From: Flavobacteriaceae bacterium
GTDB lineage: Bacteria; Bacteroidota; Bacteroidia; Flavobacteriales; Flavobacteriaceae
Length of the DNA: 42,260 bases
NCBI GenBank assembly: GCA_002698745.1
Contig: PAAD01000021.1
Span: 1-42,260 of the forward strand
Reading direction: 5' to 3'
Part shown: positions 1-42,260 of the stretch, piece after piece
Position numbering within the stretch: the stretch's first letter is position 1
How the letters are laid out: each line of letters starts with the position of its first letter
Made by a program: the position numbers and the translations under genes
The notes under the pieces: model-generated
Told to the model about the DNA's origin: nothing
Seen by the model: the letters and a program-made list of their open reading frames with translations, nothing else
Database searches by the model: none

Positions 1-1
1 C

Positions 2-1042
2 GTTACTGGGAAACCTGCCGTAGTTCTTATGAGTGGTTTGCAAGGTTCTGGTAAAACAACATGTTCAGCCAAACTCGCCAAACACCTCAAAGAAAAACAA
101 TCCAAGCGTGTTTTATTAGTAGCTTGTGATATATACAGGCCAGCTGCTATTGATCAATTAAAGATTTTGGGTGAACAAATTGAAATTGCTGTATTTTCAG
201 AACCCGAAAATAAAAATCCTGTTGACATTGCCAAAAAAGCATTGCAACATGCCAAAGCAAACCAATACAATGTTGTAATTGTTGACACTGCAGGTCGTTT
301 GGCAGTGGATGAGGCATTGATGCAAGAGATTGACAACATCCACAAGGCAGTAAAACCCACCGAAACCCTATTTGTGGTTGATGCCATGATGGGGCAAGAT
401 GCCGTGAATACAGCCAAAGCATTTCACGACTTACTCCAATTTGATGGGGTAGTGCTTACCAAAATGGATGGAGATACACGCGGTGGCGCTGCGTTATCTA
501 TTAAATCTGTTGTAGATAAACCCATAAAATTTATTGGGACAGGAGAAAAAGTAGATGCCCTAGATGTTTTCCACCCCAACAGGATGGCAGATCGTATTTT
601 AGGAATGGGCGATGTGGTATCTCTAGTGGAACGTGCACAAGAACAAGTCGACGAAGAAGAAGCCAAACGCATTGAAAAGAAAATTGCCAACAACCAATTT
701 GGTTATGATGACTTTTTAAGTCAACTCAAGCAAGTGCAGCGCATGGGTTCTATAAAAGATTTAGTTGGGATGATTCCAGGTGCTAGTAAAGCACTCAACG
801 GCGCTGAAATTGACGAAGATGCCTTTAAAGGGGTAGAAGCCTTGATACAGTCAATGACTCCCAAAGAACGTCAGCAGCCAAAGCTATTGAACTACAGTCG
901 TAAAAAGCGCATTGCTAAAGGCGCTGGTCTTCAAATAGATGATATTAACAAGTTGGTGAAACAGTTTGAGCAAATGAGCAAGATGATGAAAATGATGCGC
1001 GGAGGTAAATCTTCCAAGCTGATGCAAATGTTTGGAAAATGA
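2..1042 (+). CDS. ffh: Signal recognition particle GTPase Ffh, 3' part
   Basis: This is the protein subunit of the signal recognition particle, which binds signal sequences on nascent chains and 4.5S RNA and delivers ribosomes to FtsY at the membrane. The open frame runs in from the left edge, so the N-terminal domain and true start lie outside. Visible are the P-loop GLQGSGKTT, the GTPase motifs DTAGR and TKMDGD, and a C-terminal M domain (SMTPKERQQP, then SRKKRIAKGAG, then the methionine-rich tail QMSKMMKMMRGG) that binds signal peptides and SRP RNA. The stop overlaps the folD start as ATGA, implying co-transcription and translational coupling. The family assignment is secure; only completeness is limited by the window edge. 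Confidence 0.97.
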   Translation, partial: VTGKPAVVLMSGLQGSGKTTCSAKLAKHLKEKQSKRVLLVACDIYRPAAIDQLKILGEQIEIAVFSEPENKNPVDIAKKALQHAKANQYNVVIVDTAGRLAVDEALMQEIDNIHKAVKPTETLFVVDAMMGQDAVNTAKAFHDLLQFDGVVLTKMDGDTRGGAALSIKSVVDKPIKFIGTGEKVDALDVFHPNRMADRILGMGDVVSLVERAQEQVDEEEAKRIEKKIANNQFGYDDFLSQLKQVQRMGSIKDLVGMIPGASKALNGAEIDEDAFKGVEALIQSMTPKERQQPKLLNYSRKKRIAKGAGLQIDDINKLVKQFEQMSKMMKMMRGGKSSKLMQMFGK

Positions 1043-1920
1043 GTATAATTTTAGATGGAAAGGTCACCTCAAATCAGATTAAGGAAGAGCTGAAGATACA
1101 GGTAAAAGAAATTAAAAAGACTGGAAAGCGTCCGCCACACTTGGCAGCCGTTCTTGTAGGCAACGATGGCGCAAGCCTCACTTATGTAGGTAGTAAGGTA
1201 AGGTCATGTGAGCGTATAGGATACGACTCAACACTTATAAAACTTGATGATTACATTTCGCAAGAAGCACTTCTCAATACTATCCAAAAATTAAACAACG
1301 ACCCCTTGCTTGATGGCTTTATTGTGCAACTGCCTTTACCCAAGCACATTGATGAGGAAGTGGTGCTTCACGCCATTAACCCAAACAAAGATGTAGATGG
1401 ATTTCACCCAACCAATTTTGGTAAAATGGCATTGGGGATGCAAACCTTTATTCCCGCAACGCCTTATGGTATTATGGAGTTGCTTAAGCGCTACAAGATA
1501 GATATCACTGGAAAACACGCTGTAGTTATTGGACGCAGTCATATTGTGGGAAGGCCACTGAGTATTTTGCTTTCAGAAAAAGGAAGTCCCGGAAATGCCA
1601 CGGTTACGCTTACACACAGCAGAACCCAAAACCTTGCAAATATTACAAAGGAAGCTGATCTTGTTGTTTCCGCATTGGGCGTGCCAAATTTTCTAACGGC
1701 CAATATGGTTAAGGACGGTGCCATCATCATTGATGTTGGCATTACTCGCGTGCCAGACGCGGACTATCCCAAAGGTTACGTAATTGTTGGTGATGTTCAT
1801 TATGATGAGGTAAAAGAAAAAGCGAGCTATATAACACCTGTTCCTGGTGGTGTTGGCCCCATGACCATCGCCATGCTGTTGCAAAACACCATGTTGGCCT
1901 ACCAACGCAATCAAGACTAA
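1039..1920 (+). CDS. folD: Bifunctional methylenetetrahydrofolate dehydrogenase/cyclohydrolase
   Basis: FolD interconverts 5,10-methylene-THF, 5,10-methenyl-THF and 10-formyl-THF in the cytoplasm, feeding purine synthesis and formyl-methionyl-tRNA. The 293-residue product has the usual length. It shows the catalytic YVGSK motif (Tyr49, Lys53), the DGFIVQLPLP substrate loop, the dinucleotide-binding segment VVIGRSHIVGRPLSILL and the C-terminal TPVPGGVGPMT signature. The ATG overlaps the ffh stop by four bases, and the stop overlaps the queE start (TAATG), so the gene lies inside a tightly coupled operon. Confidence 0.98.
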   Translation: MSIILDGKVTSNQIKEELKIQVKEIKKTGKRPPHLAAVLVGNDGASLTYVGSKVRSCERIGYDSTLIKLDDYISQEALLNTIQKLNNDPLLDGFIVQLPLPKHIDEEVVLHAINPNKDVDGFHPTNFGKMALGMQTFIPATPYGIMELLKRYKIDITGKHAVVIGRSHIVGRPLSILLSEKGSPGNATVTLTHSRTQNLANITKEADLVVSALGVPNFLTANMVKDGAIIIDVGITRVPDADYPKGYVIVGDVHYDEVKEKASYITPVPGGVGPMTIAMLLQNTMLAYQRNQD

Positions 1921-2549
1921 TGCAACCCGAACTTAAAAAAGCCGTTGATGCTGGCCTTGCATTACCTCTTATGGAGGCGTTTTACACTATTCAAGGTGAG
2001 GGATATCACAAAGGCAGTGCCGCTTTTTTTATTCGCATTGGCGGTTGTGATGTGGGTTGCCATTGGTGTGATGTCAAGGAAAGTTGGGATGCCAATTTAC
2101 ATCCCCCAACCTATATAGAAGAAATTGTGACCCAAGCTAAGTCTTATGCTGATACCGTAGTGGTTACTGGTGGGGAACCTCTCATGTGGAATATGAATCC
2201 GCTAACAGAAGCCCTGCAAGCTGCAGGAATGAAAACCCATATCGAGACTTCAGGCGCCTATCCTCTTTCTGGAAAATGGGATTGGATTTGCCTATCTCCA
2301 AAGAAGCGTATGCTACCTATGCCAGAAATTTACATTGCGGCTGATGAGTTGAAAGTGATTGTTTACAATAAAGACGACTTGCAGTTTGCCAAAAAACAAG
2401 CTTTAGGCGTTGTTGAATCCTGTAAGTTATATCTACAACCCGAGTGGAGTAGAAGAGACAAGACCATTCCGCTTATTGTCACATACGTACTAGAAAATCC
2501 CCAGTGGATGGCATCCTTGCAAACACATAAATACCTTAAAATACCATAG
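1920..2549 (+). CDS. queE: 7-carboxy-7-deazaguanine synthase (radical SAM)
   Basis: QueE converts 6-carboxy-tetrahydropterin to 7-carboxy-7-deazaguanine in the queuosine/preQ0 pathway. The 209-residue protein opens with the FYTIQGEG motif and has the radical-SAM cluster Cys43-x3-Cys47-x2-Cys50, the VTGGEP SAM-contact loop (about 83-87) and a later LKVIVYN segment, all typical of the family. The start overlaps the folD stop by one base, and the stop shares a base with the GTG of the next gene. The other queuosine genes are not in the window. Its placement beside folD may be simple gene packing, although both are pterin-related enzymes. Confidence 0.95.
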   Translation: MQPELKKAVDAGLALPLMEAFYTIQGEGYHKGSAAFFIRIGGCDVGCHWCDVKESWDANLHPPTYIEEIVTQAKSYADTVVVTGGEPLMWNMNPLTEALQAAGMKTHIETSGAYPLSGKWDWICLSPKKRMLPMPEIYIAADELKVIVYNKDDLQFAKKQALGVVESCKLYLQPEWSRRDKTIPLIVTYVLENPQWMASLQTHKYLKIP

Positions 2550-3040
2550 TGATAAACTTAGAAAAGCTACCCGAACATGCGGCCAAGGTTGCTTCAGCAA
2601 ATGCTAAATATTTAAAAAAGCTGAAGGCACGCAAACCCAAACAACTTGATAAGATAATGGGGGAGTTGCATGAAGAAGCTTTTCAAGAAATAGACTGCTT
2701 GTCCTGTGCCAACTGTTGTAAAACTACAGGACCTTTGTTAATTCCATCCGACATCAAGCGCATCAGTAAACGATTGCGCCTTAAGCCAAGCGAATTTGAA
2801 ACCCAATATTTGCGCGTTGATGAAGATGGTGATAAGGTGCTACAACAACTACCTTGCCCGTTTTTAGGCTCAGATAACTATTGCAGCATTTACGAAGACC
2901 GACCCAAAGCCTGTCGAGAATTTCCGCACACCGATAGTGCGAAATTCCATCGAATAACTAAACTAACAGCGAAGAACGTTGCGCTTTGTCCAGCGGTCTA
3001 TAGCATATTAGAACGACTAAAATCAGCTTTGCCACAATAA
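2549..3040 (+). CDS. YkgJ-type cysteine-cluster protein
   Basis: This small 163-residue protein belongs to the zinc- or iron-chelating YkgJ/CxxCxxCC family. Conserved cysteines are Cys50-x2-Cys53-x2-Cys56-Cys57, then Cys103, Cys112 and Cys122 (CPF...YCSIYEDRPKAC) and Cys147. The Y-E-x-R-P-x-x-C segment is the family hallmark. The exact molecular role of the family is not established; metal or Fe-S binding is the usual inference. Translation probably begins at GTG, whose first base is the last base of the queE TAG, so it is the last member of the ffh-folD-queE chain. There is no signal peptide, so it is cytoplasmic. The N-terminal 45 residues are lysine-rich and helical. Confidence 0.85.
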   Translation: MINLEKLPEHAAKVASANAKYLKKLKARKPKQLDKIMGELHEEAFQEIDCLSCANCCKTTGPLLIPSDIKRISKRLRLKPSEFETQYLRVDEDGDKVLQQLPCPFLGSDNYCSIYEDRPKACREFPHTDSAKFHRITKLTAKNVALCPAVYSILERLKSALPQ

Positions 3041-3069
3041 GTATTACATTTAACGTTTAATTATAGAGA

Positions 3070-4296
3070 GTGAGTTTTACTTGGTTTATCGCAAAGCGTA
3101 TCATTGGAAACCGAAAGCACAACCGCAGTGTTTCTGGGCCTATAATTTCCATTGGAATCATTGCCATTGCTTTGGGGGTGATTACCATGCTTATTGCCTT
3201 GGGCACAGGGGTTGGACTTAAAAATGAAATCGGAGAAAAAGTAGCCGCATTTAGCGGTCATATACGTTTAACTGCTCTTGGAAATAGCCAGCATCAACAA
3301 ACCCTAAAGCCACTAGATAATGCAATTACTTACCAAAATCAACTGCATCAATTTCCCAATACGCTTGCAGTTCAGTCAGTTGCTTATGTACCAGGCGTTA
3401 TTCTAAACAATACTGCATTTGACGGCATTATTTATAAGGGCATTGACGAAAATTTTAATACCAACTTCTTTTCCTTTTTTGGAATTGCTGACACTATTGC
3501 ATTACCAACCAAAAATGATATTTGGATATCGTCAGAATTGGCAAAAAAACTAACTCTAAAAGTAGGGGACAGGGTACCGATTTACTTTGCTTCTTCACAA
3601 ACATCTATGCCCAAGCGCAGAAGTTGTACAATTATTGGTTTATTTGACACAGGTTTTGCAGACTATGATAAAACCTATGTTATAGGGCATTTGGATATTA
3701 TCCGTTCATTGTATGGCTGGGATAAAAATCAAATAGGTGCTTTTGAGATTTTTCTTAATGATGACACCAACTTAGACTTTGATACTAATAACATTTATGA
3801 CAGCATTGATGCCATTGTAGATGTAAAGCACGTTGAAGATCAGTTTCCAGAAATTTTTAGTTGGATCAAATTATTTGGCACAAACATATCCTTAATTATA
3901 ATCATAATGATAATCGTGGGTGGTGTTAACATGATTACGGCGTTGTTAGTTCTTATTTTGGAGCAGACACAACTTATTGGCATAACACGAGTGTTGGGGG
4001 CTAAGGTGGGTTCGTTGCAGCAACTCTTCCTAATACAAGGTGCTTATTTGATTGGTGTTGGACTTGTTTGGGGCAACTTAATTGGCTTGGGTTTATTGTT
4101 CTTACAACACCAGACAGGTTTTATTTCACTTGATCCAAATACTTATTACGTTAAAGAAGTGCCCGTCTATATGGATGTTACCACAGTGCTATGGCTCAAC
4201 GCTCTAACACTGGCTGTCTGCATGGTACTTTTGTTGTTGCCTTCTTTTATTATTTCAAGGATACCACCAACACAAGTACTAAAAATCAATCCATAG
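3070..4296 (+). CDS. LolC/LolE-family ABC transporter permease
   Basis: This 408-residue protein has the FtsX/MacB/LolE layout: one N-terminal membrane helix (about 25-50), a large periplasmic domain (about 55-265) and three C-terminal helices (about 270-400), the last ending in a cytoplasmic IPPTQVLKINP tail. Such permeases pair with an ATPase of the LolD type to release lipoproteins from the inner membrane toward the outer membrane. No ATPase is adjacent, so the partner would be encoded elsewhere. The start is GTG (SFTWFIAKRI follows). A near-consensus -7 element (TACATTTA, 3045-3052) lies 17 bases upstream. Lipoprotein release is inferred from family; another substrate cannot be excluded. 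Confidence 0.85.
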   Translation: MSFTWFIAKRIIGNRKHNRSVSGPIISIGIIAIALGVITMLIALGTGVGLKNEIGEKVAAFSGHIRLTALGNSQHQQTLKPLDNAITYQNQLHQFPNTLAVQSVAYVPGVILNNTAFDGIIYKGIDENFNTNFFSFFGIADTIALPTKNDIWISSELAKKLTLKVGDRVPIYFASSQTSMPKRRSCTIIGLFDTGFADYDKTYVIGHLDIIRSLYGWDKNQIGAFEIFLNDDTNLDFDTNNIYDSIDAIVDVKHVEDQFPEIFSWIKLFGTNISLIIIIMIIVGGVNMITALLVLILEQTQLIGITRVLGAKVGSLQQLFLIQGAYLIGVGLVWGNLIGLGLLFLQHQTGFISLDPNTYYVKEVPVYMDVTTVLWLNALTLAVCMVLLLLPSFIISRIPPTQVLKINP

Positions 4297-4322
4297 GCAT
4301 TGGTTAGCGTATCTCCATTACT

Positions 4323-4330
4323 TACCTTTG
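4323..4330 (+). promoter_or_regulatory. -7 promoter element TACCTTTG of the CBS-type gene
   Basis: This is an exact match to the Bacteroidota TAnnTTTG element. A TTG at 4300-4302 lies 20 bases upstream, a fitting -33 element. Only four bases separate the box from the ATG at 4335, so transcription is predicted to start at or next to the start codon. Confidence 0.65.
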
Positions 4331-4334
4331 TTAG

Positions 4335-5312
4335 ATGCAGTACATAGAAAATATCTTAGGTGCAATTGGAAACACACCATTAATTAAGCTTAATAAAATT
4401 ACATCTGAAATAGATGCTTTGGTGTTGGCTAAAGTGGAGTTTTTCAACCCTGGAAATTCTGTCAAAGACCGCATGGCTTTAAAAATGGTTGAAGATGCAG
4501 AGGCAGATGGTCGTCTCAAGCCAGGGGGGACGATTGTTGAAGGTACTTCAGGAAATACGGGTATGGGGTTGGCACTCACGGCAATCATTAAGGGCTATAA
4601 ACTCATTTGTGTTTCCACAGACAAGCAGTCTAAAGAAAAGTTTGATATACTGCGTGCTGTTGGGGCTCAGGTAATAGTATGTCCTACAGATGTTGCTCCT
4701 GATGACCCAAAATCTTATTATTCAACATCTAAACGCATAGGTGAGGAAACCCCCAACTCATGGTATGTGAACCAATACGACAACCCCTCTAATGCGCTTG
4801 CACATTACGAACAAACAGGGCCTGAAATTTGGAAACAAACTGAAGGAAAAATCACACATTTTGTGGTGGGTGTTGGTACGGGCGGTACTATCTCTGGTGT
4901 AGGAAAATACCTTAAAGAACAAAACCCAGACATTAAAATATGGGGGGTCGACTCCTATGGCTCTGTTTTTAAAAAATACCACGAAACTGGCATTTTTGAT
5001 GAAAAGGAAATATACCCCTATATCACTGAGGGGATAGGGGAAGATATATTACCTGAAAATGTGAACTTTGAGATTATTGATGGCTTTGAAAAAGTTACTG
5101 ACAAAGACGCTGCAGTATATACACGCAAGCTAGCGCGAGAGGAAGGTATCTTTGCCGGAAATTCCTGTGGTGCTGCTGTTAAGGGGGTATTGCAACTCAA
5201 AAAGCACTTTGGCCCTGACGATGTTGTTGTGGTACTTTTGCACGACTCAGGCAGCCGTTATGTTGGTAAGATGTATAACGACCTATGGATGAAAAAAAAT
5301 GGTTTTTTATAA
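4335..5312 (+). CDS. Cystathionine beta-synthase-type PLP enzyme (catalytic core only)
   Basis: This is a fold-type II pyridoxal-phosphate enzyme of sulfur amino-acid metabolism. The PLP lysine is Lys44 in NPGNSVKDR, followed by the GTSGNTG substrate loop (70-76) and the GTGGT phosphate-binding loop. The sequence resembles the catalytic core of eukaryotic cystathionine beta-synthase more than CysK: it has EFFNxGxSVKDR, YDNPSNALAHYEQT, a VDSYGS segment, and an end reading DLWMKKNGFL. At 325 residues it has neither an N-terminal heme domain nor C-terminal CBS (Bateman) domains. Condensing serine or O-acetylserine with homocysteine or sulfide is the likely reaction; the exact acceptor cannot be told from sequence. 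It has its own promoter and appears monocistronic. Confidence 0.85.
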   Translation: MQYIENILGAIGNTPLIKLNKITSEIDALVLAKVEFFNPGNSVKDRMALKMVEDAEADGRLKPGGTIVEGTSGNTGMGLALTAIIKGYKLICVSTDKQSKEKFDILRAVGAQVIVCPTDVAPDDPKSYYSTSKRIGEETPNSWYVNQYDNPSNALAHYEQTGPEIWKQTEGKITHFVVGVGTGGTISGVGKYLKEQNPDIKIWGVDSYGSVFKKYHETGIFDEKEIYPYITEGIGEDILPENVNFEIIDGFEKVTDKDAAVYTRKLAREEGIFAGNSCGAAVKGVLQLKKHFGPDDVVVVLLHDSGSRYVGKMYNDLWMKKNGFL

Positions 5313-5459
5313 GCCTTGAAATCAACGCTACTTATGAGCCAGCCAGAGTAATTGCCTCAAATAAACCCTTCTGTGATTTGTAAAAAAAATTGAAGAATAG
5401 ACATTAGGGCACTACTAAAGCGATATATTGTTCACTGTTAAATCAGTAAAATATTTCGA

Positions 5460-6788
5460 TCAACGTAGTACAACAGAAGGAAACACAACAGTGCTCTGGT
5501 GCCCATCCACACCAATAGTAGCCACGCCAAATAAATAATTATCCAACACAATTCCTTCTAGGGTGGTATGCGTTTTATTGCCCACATATTTGCTATATTG
5601 CCAGATCGGGGAGGTAGTGTCGCGCCAATACACCATGTAGCCTTTTTTATTTGGACTTTCTGAAGCTGCCCACTCCAATCTTGTGCTGGGCGCTACTAAT
5701 CCACCTATCGCAACTTCCTTTGGTGCTGCAGGTGCCCATGCCAAGGCTGCTAATGATATGGCATTAACAGCCGTAAGCTTAGCTGCATAGTCTGCGTTTA
5801 CACCAGATAAAACATCGCCGTAATCAATACCACCTTCCTTTCGAATATCTTGATGCTGACGGTTGTAGTTTTCATGTGCTTCCATTATGCGAATTCCCGC
5901 AAAACCGACATCGTTAAATGGGCGGTGGTGGCCACCACGTCCAAATCGGTCTAAACGATAAATTAGCATGGGTTTCATCTCCGGCATATAAATTTGAGTA
6001 GTTTTGTGAACGTAGCGTGCCAATTGTCGTGAAATACCGTCTACCTCGCCACCATAAAAACGTCGTTGCTTTCGAGCATTCTCGCTTTCGGTGGGTGATG
6101 TTGGTTCAGAGAAAATACGAAAACTGCGATTGTCAATGAAGCCATCTACCCCCTCAATATTACCAATCATATCATTGTTTAATACACCGATAATTTCCCA
6201 ATTGTTGTCCAAGGCATATTGCGCTAATCCTTTTCCGCCATACAGGCCTTGTTCCTCACCTGAAAGGCCCACATAAATAATGCTATTTGCAAAACGATAT
6301 TTTGACAATACCCTTGCAGTTTCAATTGCGCCTGCCATCCCTGTGGCATTGTCGTTTGCACCTGGCGAATCTGATGTAAAGTTGTTGGGGTCGCTGACTC
6401 TAGAGTCAATATCCCCACTCATGATAACAAATCTGTTCGGGTGAATATTACCGCGTTGTATTGCAACGATATTGTTAATCCAAACGTCACGCGTAAGGCG
6501 TCGTCCATCAGCTTTAAACATATTCTTCTGTTCAAAAACATCAAGACAGTTTCCACAATCAGCACTTATTTGTGTAAAAGATTTTTTTATCCATCTTCGG
6601 GCTGCGCCAATGCCCCTCGTTTTCGATAAGGTGTCACTTAAGGTATGTCGGGTACCAAAGTTGGCAAGGGTCTCTACATCTGCTATGATGCGATTAGCAG
6701 ACACTGCTTCAATAATGTCATACATCCGTGTGTCCTGTTGCCCAAAGGCAATACTAATTGTAAAAAGTATATAGTAAATGCGATACAT
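5460..6788 (-). CDS. Secreted M28-family metallopeptidase with C-terminal Fn3-like domain
   Basis: This is a 442-residue zinc aminopeptidase-like protein. The ATG at 6788 was chosen because it lies just beyond the stop of the upstream gene and begins a clean Sec signal peptide (YRIYYILFTISIAFG, then QQ). M28 landmarks are GAND (Asp146, bridging ligand), SGEEQG (Glu178 catalytic, Glu179 ligand), NNDMIGN (Asp206) and GGHHRPF (His287/288). The usual first ligand His of the GHYDS motif is Asp126 here (SGDIDSR). The last ~90 residues look like a fibronectin type III-like domain (RLEWAASES...YMVYWRD). It follows the acyl-CoA dehydrogenase by two bases and so is probably the last gene of the beta-oxidation operon, an unexpected partner. 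Confidence 0.85.
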   Translation of the reverse strand: MYRIYYILFTISIAFGQQDTRMYDIIEAVSANRIIADVETLANFGTRHTLSDTLSKTRGIGAARRWIKKSFTQISADCGNCLDVFEQKNMFKADGRRLTRDVWINNIVAIQRGNIHPNRFVIMSGDIDSRVSDPNNFTSDSPGANDNATGMAGAIETARVLSKYRFANSIIYVGLSGEEQGLYGGKGLAQYALDNNWEIIGVLNNDMIGNIEGVDGFIDNRSFRIFSEPTSPTESENARKQRRFYGGEVDGISRQLARYVHKTTQIYMPEMKPMLIYRLDRFGRGGHHRPFNDVGFAGIRIMEAHENYNRQHQDIRKEGGIDYGDVLSGVNADYAAKLTAVNAISLAALAWAPAAPKEVAIGGLVAPSTRLEWAASESPNKKGYMVYWRDTTSPIWQYSKYVGNKTHTTLEGIVLDNYLFGVATIGVDGHQSTVVFPSVVLR

Positions 6789-6790
6789 AG

Positions 6791-8593
6791 TTAGAAGCAA
6801 TATTTGTTTTCAGTTGTTAACTTGTCAGCAACTTTATTACGTAATTCAATTACATTTGGATATTCCATATATTTTGTAAAACGCTTTAGTCCCATTAGTA
6901 AGACTTTTTGTTCATCACCCTCAGAAAATCCCAAGATGGCTTCACGGCCCTTGGCATTGATTTTTTCAACTGCTTGATACAGATAAAGCTGACTAAGCGC
7001 CACTTGATATTCTTGTGCTTCTAAGCCATATATACCCAAATTCTTTTCAGCCCTTAATAAAGCAGATTCGGCCATATAAACCTCTATCAGAATATCGGCC
7101 GCGGCCAACAACAGTTGCTGTTGCTCTTCAAGATCAGTGCCGTATTTCTGTACGCTTGCACCAGCAATCATCAAAAAGACCTTTTTAAGGTTTCCAAGGA
7201 TATGTTTTTCTTGGCTCATAGCTTCACTAAAATCAGGAACAGAAAAGTCAGGTATCTCTAAAAGCTCTTCGCTCACAGCTGAGGCAGGACCTATTAAATC
7301 TAAATGTCCTTTCATAGCTTTTTTGATGAGCATGCCTACCGAAAGCATGCGATTAATTTCGTTAGTACCCTCATAGATTCGTGCAATACGCGTATCCCGC
7401 CAAGCCGTTTCCATGGGCATATCAGCAGAAAAGCCCATGCCGCCCATAACTTGGATACCTTCGTCAGCAGTTATTTGAGTTTGTTCAGAACAGGCAACTT
7501 TTAGTATAGAGCATTCAATCACATATTCCTCAACGCCTTTTAATTCCGCTTCTTGATGGCTGTCTCCAGCCTCTTCCCGAATTGCAATACGGTCTTCAAT
7601 ATCCTTTGCAGCTCGATAGCAAGCTGCCTCACCTGCATACAAAAAGGTAGCCATGTTGGCAAGTTTTTGTTTGATGGCACCAAAGTTTGCAATCGGCGTT
7701 TTGAACTGAACGCGTTGATTGGCAAAGCTAACAGCTTCATTAAGCACGCGTCTTTGACCATCTAAAGTTGCAACTGCTAGCTTGATCCGGCCAACGTTCA
7801 AGGCATTCATAGCAATTTTAAAACCATTTCCACGCTCTGATAAAATATTTTCAATTGGAACTTTTGTATTGCTGAAAAATACTTGACGCGTTGAAGAGGA
7901 ATGAATACCAAGCTTTTTTTCCTCTTCGCCCATAGAAATGCCATTCTCAGGATCGTTAGGAATAATAAAGCCAGTAATATTTTTATCGTCTTCTATACGT
8001 GCAAAAACAATCATCAAATCGGCATAACCAGCATTGGATATCCATATTTTTTGTCCAGTAATGAGGTAGTGCTTACCATCCTCAGAAAGTATAGCCTTGG
8101 TTTTTCCACTGTTAGCATCCGAACCAGCCGTTGGCTCGGTTAGGCAATAACAGCCTATCCATTCACCACTCGCCAATTTTGGAACGTATTTTTTCTTTTG
8201 CTCTTCGTTTCCGTAGAGAACGATTGGCATGGTGCCTATACCTGTGTGAGCACCAAAAGCAGTGGAAAGAGACCCAGAAGCCCCCGAAATATATTCACAC
8301 ACCAGCATTGTGTCCACAAAACCCATACCCATGCCACCGTATGCTTCGGGGACGCTAACTCCCAAAAAACCCATTTCGCCAATTTTCCGCATTAGCTCAA
8401 AAGTATAATCGTAGTCTTTGTTATCAAAACGCTTTCGCGCTGGCCAAACCTTGCGGTCTACAAATTCTTGAATCGCCTCGCGCATCATGCGCTGTTCTTC
8501 GTTGAATTCTTCTGGAGTGAAGATGTCATGTGCTTTGGTGTCATGTAAAATAAATGCACCGCCACGGGTTAGTTTACGTGATGCTGTTTTCAT
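6791..8593 (-). CDS. Acyl-CoA dehydrogenase, long form
   Basis: This FAD enzyme catalyses the first oxidation of beta-oxidation, acyl-CoA to trans-2-enoyl-CoA, passing electrons to ETF. The 600 residues comprise the N-terminal helical domain, the middle beta domain (CYCLTEPTAGSDA, then KIWISNAGYADL) and the C-terminal helical domain with MGGMGF and the RIYEGTNEINR motif, whose Glu is the usual catalytic base. An extra ~170 residues at the C-terminus give the length and layout of very-long-chain-type enzymes. It is the penultimate gene of the marR-fad operon, nine bases after the thiolase. Chain-length preference cannot be judged from sequence; the extended form suggests long chains. Confidence 0.95.
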   Translation of the reverse strand: MKTASRKLTRGGAFILHDTKAHDIFTPEEFNEEQRMMREAIQEFVDRKVWPARKRFDNKDYDYTFELMRKIGEMGFLGVSVPEAYGGMGMGFVDTMLVCEYISGASGSLSTAFGAHTGIGTMPIVLYGNEEQKKKYVPKLASGEWIGCYCLTEPTAGSDANSGKTKAILSEDGKHYLITGQKIWISNAGYADLMIVFARIEDDKNITGFIIPNDPENGISMGEEEKKLGIHSSSTRQVFFSNTKVPIENILSERGNGFKIAMNALNVGRIKLAVATLDGQRRVLNEAVSFANQRVQFKTPIANFGAIKQKLANMATFLYAGEAACYRAAKDIEDRIAIREEAGDSHQEAELKGVEEYVIECSILKVACSEQTQITADEGIQVMGGMGFSADMPMETAWRDTRIARIYEGTNEINRMLSVGMLIKKAMKGHLDLIGPASAVSEELLEIPDFSVPDFSEAMSQEKHILGNLKKVFLMIAGASVQKYGTDLEEQQQLLLAAADILIEVYMAESALLRAEKNLGIYGLEAQEYQVALSQLYLYQAVEKINAKGREAILGFSEGDEQKVLLMGLKRFTKYMEYPNVIELRNKVADKLTTENKYCF

Positions 8594-8602
8594 AAAATCG
8601 TT

Positions 8603-9781
8603 TTATAGTCGTTCGAAAATACCGGCTGCGCCCTGTCCTGTTCCTACACACATGGTCACCATACCGTATTTGTTATTTCTTTTTTTCATTTCGTCAAATA
8701 GCTGTACTGAAAGCTTTGCACCTGTGCACCCAAGTGGGTGTCCAAGCGCAATGGCACCTCCATTAACGTTGATGATGTCGGGGTTTAATCCCAAAGTTCT
8801 TATTACAGCCAAAGACTGCGAAGCAAAGGCTTCATTTAGTTCAATTAATTCAATGTTATCTTGTTTCATTTCGGCTTGCTTCAGTGCTTTTGGAATAGCT
8901 GCCACAGGACCTATGCCCATAATCCGTGGAGGCACGCCTGCTACGGCATAGCTCAACATACGCGCGATTGGGCTAACCTTTAATTCTTTGACCATGTCTT
9001 CACTCATAATTAATACCATAGCCGCGCCATCGCTAGTTTGTGAGGCATTACCCGCTGTTACTGATCCGCCAGCTGAAAATACCGGACGAAGTTTGGCTAA
9101 TTTATCAATGGATGTGTCAGCGCGTGGACCTTCGTCTGTGTCTACCACGTAGTTGCGTGTTTTTTTGGTATTGCCTCCCAAATAGGTTTCTTCAACATGG
9201 ATTGGTACAATTTGCTCTTTAAAGGCACCACTTTCGAGTGCAGCAATTGCTTTTTGATGTGAGCTATATGAAAATGCATCTTGGTCTTCCCTTGAAATGT
9301 TATACTCTTTGGCCACAGCCTCTGCCGTTAGCCCCATGCCCCAATAGTAATTTTCTTTGCCATTTTTTACCAATTCGTAACCCGGAACGGGTTTGTATCC
9401 ACCAAAAGGGATATAACTCATGCTTTCCGATCCACCTGCAATGATACATTCTGCCATACCAGATTGAATCTTGGCAGTTGCCATGGCAATGGTTTCTAAC
9501 CCTGATGCACAGTAACGGTTAACTGTAACGCCAGGAACTGTTTCGGTTTCCAGTCCCATTAGCGAAATTAGCCGTGCCATATTAAGCCCTTGCTCAGCTT
9601 CAGGCATGGCATTTCCAACAATGACATCATCTATGCGTTTTTTATCTAATTCAGGGATGCTGTTCATGAGGTGGGCAACCGTTTCTGCGGCTAGTTCATC
9701 TGGACGCTTAAAGCGAAAAAGTCCCCGTGTTGCTTTTCCAACGGCAGTGCGATATGCCCGTACTATATAAGCTATTTTCAT
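8603..9781 (-). CDS. fadA: Acetyl-CoA C-acyltransferase (3-ketoacyl-CoA thiolase)
   Basis: This thiolase carries out the last step of beta-oxidation, cleaving 3-ketoacyl-CoA with CoA to give acetyl-CoA and a shortened acyl-CoA. The catalytic residues are all present: the nucleophile Cys91 in NRYCASGLET, His348 in GHPLGCTG and Cys378 in CVGTGQG. The 392-residue length is standard. It lies 32 bases downstream of the multifunctional dehydrogenase/hydratase and 9 bases upstream of the acyl-CoA dehydrogenase, so three consecutive enzymes of the spiral are made together. Biosynthetic acetoacetyl-CoA thiolase is the alternative, but the context favours the degradative enzyme. Confidence 0.95.
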   Translation of the reverse strand: MKIAYIVRAYRTAVGKATRGLFRFKRPDELAAETVAHLMNSIPELDKKRIDDVIVGNAMPEAEQGLNMARLISLMGLETETVPGVTVNRYCASGLETIAMATAKIQSGMAECIIAGGSESMSYIPFGGYKPVPGYELVKNGKENYYWGMGLTAEAVAKEYNISREDQDAFSYSSHQKAIAALESGAFKEQIVPIHVEETYLGGNTKKTRNYVVDTDEGPRADTSIDKLAKLRPVFSAGGSVTAGNASQTSDGAAMVLIMSEDMVKELKVSPIARMLSYAVAGVPPRIMGIGPVAAIPKALKQAEMKQDNIELIELNEAFASQSLAVIRTLGLNPDIINVNGGAIALGHPLGCTGAKLSVQLFDEMKKRNNKYGMVTMCVGTGQGAAGIFERL

Positions 9782-9813
9782 CTAATTAATTTTTTAAATT
9801 TCTTCAATCGATA

Positions 9814-12219
9814 TTAGTTGCGTAAGGGTTTACCTGTTTTGAGCATGTGTTGAATGCGCTCTAATGTTTTTCGTTCGGCACAAAGCGATAAAAAAGCCTC
9901 ACGCTCAATGTCCAACAAATAACGTTCGCTTACTTGCGTAGCTTGTGATAAATCCCCTCCTGCCATAACATAGGCAAGTTTGTTGGCTATTTTTTGATCG
10001 TGCTTAGATATATAATGTCCTGCTTCCATACTATTCGTACCTACTAAAAACATACCCAAGGCTTGTTTTCCTAGGACTTTTATATCTGTGCGTTGTTTGG
10101 GTTGAGTGTAGCCGCGTTGTGCCATAAGAAGGGCTTCCTGTTTGGCAAAGTTTAACTGCTGCTTGCCATTGACCACAACAATATCTTTCCCTTTCTGTAA
10201 GATGCTAAAGTCATAGGCTTCATAGGCTGAGGTAGCTACCTTTGCCATACCTATGGTCAAGAAATGCTCTTGTAACACATTTAGTTCAACGTCGTTTTTC
10301 CGAAACATGTCGGATGCACGTAAAGTCATTTCCTTAGAACCACCACCGCCAGGTATCACCCCAACGCCAAACTCCACTAAACCAATATAAGTTTCCGCAG
10401 CAGCCACTACTTTGTCGGCGTGCATGGATAGTTCACAGCCCCCGCCTAATGTTAGACCGTGTGGTGCAGCTACTGTGGGTACAGTCGAATAGCGCATCCG
10501 CATCATGGTATCTTGAAAGTACTTGATGGCCATATTCAGCTCATCATACTCCTGTTCTACCGCTAACATAAATATCATACCCAAATTAGCACCTGCCGAG
10601 AAGTTGGCGCCATTATTGCCTATCACAATACCTTCATAGCCTTGTTCTGCTAGATCAATACCTTTATTAATGCCCTGCAAAACACCTGCGCCGATAGTAT
10701 TCATTTTTGAACGAAACTCAATGTTTAAAATACCATCGCCAAGATCAATCACCGAGCACTCTTTGTTTTGCCAGATGGTTTTGTTTTCTCGTACATGATC
10801 CAAAATAATAAAGGCTTCTTGTCCAGGGACGGATACAAATTTCTCTTTCTCAATATTGTAATAGTGGGGTTTATTTTCTTTGAGTTGATAAAAGCCTTTA
10901 GCACCAGAGGCGACCAATGTCTCTATCCATGAGGCAACTTCGTACCCAGCTTCATTAATAAGCATGATGCCTTCTAATAATCCAACGGCATCCCACAGTT
11001 CAAATGGGCCGTGCTCCCAACCAAAACCCGCTTTCATGGCTTCGTCTATTTGGTAAAGTGCATCTGATATTTCAGGAATACGGTACTGCACATACGCAAA
11101 GGTTTCGCCTAAAACAGTACGGTAGAACTTTGCTGCTTTGTCTGTTCCACTTATCAAAATCGGAAAACGATCGGCGACACGCTCAACTGTTTTTGTTTTT
11201 TCAAGCGTAGTAAAAGAAACTTTCTTTTTGGAGTGATACGTCATGGTCTCCAAGTCTAATACTTGTATCTCCGACTTTCCTTCCTTGGTTTTAATTTTTT
11301 TGTAAAAGCCTTGCCCTGATTTACTCCCCAGCCATTGCTCATCCATCATTTTTTGAATAAAATCGGGCAATGTAAAGCTGTTACGGCGTTCGTCGTCTGC
11401 GCAGTTTTCATGTAAGCCTTTGGCTACGTGCACTAGGGTATCTAGCCCCACAACGTCTACTGTTCTAAAAGTGGCAGACTTGGGTCGTCCCATAACAGGA
11501 CCTGTTAGTTTATCCACTTCCTCCACAGTCAGTCCCATGCGCTTCATTTGGTGAAATAGACTTTGAATACAAAAGATACCAATACGGTTCCCAATAAAGG
11601 CAGGGGTGTCTTTGGCCAGTACGGCAGACTTACCTAAAAAGCGTGTGCCATAGTCCATTAGGAAGTCAACCACCTCGGGTTTACAGCTTGGTCCAGGCAC
11701 GACTTCAAACAACTTGAGGTAACGCGGAGGGTTAAAAAAGTGCGTTACAGTAAAGTGCTCTTGAAAGTCTTTTGATCTTCCCTCGTTCATAAATTTGATG
11801 GGAATTCCAGATGTGTTGGAGCTCACGAGTGTTCCTGGTGTTCTGTGCTGCTCTACTTGCTCAAACACTAGCTTCTTGATGTCCAGTCGCTCTACGACTA
11901 CTTCAATAATCCAATCCACTTCTGAAAGCTTGGGCATATCGTCTTCAAAATTTCCTATTTCAATGCGTGCTTTAAAGCTTGGATGATAGAGTGGTGCAGG
12001 TTTGCTTATGACGGCTGTTGTCAGGTTATTAGTAACAATTCGGTTGCGCACAGATAAATGTGTAGCGTCCAGACCTTTTTTCTTTTCAAGTTCATTAGGT
12101 TCTTTGGAGATTATGTCCAGCAGCAATACTTCAACCCCAATATTAGCAAAGTGGCAAGCTATTCCGGCGCCCATTATTCCTGACCCTAATACGGCTACTT
12201 TCTTTATGCTTCTATTCAT
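9814..12219 (-). CDS. 3-hydroxyacyl-CoA dehydrogenase/enoyl-CoA hydratase fusion
   Basis: This 801-residue bifunctional enzyme covers the middle steps of beta-oxidation. The order is dehydrogenase first: the NAD-binding GSGIMGAGIACHFA at residues ~11-24, the catalytic His region HFFNPPRYLKLFEVV, and the C-terminal dehydrogenase domain. The crotonase/hydratase domain follows (about 490-700), with FSAGANL, GGGCELSM and VEFGVGVIPGGGG keeping both catalytic glutamates. This order is that of Bacillus FadN and differs from E. coli FadB, where the hydratase comes first. It starts seven bases after the marR stop, making it the first enzyme gene of the regulated operon. Activity is inferred from intact motifs. 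Confidence 0.95.
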   Translation of the reverse strand: MNRSIKKVAVLGSGIMGAGIACHFANIGVEVLLLDIISKEPNELEKKKGLDATHLSVRNRIVTNNLTTAVISKPAPLYHPSFKARIEIGNFEDDMPKLSEVDWIIEVVVERLDIKKLVFEQVEQHRTPGTLVSSNTSGIPIKFMNEGRSKDFQEHFTVTHFFNPPRYLKLFEVVPGPSCKPEVVDFLMDYGTRFLGKSAVLAKDTPAFIGNRIGIFCIQSLFHQMKRMGLTVEEVDKLTGPVMGRPKSATFRTVDVVGLDTLVHVAKGLHENCADDERRNSFTLPDFIQKMMDEQWLGSKSGQGFYKKIKTKEGKSEIQVLDLETMTYHSKKKVSFTTLEKTKTVERVADRFPILISGTDKAAKFYRTVLGETFAYVQYRIPEISDALYQIDEAMKAGFGWEHGPFELWDAVGLLEGIMLINEAGYEVASWIETLVASGAKGFYQLKENKPHYYNIEKEKFVSVPGQEAFIILDHVRENKTIWQNKECSVIDLGDGILNIEFRSKMNTIGAGVLQGINKGIDLAEQGYEGIVIGNNGANFSAGANLGMIFMLAVEQEYDELNMAIKYFQDTMMRMRYSTVPTVAAPHGLTLGGGCELSMHADKVVAAAETYIGLVEFGVGVIPGGGGSKEMTLRASDMFRKNDVELNVLQEHFLTIGMAKVATSAYEAYDFSILQKGKDIVVVNGKQQLNFAKQEALLMAQRGYTQPKQRTDIKVLGKQALGMFLVGTNSMEAGHYISKHDQKIANKLAYVMAGGDLSQATQVSERYLLDIEREAFLSLCAERKTLERIQHMLKTGKPLRN

Positions 12220-12226
12220 AGGTAGG

Positions 12227-12673
12227 TTATTTGTAAATATTTTTTGATTGTATGAGTTCGATGATGGTTTCAGACACCTCTCTAAATGTTTCCAGTTTTT
12301 TTATATCAATGTTTTGCGCTACTTTTTCATTGAATTCCAACACAAAGGATTTTGATAAATCTCTTTTTTCTAGCCCTTCTTTAGTAAGTTTAAGCAACAC
12401 ACTTCTGCCGTCATCGGGATTGGGTTTACGAATAATTAAACCCTTATTTTCGAGAGTCTTTAATGTTCTGGAAAGGCTGGTGGCTTCCATACCCATTTTT
12501 GGAGCAATTGAAGTTGAGGGCGTTCCATTAACAGGATCAATTGATAGCAATGCCAGTCCAGTAGCCATTGAGGTACCGTGTTTAGAGGCTTCTTCATTAT
12601 ACATTTTGGCAATGGCTTGCCATGCTGCTCGGTATAGAGCATCAATTGTTGGGTACGAGTTAACTACTTGCAT
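12227..12673 (-). CDS. MarR-family transcriptional regulator of the beta-oxidation operon
   Basis: This 148-residue winged-helix protein has the MarR layout: N-terminal dimer helices, the recognition region ATSLSRTLKTLENKGLIIR (about 80-98), and the wing NPDDGRSVLLKLTKEG, where the D-x-R of the wing is conserved. It heads the operon marR - dehydrogenase/hydratase - thiolase - acyl-CoA dehydrogenase - M28 peptidase. A 28-bp perfect palindrome immediately upstream of its -7 box is the obvious candidate binding site. By analogy with other regulators placed this way, it probably represses its own operon and is released by an acyl-CoA or fatty acid; the ligand is inference. Confidence 0.93.
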   Translation of the reverse strand: MQVVNSYPTIDALYRAAWQAIAKMYNEEASKHGTSMATGLALLSIDPVNGTPSTSIAPKMGMEATSLSRTLKTLENKGLIIRKPNPDDGRSVLLKLTKEGLEKRDLSKSFVLEFNEKVAQNIDIKKLETFREVSETIIELIQSKNIYK

Positions 12674-12677
12674 GCCT

Positions 12678-12685
12678 CAAACATA
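12678..12685 (-). promoter_or_regulatory. -7 promoter element TATGTTTG of marR-fad operon
   Basis: On the minus strand this is an exact TAnnTTTG box, followed after four bases (AGGC) by the marR ATG. Transcription would begin at the start codon. The expected -33 region is covered by the adjacent palindrome and contains no clear TTG. Confidence 0.6.
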
Positions 12686-12688
12686 CAA

Positions 12689-12716
12689 AAAAATACTATG
12701 CGCGCATAGTATTTTT
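12689..12716. promoter_or_regulatory. Perfect 28-bp palindrome, candidate MarR operator
   Basis: Each half-site reads AAAATACTATGCG plus a flanking A, and the two halves meet at a central GCGC with no mismatch across 28 bases. The palindrome ends three bases before the marR -7 box, so a bound dimer would cover the -33 region and block RNA polymerase. It also contains the stop codon of the acyl-CoA synthetase gene. In the minus-strand transcript it would fold into a long hairpin followed by a run of U, so it may double as the terminator of that gene. Binding by this MarR protein is inferred from position. Confidence 0.75.
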
Positions 12717-14502
12717 AATCTGTGTATATATTTTTTATAAGCGAATTGTATTTTTCCTCAAGGATTTTTCGCTTTAATTTCATAGTTGGTGTAAGGTGTC
12801 CATCATTTACAGACCAAGTGTCAGGAGTTATACGTATTTCTTTTAATTTCTCCCATTGTCCAAAGCTTTCATTGATTTTGTTTATCTCATCCATTACTTT
12901 GTTTCGGATCTCTAAATTTTTGCACCATTCTGCTTGGTTAGCAGTTAGAATTATTTCTTTTTCTTTGGCCCAAGTTTTTATCGCCTCAAAGTTAATTTGA
13001 ATTAAAGCAGCTGGAAATTTCTGGTTTTCTCCAATTACCATAATTTGTTCTATTAATAAAGATTGTTTCATGGCATTTTCAATGACTTGTGGAGCAATGT
13101 ATTTTCCTCCAGAAGTCTTGAACATTGCTTTTTTTCGATCAGTTATTTTTAAAAATCCATCTGCATCAATTTGTCCTATATCTCCTGTGTGAAAGTATCC
13201 GTTTTTGATTACCTCATTAGTTTTTTCTTCATCCTTATAGTAGCCTATCATGATATTGGGTCCTTTACATAGTATTTCACCATCTTTTGCAATTTTAACT
13301 TCAACATCATCTAAAAGTGGTCCAACGGAGCCAATTTTCATTTGAAAGTTCCGCATATCATTGACTGATATAACTGGCGATGTTTCCGTTAGACCATAAC
13401 CTTCTGCTACAGTCATCCCTGCTGCTGTAAAAACGCGTGCTAATCTTGGTTGAAGCGCTGCACTGCCTGATGCAATAGTTGTCAAGTTACCTCCTAAGGC
13501 TTCTTGCCATTTTTTGAAAATAAGTTTTCTTGCAATTTTAAGCTGAAATTCATACCACCAGCCATTCTTTCCATATGGCTCATAACGTAGTCCTAGCCCA
13601 ACTGCCCAATCGAATAATTTTTTCTTAATTCCGGTTAGTAGTTCTCCTTTGGCAATAATCTTATCAAAAAGCTTTTCCAAAAGTCGGGGTACTGCCGTCA
13701 TAAACTCTGGCTTAATTTCGTTCAGGTTTTCAGAAATAGTTTCTAACGATTCAGCGAAGTATATTTTAGTACCACTGTAAAAATATAAATACAACAGCAT
13801 ACGCTCATAAATGTGACAAAGGGGTAAAAAACTAAGGGCTTTAGCTTTAAAATAACCCAGTGGGAGTCTCTTTTTACTTGCAATAACATTACTTACAATG
13901 TTATTATGACTGAGCATTACACCTTTAGGCTTGCCTGTAGTTCCAGATGTATAAATAATTGTAGCCAAGTCCATAGGGTCTATGGCATTTTTCCTTTTCT
14001 TAATTTCATTAACCGCTGATTTGTTTGCTATCTCGTCAATCAGGGTGTCAAAGTGATTACAACCTTTAATCAAATCAAAACTGAAGATATTTTCTAATGA
14101 TGGACATTTTGATTCGATTTCACGTACTTTTCCTAATACTTCTTTATCAGAAACAAAGCAACATTTAACTTCTGCATGATTCATTATATATGCATAGTCT
14201 TCAGATGAAATGGTAGGGTAAATGGGAACATTGATCCCACCAATCTGGGACATTGCAAAATCAGCAATAACCCACTCTGTTCGGTTTGTAGAAGAAATCA
14301 TGGCAATTTTGTCACCAGGACTAATACCCATTTTAATAAGCTTGGCGCTAAGTTTATTACCTAAGTCGCAAATCTCTGGCGTTGATAAGCCCACCCATTT
14401 TCCATTAATTTTTGAGTTGACGGCATTTTCTGATGGCCTTTCTGATGCCATTATATCAATAAAATCAAAAAGTCTTTTAGGTGTTCTCATAATTGTAAGC
14501 AT
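12715..14502 (-). CDS. Long-chain acyl-CoA synthetase (AMP-dependent)
   Basis: This ligase activates fatty acids to acyl-CoA through an acyl-adenylate, supplying the neighbouring beta-oxidation enzymes. The 595 residues carry the adenylation motifs IIYTSGTTGKPKG (about 182-194), GYGLTETSP and YFHTGDIG, and a C-terminal lid domain with TDRKKAMFKTSGGKYIAP. The ATG at 14502 is used; a second in-frame ATG four codons later is equally plausible. It lies upstream of marR in the same direction but is separated from it by the palindrome, so it is probably a separate transcript. It follows purL by 47 bases without a clear terminator or an exact -7 box. The domain order and length resemble FadD15/long-chain synthetases. 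Confidence 0.93.
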   Translation of the reverse strand: MLTIMRTPKRLFDFIDIMASERPSENAVNSKINGKWVGLSTPEICDLGNKLSAKLIKMGISPGDKIAMISSTNRTEWVIADFAMSQIGGINVPIYPTISSEDYAYIMNHAEVKCCFVSDKEVLGKVREIESKCPSLENIFSFDLIKGCNHFDTLIDEIANKSAVNEIKKRKNAIDPMDLATIIYTSGTTGKPKGVMLSHNNIVSNVIASKKRLPLGYFKAKALSFLPLCHIYERMLLYLYFYSGTKIYFAESLETISENLNEIKPEFMTAVPRLLEKLFDKIIAKGELLTGIKKKLFDWAVGLGLRYEPYGKNGWWYEFQLKIARKLIFKKWQEALGGNLTTIASGSAALQPRLARVFTAAGMTVAEGYGLTETSPVISVNDMRNFQMKIGSVGPLLDDVEVKIAKDGEILCKGPNIMIGYYKDEEKTNEVIKNGYFHTGDIGQIDADGFLKITDRKKAMFKTSGGKYIAPQVIENAMKQSLLIEQIMVIGENQKFPAALIQINFEAIKTWAKEKEIILTANQAEWCKNLEIRNKVMDEINKINESFGQWEKLKEIRITPDTWSVNDGHLTPTMKLKRKILEEKYNSLIKNIYTD

Positions 14503-14549
14503 TTTTTTACATAATTGCTAATATTCAAAAAAACGATAATTTTTTGATT

Positions 14550-17500
14550 TTACCTACTCAAAATCCATTTGTAAGCATCTTCGAAGGCCATTATCCATGG
14601 ACTAACCTCATCGCAGCGGTTGTCGGGGTAGCTTCCCCAGTTCCATGGGAATATCGCACGCTCAAGGTGTGGCATCATGACCAAATGACGTCCATCATCG
14701 CTACTGAGCATGGCAGTATTGTGGTCCGATCCATTGGGGTTTGACGGATATGAATCATAGGCGTACTTACCTGCGATTGCATAATTGCTTTTGTCTTTAG
14801 GGAATATAAACTTGCCTTCGCCATGAGCTGCCCAAATACCTAACCTGCTTCCTTGCAAGCTATTGAGCATGATGGCTGGACTTTCTTCAATAACTACATC
14901 TGTAAAAATACACTCAAATTTACCCGAGTCATTATGATCCATTTTCGGTTTTTCATTTACTGTAAGGTGCAGCAAACCCAATTCAATGAAAAGTTGACAA
15001 CCGTTACATACACCCAAACTCAAGGTGTCGGGTCGGGCAAAAAACTGCTCAATGGTTTGTTTTGCTTTTTCATTGTACTTAATGGTTCCCGCCCATCCTT
15101 TTGCTGAACCCAGTACATCTGAATTTGAAAAACCGCCAACAGCTACCAGTAGTTGCACATCGCTCAAATCTTCTCTACCAGATGTTAAATCTGTCATGTG
15201 AACATCCTTGACTTCAAAACCTGCCAAGTGCATCATATAAGCCATTTCACGCTCAGAGTTACTTCCTTTTTCTCTAAGAACGGCAGCTTTAATTTTGCGA
15301 GTAGGTTGCGGATTTATCGCCCCTTCAAAATTTTTAGGGAAGTTGAACTTTAGCGGTGTTTTGTCAAAAGAATCAAAACGCTCTTTGGATTTTGTCTCAC
15401 CGCTTTGTCTGCGGTCAAGAAGATAAGAACTCTTAAACCAGTGTTTTCTGTAGGTTGTAACATCTAAGGTCCACGCCAGACCATCCCCTTTAATTTCAAG
15501 GCTGTTTGTTTCCGTTGGTGTACCTATTTTGACAATGCCAATTCCCTTTTTTTCCAATCGTGCTGCAACTTCGGGTGCTGTTTGCACCAAAATCCCAACC
15601 TGTTCAGAAAGTAGGGTTTGTGCTGCGCCTTTGTCGTTTATCGGAGGCGTAATGGTCATGCCTAATCCGTCTGCAGCAAAACACATTTCAAGTAATGAAG
15701 TGATAAGACCTCCAGCACCAATATCATGTCCAGCAGCGATAGTTCCCTTTGTAATTTCTTTTTGCACTTGGCTAAATACTTTCTTGAAATATTTTGCTTT
15801 GGCAACATCTGGCGCGACGGTTCCTATACGTTGTTGTAGCTGAGCAAAAGCAGAGCCTCCTAAAGCTGACTCGCCATCTGAGAGGTTAATAAAATAGACT
15901 GCTCCTCCCTTGGCTTTAAGTTCTGGCGTAACGACTTTATCAATAGCATTACAGTGACCAGAAGCAGAAATGATAACAGTGCCTGGCGCCAGTACCTCTT
16001 CGCCTTGGTATTTTTGTTTCATGGAGAGTGAATCTTTGCCTGTTGGGATGTTAATACCCAATTGTATAGCAAAGTCAGCGCATGCTTCAACGGCTTCATA
16101 AAGACGTGCATCCTCTCCAGGGTTGTTACATGCCCACATCCAATTGGCAGAAAGGCTTACATTACTCAGTCCATTTGCAATGGGCGCCCAAATGATGTTA
16201 GTCAGTGCTTTTGCAATTGCATTTTTACTTCCTAAACTAGCATCAATAAGACCAACTAAGGGGGCATGCCCTACAGATGTAGCCATACCATGAACACCTT
16301 CAAAATCAAGTGCCATTACACCACAGTTGGCCAAAGGCAATTGGTGTGGTCCAACGCATTGTTGCTGAGCAACACGCCCAGTAACACAGCGGTCCACCTT
16401 GTTCGTAAGCCAATCTTTACAAGCCACGGCCTCCAGTTGTAGCAGCCATGCCACTTGTTCTTTAAAAGCGAGCGTTGCTGGTACAGCAGCATAATTCGTA
16501 GCATGTGTACTATCTCGCATGATCGTCTTTGGTGTTTTGCCAAAGAAATCCGACAAGTTCAAATCAATTGGTGATAGCTTTGTTGTTTCGTCTTGAATTT
16601 GGAATCTGTGATTTTTAGTTACTTCTCCCACTTCAAAAATAGGAGCACGCTCTCTTTCTGCAATTTCTTTGAGCTGTTCCAATCCTTTTGCATCGGTAAT
16701 CAATCCCATGCGCTCTTGGGACTCATTTCCAATAATCTCTTTTGCTGAAAGTGTCTGATCCCCAACAGGTAGCTTGTCAAGTGCAATTTTCCCACCAACT
16801 TCTTCAATAAGTTCGGATAGACAGTTTAGGTGTCCGCCTGCTCCGTGATCGTGTATAGAAACAATAGGGTTTTCGTCTGCTTCAACTGCTGCTCGAACAG
16901 TGTTGGCAACGCGTTTCTGCATTTCGGGGTTGGAGCGTTGTACGGCGTTTAATTCAATACCAGAGTCAAAGGCACCTGTATCTGCTGAGGATACTGCAGC
17001 CCCTCCCATACCAATGCGGTAATTATCACCTCCCATAACAACAATCTTGTCGCCTTTTTTGGGTGTTTGTTTTAGGCTTTGTTGCATTTTCCCGTAGCCA
17101 ATGCCACCTGCAAGCATGATAACCTTATCAAAACCAATTGTTTTGTTGTTTTCGTTGTGTTCAAATGTAATTAGGGAGCCAGCAATGAGGGGTTGTCCAA
17201 ACTTGTTACCAAAATCAGAAGCACCGTTTGAAGCTTTTATAAGAATATCTTCTGGGTTTTGATATAACCATGGGCGTGGCGCCAATTGCTCCCAAGGCCT
17301 GTTAGGTTCAGTTCGTGGATATGCCGTCATGTACACCGCAGTTCCAGCAATTGGAATTGACCCTTGTCCTCCAGCAAGACGGTCTCGTATTTCGCCACCC
17401 GAACCTGTTGCTGCTCCGTTAAAGGGCTCTACAGTTGTGGGGAAGTTGTGCGTTTCTGCTTTGAGGGAAAGCACGGATATAAATGGTTTTTTGACGTAGT

Positions 17501-18188
17501 AACTTGGTTTGTTTGCTCGCTGTGGTGCAAACTGGGTTAGGGTAGGGCCTTTCACAAAAGCAACATTGTCTTTGTAGGCAGAGACCAAGTTTTCGTTATT
17601 TTTTTTGGAGGTTTTTTTAATAAGCTCAAAAAGCGACTCCTTTTTGGCTTTACCGTCAATAATAAACGCTCCATTGAAAATCTTGTGACGACAATGCTCA
17701 GAGTTGACCTGAGAAAAACCAAACACTTCTGAATCGGTTAATGGGCGTTTAAGCCGTACTGCCAAGCTCTCTAAATAGGCTACTTCGTCGTCGCTTAAGG
17801 ACAGGCCTTCTCGCAGATTATAAGCAGCAATATCATCAATCTCTTGTATGGCCTCTGGCGCTTTCTTGGTGTCGTATATATGTTGATCCAACTCCTTAAA
17901 ACGCTGGTGAATCATTAGATCAAAGACAATGTTGTCTTTTGCCCAAAACTGCTCAATACGGATGATGTCATTAAGCCCCATGTTGTGGCAAATTTCCACC
18001 GCATTGGTACTCCAAGGGGTAATCATCGAAATACGAGGACCGATGAGTTCTGCTTGGATAAAGGACTTGCGCAGCAAGGGATAGCCCCCAAAAAGCCATT
18101 GTAGTTTTTGCTGATCTTTTTCAGCTATTGGATTTTCTTTCTGAACAGCGTAAATGTGTTTATTGGGATCGCCAAAGAAACAAATCAT
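14550..18188 (-). CDS. purL: Phosphoribosylformylglycinamidine synthase, single-chain form
   Basis: PurL performs the fourth step of purine synthesis, converting FGAR, glutamine and ATP to FGAM. The 1212-residue protein is the large single-chain type, with linker (SDSEVFGFSQVNSEHCRHKIF), the two AIRS-like ATP-binding halves (LKAETHNFPTTVEPFNGAATG; GHDIGAGGLI) and a C-terminal glutaminase. The glutaminase triad is Cys1061 (LGVCNGCQ), His1174 and Glu1176 (MMPHLERAIF). Because the glutaminase is fused, PurQ and PurS are not needed. It has its own -7 box and is followed by the acyl-CoA synthetase on the same strand. The E. coli enzyme is slightly longer (about 1295 residues). Confidence 0.98.
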   Translation of the reverse strand: MICFFGDPNKHIYAVQKENPIAEKDQQKLQWLFGGYPLLRKSFIQAELIGPRISMITPWSTNAVEICHNMGLNDIIRIEQFWAKDNIVFDLMIHQRFKELDQHIYDTKKAPEAIQEIDDIAAYNLREGLSLSDDEVAYLESLAVRLKRPLTDSEVFGFSQVNSEHCRHKIFNGAFIIDGKAKKESLFELIKKTSKKNNENLVSAYKDNVAFVKGPTLTQFAPQRANKPSYYVKKPFISVLSLKAETHNFPTTVEPFNGAATGSGGEIRDRLAGGQGSIPIAGTAVYMTAYPRTEPNRPWEQLAPRPWLYQNPEDILIKASNGASDFGNKFGQPLIAGSLITFEHNENNKTIGFDKVIMLAGGIGYGKMQQSLKQTPKKGDKIVVMGGDNYRIGMGGAAVSSADTGAFDSGIELNAVQRSNPEMQKRVANTVRAAVEADENPIVSIHDHGAGGHLNCLSELIEEVGGKIALDKLPVGDQTLSAKEIIGNESQERMGLITDAKGLEQLKEIAERERAPIFEVGEVTKNHRFQIQDETTKLSPIDLNLSDFFGKTPKTIMRDSTHATNYAAVPATLAFKEQVAWLLQLEAVACKDWLTNKVDRCVTGRVAQQQCVGPHQLPLANCGVMALDFEGVHGMATSVGHAPLVGLIDASLGSKNAIAKALTNIIWAPIANGLSNVSLSANWMWACNNPGEDARLYEAVEACADFAIQLGINIPTGKDSLSMKQKYQGEEVLAPGTVIISASGHCNAIDKVVTPELKAKGGAVYFINLSDGESALGGSAFAQLQQRIGTVAPDVAKAKYFKKVFSQVQKEITKGTIAAGHDIGAGGLITSLLEMCFAADGLGMTITPPINDKGAAQTLLSEQVGILVQTAPEVAARLEKKGIGIVKIGTPTETNSLEIKGDGLAWTLDVTTYRKHWFKSSYLLDRRQSGETKSKERFDSFDKTPLKFNFPKNFEGAINPQPTRKIKAAVLREKGSNSEREMAYMMHLAGFEVKDVHMTDLTSGREDLSDVQLLVAVGGFSNSDVLGSAKGWAGTIKYNEKAKQTIEQFFARPDTLSLGVCNGCQLFIELGLLHLTVNEKPKMDHNDSGKFECIFTDVVIEESPAIMLNSLQGSRLGIWAAHGEGKFIFPKDKSNYAIAGKYAYDSYPSNPNGSDHNTAMLSSDDGRHLVMMPHLERAIFPWNWGSYPDNRCDEVSPWIMAFEDAYKWILSR

Positions 18189-18205
18189 AGATTATGATTA
18201 AGGCA

Positions 18206-18213
18206 CAAAAATA
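18206..18213 (-). promoter_or_regulatory. -7 promoter element TATTTTTG of purL
   Basis: This is an exact TAnnTTTG match on the minus strand, 17 bases before the purL ATG. It lies in the 97-base gap after the rsmB-like gene and implies a short leader of about a dozen bases. Confidence 0.6.
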
Positions 18214-18285
18214 AGCATAGTAGTAAAGAAGAGCACAGGTTTATTCCCGTAAAAAGTAAACGAAACACCTAAATTTATCAACAAC

Positions 18286-19500
18286 TTAGCTTTTTCGCAC
18301 CATTCGAGCCATATAAAAGCCGTCAAAGCCGTTTGCTGCTGGCAATAGGTGTTGCTCTTTTTCTAAGGTATACTCTTTACCTATCTCTGTAGTTTTGAAG
18401 GCTGCAATTTGTTCTTCGTTTTCTTGTGGAAGTATGGAACAGGTTACGTAAATCAATTTACCACCGGGTTTGACCATGTGTGCGTATTGTATTAATATCT
18501 TTTGTTGTTCCAGAACTAGGCGGTCAATTAAATCAGGATTTAGCTTCCATTTTGCGTCTGGATTTCTACGTAAAACCCCTAAACCACTGCAGGGCGCGTC
18601 CAATAAAACTCTATCGGCAGAGCCATGTAGTTTTTTGATAACCTTATTATTGTCAATGTGTCGGGTTTCAATATTGTGTGCGCCAGCACGCTTGGCGCGT
18701 CTTTTGAGTTCTCGAAGTTTGTAATTGTGAATATCTAATGCAATTAACTTTCCTTTATTTCCCATCATTGCAGCCAGGTGTAATACCTTTCCGCCAGCAC
18801 CTGCACAAGCGTCTATTACGCGCATTCCGGGCGCAACTTGTATAAATGGGGCTACAGCTTGAGAAGCGGCATCTTGTACTTCAAACCAACCGCGTTTAAA
18901 GCTTTCGGTGCTAAATACATTAGCGCGCTCATCAAGTACCAAAGCATCGGGATATTTTGCGATCGTCTGGGTTTTAATTTTTTCTTCAAGTAGCGCATTG
19001 CGCAACAGCTTAGGAATTGTTTTTAGGGCATTAGTACGCAGCACAACTGGTGCCATGGTGTTAAGCGCTTCCATCTCTAATGTCCACTTCTTTTCTCCCA
19101 AGGCTTTGCAACCCAATTCATCTAACCAATCAGGGATAGACTCACGATATTTGCGCTCTTTTCGCAGCTTTTCAAATCTCCCTTTTATACGTCTTGTAGG
19201 GGTACCTTCTAATGATTTCCAATCAGGTAATATATAGCCTCTTAAGGTTGCCCAAACGGCAAAAATGCGCCAAAAGTCTTGGCGGTTTAGAGGCTCTTGT
19301 AAGTTTGCGATAGCAGCATAGAGGCGCTTCCAGCGAACAATCTCGTAGGTGGTTTCTGCAATAAAGCCACGGTCACGACTTCCCCAACGTTTATCGCTTT
19401 TTAGGACTTTTGCTACCACCTTGTCTGCATATTTTTCTTCATTAAAAATCTGTTGCAGACCATTAAGTACTGCCAGAACTAAATTTTTGTGTAGGCGCAT
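18286..19500 (-). CDS. RsmB/NSUN-family rRNA (cytosine-5) methyltransferase
   Basis: This SAM-dependent methyltransferase modifies cytosine in RNA, most likely 16S rRNA. The 404-residue protein has an N-terminal NusB-like helical region (about 1-140), a linker, and a Rossmann-fold catalytic domain with VIDACAGAGGKVLHLA (SAM motif I) and two essential cysteines in LLDAPCSGLG and YVTCSILPQENEEQ. The ATG at 19500 is chosen over a TTG further upstream, which would overlap the ABC gene. With this start the gap to the ABC transporter stop is four bases, so it is the third gene of a pgm-ABC-methyltransferase operon. The exact target base is not determined by sequence. Confidence 0.9.
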   Translation of the reverse strand: MRLHKNLVLAVLNGLQQIFNEEKYADKVVAKVLKSDKRWGSRDRGFIAETTYEIVRWKRLYAAIANLQEPLNRQDFWRIFAVWATLRGYILPDWKSLEGTPTRRIKGRFEKLRKERKYRESIPDWLDELGCKALGEKKWTLEMEALNTMAPVVLRTNALKTIPKLLRNALLEEKIKTQTIAKYPDALVLDERANVFSTESFKRGWFEVQDAASQAVAPFIQVAPGMRVIDACAGAGGKVLHLAAMMGNKGKLIALDIHNYKLRELKRRAKRAGAHNIETRHIDNNKVIKKLHGSADRVLLDAPCSGLGVLRRNPDAKWKLNPDLIDRLVLEQQKILIQYAHMVKPGGKLIYVTCSILPQENEEQIAAFKTTEIGKEYTLEKEQHLLPAANGFDGFYMARMVRKS

Positions 19501-19504
19501 AATG

Positions 19505-21328
19505 TTAGTCGAATGATTGTAGCTCAATTAGTTTTTTATACACACCATTTTGAGCCAACAGTGCCTTATGCGTGCCTCTCTCTACCACATTTCCCCTGTC
19601 TAGAACAATGATTTCATCTGCACTTTTGATTGTAGAAAGGCGATGGGCAATAACCAGTGAGGTTCGATTTTGCATCATCTTTTGTAGTGCGTCTTGCACC
19701 AGTTTTTCAGATTCCGTATCCAAAGCCGAGGTGGCTTCGTCTAGAATCATTACTGGAGGATTTTTGAGTACAGCTCTTGCAATAGCCAAACGTTGTTTTT
19801 GCCCGCCTGAAAGTTTGTTTCCAGCATCACCAATTACGGTGTCTATTCCATGCGGGAGTTGGCTAACAAAATCAGATGCATTTGCAATTTTTAAGGCTGC
19901 TTCGAGTTCTTTTACCGTGGCATTTGGTTTTGCAATACGTAGATTTTCCTTAACTGAATCATGAAAAAGTATGGCATCTTGGGTAACATAAGCAAATATG
20001 CTTCGCAGTTCTTTTAATTCAACCGAATTAATGGGTGTGTTGTCAATTTTAATGGTGCCTTGCTGTGGGTCGTAAAAACGTGCCAACAGATTGGCTATGG
20101 TAGTTTTTCCACTTCCTGATGCACCTACAAGTGCTACAGAATGCCCTTTTGGTATCTCTAAATTAAATCCATCAATTACCAGTTCTTCCTCATACCTAAA
20201 TTGAATGTTTTCAAAACTAATTTTAGAAGATAGCTCCGGCAATGCTGTTCGGTTCTTTGGGGATTGAATTTCTGATTTGTGGAATAGGTATTCCATTATA
20301 CGTTGAGCAGCCGCATTTCCTTTTCGAATGCTATACACGGCCCTACTCATGGATTTAGCCGGAGTAAGTACGCCATAGGCCAAGGTCATGTAGGTTATGA
20401 ACTCTTCGCCACTCATGGATTGCTCTACCAAAACAAGACGTCCCCCTATATAGAGGATAACACCAATTACAGCAACTCCAAGAAATTCACTTATTGGACT
20501 GGCGATACTTTCTCTGTGAATTAGCTTATTTGAAAAATTAAAAAGACGCTTGGTAACAGCAGCAAACTTTTGATTGAATATATTTTCTGCAGTAAAGATT
20601 TGAATGATGGGTATGCCTGTTAGGGATTCTTCCAAATAGGAAAGCAATTCACCTTGTTCTTTTTGTACTTTTTCAGAACGGGATTTTAGGCTTTTCCCAA
20701 TAATTGAAATGAACCACCCAGCTATGGGTATGAATACCAAAACAAACAGGGTGAGTTTTGCGCTTAAAGCAAACATTGCTATAAGCGCAAATAAGATGGT
20801 CAACGGTTCTCTAATAAGCATTTCAAAAACACTCAGAAAAGAGCGTTGTACTTCAGTGACATCCGAAGTTACACGGGCTATGGTATCTCCTTTTTTATTG
20901 TTGGCATGAAAACTCGCAGGAAAAGAAATCAACTTTTCGTAGAGGTTGCGTTGAATGTCTTTAACTACACCATTGCGCATGTAAGTGATGAAAAATACAG
21001 CAAAATAATTAAAGATATTTTTCAGCAAAAAGGTTGTCAAAATCACACCAATAACCAACATCAATGCTTTTACAGCATCGTCTTGGGCATATGCAGCAAT
21101 TTGAAATCTGAAAGTTTCAAATATATATTCCAGAAAGGAGTTACTGTTTTCGGGAGTAGGTATTTCAACTGGAGTCTTGTTATTGCCAAAAAGCACTTCT
21201 AGCATGGGCATTAAAGCCAAAAAAGATGCTGCATTAAAAAAGGCATAGAGTAAGTTGAACACAATATTAAGTGCAATATACCCCTTGTACGGAAGTGCGT
21301 AACGCAGTATGTATCTAATAGGACTCAT
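19505..21328 (-). CDS. MsbA-type ABC exporter (fused membrane and ATPase domains)
   Basis: This half-transporter works as a homodimer. Residues ~1-330 form a six-helix membrane domain. The ATPase domain follows, with Walker A GASGSGKTT at 402-410, the Q-loop YVTQDAILFHDS, signature LSGGQKQRLAIARA, Walker B VMILDEATSALD and switch histidine IAHRLST. The first extracytoplasmic loop (about 50-85) is unusually long. Lipid A/phospholipid flipping (MsbA) or another hydrophobic substrate is the family expectation; the substrate cannot be read from sequence. Its ATG is one base from the stop of the phosphohexomutase gene. Confidence 0.93.
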   Translation of the reverse strand: MSPIRYILRYALPYKGYIALNIVFNLLYAFFNAASFLALMPMLEVLFGNNKTPVEIPTPENSNSFLEYIFETFRFQIAAYAQDDAVKALMLVIGVILTTFLLKNIFNYFAVFFITYMRNGVVKDIQRNLYEKLISFPASFHANNKKGDTIARVTSDVTEVQRSFLSVFEMLIREPLTILFALIAMFALSAKLTLFVLVFIPIAGWFISIIGKSLKSRSEKVQKEQGELLSYLEESLTGIPIIQIFTAENIFNQKFAAVTKRLFNFSNKLIHRESIASPISEFLGVAVIGVILYIGGRLVLVEQSMSGEEFITYMTLAYGVLTPAKSMSRAVYSIRKGNAAAQRIMEYLFHKSEIQSPKNRTALPELSSKISFENIQFRYEEELVIDGFNLEIPKGHSVALVGASGSGKTTIANLLARFYDPQQGTIKIDNTPINSVELKELRSIFAYVTQDAILFHDSVKENLRIAKPNATVKELEAALKIANASDFVSQLPHGIDTVIGDAGNKLSGGQKQRLAIARAVLKNPPVMILDEATSALDTESEKLVQDALQKMMQNRTSLVIAHRLSTIKSADEIIVLDRGNVVERGTHKALLAQNGVYKKLIELQSFD

Positions 21329-21329
21329 G

Positions 21330-23033
21330 TCACATCCCTAATTTAGCCAAAATGCGATTTATTTTTTGATCGAGTTGATTTTTTGTCTTTCTGTAGTCGC
21401 CAGTGGAATTAAGGGTTGTATTTACACTCACGTAAAACTTTATTTTAGGCTCTGTTCCACTGGGTCTGGCGGCTATACGCGTACCATCTTCAGCGATAAA
21501 AATCAATACATTGGCTTTGGGCAAAGGTATCATTTCTTTTTCTTGCTTCTTAACCAAGGTTCTAACAGCTGTTGCATAGTCTTCTATAAAACGAATTGGA
21601 CTACCATCAATATCCTTGGGTGGATCTTTTCTTAAGCGATTCATGATGCTTTCAATTTCCTTAGCACCTGATTTCCCTTTTTTGACTAATGAAACCAAGC
21701 GTTCCTGGAAGCAGCCCAGTTTAACATAGGCTTCCAGCAATACTTCAAAAAAAGAAGTGCCATTTGATTTGGCCTCGGCAACCAATTCGCATGCCAATAG
21801 CGCAGCTGTTACGGCGTCTTTGTCACGCACAAAATCTCCAACCATATATCCGAAACTTTCTTCGCCACCACCAAGACATTTTTGATTGGGGTAATGCTCT
21901 ATCATCTGAGCAATCCACTTAAAACCAGTTAGACCGAGTTTGCATTCAACACCATAGTGATTGGCCAATACGCTCATCATGGGAGTGGAGACTACAGTGG
22001 AGCCTACAAAAGCATTTTCTTCGGGTGTGTATTTGCCTTTTTTTAATATAAAGTCTGTCATGGCCACCATGGTTTGGTTACCATTTAGAAGTTCTAGCTC
22101 GTTCATTTCGTTTCTTACGGCTATCCCCAGGCGGTCTGCATCTGGGTCAGTTCCAATAACTATATCAGCGCCAATGGCATTGGCTTTTTCCATCGCCATT
22201 TGTAGGGCTTCAGGCTCTTCTGGATTGGGTGATTTTACAGTTGGAAAATCTCCATCAGGCTTAGCCTGTTCTTTTATAATGTTTACTGCGCTGTATCCTG
22301 CTTTTTTTAACACCTTTGGGATGGCAGTTACAGAACTACCGTGAAGCGGTGTAAACACCAACTTAATATTTTCGCGATTTCCATTTCCAATACGGCCAAC
22401 TGCAACTGAAGCATCGTGAAAGGCTTTATCTATTGTATGGTCAATGAAGGTAATATATTCAGATTTGGCCTTGAACAAGATGTCTTCATAAAATGTATTA
22501 TTGATAGCGGATATTATACCGCTGTCTTGTGGAGGAACAATCTGTCCTCCGCCTTTCCAGTAGACTTTATAACCATTATATTCTGGTGGGTTGTGGGAGG
22601 CTGTAAGCACAATACCGCAATGGCAATTTAGATGACGTACTGCAAAAGAAACTTCGGGTGTTGGACGTAAATCCGTAAACAAATACACTTTGATATCGTT
22701 GGCTGAAAATATATTGGCGACAGTTTGCGCAAGTTCTTTGCTGTTGTGTCTGCAATCATACCCAATTACAACGCTTTTGGTTTCGTTTGGAAACTGCGCC
22801 TTGATGTAATTGCTTAAACCTTGTGTAGTTTTGCCAAAGGTATATTTATTTACACGATTGGTACCTACACCCATGATACCTCGCATACCACCTGTACCAA
22901 AGTCCAAATCCTTGTAGAAAGCATCTTCCAATTCGGAGGCATTGTTTTTTAGTTTTGCTACTGCCTGCCTTGTTTCTTCATCAAATGGAGGAAGTTCCCA
23001 GGCAGCTGCTTGCACAAAAAAAGATTTACTCAT
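21330..23033 (-). CDS. Phosphohexomutase (phosphoglucomutase/phosphomannomutase)
   Basis: This alpha-D-phosphohexomutase interconverts hexose 1- and 6-phosphates, supplying sugar nucleotides. The 567-residue protein has all four domain signatures: the phosphoserine loop TASHNPPEYNGYK (Ser146), the Mg loop GTDPDADRLG, the sugar-binding GGGEESFGYM, and the phosphate-binding loop RPSGTEPKIKFY. The length matches PgcA-type phosphoglucomutases more than the ~460-residue PMM/PGM enzymes. The preference for glucose or mannose is uncertain. It leads an operon with the ABC exporter and the RNA methyltransferase and has its own -7 box. Confidence 0.95.
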   Translation of the reverse strand: MSKSFFVQAAAWELPPFDEETRQAVAKLKNNASELEDAFYKDLDFGTGGMRGIMGVGTNRVNKYTFGKTTQGLSNYIKAQFPNETKSVVIGYDCRHNSKELAQTVANIFSANDIKVYLFTDLRPTPEVSFAVRHLNCHCGIVLTASHNPPEYNGYKVYWKGGGQIVPPQDSGIISAINNTFYEDILFKAKSEYITFIDHTIDKAFHDASVAVGRIGNGNRENIKLVFTPLHGSSVTAIPKVLKKAGYSAVNIIKEQAKPDGDFPTVKSPNPEEPEALQMAMEKANAIGADIVIGTDPDADRLGIAVRNEMNELELLNGNQTMVAMTDFILKKGKYTPEENAFVGSTVVSTPMMSVLANHYGVECKLGLTGFKWIAQMIEHYPNQKCLGGGEESFGYMVGDFVRDKDAVTAALLACELVAEAKSNGTSFFEVLLEAYVKLGCFQERLVSLVKKGKSGAKEIESIMNRLRKDPPKDIDGSPIRFIEDYATAVRTLVKKQEKEMIPLPKANVLIFIAEDGTRIAARPSGTEPKIKFYVSVNTTLNSTGDYRKTKNQLDQKINRILAKLGM

Positions 23034-23049
23034 GGGTAATTTTATACCA

Positions 23050-23057
23050 CAAATTTA
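23050..23057 (-). promoter_or_regulatory. -7 promoter element TAAATTTG of the phosphohexomutase operon
   Basis: This is an exact TAnnTTTG match on the minus strand, 16 bases before the phosphohexomutase ATG. It lies in the 34-base gap after the glycosyltransferase stop. Confidence 0.6.
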
Positions 23058-23067
23058 CGGATTCCCT

Positions 23068-24033
23068 TTAGAGTTGGCAGGGTAAGTGTTCCTTTATTTT
23101 GTATCTCTTTTTATGATTTCTGTTTCTAATTACAATTTCGCCCAAAAATCCAGCCAAAAAGAATTGACTACCGAGAATCATGGTCGTTAGGGCAACATAA
23201 AATTGGGGTCTCTCGGCAATCAGTCGTCCAGCAGGGTTCACAAATATTTTATCAATCCCCAAGTACATGGCAAAACTAAATCCCATAATCAGCATGATGC
23301 TCCCAATCAGTCCAAAAAAGTACATGGGTCTTCTGCCAAAACGCTGTAAAAACCAAAGGGTTATCAAGTCTAAAAAACCTTTAATAAAGCGGTCAGGCCC
23401 AAATTTAGACTGCCCAAACTTACGTTTTTGATGCTGCACTACTTTTTCTCCGATTTTTCTAAAACCAGCTTGCTTAACCAGCACAGGTATATAGCGATGC
23501 ATTTCTCCGTAAACCTCAACTGTTTTAACCACATCATTTCGGTAGGCTTTCAAGCCACAATTAAAATCATGAAGCCTGATGCCCGACAACTTTCTAGCAG
23601 CCCAGTTGAAAATTTTAGACGGAATATTTTTGAATAGTAAGGAGTCGTAGCGTTTCTTTTTCCATCCAGAAACCATATCATAATGATTATGCGCGATTAG
23701 CTGATATAGCTCTGGAAGCTCTTCTGGCGAATCTTGTAAATCGGCATCCATGGTGCACACAACTTCTCCAGTACATGCTAAAAAACCGGCATGTAAGGCT
23801 TGCGATTTACCATAATTACGCAAAAATCGAATACCACGAACACGGGTGTCCTGACTTATAGTAGCTGAAACCCAGTCCCAAGCTTTATCTGTGCTTCCGT
23901 CATCAATAAAAATAATTTCAAAGCTGAGTTCAGCCTTATCTAATACGCGAACTATCCAAGTGTAAAGCTCCGGAAGTGACGCTTCTTCATCTAAAAATGG
24001 AATAACGATCGATAATTTAGGCTTTTTGGTCAA
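23068..24033 (-). CDS. Family 2 glycosyltransferase, polyprenyl-phosphate type
   Basis: The 321-residue protein resembles DPM1/GtrB-like enzymes that move a sugar from a nucleotide donor onto a polyprenyl phosphate at the membrane. The GT-A fold starts at once (KLSIVIPFLDEEASLPELY), with FIDDGSTD (about 41-48) and the metal-binding DADLQD, then a conserved RFGQSKFG-like KRKFGQSKFG segment. Two C-terminal membrane helices (about 232-260 and 280-302) anchor it. The only sensible start is TTG, directly after the TAA of the DUF4199 gene and in the same frame. Cell-surface glycan or lipid modification is inferred; the sugar is unknown. Confidence 0.9.
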   Translation of the reverse strand: MTKKPKLSIVIPFLDEEASLPELYTWIVRVLDKAELSFEIIFIDDGSTDKAWDWVSATISQDTRVRGIRFLRNYGKSQALHAGFLACTGEVVCTMDADLQDSPEELPELYQLIAHNHYDMVSGWKKKRYDSLLFKNIPSKIFNWAARKLSGIRLHDFNCGLKAYRNDVVKTVEVYGEMHRYIPVLVKQAGFRKIGEKVVQHQKRKFGQSKFGPDRFIKGFLDLITLWFLQRFGRRPMYFFGLIGSIMLIMGFSFAMYLGIDKIFVNPAGRLIAERPQFYVALTTMILGSQFFLAGFLGEIVIRNRNHKKRYKIKEHLPCQL

Positions 24034-24540
24034 TTAACTCCTTTTTGTAAATAAGCCTGTCAGAAGTCCAAATATAAAACCTAAAATAACATTCATGATT
24101 AAAATAAAAGGGAAGCTTATGTAAAAAAACTTTTCTGTGTTAGTTTGTTGCATTTCAATTATGTCTTCGTCCAGCGTTGGTTGCGCTTCACGAAGGGCAT
24201 CGGCTTGGAGTGCAGCAGTATTTGAAATAAAGTCTGGTTCAATAAAATTGATAAATAATGTAAAGTATGCTAATCCAATAATCCCGGCTACTAAAAAAAC
24301 ACCAACGCCTAGTTTGATGGCTTGTTTCAGCGACAGCAGTCCAGCATTATCTTTCTTATATGTTGTGATGGCTATTATAGTTATTGATCCAGGGATTAAT
24401 ACATTAATTACCTGAATAATTGATGATTGATCATAGGTCATGTCCATGAAAAAAAGTATCAAACTGAATACGATCCCAATGCCTCCAGCCATGGCGCCAT
24501 ATCGATAATTGTAAGACCCCAATTTTGGTGAAGTTATCAT
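24034..24540 (-). CDS. DUF4199 membrane protein
   Basis: This is a 168-residue integral membrane protein with four predicted helices (about 14-33, 40-60, 73-95 and 137-163), matching the DUF4199 family common in Bacteroidota. No biochemical function is known for the family. The region between helices three and four (about 96-136) is polar and acidic and probably faces outside the cytoplasm. It is directly upstream of, and in frame with, the glycosyltransferase; only the TAA lies between them. The two are often neighbours in flavobacteria, suggesting a shared role at the membrane. A weak -7-like TAAATTTA lies in the divergent gap with rpmE2. Confidence 0.8.
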   Translation of the reverse strand: MITSPKLGSYNYRYGAMAGGIGIVFSLILFFMDMTYDQSSIIQVINVLIPGSITIIAITTYKKDNAGLLSLKQAIKLGVGVFLVAGIIGLAYFTLFINFIEPDFISNTAALQADALREAQPTLDEDIIEMQQTNTEKFFYISFPFILIMNVILGFIFGLLTGLFTKRS

Positions 24541-24588
24541 ATGTATTTTTTTAAAGGTTATGAATATGGTAAATTTAGATAAAATAAT

Positions 24589-24596
24589 TAAATTTG
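24589..24596 (+). promoter_or_regulatory. -7 promoter element TAAATTTG of rpmE2
   Basis: This is an exact TAnnTTTG box, 25 bases before the rpmE2 ATG, in the divergent gap with the DUF4199 gene. Confidence 0.6.
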
Positions 24597-24621
24597 CATC
24601 CCATTTAAAGTTAAAAGCTCA

Positions 24622-24873
24622 ATGAAACAAGGTATACATCCCGAAAATTATCGCTTGGTTGCATTCAAGGATATGTCTAATGAAGACGTCTTTATAACTA
24701 AGTCAACTGCTAGTGCTAAGGAGAAAATTGAAGTAGATGGTATTGAATATCCGTTAGTTAAATTGGAGATTTCACGCACATCACATCCATTCTACACAGG
24801 TAAATCTAAACTTGTAGACACAGCAGGACGTATTGATAAGTTCAAAAATAAATACGACAAATTCAAAAAATAA
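24622..24873 (+). CDS. rpmE2: 50S ribosomal protein L31 type B
   Basis: This is an 83-residue L31 protein of the large subunit. It begins [17 protein letters not shown] and contains the segment [21 protein letters not shown] typical of type B. It lacks the CxxC zinc motif of type A L31, so it does not depend on zinc. In some bacteria type B replaces type A under zinc limitation, but in Bacteroidota it is usually the only L31, so zinc control should not be assumed. It is monocistronic, with its own promoter and a strong terminator immediately downstream. Confidence 0.97.
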
Positions 24874-24896
24874 TTTTTTTAATTTCAATCAAATTT

Positions 24897-24921
24897 AAAA
24901 CCTCCTTGTGGGGGTTTTTTT
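24897..24921 (+). terminator. Rho-independent terminator after rpmE2
   Basis: The stem pairs AAAACCTCC (24897-24905) with GGGGGTTTT (24910-24918) around a TTGT loop, with one G-U pair, and runs into a T tract to 24921. It ends the rpmE2 transcript 23 bases after the stop codon. Confidence 0.85.
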
Positions 24922-24930
24922 ATTTACACC

Positions 24931-24938
24931 TATATTTG
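24931..24938 (+). promoter_or_regulatory. -7 promoter element TATATTTG of the GlmU-like gene
   Basis: This is an exact TAnnTTTG box, four bases (ATAA) before the ATG at 24943, again predicting a leaderless transcript. A TTG at 24906-24908, inside the rpmE2 terminator loop, lies 22 bases upstream as a possible -33 element. Confidence 0.65.
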
Positions 24939-24942
24939 ATAA

Positions 24943-26100
24943 ATGCGTATATGCCTATATGACGGTCCAAACCGTTCCGATCTATTGCCTTTGGTTTATA
25001 CTAGACCTGTTGCTGATTTGCTACTTGGCAGCATGACGCTAGCTAAGCGATGGTCATATGCGCTGCATGCTGACGTTGTTGTTGAAACAGAAGCATATCT
25101 ACAAGCAGATACGCCTTCTTTTGACCTTGCTGTCATGGCGGGATGCATTCCCAATGCTGAACTTACATCGACCATAAAAGAATTAAAAGAAGGACAGAAA
25201 CTGATGCAGAATGGCAAGATGATTGCTTTTAGTGGTGCAGGCTCTAGTACGGACAGGGCATTGGCAAATTTTGAAGTCATTGAAATAGAAACTGAAATAA
25301 ATCTCGTTCGTTATCCTTGGGATTTGTTCTCTAAAAACGCGGAGTTGCTTATTGAGGACACCACTTTTTTTGATACTACACACAATAACAAACTCAACGA
25401 TACCAACCAACACCACGGAAATCACCCATTGATGGTTGGCGCAAATGTAACCTCGTTTGCTGCAGTATATAACACACAAGATGGGCCGATTATAATAGAT
25501 GACGACGTAACCATTATGGAGGGTGCTTTGCTTCGTGGTCCAATATTTATAGGTAAAAAAAGTGTCATTAAAATGGGCGCCAAAATATATGGAGGCACCA
25601 GTCTTGGGCCATATTGTAAGGCAGGTGGTGAGCTTAACAACGTGGTGATGCTTGGCAATAGCAATAAAGGACACGATGGTTTTTTAGGCAATGCCGCAAT
25701 TGGGGAGTGGTGTAATTTGGGGGCTTCGACCGATACTTCAAACCTTAAAAATAATTATGGAAAAACCCGTGCCTGGAATTATACCCAACAAAAATTTATA
25801 TCCACTGGATTGCAGTTTTGCGGACTTGTTATGGGTGATCACTCAAAAACAGCCATACAAACTTCAATAAACACTGCTACTACTGTAGGCGTTGGTTGTA
25901 GTATTTTTAGCGTTGGTTTTCCACGAACTTTTATTCCAAGTTTTTCTAGAGGTGGTTCTCAAGGCATGGCCGAAAATAATTTGGACAAGATGTTAGATAC
26001 GGCTGCCGTGGTTATGGCTAGGCGTGGTGAAAATATGTCAAAAAAAGATAAAGCGATTTTGGCACATTTGTTTGTTGCTACTAAGCAATTCCGTCACTAG
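24943..26100 (+). CDS. GlmU-like protein: sugar nucleotidyltransferase-like N-terminus plus left-handed beta helix
   Basis: The 385-residue protein resembles a Bacteroidota family annotated as GlmU-like or putative sugar nucleotidyltransferase. The first ~140 residues recall the pyrophosphorylase fold (RPVADLLLGSMTLAKRW), but the usual GxGTRM signature is absent; the N-terminus reads MRICLYDGPNRSDLLPLVYT. Residues ~165-340 are hexapeptide repeats of a left-handed beta helix (VTIMEGALLRGP, IFIGKKSVIKMGAKIYGG, SLGPYCKAGGEL), as in acyl/acetyltransferases. UDP-GlcNAc synthesis is a possible role but unproven. It stands alone between rpmE2 and mtaB, with its own promoter. Confidence 0.8.
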   Translation: MRICLYDGPNRSDLLPLVYTRPVADLLLGSMTLAKRWSYALHADVVVETEAYLQADTPSFDLAVMAGCIPNAELTSTIKELKEGQKLMQNGKMIAFSGAGSSTDRALANFEVIEIETEINLVRYPWDLFSKNAELLIEDTTFFDTTHNNKLNDTNQHHGNHPLMVGANVTSFAAVYNTQDGPIIIDDDVTIMEGALLRGPIFIGKKSVIKMGAKIYGGTSLGPYCKAGGELNNVVMLGNSNKGHDGFLGNAAIGEWCNLGASTDTSNLKNNYGKTRAWNYTQQKFISTGLQFCGLVMGDHSKTAIQTSINTATTVGVGCSIFSVGFPRTFIPSFSRGGSQGMAENNLDKMLDTAAVVMARRGENMSKKDKAILAHLFVATKQFRH

Positions 26101-26127
26101 GCAGGTTGCACCTCAATTTTATAGGAT

Positions 26128-26135
26128 TATATTTG
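26128..26135 (+). promoter_or_regulatory. -7 promoter element TATATTTG of mtaB
   Basis: This is an exact TAnnTTTG box, 11 bases before the mtaB ATG. A TTG at 26106-26108 lies 19 bases upstream as the -33 element. The box supports the start at 26147 over longer in-frame extensions. Confidence 0.65.
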
Positions 26136-26146
26136 CAAAAAACAAA

Positions 26147-27475
26147 ATGTCTTTTACAGGATCGGTAGCTTTTTACACTTTGGGATGTAAGCTGAATTTT
26201 TCAGAAACATCGACTATTGCTCGTTCTTTTAAAGCAGCGGGTTATGTTGAAACCTCCTTTGATACGCCCGCAGATGTATATATAATCAACACTTGTTCAG
26301 TCACAGAAAATGCTGATAAAAAATTCAAAACCATTGTCAAAAAAGCGCTCAAACAAAATCCAGAAGGGTTTTTGGTAGCCATAGGCTGTTATGCACAACT
26401 TAAACCTGAAGCATTAGCTGCATTGGACGGAGTGGATTTGGTTTTAGGTGCCAATGAAAAGTTTAATGTAGTGGATTTTGTTGAGAGTAAGACTGACTAT
26501 GAAACCGCTGTTCACGTTTGTTCTATTGATACTTTGGAGCATTATATTGGGAGTTATGCAATTGGTGAACGCACTCGTGCATTTTTAAAGGTACAAGACG
26601 GCTGTGATTATAAATGTACGTACTGTACTATTCCCTTAGCACGCGGTTTTTCACGTAGCGACACACTTGATAATATTCTGACCCAAGCAAACGAAATTGC
26701 AGCTAAAGACATCAAAGAGGTAGTTTTGACTGGGGTTAATATTGGTGATTTTGGGAAGGGAGAGTTTGGTGATAAGAAACACGACCATACTTTTTTTGAT
26801 TTGGTAAGTGCTTTGGATAATATTTCTGGTTTAGAACGCATACGTATTTCTTCTATAGAGCCCAATTTATTATGTCAAGAAACCATTGACTTTATAGCAG
26901 ATTCCAAACGATTTGTGCCGCATTTTCATATACCGCTACAAAGTGGTAGTAACGAGATTTTGGCTGCAATGCGAAGGAGATATCAGCGAGAGCTCTACGT
27001 CAAGCGGGTGAAACATATAAAAGCACGTATGCCCCATGCATGCATAGGGGTTGATGTTATTGCAGGTTTTCCTGGAGAGTCAGAAGAACATTTCATGGAA
27101 ACTTACCATTTCCTCAATGAACTTGATATTTCATATCTACACGTATTTACTTATTCTGAGCGTGAGAACACACTTGCTAACAGTATGGATGCTGTTGTTT
27201 CTAAAGAGGTCCGTAACAAAAGAAGTAAGATGTTACGTGGTTTGTCTCAAAAAAAACGGCATGCTTTTTATGAAAGTCAATTGGGAACTCAACAAGAAGT
27301 TTTGTTTGAGTCTGAAAATAAGAATGGATATATCCATGGGTTTACCGCCAATTACGTTAAAGTAAAATCCTTTTGGGATCCGGCTTTATGCAATACCATA
27401 CAGCGGGTCCGGTTGACTGAGATTGACTACGATGGATTAGTGAATTTTGATATAACAACGGCTATTCCAGCCTAG
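26147..27475 (+). CDS. mtaB: tRNA t6A37 methylthiotransferase
   Basis: MtaB converts N6-threonylcarbamoyladenosine at tRNA position 37 to its 2-methylthio form, using two Fe-S clusters and SAM. In the 442-residue protein the N-terminal UPF0004 domain binds one cluster through Cys14, Cys50 and Cys81 (TLGCKLNFSE, INTCSVTE, AIGCYAQ). The radical-SAM cluster is Cys153-x3-Cys157-x2-Cys160 (DGCDYKCTYC). A C-terminal TRAM-like segment follows. The GCKLNFSE form, as against GCQMN of MiaB, points to MtaB. An open frame extends upstream into the previous gene, but the -7 box and conserved MSFTGSVAFYTLG start favour 26147. It is convergent with the small gene at 27482, six bases apart. Confidence 0.95.
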   Translation: MSFTGSVAFYTLGCKLNFSETSTIARSFKAAGYVETSFDTPADVYIINTCSVTENADKKFKTIVKKALKQNPEGFLVAIGCYAQLKPEALAALDGVDLVLGANEKFNVVDFVESKTDYETAVHVCSIDTLEHYIGSYAIGERTRAFLKVQDGCDYKCTYCTIPLARGFSRSDTLDNILTQANEIAAKDIKEVVLTGVNIGDFGKGEFGDKKHDHTFFDLVSALDNISGLERIRISSIEPNLLCQETIDFIADSKRFVPHFHIPLQSGSNEILAAMRRRYQRELYVKRVKHIKARMPHACIGVDVIAGFPGESEEHFMETYHFLNELDISYLHVFTYSERENTLANSMDAVVSKEVRNKRSKMLRGLSQKKRHAFYESQLGTQQEVLFESENKNGYIHGFTANYVKVKSFWDPALCNTIQRVRLTEIDYDGLVNFDITTAIPA

Positions 27476-27481
27476 AATCTA

Positions 27482-27775
27482 CTAGATACGTACTCCTATG
27501 GGGAGCATGCTTCTGTAGCGTTTGTTCTTGCGGATAAAACGTACAATTTCAGGACTTGTTGGCATCATACTAATATTTCGTTCAGCAATAATTGACAGTA
27601 CTTCCTTAATAAAAGCATCGCTAAAATCGTTTGTGCACTTTAATTTTGGCACAACGAGCTTTGTCAAGAAGATTTTACGCTCCTGTTGCGCATACTCTAT
27701 TTTGGCGAGCTCACCTTGAACTTCAGTTTCAAATTGGCGCAAAAAGGCGTTGTCGGTGACGTTAATTTTATCCAT
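27482..27775 (-). CDS. Small GNAT-like protein (COG2388/YjdJ type), degenerate CoA loop
   Basis: This is a 97-residue protein. Its pattern (ELAKIEYAQQERKIFLTKLVVP...FIKEVLSIIAERNISMMPTSPEIVRFIRKNKRY) follows the short GCN5-related acetyltransferase-like family: a beta hairpin, a strand ending in VP, a helix, then a strand with a P and a final helix. The acetyl-CoA loop, normally rich in R and G after VP, reads KLKCTNDFSD here, so catalysis is doubtful. The ATG at 27775 is preferred over an upstream TTG; an exact -7 box lies 18 bases upstream. No function is known. The assignment rests on pattern recognition only. Confidence 0.65.
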   Translation of the reverse strand: MDKINVTDNAFLRQFETEVQGELAKIEYAQQERKIFLTKLVVPKLKCTNDFSDAFIKEVLSIIAERNISMMPTSPEIVRFIRKNKRYRSMLPIGVRI

Positions 27776-27793
27776 TAAATTACTGATAGTTCG

Positions 27794-27801
27794 CAAATTT
27801 A
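27794..27801 (-). promoter_or_regulatory. -7 promoter element TAAATTTG of the small GNAT-like gene
   Basis: This is an exact TAnnTTTG box on the minus strand, 18 bases before the ATG at 27775. It supports that gene being real and supports the shorter start. Confidence 0.55.
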
Positions 27802-27828
27802 CAAAAATTTATGTACATTGATTAGGCT

Positions 27829-28497
27829 ATGAAAAAGAGCGTTACCATTCATGTATATATGATGCCCGGTATGGCTGCTAATAATGAGATTTTTGAGCGT
27901 ATTAAACTCAGCAGTCCTTTTGAGGTTCATTTATTGTCTTGGTTTATGCCTAATAATGATGAATCTTTGGAGTCTTATGCCGAGCGTATGTGTGCACAAA
28001 TCACACATCTCAACCCTGTTTTAATTGGAGTTTCTTTTGGAGGTATTTTGGTGCAAGAGATGTCTAAAATTATTTCTTGCTTAAAGGTTATCATTATTTC
28101 AAGTGTGCGAACTTGGCGTGAGTTTCCCATTCACATGCGCATCACCCGCAAGACAAATGCCTACAAGTTTTTCCCCGTTCAGTGGATTGATAACTTTGAA
28201 GATTTCGTAGGCTTTGTTTTTGGTCCAACTGCACGAAAGCGCATGGATTTAAACAAAAAATACCTTTCTGTTCGATCACCACAATACCTAAATTGGTCGC
28301 TTGAAGTAATATTTAATTGGAGTCAAGATACTCCGTTGCCCAATGTAACGCAGATTCACGGAACTTATGATATGGTATTCCCAATACTGCACCTAAAGGA
28401 TTTTATTCCAGTTTCCAAAGGAACACACGTCATGATTATGACACGAGCACAATGGTTTAATCAAAACTTACCGCGGATTATCTTAAATCAGGGTTAA
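27829..28497 (+). CDS. Alpha/beta hydrolase
   Basis: This is a 222-residue cytoplasmic protein with the alpha/beta-hydrolase fold: the oxyanion region VYMMPGMAANN, the nucleophile elbow GVSFGG (Ser69), an acid at Asp181 (HGTYDMVFP) and the catalytic His200 (GTHVMI). The order and spacing of the triad are right. The substrate is not recognisable; it is likely a carboxylesterase or thioesterase of unknown specificity. It is divergent from the GNAT-like gene (53-base gap) and convergent with the TPR-like gene, whose stop is one base away. Confidence 0.85.
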   Translation: MKKSVTIHVYMMPGMAANNEIFERIKLSSPFEVHLLSWFMPNNDESLESYAERMCAQITHLNPVLIGVSFGGILVQEMSKIISCLKVIIISSVRTWREFPIHMRITRKTNAYKFFPVQWIDNFEDFVGFVFGPTARKRMDLNKKYLSVRSPQYLNWSLEVIFNWSQDTPLPNVTQIHGTYDMVFPILHLKDFIPVSKGTHVMIMTRAQWFNQNLPRIILNQG

Positions 28498-28498
28498 G

Positions 28499-29014
28499 TT
28501 AAATCTTTTTTAACTGTTGTTGCATCAGCTTAATTTGATCAGCTAGCATGTTCTGCTTATCCAATTTTTTTGCTTCATTAATTAGTGTAGTGGCTTCTCG
28601 CTTACGTCTTTTCTGCATCACAATTCCTGCCAGACTAAGTTTGGCCATTGCCAAGTCATGTTTCATATTAAGGCCTAGCGTAATGGCTTTTTTAAAGTGA
28701 CGTTCAGCTTTTGTTAAGTTTTTTTGGGCTTCTATAACGCCATGTAAGAAATAAAAGTAGCCTTGTTGCTTTGGTGTTAGTGCAGATTTGGGGTTTTTGA
28801 TCCTGTTCAACCAGCGTTGAGTTCCATTAAAGTCTTGTTTGCGAAGCCGTAAAAATGAAAGTAAGATTAATTCATTTTTAAAATAAAGAAAAATAAAAAA
28901 ACCAGCTAGGAAAATCATAGCAATTCCATTACCAATATTCTCTTCAATAAATTGGTATATGGCATATCCCAAAGAAACTATTGTGAGTACGATTTTAATT
29001 GATTTTGGAAACAT
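28499..29014 (-). CDS. Membrane-anchored TPR-like protein, function unknown
   Basis: The 171-residue protein starts with two hydrophobic helices (about 7-22 and 28-46), followed by a basic cytoplasmic region (about 50-171) with TPR-like helix pairs: [27 protein letters not shown] and [23 protein letters not shown]. The C-terminus is a lysine-rich helix. I do not recognise a named family. TPR-like units suggest protein contacts at the membrane. It is divergent from rpmH and has its own -7 box 17 bases upstream. Confidence 0.75.
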
Positions 29015-29031
29015 GTATGTAATTTAAAAAA

Positions 29032-29039
29032 CAAATTTA
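29032..29039 (-). promoter_or_regulatory. -7 promoter element TAAATTTG of the TPR-like gene
   Basis: This is an exact TAnnTTTG box on the minus strand, 17 bases before the ATG at 29014, in the divergent gap with rpmH. Confidence 0.6.
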
Positions 29040-29082
29040 CATATTTCTGCGGAAGCTTTGTTTTTTCTTATTTGAGTTATTG

Positions 29083-29090
29083 TATATTTG
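29083..29090 (+). promoter_or_regulatory. -7 promoter element TATATTTG of rpmH
   Basis: This is an exact TAnnTTTG box with TTTG at 29057-29060 as -33 element (22-base spacing). It lies 23 bases before the rpmH ATG, which rules out the longer in-frame start at 29072, upstream of the promoter. Confidence 0.7.
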
Positions 29091-29113
29091 CAGCCATCTC
29101 AAAGAAAACATTG

Positions 29114-29272
29114 ATGAAAAGAACATTTCAACCATCTAGGAGAAAACGTCGGAACAAACATGGCTTCATGGAACGTATGGCTTCTGCAGCAGGACGTAGG
29201 GTATTAGCAGCTCGTCGCTCGAAGGGACGTAAAAAGATATCCGTCTCTTCTGAACCACGTCACAAAAAATAA
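29114..29272 (+). CDS. rpmH: 50S ribosomal protein L34
   Basis: This is a 52-residue, very basic protein of the large subunit, starting [18 protein letters not shown], the signature of L34. The start at 29114 matches the family and leaves a 23-base spacer to the -7 box. In many bacteria rpmH neighbours dnaA/rnpA near the origin; here it is isolated, next to carB, and closed by its own terminator. The C-terminal half ([15 protein letters not shown]) is as in other Bacteroidota L34 proteins. Confidence 0.97.
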
Positions 29273-29295
29273 GTGAATAAACCGTTTAAAACTTC

Positions 29296-29327
29296 AAGGT
29301 GTTACTTTTACAGTAACACCTTTTTTT
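29296..29327 (+). terminator. Rho-independent terminator after rpmH
   Basis: Stem AAGGTGTTAC (29296-29305) pairs perfectly with GTAACACCTT (29313-29322) around a seven-base loop, followed by T residues to 29327. It isolates rpmH from carB. Confidence 0.88.
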
Positions 29328-29350
29328 ATATATATTCGAAAGATTTTCTA

Positions 29351-29365
29351 ACAACTTTTAGTTGT
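29351..29365. repeat. Short inverted repeat just before carB
   Basis: ACAACT-TTT-AGTTGT is a perfect 6-bp inverted repeat with a 3-base centre, ending five bases before the carB ATG. It might be a small operator or hairpin over the start. It is short enough to arise by chance, and a -7-like TATATTCG (29331-29338) lies upstream of it. Confidence 0.3.
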
Positions 29366-29370
29366 ACTAT

Positions 29371-32223
29371 ATGCCAAAGAAAAAAGACCTTAACAGCATC
29401 CTAATTATTGGCTCCGGCCCCATCATCATCGGTCAAGCCTGTGAATTTGATTATTCCGGTTCACAATCTCTTCGTTCCCTCAGAGAGGATGGTATTGAAA
29501 CCATACTCATCAACTCCAACCCCGCAACTATCATGACTGATCCATCTATGGCCGATCATGTTTATTTGTTGCCACTCACTACAAAATCTATTATCAAAAT
29601 TTTGAAGGAGCATCCAGCTATTGACGCGGTATTGCCAACCATGGGAGGCCAAACCGCCCTAAACTTGTGCATTGAAGCAGATGAAAAGGGGATTTGGAAA
29701 GACTTTGATGTAAAGTTAATTGGGGTTAATATTGATGCCATTAACATTACAGAAGACCGCGAAAAGTTTCGTGAGCTCATGGAAAAAATTGATGTTCCTA
29801 TGGCGCCTCAAGCCACAGCAACCTCTTTTCTAAAGGGAAAAGAAATTGCCCAGAAATTTGGTTTTCCCCTTTGTATTCGTGCTTCCTATACTTTGGGAGG
29901 TGCTGGAGCTGCCATTGTTTATGATGAAAACGATTTTGAAGAACTATTAAGACGTGGTTTAGAAATCTCTCCAATACATGAGGTTATGATTGATAAAGCC
30001 ATGATGGGATGGAAAGAATATGAATTGGAACTCCTTCGAGACAACAACGATAATGTTGTAATCATATGTTCAATAGAGAATATGGATCCTATGGGTATCC
30101 ACACGGGTGACTCCATAACCGTGGCGCCCGCCATGACGCTTTCCGATAAAACTTACCAAAAAATGCGGGATATGGCCATCAATATGATGCGCAGCATTGG
30201 TGACTTTGCAGGCGGCTGTAATGTACAGTTTGCTGTAAGCCCAGATGATAAAGAAGATATTATTGCTATTGAGATTAACCCACGGGTTTCGCGCTCTTCG
30301 GCATTGGCTAGTAAAGCAACCGGTTATCCAATTGCCAAAGTAGCTACCAAGCTCGCTATTGGCTACAGGCTAGACGAGCTTAATAACCAGATTACCAAGT
30401 CTACTTCTGCCTTGTTTGAGCCTACGCTCGATTATGTAATCGTTAAAATTCCACGCTGGAATTTTGATAAGTTTGAAGGCTCTGACCGTACTCTAGGCCT
30501 GCAAATGAAAGCAGTTGGTGAGGTTATGGGCATAGGGCGTTCATTCCAAGAAGCTTTGCACAAAGCGACGCAATCGCTAGAAATTAAGCGTAACGGATTG
30601 GGTGCAGACGGAAAAGGCTACACGGATTATAATCAAATTATTGATAGGTTGACACATGCCTCTTGGGATCGGGTATTTGTGATTTACGATGCCATCGCCA
30701 TGGGTATTCCGCTTAGTCAGATATACGATATCACCAAGATCGATATGTGGTATCTCAAACAGTACGAGGAATTATTTAACCTGCAAAAAGAAATTTCAAA
30801 TTTTTCGATACAGAATATTGAAAAGCCATTGTTATTAGAAGCCAAACAAAAAGGATATGGCGACAGACAAATTGCCCATATGTTGGGTTGTTTGGAAAGT
30901 GAGGTTTACAAAAAGCGAGATGAGATGAACATTCACCGTGTTTATAAGCTGGTTGATACATGTGCTGCTGAATTTACAGCTAAGACACCTTATTACTACT
31001 CTACTTTTGAAAGTACAATGCAAACCGCTGCTGGCAATTCCTATGTACACAATGAGAGTATTTTAAGCGATAAAAAGAAAGTAGTCGTATTGGGTTCTGG
31101 ACCGAACAGAATTGGGCAGGGGATTGAATTTGATTATTGTTGCGTACACGGCGTATTGGCCGCTGCTGAGGTTGGATATGAAACCATAATGATCAACTGT
31201 AACCCTGAGACGGTTTCTACTGATTTTGATACTGCCGATAAACTTTACTTCGAACCTGTTTTCTGGGAGCATATTTACGACATCATTCGTCACGAAAAGC
31301 CCGAGGGTGTTGTTGTTCAATTGGGTGGTCAAACCGCCCTAAAACTTGCAGAGAAACTGGAGCGCTATGGTATTAAAATCATGGGTACTAGTTTTAAGTC
31401 TTTGGATTTGGCTGAAGACCGTGGGAGTTTCTCTACTTTACTTAAAGAAAATAACATTCCTTATCCTGAGTTTGGTGTTGCTGAAACTGCGGACGAGGCT
31501 CTTGCACTGGCAGACGAGTTAAACTTCCCCATATTGGTACGTCCATCTTACGTGTTGGGTGGTCAGGGAATGAAAATTGTTATAAACAAAGATGAGCTCG
31601 TAAAGCATGTGGTGGACTTGTTGCATAAAATACCCAATAATAAACTGCTTTTGGATCATTACTTAGATGGTGCAATAGAGGCCGAAGCAGATGCCATTTG
31701 TGACGGAGAGGACGTTTATATTATCGGTATCATGGAGCATATAGAACCCTGTGGTATCCACTCAGGAGATTCCAATGCGACCTTGCCGCCTTTTAACTTG
31801 GGCGACTTTGTAATGCAGCAGATTAAGGACCATACCAAAAAGATTGCTCTATCGTTGAATACTGTTGGGCTGATTAACATTCAGTTTGCCATCAAGAACG
31901 ATATAGTTTTTATAATTGAGGCCAACCCACGTGCGTCCCGTACGGTTCCCTTTATCGCCAAGGCTTACGAGGAACCTTATGTGAATTATGCCACCAAGGT
32001 AATGCTTGGCAACAAAAAAGTGAAAGACTTTGATTTTCAACCCAAGTTAGAAGGCTTTGCCATCAAGCAACCGGTTTTTTCGTTTAATAAATTCCCGAAC
32101 GTTGACAAGGCGTTGGGTCCTGAAATGAAGAGTACAGGTGAAAGCATCTTATTTATAGATAGCTTAAAGGACGATGAATTCTATGAATTATATGGACGTC
32201 GTAAGATGTATTTGAGTAAGTAG
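29371..32223 (+). CDS. carB: Carbamoyl-phosphate synthase large subunit, lacking the allosteric domain
   Basis: CarB makes carbamoyl phosphate from bicarbonate, two ATP and ammonia supplied by CarA, for pyrimidines and arginine. The 950-residue protein has two homologous ATP-grasp halves (GSGPIIIGQACEFDYSG at the start; GSGPNRIGQGIEFDYCC near 575), an oligomerisation region between them, and paired EINPRVSRSSALASKATGYP and EANPRASRTVPFIAKA active-site segments. E. coli CarB has about 1073 residues; this one ends just after the GPEMKSTGE motif, so the C-terminal MGS-like domain that binds UMP and ornithine is missing. The ATG at 29371 is preferred to a TTG three codons earlier. carA is not in the window. 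Confidence 0.96.
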   Translation: MPKKKDLNSILIIGSGPIIIGQACEFDYSGSQSLRSLREDGIETILINSNPATIMTDPSMADHVYLLPLTTKSIIKILKEHPAIDAVLPTMGGQTALNLCIEADEKGIWKDFDVKLIGVNIDAINITEDREKFRELMEKIDVPMAPQATATSFLKGKEIAQKFGFPLCIRASYTLGGAGAAIVYDENDFEELLRRGLEISPIHEVMIDKAMMGWKEYELELLRDNNDNVVIICSIENMDPMGIHTGDSITVAPAMTLSDKTYQKMRDMAINMMRSIGDFAGGCNVQFAVSPDDKEDIIAIEINPRVSRSSALASKATGYPIAKVATKLAIGYRLDELNNQITKSTSALFEPTLDYVIVKIPRWNFDKFEGSDRTLGLQMKAVGEVMGIGRSFQEALHKATQSLEIKRNGLGADGKGYTDYNQIIDRLTHASWDRVFVIYDAIAMGIPLSQIYDITKIDMWYLKQYEELFNLQKEISNFSIQNIEKPLLLEAKQKGYGDRQIAHMLGCLESEVYKKRDEMNIHRVYKLVDTCAAEFTAKTPYYYSTFESTMQTAAGNSYVHNESILSDKKKVVVLGSGPNRIGQGIEFDYCCVHGVLAAAEVGYETIMINCNPETVSTDFDTADKLYFEPVFWEHIYDIIRHEKPEGVVVQLGGQTALKLAEKLERYGIKIMGTSFKSLDLAEDRGSFSTLLKENNIPYPEFGVAETADEALALADELNFPILVRPSYVLGGQGMKIVINKDELVKHVVDLLHKIPNNKLLLDHYLDGAIEAEADAICDGEDVYIIGIMEHIEPCGIHSGDSNATLPPFNLGDFVMQQIKDHTKKIALSLNTVGLINIQFAIKNDIVFIIEANPRASRTVPFIAKAYEEPYVNYATKVMLGNKKVKDFDFQPKLEGFAIKQPVFSFNKFPNVDKALGPEMKSTGESILFIDSLKDDEFYELYGRRKMYLSK

Positions 32224-32266
32224 CTAATTAGTCATTTTCATGTATATTTAGGCAAACATTTTTTTG

Positions 32267-33472
32267 ATGGATGTAATTTTAGTTTCTCTGTTATTGTCCA
32301 TTTTGCTAATTCTAATCTTTAGGGTAAGAAAAGGTAATCCATCAGCTACTCGTACTTATCAAGAAGAAGTTTCAAACTTAAGGATCAAGCTTGCTGTAAA
32401 AGATCAGGAAATTAAAATTCTTAAGGATAAACTTTTATCTGAAAAAGATAGAGAGGCTCGTCTTACAACGGAGTTTGAAAACTTATCTTTCAAAATTCTG
32501 GAACAAAACTCAAAGAAATTTCAAGAACAAAATGCAGAACAACTGGAATCTATTTTAAGACCTCTTGGAAAAGAAATAGATGTGTTTAGAAAAAAACTTG
32601 ATAAATCAAATGATGATTTTTTAAAAGGGAATATAGCTTTGACAGAGCATTTAAAAACCCTTCAAGGACTTAATCAACAACTTAGTCAAGACACGCACAA
32701 TCTTACAAATGCTTTGATTGGGGATTCAAAGACACAGGGAGATTGGGGTGAGAAGCAACTGGAAGTTTTATTAGAACGTACTGGTTTAACGCGTAATATC
32801 CATTTTACTACTCAAGGTGGCTATAGAGATGAAAATGGAGATTTAAAAAAACCAGATTTTATTATAAAACTTCCTGATGATAAGCATATTGTTATTGACT
32901 CAAAGGTTTCATTGACTGCCTACTATGATTATTCTAGTTCTGAAGACACTGAAATTCGCAAGGAGGCTTTGAAACGCCACTTGGCTAGTGTGCGAAAACA
33001 TTTTAGTGACTTAGGAAAGAAAAACTATCAATCCCTTTATGGTATTAATTCTCCTGATCACGTTCTAATGTTTGTACCAATAGAGCCTGCTCTTATGTTG
33101 GCTTATCAACAGGACTCTGATTTGCATCTAGATGCTTTTGATAAAAAGGTGGTGCTTATGTCTACCTCGATTTTATTAGCAACACTTAATACAATTTCAT
33201 CTATTTGGAAACAAGAAAATCAAAAACGAAATGTTATTGAAATTGCAAAACAGGGTGGTCTCCTTTATGATAAATTTGTTGGTTTTGTTGAGGACTTGTT
33301 AAGGGTAGGTAAGGCACTAGACGCTTCTAAAGAATCTTATTCAGACGCTATGAATAAATTGGTTGATGGCAAAGGTAATTTGATTACTAAGGTGGAAAAG
33401 CTCCGGGAATTAGAGGCCAAAACAAATAAAAATATTCCAAAGAATCTGTTGGATAGGGCACAGGGAGATTAA
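32267..33472 (+). CDS. rmuC: DNA recombination protein RmuC
   Basis: RmuC limits inversions and rearrangements between short repeats and is thought to carry a nuclease-like fold. The 401-residue protein has an N-terminal membrane helix (DVILVSLLLSILLILIF), a long coiled coil (about 30-150), and a conserved C-terminal domain with GDWGEKQLEVLLERTGL, KPDFIIKLPDDKHIVIDSKVSL (a PD-(D/E)xK-like site) and DHVLMFVPIEPAL. The ATG at 32267 follows a TTG in the same frame; ATG is favoured. A near-consensus -7 box (TATATTTA, 32243-32250) lies 16 bases upstream. Confidence 0.95.
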   Translation: MDVILVSLLLSILLILIFRVRKGNPSATRTYQEEVSNLRIKLAVKDQEIKILKDKLLSEKDREARLTTEFENLSFKILEQNSKKFQEQNAEQLESILRPLGKEIDVFRKKLDKSNDDFLKGNIALTEHLKTLQGLNQQLSQDTHNLTNALIGDSKTQGDWGEKQLEVLLERTGLTRNIHFTTQGGYRDENGDLKKPDFIIKLPDDKHIVIDSKVSLTAYYDYSSSEDTEIRKEALKRHLASVRKHFSDLGKKNYQSLYGINSPDHVLMFVPIEPALMLAYQQDSDLHLDAFDKKVVLMSTSILLATLNTISSIWKQENQKRNVIEIAKQGGLLYDKFVGFVEDLLRVGKALDASKESYSDAMNKLVDGKGNLITKVEKLRELEAKTNKNIPKNLLDRAQGD

Positions 33473-33501
33473 ACTTCCATATGTCTTGTGTTCTATTTAT
33501 T

Positions 33502-34722
33502 CTAGGCCTCAACGTAATCAAAGGCCATAATTTCTTGATTTTTGATCAAATCGTCAAAGCTTTCTGCTTGACGGATTAAGTGTGCTGCGCCATTGTACCA
33601 AAGTACTTCGGCAGGGCGGTAGCGAGAGTTGTAGTTGCTGGCCATAGTAAAGCAATAGGCACCTGCATTGTGAAAACACAAAACATCTCCCTCGCTTATT
33701 TTCGAAATCTTGCGATTATTGGCAAACGTGTCGGTCTCGCAGATATAACCCACAACAGAGTAAAAACGATCTCTGCCATCTGGATTAGAGATGTTTTCAA
33801 TACGGTGCTGTGCACCATAAAGCATGGGCCTTATTAAATGGTTAAAACCACTGTTTACCTGTGCAAATACAGTCGAAGTTGTTTGCTTAACCGAATTTAC
33901 AGACGTGAGGAAATAACCTGCTTGGGACACTAAAAACTTACCTGGTTCAAAGGCCAACACCAGTTCTTTGCCATAGTCTGCGCAAAAGTCATTAAAGCGG
34001 GCACTTAGTTTCTCGCCTAATTCCTCTATATTGGTTTCGTTATCGCCTGGCTTATAGGGTACTTTAAATCCGCTACCAAAATCCAAAAACTCTAAGCACT
34101 TAAATTGGCGTGCTGTATCAAAAAGAATTTCTGCAGCATGTAGGAATACGTCTATGTCTAGAATGTCACTACCGGTATGCATGTGTACCCCGTTTATTTT
34201 CATACTTGTGTTTTCAACAATACGCAATACGTGAGGCATTTGGTGGATACTGATACCAAACTTAGAGTCGATATGTCCAACAGAGATATTGGTATTGCCA
34301 CCCGCCATTATATGCGGGTTTATACGGATGCATACAGGCACCGTTGGGTGGGCTGTACCAAACTGCTCCAATACAGAAAGGTTGTCTATGTTAATTTGTA
34401 CCCCAAGAGTTGCCACCTCTTCTATTTCAGAAATGGAAACGCCATTTGGTGTAAAGATGATTTCTTTAGCCGGTACACCAGCCTCAAGACCCAGTTGTAC
34501 CTCCTGAATTGACACGGTATCTAATCCTGCACCCAAATGATGCATCCATTTGAGTACACTAAGATTGGAAAGTGCTTTTACTGCATAGTTAATTCGTAAC
34601 CGGGGAACTGCACTAAATGCCTGTGTCAATCGGTTGTATTGCGCCTCCATGACATGAGCGTCATAGACGTATATGGGACTACCATGCATTTTTGATATCT
34701 GTACTAAGTTTTGTGGCTGCAT
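33502..34722 (-). CDS. lysA: Diaminopimelate decarboxylase
   Basis: LysA decarboxylates meso-diaminopimelate to lysine, the last step of lysine synthesis. In the 406-residue protein the PLP lysine is Lys49 (NYAVKALSN). Other family motifs are the HMHTGSDI-like segment VHMHTGSD, DFGSGFKVPY, EPGKFLVSQAG, the CETDTFA region near the active-site cysteine and the C-terminal HNAGAYCFTMASNYNSR. An open frame extends 34 codons upstream, but that stretch is hydrophobic and lies beyond an exact -7 box; ATG at 34722 is therefore used. It is convergent with rmuC. Confidence 0.95.
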   Translation of the reverse strand: MQPQNLVQISKMHGSPIYVYDAHVMEAQYNRLTQAFSAVPRLRINYAVKALSNLSVLKWMHHLGAGLDTVSIQEVQLGLEAGVPAKEIIFTPNGVSISEIEEVATLGVQINIDNLSVLEQFGTAHPTVPVCIRINPHIMAGGNTNISVGHIDSKFGISIHQMPHVLRIVENTSMKINGVHMHTGSDILDIDVFLHAAEILFDTARQFKCLEFLDFGSGFKVPYKPGDNETNIEELGEKLSARFNDFCADYGKELVLAFEPGKFLVSQAGYFLTSVNSVKQTTSTVFAQVNSGFNHLIRPMLYGAQHRIENISNPDGRDRFYSVVGYICETDTFANNRKISKISEGDVLCFHNAGAYCFTMASNYNSRYRPAEVLWYNGAAHLIRQAESFDDLIKNQEIMAFDYVEA

Positions 34723-34737
34723 CGCTTTAATTTTGCG

Positions 34738-34745
34738 CAAATGTA
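34738..34745 (-). promoter_or_regulatory. -7 promoter element TACATTTG of lysA
   Basis: This is an exact TAnnTTTG box on the minus strand, 15 bases before the lysA ATG. It lies inside the 5' extension of the open frame and so argues for the shorter start. Confidence 0.6.
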
Positions 34746-34862
34746 AGTTTTTAGGACATTCATGAATAAGTATTAATAAAAATATATTAAAAATAAAACA
34801 AGATGTTATAAATATAACAAACAAGTTTTGTCTTAGTGTGGTTATAAGCTCGATTGATTGCC

Positions 34863-34870
34863 TATTTTTG
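34863..34870 (+). promoter_or_regulatory. -7 promoter element TATTTTTG of sucC
   Basis: This is an exact TAnnTTTG box, 19 bases before the sucC ATG, in the divergent gap with lysA. Confidence 0.6.
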
Positions 34871-34889
34871 CAACCAATAATTTATATCA

Positions 34890-36080
34890 ATGAACGTACA
34901 CGAATTTCAAGGAAAAGAGATTTTAGCTAAGTTTGGTGTAGGCGTACAACGCGGAATAGTAGCTACAACACCAGAAGAAGCGATTGCTGCAGCGAAGCAA
35001 TTAACTGAAGAAACGAGAACTAGTTGGTATGTGATTAAAGCACAGGTACACGCTGGCGGTCGCGGAAAAGGAGGAGGAGTAAAGCTTGCCATGTCTTTGG
35101 AAGAAGTTGCTCGGATTTCGGAAGAAATTATTGGAATGCAGTTAGTTACCCCACAAACCACAGCCGAAGGAAAGAAAGTACACCAAGTGCTTGTTGCTGA
35201 AGACGTCTATTATCCTGGCAACTCGGAACCCGAAGAAATTTATATCTCTATATTGCTCAACCGTACCACAGGGCGTAATATGATTATGTATTCTACTGAA
35301 GGTGGAATGGATATCGAAAAAGTGGCTGAAGAAACACCAGAACTTATTTTCACAGAAGAAATTAATCCAAACGTAGGTTTGTTGGCTTTTCAGGCACGCA
35401 AGATTGCCTTTAATCTTAACCTATCGGGCCTTGCATTTAAAGGCATGGTAAAGTTTGTGTCGGCCTTATACAAGGCTTATGTGGGTGCAGATGCTACCTT
35501 ATTTGAAATCAACCCGGTATTAAAAACCTCTGACGATAAAATCATTGCTGTTGATGCTAAGGTTACGTTAGACGATAATGCATTATTCCGTCATCCTGAT
35601 TTTGCCGCCATGCGCGATATCCGTGAAGAAAACCCAACTGATGTGGCAGCACGTGAGGTGGGACTCAACTACGTTCAGTTGGACGGCAATGTAGGTTGTA
35701 TGGTAAACGGAGCAGGATTGGCCATGGCGACCATGGATTTGATCAAGCAAGCAGGTGGTGATCCTGCCAACTTCCTAGATGTTGGTGGCACGGCTGATGC
35801 AGCTCGTGTAGAAGCTGCTTTCCGCATAATACTTCAAGACCCTAATGTAAAGGCTATTTTAGTAAATATTTTTGGTGGCATTGTACGCTGTGACCGTGTG
35901 GCGCAGGGCATTATTGATGCTTATAAAAACATGGGTGATGCGATTCAAGTACCTATCATTGTGCGTTTGCAAGGCACCAATGCCGACATTGCAAAACAGC
36001 TTATAGACGACTCAAGTCTAGATGTTCAGAGTGCTATTTTATTCCAAGAAGCTGCCGACAAGGTTCAGGAGGCACTCTGA
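34890..36080 (+). CDS. sucC: Succinyl-CoA synthetase beta subunit (ADP/GDP-forming)
   Basis: SucC, with SucD, converts succinyl-CoA to succinate with substrate-level phosphorylation in the TCA cycle. The 396-residue protein begins MNVHEFQGKEILAKFGV and has an N-terminal ATP-grasp domain (VHAGGRGKGGGVKLA; FEINPVL; DAKVTLDDNALFRHPD) and a C-terminal ligase domain (NGAGLAMATMD, DVGGTAD, NIFGGIVRCD). The length is standard. No sucD follows; the next gene is hsp20, so the alpha subunit is encoded elsewhere, as is usual in flavobacteria. Confidence 0.97.
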   Translation: MNVHEFQGKEILAKFGVGVQRGIVATTPEEAIAAAKQLTEETRTSWYVIKAQVHAGGRGKGGGVKLAMSLEEVARISEEIIGMQLVTPQTTAEGKKVHQVLVAEDVYYPGNSEPEEIYISILLNRTTGRNMIMYSTEGGMDIEKVAEETPELIFTEEINPNVGLLAFQARKIAFNLNLSGLAFKGMVKFVSALYKAYVGADATLFEINPVLKTSDDKIIAVDAKVTLDDNALFRHPDFAAMRDIREENPTDVAAREVGLNYVQLDGNVGCMVNGAGLAMATMDLIKQAGGDPANFLDVGGTADAARVEAAFRIILQDPNVKAILVNIFGGIVRCDRVAQGIIDAYKNMGDAIQVPIIVRLQGTNADIAKQLIDDSSLDVQSAILFQEAADKVQEAL

Positions 36081-36084
36081 TAAT

Positions 36085-36097
36085 TGACAAAAAGTCA
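36085..36097. promoter_or_regulatory. Inverted repeat TGACAAAAAGTCA, distal hsp20 element
   Basis: This is a perfect TGAC-n5-GTCA dyad starting five bases after the sucC stop. A similar dyad lies about 32 bases (three helical turns) downstream. Together they look like paired activator sites upstream of the sigma-54-like hsp20 promoter; the binding protein is not known. Confidence 0.45.
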
Positions 36098-36116
36098 GTT
36101 TATAACCACTACATAC

Positions 36117-36128
36117 TGACAAAATGTC
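36117..36128. promoter_or_regulatory. Inverted repeat TGACAAAATGTC, proximal hsp20 element
   Basis: The GACA-AAA-TGTC dyad (36118-36128), preceded by T, shares TGACAAAA with the distal element. Centre-to-centre distance between the two is about 32 bases. It lies just upstream of the -24 GG of the promoter. Confidence 0.45.
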
Positions 36129-36141
36129 CTTATAATTAAAT

Positions 36142-36157
36142 TGGTATACAAATTGCC
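36142..36157 (+). promoter_or_regulatory. Sigma-54-like promoter of hsp20
   Basis: The sequence TGGTATACAAATTGCC keeps the invariant GG (36143-36144) and GC (36155-36156) with exactly ten bases between them, and the TTGC of the -12 element. No TAnnTTTG box is present here. Transcription would start near 36168, giving a leader of about 25 bases. Confidence 0.5.
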
Positions 36158-36192
36158 ATTGATTAGATGTACAACATTTAAAACTTAACATT

Positions 36193-36621
36193 ATGAATTT
36201 AATACGAAGAACATCAAACCCTTTATTTCCATCTTTGTTAGATGAATTTTTTGGAAGCGACACACCCTTTTCAGGTTTGTCAAACCGGTCATATATTCCC
36301 TCAGTGAATATATCAGAAACTGACACAAATTTTGAATTGGCATTGGCTGCACCCGGTAAAACCCGCAAAGACTTTAATGTAGAGTTAGACGACCATGTGT
36401 TAACAATTTCAAGTGAATTTAAACACGAGGACAAATCAAATACGGAGCAATACACAAGACGTGAGTTTCGATACGATAATTTCCAACGCAGTTTTAGATT
36501 ACCAGAAACAATCGACTTCGAAGGAATCAAGGCAAAGTACGAAAATGGTATTATGACAATTAACCTCCCTAAACATGAGGAGGCCATTCCAGAACCAAAA
36601 AAGCAGATTGAAATAAACTAA
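36193..36621 (+). CDS. Hsp20/alpha-crystallin small heat-shock protein
   Basis: This ATP-independent chaperone holds unfolding proteins in large oligomers. The 142-residue protein has a short N-terminal arm (MNLIRRTSNPLFPSLLDEFFG), the alpha-crystallin domain (about 35-128, with FELALAAPGKTRKDFNVELDD and the C-terminal YENGIMTINLPK) and a tail ending PEPKKQIEIN, with an I-x-I-like anchor motif. The upstream region has a sigma-54-like promoter with two dyads, suggesting stress control by an enhancer-binding protein. It is convergent with uvrB, 12 bases away. Confidence 0.95.
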   Translation: MNLIRRTSNPLFPSLLDEFFGSDTPFSGLSNRSYIPSVNISETDTNFELALAAPGKTRKDFNVELDDHVLTISSEFKHEDKSNTEQYTRREFRYDNFQRSFRLPETIDFEGIKAKYENGIMTINLPKHEEAIPEPKKQIEIN

Positions 36622-36635
36622 GCTATTAAATAGCT
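36621..36635. repeat. Short inverted repeat between hsp20 and uvrB stops
   Basis: AGCTATT-A-AATAGCT bridges the two convergent stop codons. It has a 7-bp AT-rich stem, a one-base centre and no T run, so termination activity is uncertain. It is the only structure in the 12-base gap. Confidence 0.3.
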
Positions 36636-38622
36636 AAGCCAATGTTTTAAGTTGGTTTTGGATGCGTTCAATTTCATCCCTAAAATTAGCCGCCTTGATA
36701 AAATCCATATCCATCGCGGCTTTTTCCATATAGTTACGGGTCTGACGTATCCGAGCTTGCAGCTGCTCTTTGGTTAAATATTCAATGGGTTCAGCTGATT
36801 CTCTTTTGATATAATCATCTGCAACTGTACTGCGATCAAAGGCTTCTTCTAATGCCTTGTTTAGCGCTTGTGGCGTAATGTTGTGACGATCGTTGTATGC
36901 CATTTGCTTTTCGCGGCGATAATGAGTTTGGTCAATGGTCTTTTTCATGCTCTTGGTAACGTTATCTGCATACATAATGGCCTTACCATTTAGGTTTCTA
37001 GCAGCACGACCAACCGTTTGGGTAAGCGAACGCGCTGATCTTAGAAATCCCTCTTTGTCAGCGTCCAAAATAGCAACTAACGATACCTCTGGAAGGTCAA
37101 GACCTTCCCTTAATAGGTTGACACCAATCAGTACATCAAAAAGTCCTTTGCGTAAATCGTGCATGATTTCTACCCGTTCTAGGGTGTCAATATCACTGTG
37201 GATATAGCGACAACGAATGGATATACGCGACAAATACTTGGTTAATTCTTCTGCCATGCGCTTGGTTAGTGTGGTAACCAATACCCGTTCGTCTTTTTCT
37301 GCCCGTTGTTGAATCTCTTCAACCAAATCATCAATTTGATTTAAGCTTGAACGTACTTCAATGATTGGATCAAGAAGTCCTGTTGGACGAATCAATTGCT
37401 CTACATACACTCCTGCCGTTTTTTCAAGTTCATAATCTGATGGAGTAGCACTCACATAAATCACCTGTTGCTGTAACTGTTCAAATTCTTCATACTTCAA
37501 CGGTCTGTTGTCCATGGCTGCAGGCAGGCGGAAGCCAAATTCAACCAAGTTTTCTTTTCTGCTTCTATCCCCACCATACATGGCATGTACTTGAGATAGC
37601 GTTACGTGGCTTTCATCAACGACCATCAAAAAATCTTTTGGAAAGTAGTCCAACAAACAGAAGGGTCTGGTGCCAGGTGCACGTCCGTCTATGTAACGAG
37701 AATAGTTTTCAATCCCTGAGCAGTAGCCCAGTTCACGTATCATTTCCAAATCAAAATTGGTGCGCTCCTCCAGACGCTTGGCTTCAAGGTGTTTGCCAAC
37801 ACCTTTAAAGTAGTCCACTTGCGCCGTCAAATCATCTTGAATTTGGTGAATGGCGTTTTGCAGTACCTCGGGAGAGGTGGCAAACATATTGGCAGGGTAA
37901 ATAGTCAGTTTGTCAAAGTTCTCTTTTACGTTGCCAGTCAGAGGGTCAAATACTTCAATGGCTTCAATTTCATCTCCAAAAAAGTGTATCTTAAAGGCAT
38001 GGTCAGCATAGCTTGGGAAAACATCAACAATATCTCCATTTACACGAAAGTTGCCGTGCAGGAAGTCGGCAGTGGTGCGTGCATATAGGCTTTGCACCAA
38101 TTGATGTAAAAATTTTGTTCTGGGAATGACTTGGTCCACTTCAATGTCAATGACATTCTTTTTGAATTCCACGGGATTTCCTATTCCGTATAAACAAGAA
38201 ACAGAAGCAATTACAATTACATCCCTACGTCCAGATAGAAGAGCAGAGGTAGTGCTTAAACGCAGCTTTTCAATCTCATCGTTAACAGACAAGTCTTTTT
38301 CAATATAGGTGCCTGTTGAAGGGATATAGGCCTCGGGCTGGTAGTAGTCGTAATAGGAAACAAAATACTCTACCGCATTGTTGGGAAAGAATTGCTTGAA
38401 TTCAGAATAGAGCTGGGCTGCTAGGGTTTTGTTATGTGCCAGTACGAGCGTAGGTCGGCGGGTTTCCGCAATCACATTGGCTACCGTAAAGGTCTTTCCC
38501 GATCCCGTAACACCCAACAGGGTTTGGAATTTGTCATGGGAGGCAAGGCCTTGCGCCAATTGACTAATGGCAGCGGGTTGATCTCCAGTGGGTTTAAAGT
38601 CAGAAACAAGTTGAAACTCCAT
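36634..38622 (-). CDS. uvrB: UvrABC excision nuclease subunit B
   Basis: UvrB is the damage-verifying helicase-like subunit of nucleotide excision repair; it is loaded by UvrA and recruits UvrC. The 662-residue protein has Walker A GVTGSGKT (37-44), the damage-probing beta-hairpin [16 protein letters not shown]-like motif VVDESHVT, motif [11 protein letters not shown] and the C-terminal UVR coiled-coil motif ([20 protein letters not shown]) that contacts UvrC. It follows the ABC-2 permease gene on the same strand by 23 bases but has an exact -7 box seven bases before its ATG. Confidence 0.98.
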
Positions 38623-38629
38623 AGCTTGC

Positions 38630-38637
38630 CAAAAATA
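38630..38637 (-). promoter_or_regulatory. -7 promoter element TATTTTTG of uvrB
   Basis: This is an exact TAnnTTTG box on the minus strand, seven bases before the uvrB ATG, giving a leader of only a few bases. No convincing -33 element is seen, so read-through from the ABC genes is also possible. Confidence 0.5.
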
Positions 38638-38645
38638 GCAAAAAC

Positions 38646-39479
38646 TTAGAGGTCACGGCGTTTTAATATGTGATATGTCAATGCATAAAAAATATAGCAC
38701 CAAGCCGATACAATTAGCATGTCCAAAAGTTGTACGTTTGTGTTCTTGGTCATTTGTCCGCCTACTTGCTCTGCTAGGTTACTTACCGCAGAGAGGCGTG
38801 AAAAAGGTTCGCGCACCAAATTGCTCATGGCATTAAGCGGAAAAATGCGGAATACATCTTCTGCATTTAACCATTCTGGCGACTGCCATTTGAGCATGCC
38901 ATAGCAAAAGCCCTCAAACATCTGCCATATACCCAAGAAGCCAAGGGCAAAAGCCGATCGTTTTATTGCTGTACCTAAAAACAAACAGAAGCCAAAAAAA
39001 GCCATCAGTTTAATGAAATATGCAACCAGGTATTCCAAGTCTTGTATGATGATGGAAAATTCGTTGTAATTCGAATAAATCAGCCCAAGTATCATGGAGA
39101 CTACAAAAATAAATAATGTAGATATGGCGGCAAGGGAAAAAATCATCACCCACTTGGAATGTAGAAACTCACGTTTGCTAAGTCCGTCTATCAGGTTTTG
39201 CTTGATGGTTTTGTTGCTGTATTCGTTTGCTGTCATGGAAACGATAACCACGGCTAAGAATATCTTAAACCATGCGCCTATATAAGCGTTAAAATGCCAT
39301 ATATAAGGGAAGTTAAAGATGCCTTGCTCTGCCATATGAAACTTTATGGGGCCAATGTCAAACTTAATGGCAGCAATAAGCGCAATTGAGGTGAGCAATA
39401 TAAAATAAGCACCAATCAGGATGCGGCTTGAGCGATTGGCACGTAGCTTTTCGAATTCAATTAAAAACAATCGTTTCAT
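38646..39479 (-). CDS. ABC-2 type transporter permease
   Basis: This is a 277-residue membrane protein with six predicted helices: about 19-38, 65-88, 108-132, 150-170, 172-190 and 250-268. It has the ABC-2 layout, a cytoplasmic N-terminus (MKRLFLIEFEKLRANRSS) and an amphipathic segment after the second helix (NEYSNKTIKQNLIDGLSKREFLHSKW is the loop). It overlaps the ATPase gene by four bases (ATGA), so the two form one exporter. The substrate is unknown; this type is seen with antibiotic, bacitracin or polysaccharide export and in many uncharacterised flavobacterial pairs. Confidence 0.88.
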   Translation of the reverse strand: MKRLFLIEFEKLRANRSSRILIGAYFILLTSIALIAAIKFDIGPIKFHMAEQGIFNFPYIWHFNAYIGAWFKIFLAVVIVSMTANEYSNKTIKQNLIDGLSKREFLHSKWVMIFSLAAISTLFIFVVSMILGLIYSNYNEFSIIIQDLEYLVAYFIKLMAFFGFCLFLGTAIKRSAFALGFLGIWQMFEGFCYGMLKWQSPEWLNAEDVFRIFPLNAMSNLVREPFSRLSAVSNLAEQVGGQMTKNTNVQLLDMLIVSAWCYIFYALTYHILKRRDL

Positions 39480-40378
39480 CGCTTATTTTTTTTGGTTAGA
39501 ATTAAGAACTGTTCTTCTAGGCTTTTGTGTTTTTTTGCCAAATGTGTCAGTACAATTCCTTTGCTAGTCAGTGCCTTGCTTAAGGTTTCAATTTCTAGCG
39601 CTTTATTGGGGAAAGCAAATACCAATGTACCTTGTCGTTCTACTGTCTTAATGTGTTTGTTTTCTTCTAAGGCTTCCAGTAAGGCAGCATCGTCAGTTGC
39701 ATCAAGCTCAAAATACCCATGGTCGGTGGTCAATGCGGTTACAGGCCCAAAATAGATTTGTTTGCCTTTTTGCAATACCAGCACATGCGAGCATACTTTT
39801 TCTACCTCGTCCAAAAGATGGGAGGCCAGTAGAATGGTGGTGCCTTTGGCAGCAATTTTAAAAATGATATCCCTAACCTGTGCAATTCCTTTAGGATCTA
39901 GCCCGTTGGTGGGTTCGTCAAGAATGAGAATTTCGGGATCGTTGAGCAAGGCGGAGGCAATGGCCAGTCGCTGCTTCATCCCGACGGAATAGGTTTTAAA
40001 TTTGTCATGTTTTCGATCTAACAAATCCACCAATTCGAGTTTTTCTTCAATTTTGGATTGGGGTACTTCCTTTATCCTACAAACCAATCGTAAGTTTTTC
40101 GCTGCCGTCATAAATGGATAGAAATTGGGTCGTTCGATTATAGCCCCTACACGCTTTAGTGCTTGATATGTGCTTTGGGTTCCGCCAAACCAAGAAAAAT
40201 TCCCTCCGGTTGGATTGACCACATTAAGAATCATTCCTAGAGTTGTTGATTTGCCACTTCCGTTTGGCCCCAACATCCCATATATATTACCTTTTTCTAT
40301 GGAAAAGCTAAGTTGATTTACAGCTGTTATATGACCAAATTTTTTGGTCAGTTCATTTACGTTTAGAATGGTTTCCAT
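39476..40378 (-). CDS. ABC transporter ATP-binding protein (ABC-2 partner)
   Basis: The 300-residue ATPase has Walker A GPNGSGKSTT (about 37-46), a Q-loop region, signature YSVGMKQRLAIASALL (SVGMKQR in place of LSGGQ), Walker B ILILDEPTNGLDP and switch His in LLASHLL. The C-terminal ~80 residues form an extra DrrA/CcmA-like domain found in drug or lipid exporters. It starts divergently from the kinase-like gene 56 bases away; no exact -7 box is seen on this strand. It pairs with the overlapping permease. Confidence 0.93.
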   Translation of the reverse strand: METILNVNELTKKFGHITAVNQLSFSIEKGNIYGMLGPNGSGKSTTLGMILNVVNPTGGNFSWFGGTQSTYQALKRVGAIIERPNFYPFMTAAKNLRLVCRIKEVPQSKIEEKLELVDLLDRKHDKFKTYSVGMKQRLAIASALLNDPEILILDEPTNGLDPKGIAQVRDIIFKIAAKGTTILLASHLLDEVEKVCSHVLVLQKGKQIYFGPVTALTTDHGYFELDATDDAALLEALEENKHIKTVERQGTLVFAFPNKALEIETLSKALTSKGIVLTHLAKKHKSLEEQFLILTKKNKR

Positions 40379-40421
40379 AGTTGTAATAACGCAGCGAGGC
40401 TGTTTTTGTTACGCAATGTTT

Positions 40422-40429
40422 TAACTTTG
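40422..40429 (+). promoter_or_regulatory. -7 promoter element TAACTTTG of the kinase-like gene
   Basis: This is an exact TAnnTTTG box, five bases (TTCTC) before the ATG at 40435. Transcription would start at or beside the start codon; the second ATG at 40444 would then have a nine-base leader. Confidence 0.55.
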
Positions 40430-40434
40430 TTCTC

Positions 40435-41499
40435 ATGAGCGATATGCTAATTACAAAAAAAAAACCAACATACCCCATCAATCCATTCCTTGGGGATTAT
40501 TTGGAATTGTACTCACGGGCTTATCAAATCCCAGTATTTTACGATGATTTGCTTCGCTTTTCAGGTTCAGTGGCGGTGATGAATAAGCACGACCAAGATA
40601 GCTTGTGGGTGCGAGTGTTTTACTCAGACAGCGACCGTAAGGAAATAGACGAGCAGCTAAAGCGCGTTTATGCCTTGCTGCATTCAGACGGAAGTGCCAT
40701 GACCATTCCCTACTTAAGTGTAGATGCCATAGACTATTGCACCTTTGGTAACTCAAAGCCATTTCGAATTAAAGTGCGGAATACGTTAAACGACAATTTT
40801 ATTTATTTCTATGTAAAAAAAGCAGATGCTTCACGAGTTTACGGCTTAGAGCTTGAGCATATGCTTTCACCATACAACCTTAACTTTTTGGTGAACAAGA
40901 ATACGCTTATTGAAGAGCATATTGCTGGTATTCCAGGTGATGAGTTTATCAAAGAATTTTTACCAAAATGCAGTAAATCTGAACGTAACCAAATAGCCAA
41001 ATCTTTTGTCAAATTCAACGAGCGCTGCATGATACGTTTGCTGGGTGATATGCGTTCTTACAATTATTTGATTATCCCCATTCACGATTTTGATAAGGTT
41101 ATTTATAAAATCCGAGCCATTGATTTTGATCAGCAGTGCTATGAAGGTAATTTAAAGATTTACCGCCCTCAGTTTTTTAAGGAAAATTTCGAAATGGTCA
41201 TGCTTGTTAAGGATCATTTGACTAAAACATCAATTGACCAATATAAAATTGAGGAACGGGCTACTGTAGCTCGTCGTATTTTAGGTAACGAGACGAGGTT
41301 AACACATTTACTTAAATGTATGTTGAACGACCATATTTCAACCCCTGATAAGATTGAACAGTTGCGTGAGGAGGTTTATGAACTCACCAAACAGATATCG
41401 TTTAAAAAGAGTAAGTCTATGGGTGATATTATGCGCGCTTCATTTCATTTTGTAAAGCGCAACTACGAAAACCACGAAATGCTTCGTGTGGACAATTAA
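40435..41499 (+). CDS. Conserved-type hypothetical with kinase-like motifs
   Basis: I do not recognise a named family for this 354-residue soluble protein. Two segments match the catalytic core of the protein-kinase-like/APH superfamily: LLGDMRSYNYLI (Asp205, Asn210), with the D-x4-N spacing of the catalytic loop, and, about 20 residues later, AIDFDQQ (Asp230), equivalent to the metal-binding DFG aspartate. VKK (128-129) and ELE (139-141) could supply the usual Lys-Glu pair, less surely. The His normally before the GD is Leu. The C-terminal ~110 residues are helical and basic. No membrane segment or signal peptide is seen. The start is either ATG 40435 or 40444. Its stop overlaps that of the convergent gene by four bases. 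Confidence 0.7.
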   Translation: MSDMLITKKKPTYPINPFLGDYLELYSRAYQIPVFYDDLLRFSGSVAVMNKHDQDSLWVRVFYSDSDRKEIDEQLKRVYALLHSDGSAMTIPYLSVDAIDYCTFGNSKPFRIKVRNTLNDNFIYFYVKKADASRVYGLELEHMLSPYNLNFLVNKNTLIEEHIAGIPGDEFIKEFLPKCSKSERNQIAKSFVKFNERCMIRLLGDMRSYNYLIIPIHDFDKVIYKIRAIDFDQQCYEGNLKIYRPQFFKENFEMVMLVKDHLTKTSIDQYKIEERATVARRILGNETRLTHLLKCMLNDHISTPDKIEQLREEVYELTKQISFKKSKSMGDIMRASFHFVKRNYENHEMLRVDN

Positions 41500-41993
41500 T
41501 ACCAGTCTTGGGAGCTATCTTCTATGTCTTCGTCTAGGCCATTTTCCTCAACAGAATCATCATTCCACGCATCTTTATCAGCACTAAATGTTTTTTCTGG
41601 GGCTTCTTCCGGAACATCTCCGTGGGTATAAATAAGCATAGGGTAGGTGTTTCCAGGTTTTGGCTTATCGGTTTCAATTAGCTCAACAAAAAAGGTCCAT
41701 AAGTTTAAAAAATCATAGACGTAAAGCATTTTTGACACATCGGGAAATACGGAGTTAAGCGGAGTGTCGCTCATACGACGAACACTTTCATCCCCAATGT
41801 CAAACAATGAAATCGAATCTCCTTGCTGCCATTCTTTATCGCTTTCATAGAAGATGGCCATTTCTGAACCTCCAAAGCCAAAGGCTTGTGTGATGGCGTT
41901 ATGGAAATCTTCAAAGTTGTCCGTTTCTTGAAGTGCAATGTCTCTAAAAACGTCTTCTTTGGTGTCTAAAATAAGTCTAAAATGATAAATCAT
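41496..41993 (-). CDS. Plasmid pRiA4b ORF-3-like family protein
   Basis: This 165-residue protein begins MIYHFRLILDTKEDVFRDIAL and continues with FEDFHNAITQAFGF and MLYVYDFLNLWTFFVELIE, the pattern of the pRiA4b ORF-3-like (IS1096 TnpR-like passenger) domain. The 'YxYDFGDxW' core is present as YVYDFLNLWTF. The function is unknown, and despite the name there is no transposon here. The last ~35 residues are strongly acidic (DDSVEENGLDEDIEDSSQDWY). The ATG at 41993 overlaps the ctaA 3' end by 17 bases, so it is probably translationally coupled to it; the longer TTG start was rejected. Confidence 0.85.
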   Translation of the reverse strand: MIYHFRLILDTKEDVFRDIALQETDNFEDFHNAITQAFGFGGSEMAIFYESDKEWQQGDSISLFDIGDESVRRMSDTPLNSVFPDVSKMLYVYDFLNLWTFFVELIETDKPKPGNTYPMLIYTHGDVPEEAPEKTFSADKDAWNDDSVEENGLDEDIEDSSQDWY

Positions 41994-42260
41994 AGTTGTG
42001 TAATTTAATGCGTAAAATCCAGTAGAGTTGTACACCAAACAGCAGCGTGGCTACTACTAGGTGTAGTGGTTGGGTTGCGAATGGGAAGTCGAAATAGAAC
42101 ATGGCAATGCCAAGTGCTACTTCACCTCCGATTAGCCAAAGTATCACTCTGATAAAAAACTTTTCTAGTTGTTCTTTGACCACACTTACAAACAACCAAG
42201 CATTTGCAAGGAGTACGAGAATGGACAAGCTTCTGTGGATATAAAAGCTGAGTTCTGGAG
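41977..42260 (-). CDS. ctaA: Heme A synthase (COX15/CtaA), C-terminal part
   Basis: CtaA oxidises heme O to heme A for cytochrome c oxidase in the membrane. Only the last ~94 residues are in the window; the gene runs in from the right edge. The visible part reads PELSFYIHRSLSILVLLANAWLF, with the heme-ligand-type His in IHRS, followed by two or three more membrane helices (QPLHLVVATLLFGVQLYWILRI near the end, with a second conserved His in QPLHL). It shares 17 bases with the downstream pRiA4b ORF-3-like gene. The assignment rests on the conserved IHRS and QPLHL motifs and helix pattern. Confidence 0.8.
   Translation of the reverse strand, partial: PELSFYIHRSLSILVLLANAWLFVSVVKEQLEKFFIRVILWLIGGEVALGIAMFYFDFPFATQPLHLVVATLLFGVQLYWILRIKLHNYDLSF

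Follow-up and report, generated by a model that had tools for sequence, protein, structure and literature searches.

An invariant catalytic core in a kinase-fold protein family of Bacteroidota, with a possible link to bacillithiol metabolism

We found that a 354-residue protein encoded in the window (the whole stretch of DNA that was analysed, 42,260 nucleotides from a Flavobacteriaceae bacterium) belongs to a kinase-fold family whose main catalytic residues are invariant. The family occurs in 99 of 395 genomes sampled across the phylum (one match, in G305, being a fragment with a stop), and neither Pfam nor NCBIfam has a kinase name for it. Our preferred reading, put forward tentatively, is that the protein is an active kinase using ATP, from an unnamed PKL family, and works most likely in bacillithiol metabolism. 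Its parts differ in strength. The predicted models make the PKL fold very nearly certain; from the conserved residues we infer, with good confidence, an active phosphotransferase that would use ATP; and the tie to bacillithiol, suggested by gene arrangement in another class of the phylum, falls slightly short of an even chance.

The open reading frame named in the initial annotation is present as given, on the forward strand and with an ATG start. Pfam matches also agree with the neighbours it described, a divergent ABC-2 pair and a convergently overlapping pRiA4b ORF-3-like gene.

40435..41499, + strand: ORF of the PKL-fold protein, 354 aa, ATG start; relatives align over most of its length
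39476..40378, - strand: ABC transporter ATPase, divergent neighbour, context only (PF00005, E 5e-30; recurs in 57 of the 80 loci described below)
38646..39479, - strand: ABC-2 permease, context only (PF12679, E 1e-11)
41496..42038, - strand: PRiA4_ORF3-family gene, convergent, context only (PF07929, E 1e-14; recurs in 71 of the 80 loci)

The frame of the PRiA4_ORF3 gene and the kinase stop overlap convergently by 4 bp. The order after the kinase (window 41496-42258) recurs in the 80 loci, with the PRiA4_ORF3 gene followed by a membrane protein, the end of which matches COX15-CtaA; beyond this COX15-CtaA-like gene we saw, by eye, CCA-transferase- and Sua5-like genes, all on the opposite strand to the kinase. 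The ABC exporter and the pRiA4b gene were considered as partners of the kinase and rejected, because both recurrent clusters lie on the opposite strand and are confined to part of the kinase family: neither was present in any of 36 loci of other lineages (two of the 36 belong to the window's own family). Both neighbours are probably uninformative on function.

The 80 loci were those kept from a scan of genome contigs with at least 580 of 593 stretches confirmed. The taxa given in their titles are Flavobacteriaceae or genera that we take to belong to it, 'Cryomorphaceae', or simply Bacteroidetes/Bacteroidota. The kinase was found in 35 of the whole genomes of 60 relatives and in 15 of the 17 genomes (the window's own counted) of the window's small-genome genus, g1. 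In the matching genomes of the 60 relatives and of the phylum sample it is a single-copy gene, except in G149, which has two; a second match in G415 was a chance match. One of the two G149 copies (L144, L145) shares no more than about 41 percent identity with the window protein, and both keep the active-site motifs. Fragments with internal stops were seen in G305, G451 and G460 and at locus L169, which points to decay of the gene in some lineages. A mobile gene was also considered and rejected, there being no kinase match at E ≤1 among 72,556 records of plasmids and 50,697 of phages.

Conservation was assessed in an alignment (A1) of 80 chosen relatives and the window protein, 81 sequences in all, the relatives being 37-86 percent identical to it. 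Sequences above 95 percent identity to the window, those that nearly duplicated another at 82 percent and those with X or an internal stop were left out, as were L168 (a chance match of 30 percent over residues 189-302, by eye from an unrelated family) and the fragment L169; a wider set of 178 sequences still included L168, and the window sequence twice. The following features of the protein were defined from the alignment and from the predicted model described below.

40750..40767, + strand: loop N106-S-K-P-F-R111 between strands 94-102 and 110-116; N106, P109 and R111 invariant (conservation and model)
40816..40836, + strand: K128-x2-D131-x2-R134, the beta-3 lysine and the start of the next helix; K128, D131 and R134 invariant (strand 121-129, helix 132-144)
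40849..40857, + strand: E139-L-E141 in the helix after beta-3; E141 in 81/81, E139 in 79/81 (alignment)
40912..40920, + strand: E160-E161-H162, closing the strand expected to run into the hinge; no variation at E160 or H162 (model and alignment)
41041..41064, + strand: catalytic loop L203-G-D205-M-[R/H]-S-Y-N210; D205 and N210 in 81/81
41119..41136, + strand: metal-binding loop I229-D230-F-D232-Q-Q234, DFG-like; D230, F231, D232 and Q233 in 81/81
41179..41469, + strand: C-lobe helices 249-345 (AlphaFold2 model)

The two motifs on which the initial annotation had based a kinase fold, GDMRSYN (D205, N210) and AIDFDQQ (D230), are at the residues it gave, within LLGDMRSYN (residues 202-210) and RAIDFDQQ (residues 227-234). 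Their spacing of about 20 residues holds for N210 to D230 (20), with 25 from D205 to D230. D205, N210 and D230, which it had proposed to check for free variation among homologues, are invariant in all 81 sequences, as are K128 and E141. Invariant columns number 34 of the 354, and D131, R134, E160, H162, F231, D232 and Q233 are also among them, while position 207 is Arg in 64 sequences and His in 17. The hypergeometric chance that all five named positions fall among the 34 is 6e-6, with two of the five (K128 and E141) chosen after the alignment was seen; for the three residues of the initial annotation it is 8e-4. A loose pattern for the motif pair, composed after the motif was known, had a single match, the kinase ORF, in the 15,927 aa of the window's stop-to-stop frames of at least 100 aa.

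Two familiar residues are replaced. The Leu reported in place of the usual His was borne out, L203 lying at the position of the HxD His and being Leu in 81/81, and the Gly of DFG is Asp (D232), again in 81/81. An excerpt of PMC1821047 lists the PKL key residues, in PKA numbering, as G52, K72, E91, P104, H158, H164, D166, N171, D184 and D220, and states that nine of the ten are lost in some PKL family or other. The beta-3 Lys, the helix-C Glu, the catalytic Asp with an Asn five residues on and the metal-binding Asp are present in the window protein; H164, the His of HxD, is replaced by Leu. The initial annotation had left the choice between an active kinase, an AMPylase-like enzyme and a pseudokinase, and we favour the first because Lys, Glu, catalytic Asp, Asn and metal-binding Asp are all conserved.

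We then examined the predicted structure. The AlphaFold2 model of the window protein, made with A1, had a pLDDT of 92.7 and a pTM of 0.89 and shows a two-lobed kinase fold. The same two values were obtained for a second model, that of a member (L152, alignment A3) sharing 41 percent identity with the window protein, but the models are not independent, because A1 and A3 have most rows in common. In the first model the N-lobe elements follow kinase order (strands 94-102, 110-116, 121-129, 151-154 and 157-161, and helix 132-144), with K128 in the third strand, E139 and E141 in the helix, and a hairpin (211-228) between N210 and D230. The N106-R111 loop would take the place of the nucleotide-binding P-loop, and E139, E141 or both are candidate partners of K128.

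A structure prediction with fold search had been suggested as a check. In addition to the confident two-lobed model, it returned 224 PDB matches at E ≤0.001 in Foldseek, the best 50 all being kinases or pseudokinases. The first was a TYK2 pseudokinase/kinase chain (E 1.4e-5), and TYK2 pseudokinase domains filled the first rows. For the second model there were 48 matches at E ≤0.001; Drosophila Vps34 took ranks 1-6 (best E 7.6e-6) and TYK2 appeared no earlier than rank 21. TM-scores in these Foldseek alignments were low (0.19-0.40 on the model), and rmsd was large (7.7-20 A). The best 1000 Foldseek chains were realigned with VIA-align 2, rows within Z 1 being treated as ties. The best 50 rows for the first model were PI3K, PI4K and PIKK chains only, among them Vps34 7rsp_B (Z 13.5, rmsd 4.3, 269 aligned, model 17-348) and PI4KIIIbeta 8q6g (Z 13.2, rmsd 4.3, 265 aligned, model 30-349). 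Vps34 2x6f_A came top for the second model (Z 13.1, rmsd 4.6, 275 aligned). For either model, and with both programs, the best 50 PDB rows were made up entirely of kinases or pseudokinases. In the structural lists the PIKKs CtTel1, mTOR, SMG1 and ATM stand level with the lipid kinases, and a viral structure library gave giant-virus Ser/Thr kinases in the first rows and a PI3K at rank 4. HipA and APH were absent from the best 50 rows; they were perhaps not among the chains preselected by Foldseek and are not thereby excluded. The initial annotation had pointed to APH, choline-kinase and HipA-like enzymes. The motif spacing it relied on stands, as a mark of the PKL fold, whereas the nearest folds among those compared are PI3K, PI4K and PIKK rather than APH or HipA. 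On these models a PI3K-like shape is the best available placement, as distinct from membership.

Sequence profiles gave no corresponding assignment. Thirteen Pfam families match any of the 81 members at E ≤0.04 (best 0.0011), none of them a kinase family; PF00454 (PI3K/PI4K), PF07804 (HipA_C), PF01636 (APH) and the SelO (AMPylase) family are not among them, and PF00454 also had no match in any of 148 genomes of the phylum. At the looser E ≤5 the matches came to 34 families, 25 of them listed. NCBIfam yielded four matches at E ≤0.01, each by one member only and with no kinase family among them (best 0.00066), and with PHROGs the three members tested had no match below 0.04. PADLOC (E ≤1) returned nine families, led by Cas5fv (a single member, 7.2e-5) and including CARF_HEPN (3.6e-4) and Specificity_I (12 members, best 0.0012); we took these for chance matches, because they are scattered and at odds with the fold. 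A sequence search of the PDB gave nothing useful.

The HMM-HMM comparison with PKL families that had likewise been proposed was run for PI3/4K, HipA and APH; the pieces of Vps34, p110gamma and mTOR used on the PI3/4K side were checked against PDB chains. The E-values were 0.29 for the PI3/4K set of three with the P-loop, 0.33 for the PI3/4K set A2, 0.12 for HipA and 0.13 for APH, and shuffled targets scored as well in 21/60, 29/59, 8/60 and 6/60 cases, respectively. Thirteen unrelated families gave E 0.22-0.82, and for two unrelated neighbour families shuffles were as good in 20/60 and 23/60. The best register touched the catalytic loop for A2, HipA and APH, though not for the P-loop-extended PI3/4K set. 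The single Vps34 piece (E 0.49) set GDMRSYN on GDRHLDN and AIDFD on HIDFG. None of the profile-profile scores is significant, and at the level of sequence this comparison cannot place the kinase within the superfamily.

A more telling neighbour than the ABC-2 and pRiA4b genes to which the initial annotation had drawn attention is bshA, which we saw beside the kinase only in the class of genome G116, a class of the phylum other than the window's (Bacteroidia). By tblastn, bshA lies upstream on the same strand in 10 of 14 loci of that class. Among 195 genomes searched, 61 had the kinase, two of them (G451, G460) as decayed fragments; in 36 of the remaining 59, coordinates place bshA directly upstream on the same strand, with 11-164 bp between the aligned ends. 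These pairs come from eight families (f28, f40, f44, f54, f56, f58, f68 and f71). Four further pairs, seen at loci L218, L228, L235 and L240 (genomes G456, G539, G486 and G492), bring the total to 40/59. A scan of five of the upstream genes, each of a different family, put every one above the cut-off of the BshA equivalog TIGR03999 (539-563 bits against 273.7). In 19 of the 59, bshA does not adjoin the kinase. They comprise every f52 genome (10), the two of f33 and seven more; in those seven bshA is on another contig (four), 981 or 3343 bp upstream (two) or a partial gene at a contig start (one).

At locus L158 bshA and the kinase are co-directional, and the frames that bound the pair on either side lie on the opposite strand and are found again at other loci. 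The pair is arranged, close and co-directional, as a two-gene operon would be, and as such a unit the kinase may belong to the bacillithiol pathway. Gene order is generally conserved in this class, however: of the other L158 and L152 frames tested, the majority were present at between 4 and 9 of 10 loci, a further one at 1 and another at 2, so that the adjacency of bshA is distinctive only by its strand and spacing. A GloB-like MBL-fold gene, below the TIGR03413 cut-off, faces the kinase convergently from its downstream side at 32 of the 44 loci compared, and three of the 32 have no bshA. The 44 loci represent 35 genomes (nine sampled twice), with bshA in 30/35 and the convergent MBL gene in 26/35, and 30 of the 44 are best-scoring loci, not a random draw. 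The MBL gene was seen at L152, L153, L158, L161, L163 and L164, and also at L162, L166 and L167; three f52 loci keep it though their bshA is elsewhere.

In the class Bacteroidia loci that were checked, the kinase flanks (up to 5 kb) held no bshA. Eight of these loci had only partial matches to the BshA query, of 25-34 percent; we took them for other glycosyltransferases, because genuine BshA of Flavobacteriaceae shares 47-50 percent identity with that query. In the loci of other lineages that were examined the genes next to the kinase vary, and none was seen to recur on its strand except in three f18 loci (L146, L150, L157), where a class II fructose-bisphosphate aldolase gene follows it on the same strand. 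At the f33 locus L155 a 477-aa MBL and rhodanese fusion (Pfam; 2520-3954, - strand) lies two genes downstream of the kinase. It recalls persulfide dioxygenase-sulfurtransferases, and the gene next to it clusters with it, a sulfur theme in a locus without adjacent bshA.

The window's genome has bshA, bshC and a PIG-L gene (candidate bshB), all on contigs other than that of the kinase. Co-occurrence was tried as a phyletic signal and was uninformative, BshC being present in 384/395 genomes and BshA in 146/148; the kinase was absent from all 11 BshC-negative genomes, which is weak evidence. Because the bsh genes are much more widespread than the kinase (99/395), the pathway does not need it, and its part would be an optional one, in tailoring or control. 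Among the open-licence papers listed by literature searches, none described a bacillithiol kinase or the kinase family.

On our preferred reading, ATP would bind between the two lobes, where it would be gripped by the N106-R111 loop and by K128 in a pair with E139 or E141. The catalytic base would be D205, and Mg would be coordinated by N210 and D230. The acceptor might be bacillithiol, a sugar intermediate of the BshA pathway or, less likely, BshA itself, and the role in Flavobacteriaceae would be the same as in the class of G116. That the substrate is a small molecule of the bacillithiol pathway we infer only with clear doubt. It is less likely still that this is a bacterial kinase of PI3K/PIKK-like fold which phosphorylates bacillithiol or a BshA-made precursor, giving, in a large part of Bacteroidota, an undescribed phospho-thiol or a phosphorylation switch on a protective thiol. 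Such an enzyme would also be a bacterial relative, in shape, of the PI3K/PIKK branch, which is regarded as mainly eukaryotic. If the link to bacillithiol is true, a phosphorylation step would be added to a broadly distributed class of thiols.

Several observations weigh against this reading. They are the general synteny in the class of G116, the 19 genomes of that class and the whole of the Bacteroidia loci checked where bshA does not adjoin the kinase, the replaced HxD His and DFG Gly, the lack of a sequence profile linking the protein to a kinase family, a spread far below that of BshC and BshA, and the low TM-scores and large rmsd in Foldseek. The conserved gene order would be accounted for if the protein were an active protein kinase, a PIKK-like or HipA-like regulator, and its place beside bshA were inherited without functional meaning. 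The structural ranking of PIKKs with lipid kinases is consistent with this, as is the lack, elsewhere, of any recurrent same-strand neighbour other than the f18 aldolase. Against it, the model shows no sign of an extra domain for recruiting substrates, nearly its whole length being taken up by the aligned range; the gene is single copy except in G149, unlike expanded regulatory kinases; and neither Pfam nor NCBIfam gave a protein-kinase profile match. We regard this alternative as fairly unlikely. A little less probable is an active kinase of a small molecule or lipid headgroup with no relation to bacillithiol. PI3K and PI4K as the nearest folds compared and the shared spacing of K-x2-D-x2-R and GDx[R/H]x2N would fit such an enzyme, and its presence in 15 of the 17 small g1 genomes is what one would expect of a housekeeping metabolic enzyme, yet the bshA pair in eight families would be left unaccounted for. 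Inositol lipids in particular are at odds with the genomes. Inositol-1-phosphate synthase (PF01658) was found in none of the 60 relatives, 35 of them with the kinase and several incomplete, while the control, Bacteroides ihuae, matched; a phosphoinositide substrate is therefore unlikely. A phosphoinositide kinase proper, in spite of Vps34 and PI4KIIIbeta being the nearest folds compared, was disfavoured and seems to us most improbable, given also the missing PF00454 matches in members and genomes and the replacement by A, P, S or G of the His that precedes the DFG Asp in PI3/4K.

The last alternative is that the protein transfers no phosphate, being an AMPylase-like enzyme or a pseudokinase. 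The Leu and Asp that replace the HxD His and DFG Gly throughout the alignment would suit it, and TYK2 pseudokinase domains lead the Foldseek list of the first model. No variation was seen, however, at the positions that ordinarily serve to bind Mg-ATP and to activate the acceptor; Vps34 rather than TYK2 leads for the second model, and structural realignment ranks PI3K-type kinases top for both. Moreover, according to the excerpt of PMC1821047, nine of the ten key residues are lost in some PKL family or other. We consider this reading improbable, and an active kinase with a possible role in bacillithiol metabolism remains the one we prefer.

The KINtaro database (PMC10870513) collects 72 PKL families, 32 of them without a link to the superfamily in established databases. 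Among known systems, PI3K, PI4K and PIKK enzymes offer the nearest solved folds of those compared for both models (e.g. Vps34, PI4KIIIbeta). Vps34, p110gamma and mTOR have K-x2-[DE]-x2-R after beta-3 and a G-D-x-[R/H]-x2-N loop, each with the same spacing as in the window protein. The likeness has limits, since identity in the structural alignments is 8-14 percent and PF00454 gives no match; where PI3/4K have DRH..N and HIDFG, the family has GDM[R/H]xxN and [A/P/S/G]-[I/M/L]-D-F-D, the His two residues before the DFG Asp having become A, P, S or G. APH and choline kinases (PF01636), also of the PKL superfamily, share D-x4-N and ID[FW]-type loops with the kinase but differ in keeping the HxD His, and no profile match connects the two. 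HipA (PF07804) is, like it, a compact bacterial PKL kinase, and the profile-profile register sets GDMRSYN on its NDDHTKN-type loop. For the proposed role the closest parallel lies within the thiol pathway itself. As described in an excerpt of PMC6282198, bacillithiols are apparently the most broadly distributed low-molecular-weight thiols, bacillithiol is N-methylated in a Polaribacter strain, and nmbA occurs in about 31 percent of bacillithiol-positive Bacteroidetes. Its product NmbA, the N-methyl-bacillithiol synthase, is a SAM methyltransferase, unlike the kinase, but by the same excerpt it is an optional and patchily distributed tailoring enzyme of some Bacteroidetes, as the kinase would be in the role proposed here.
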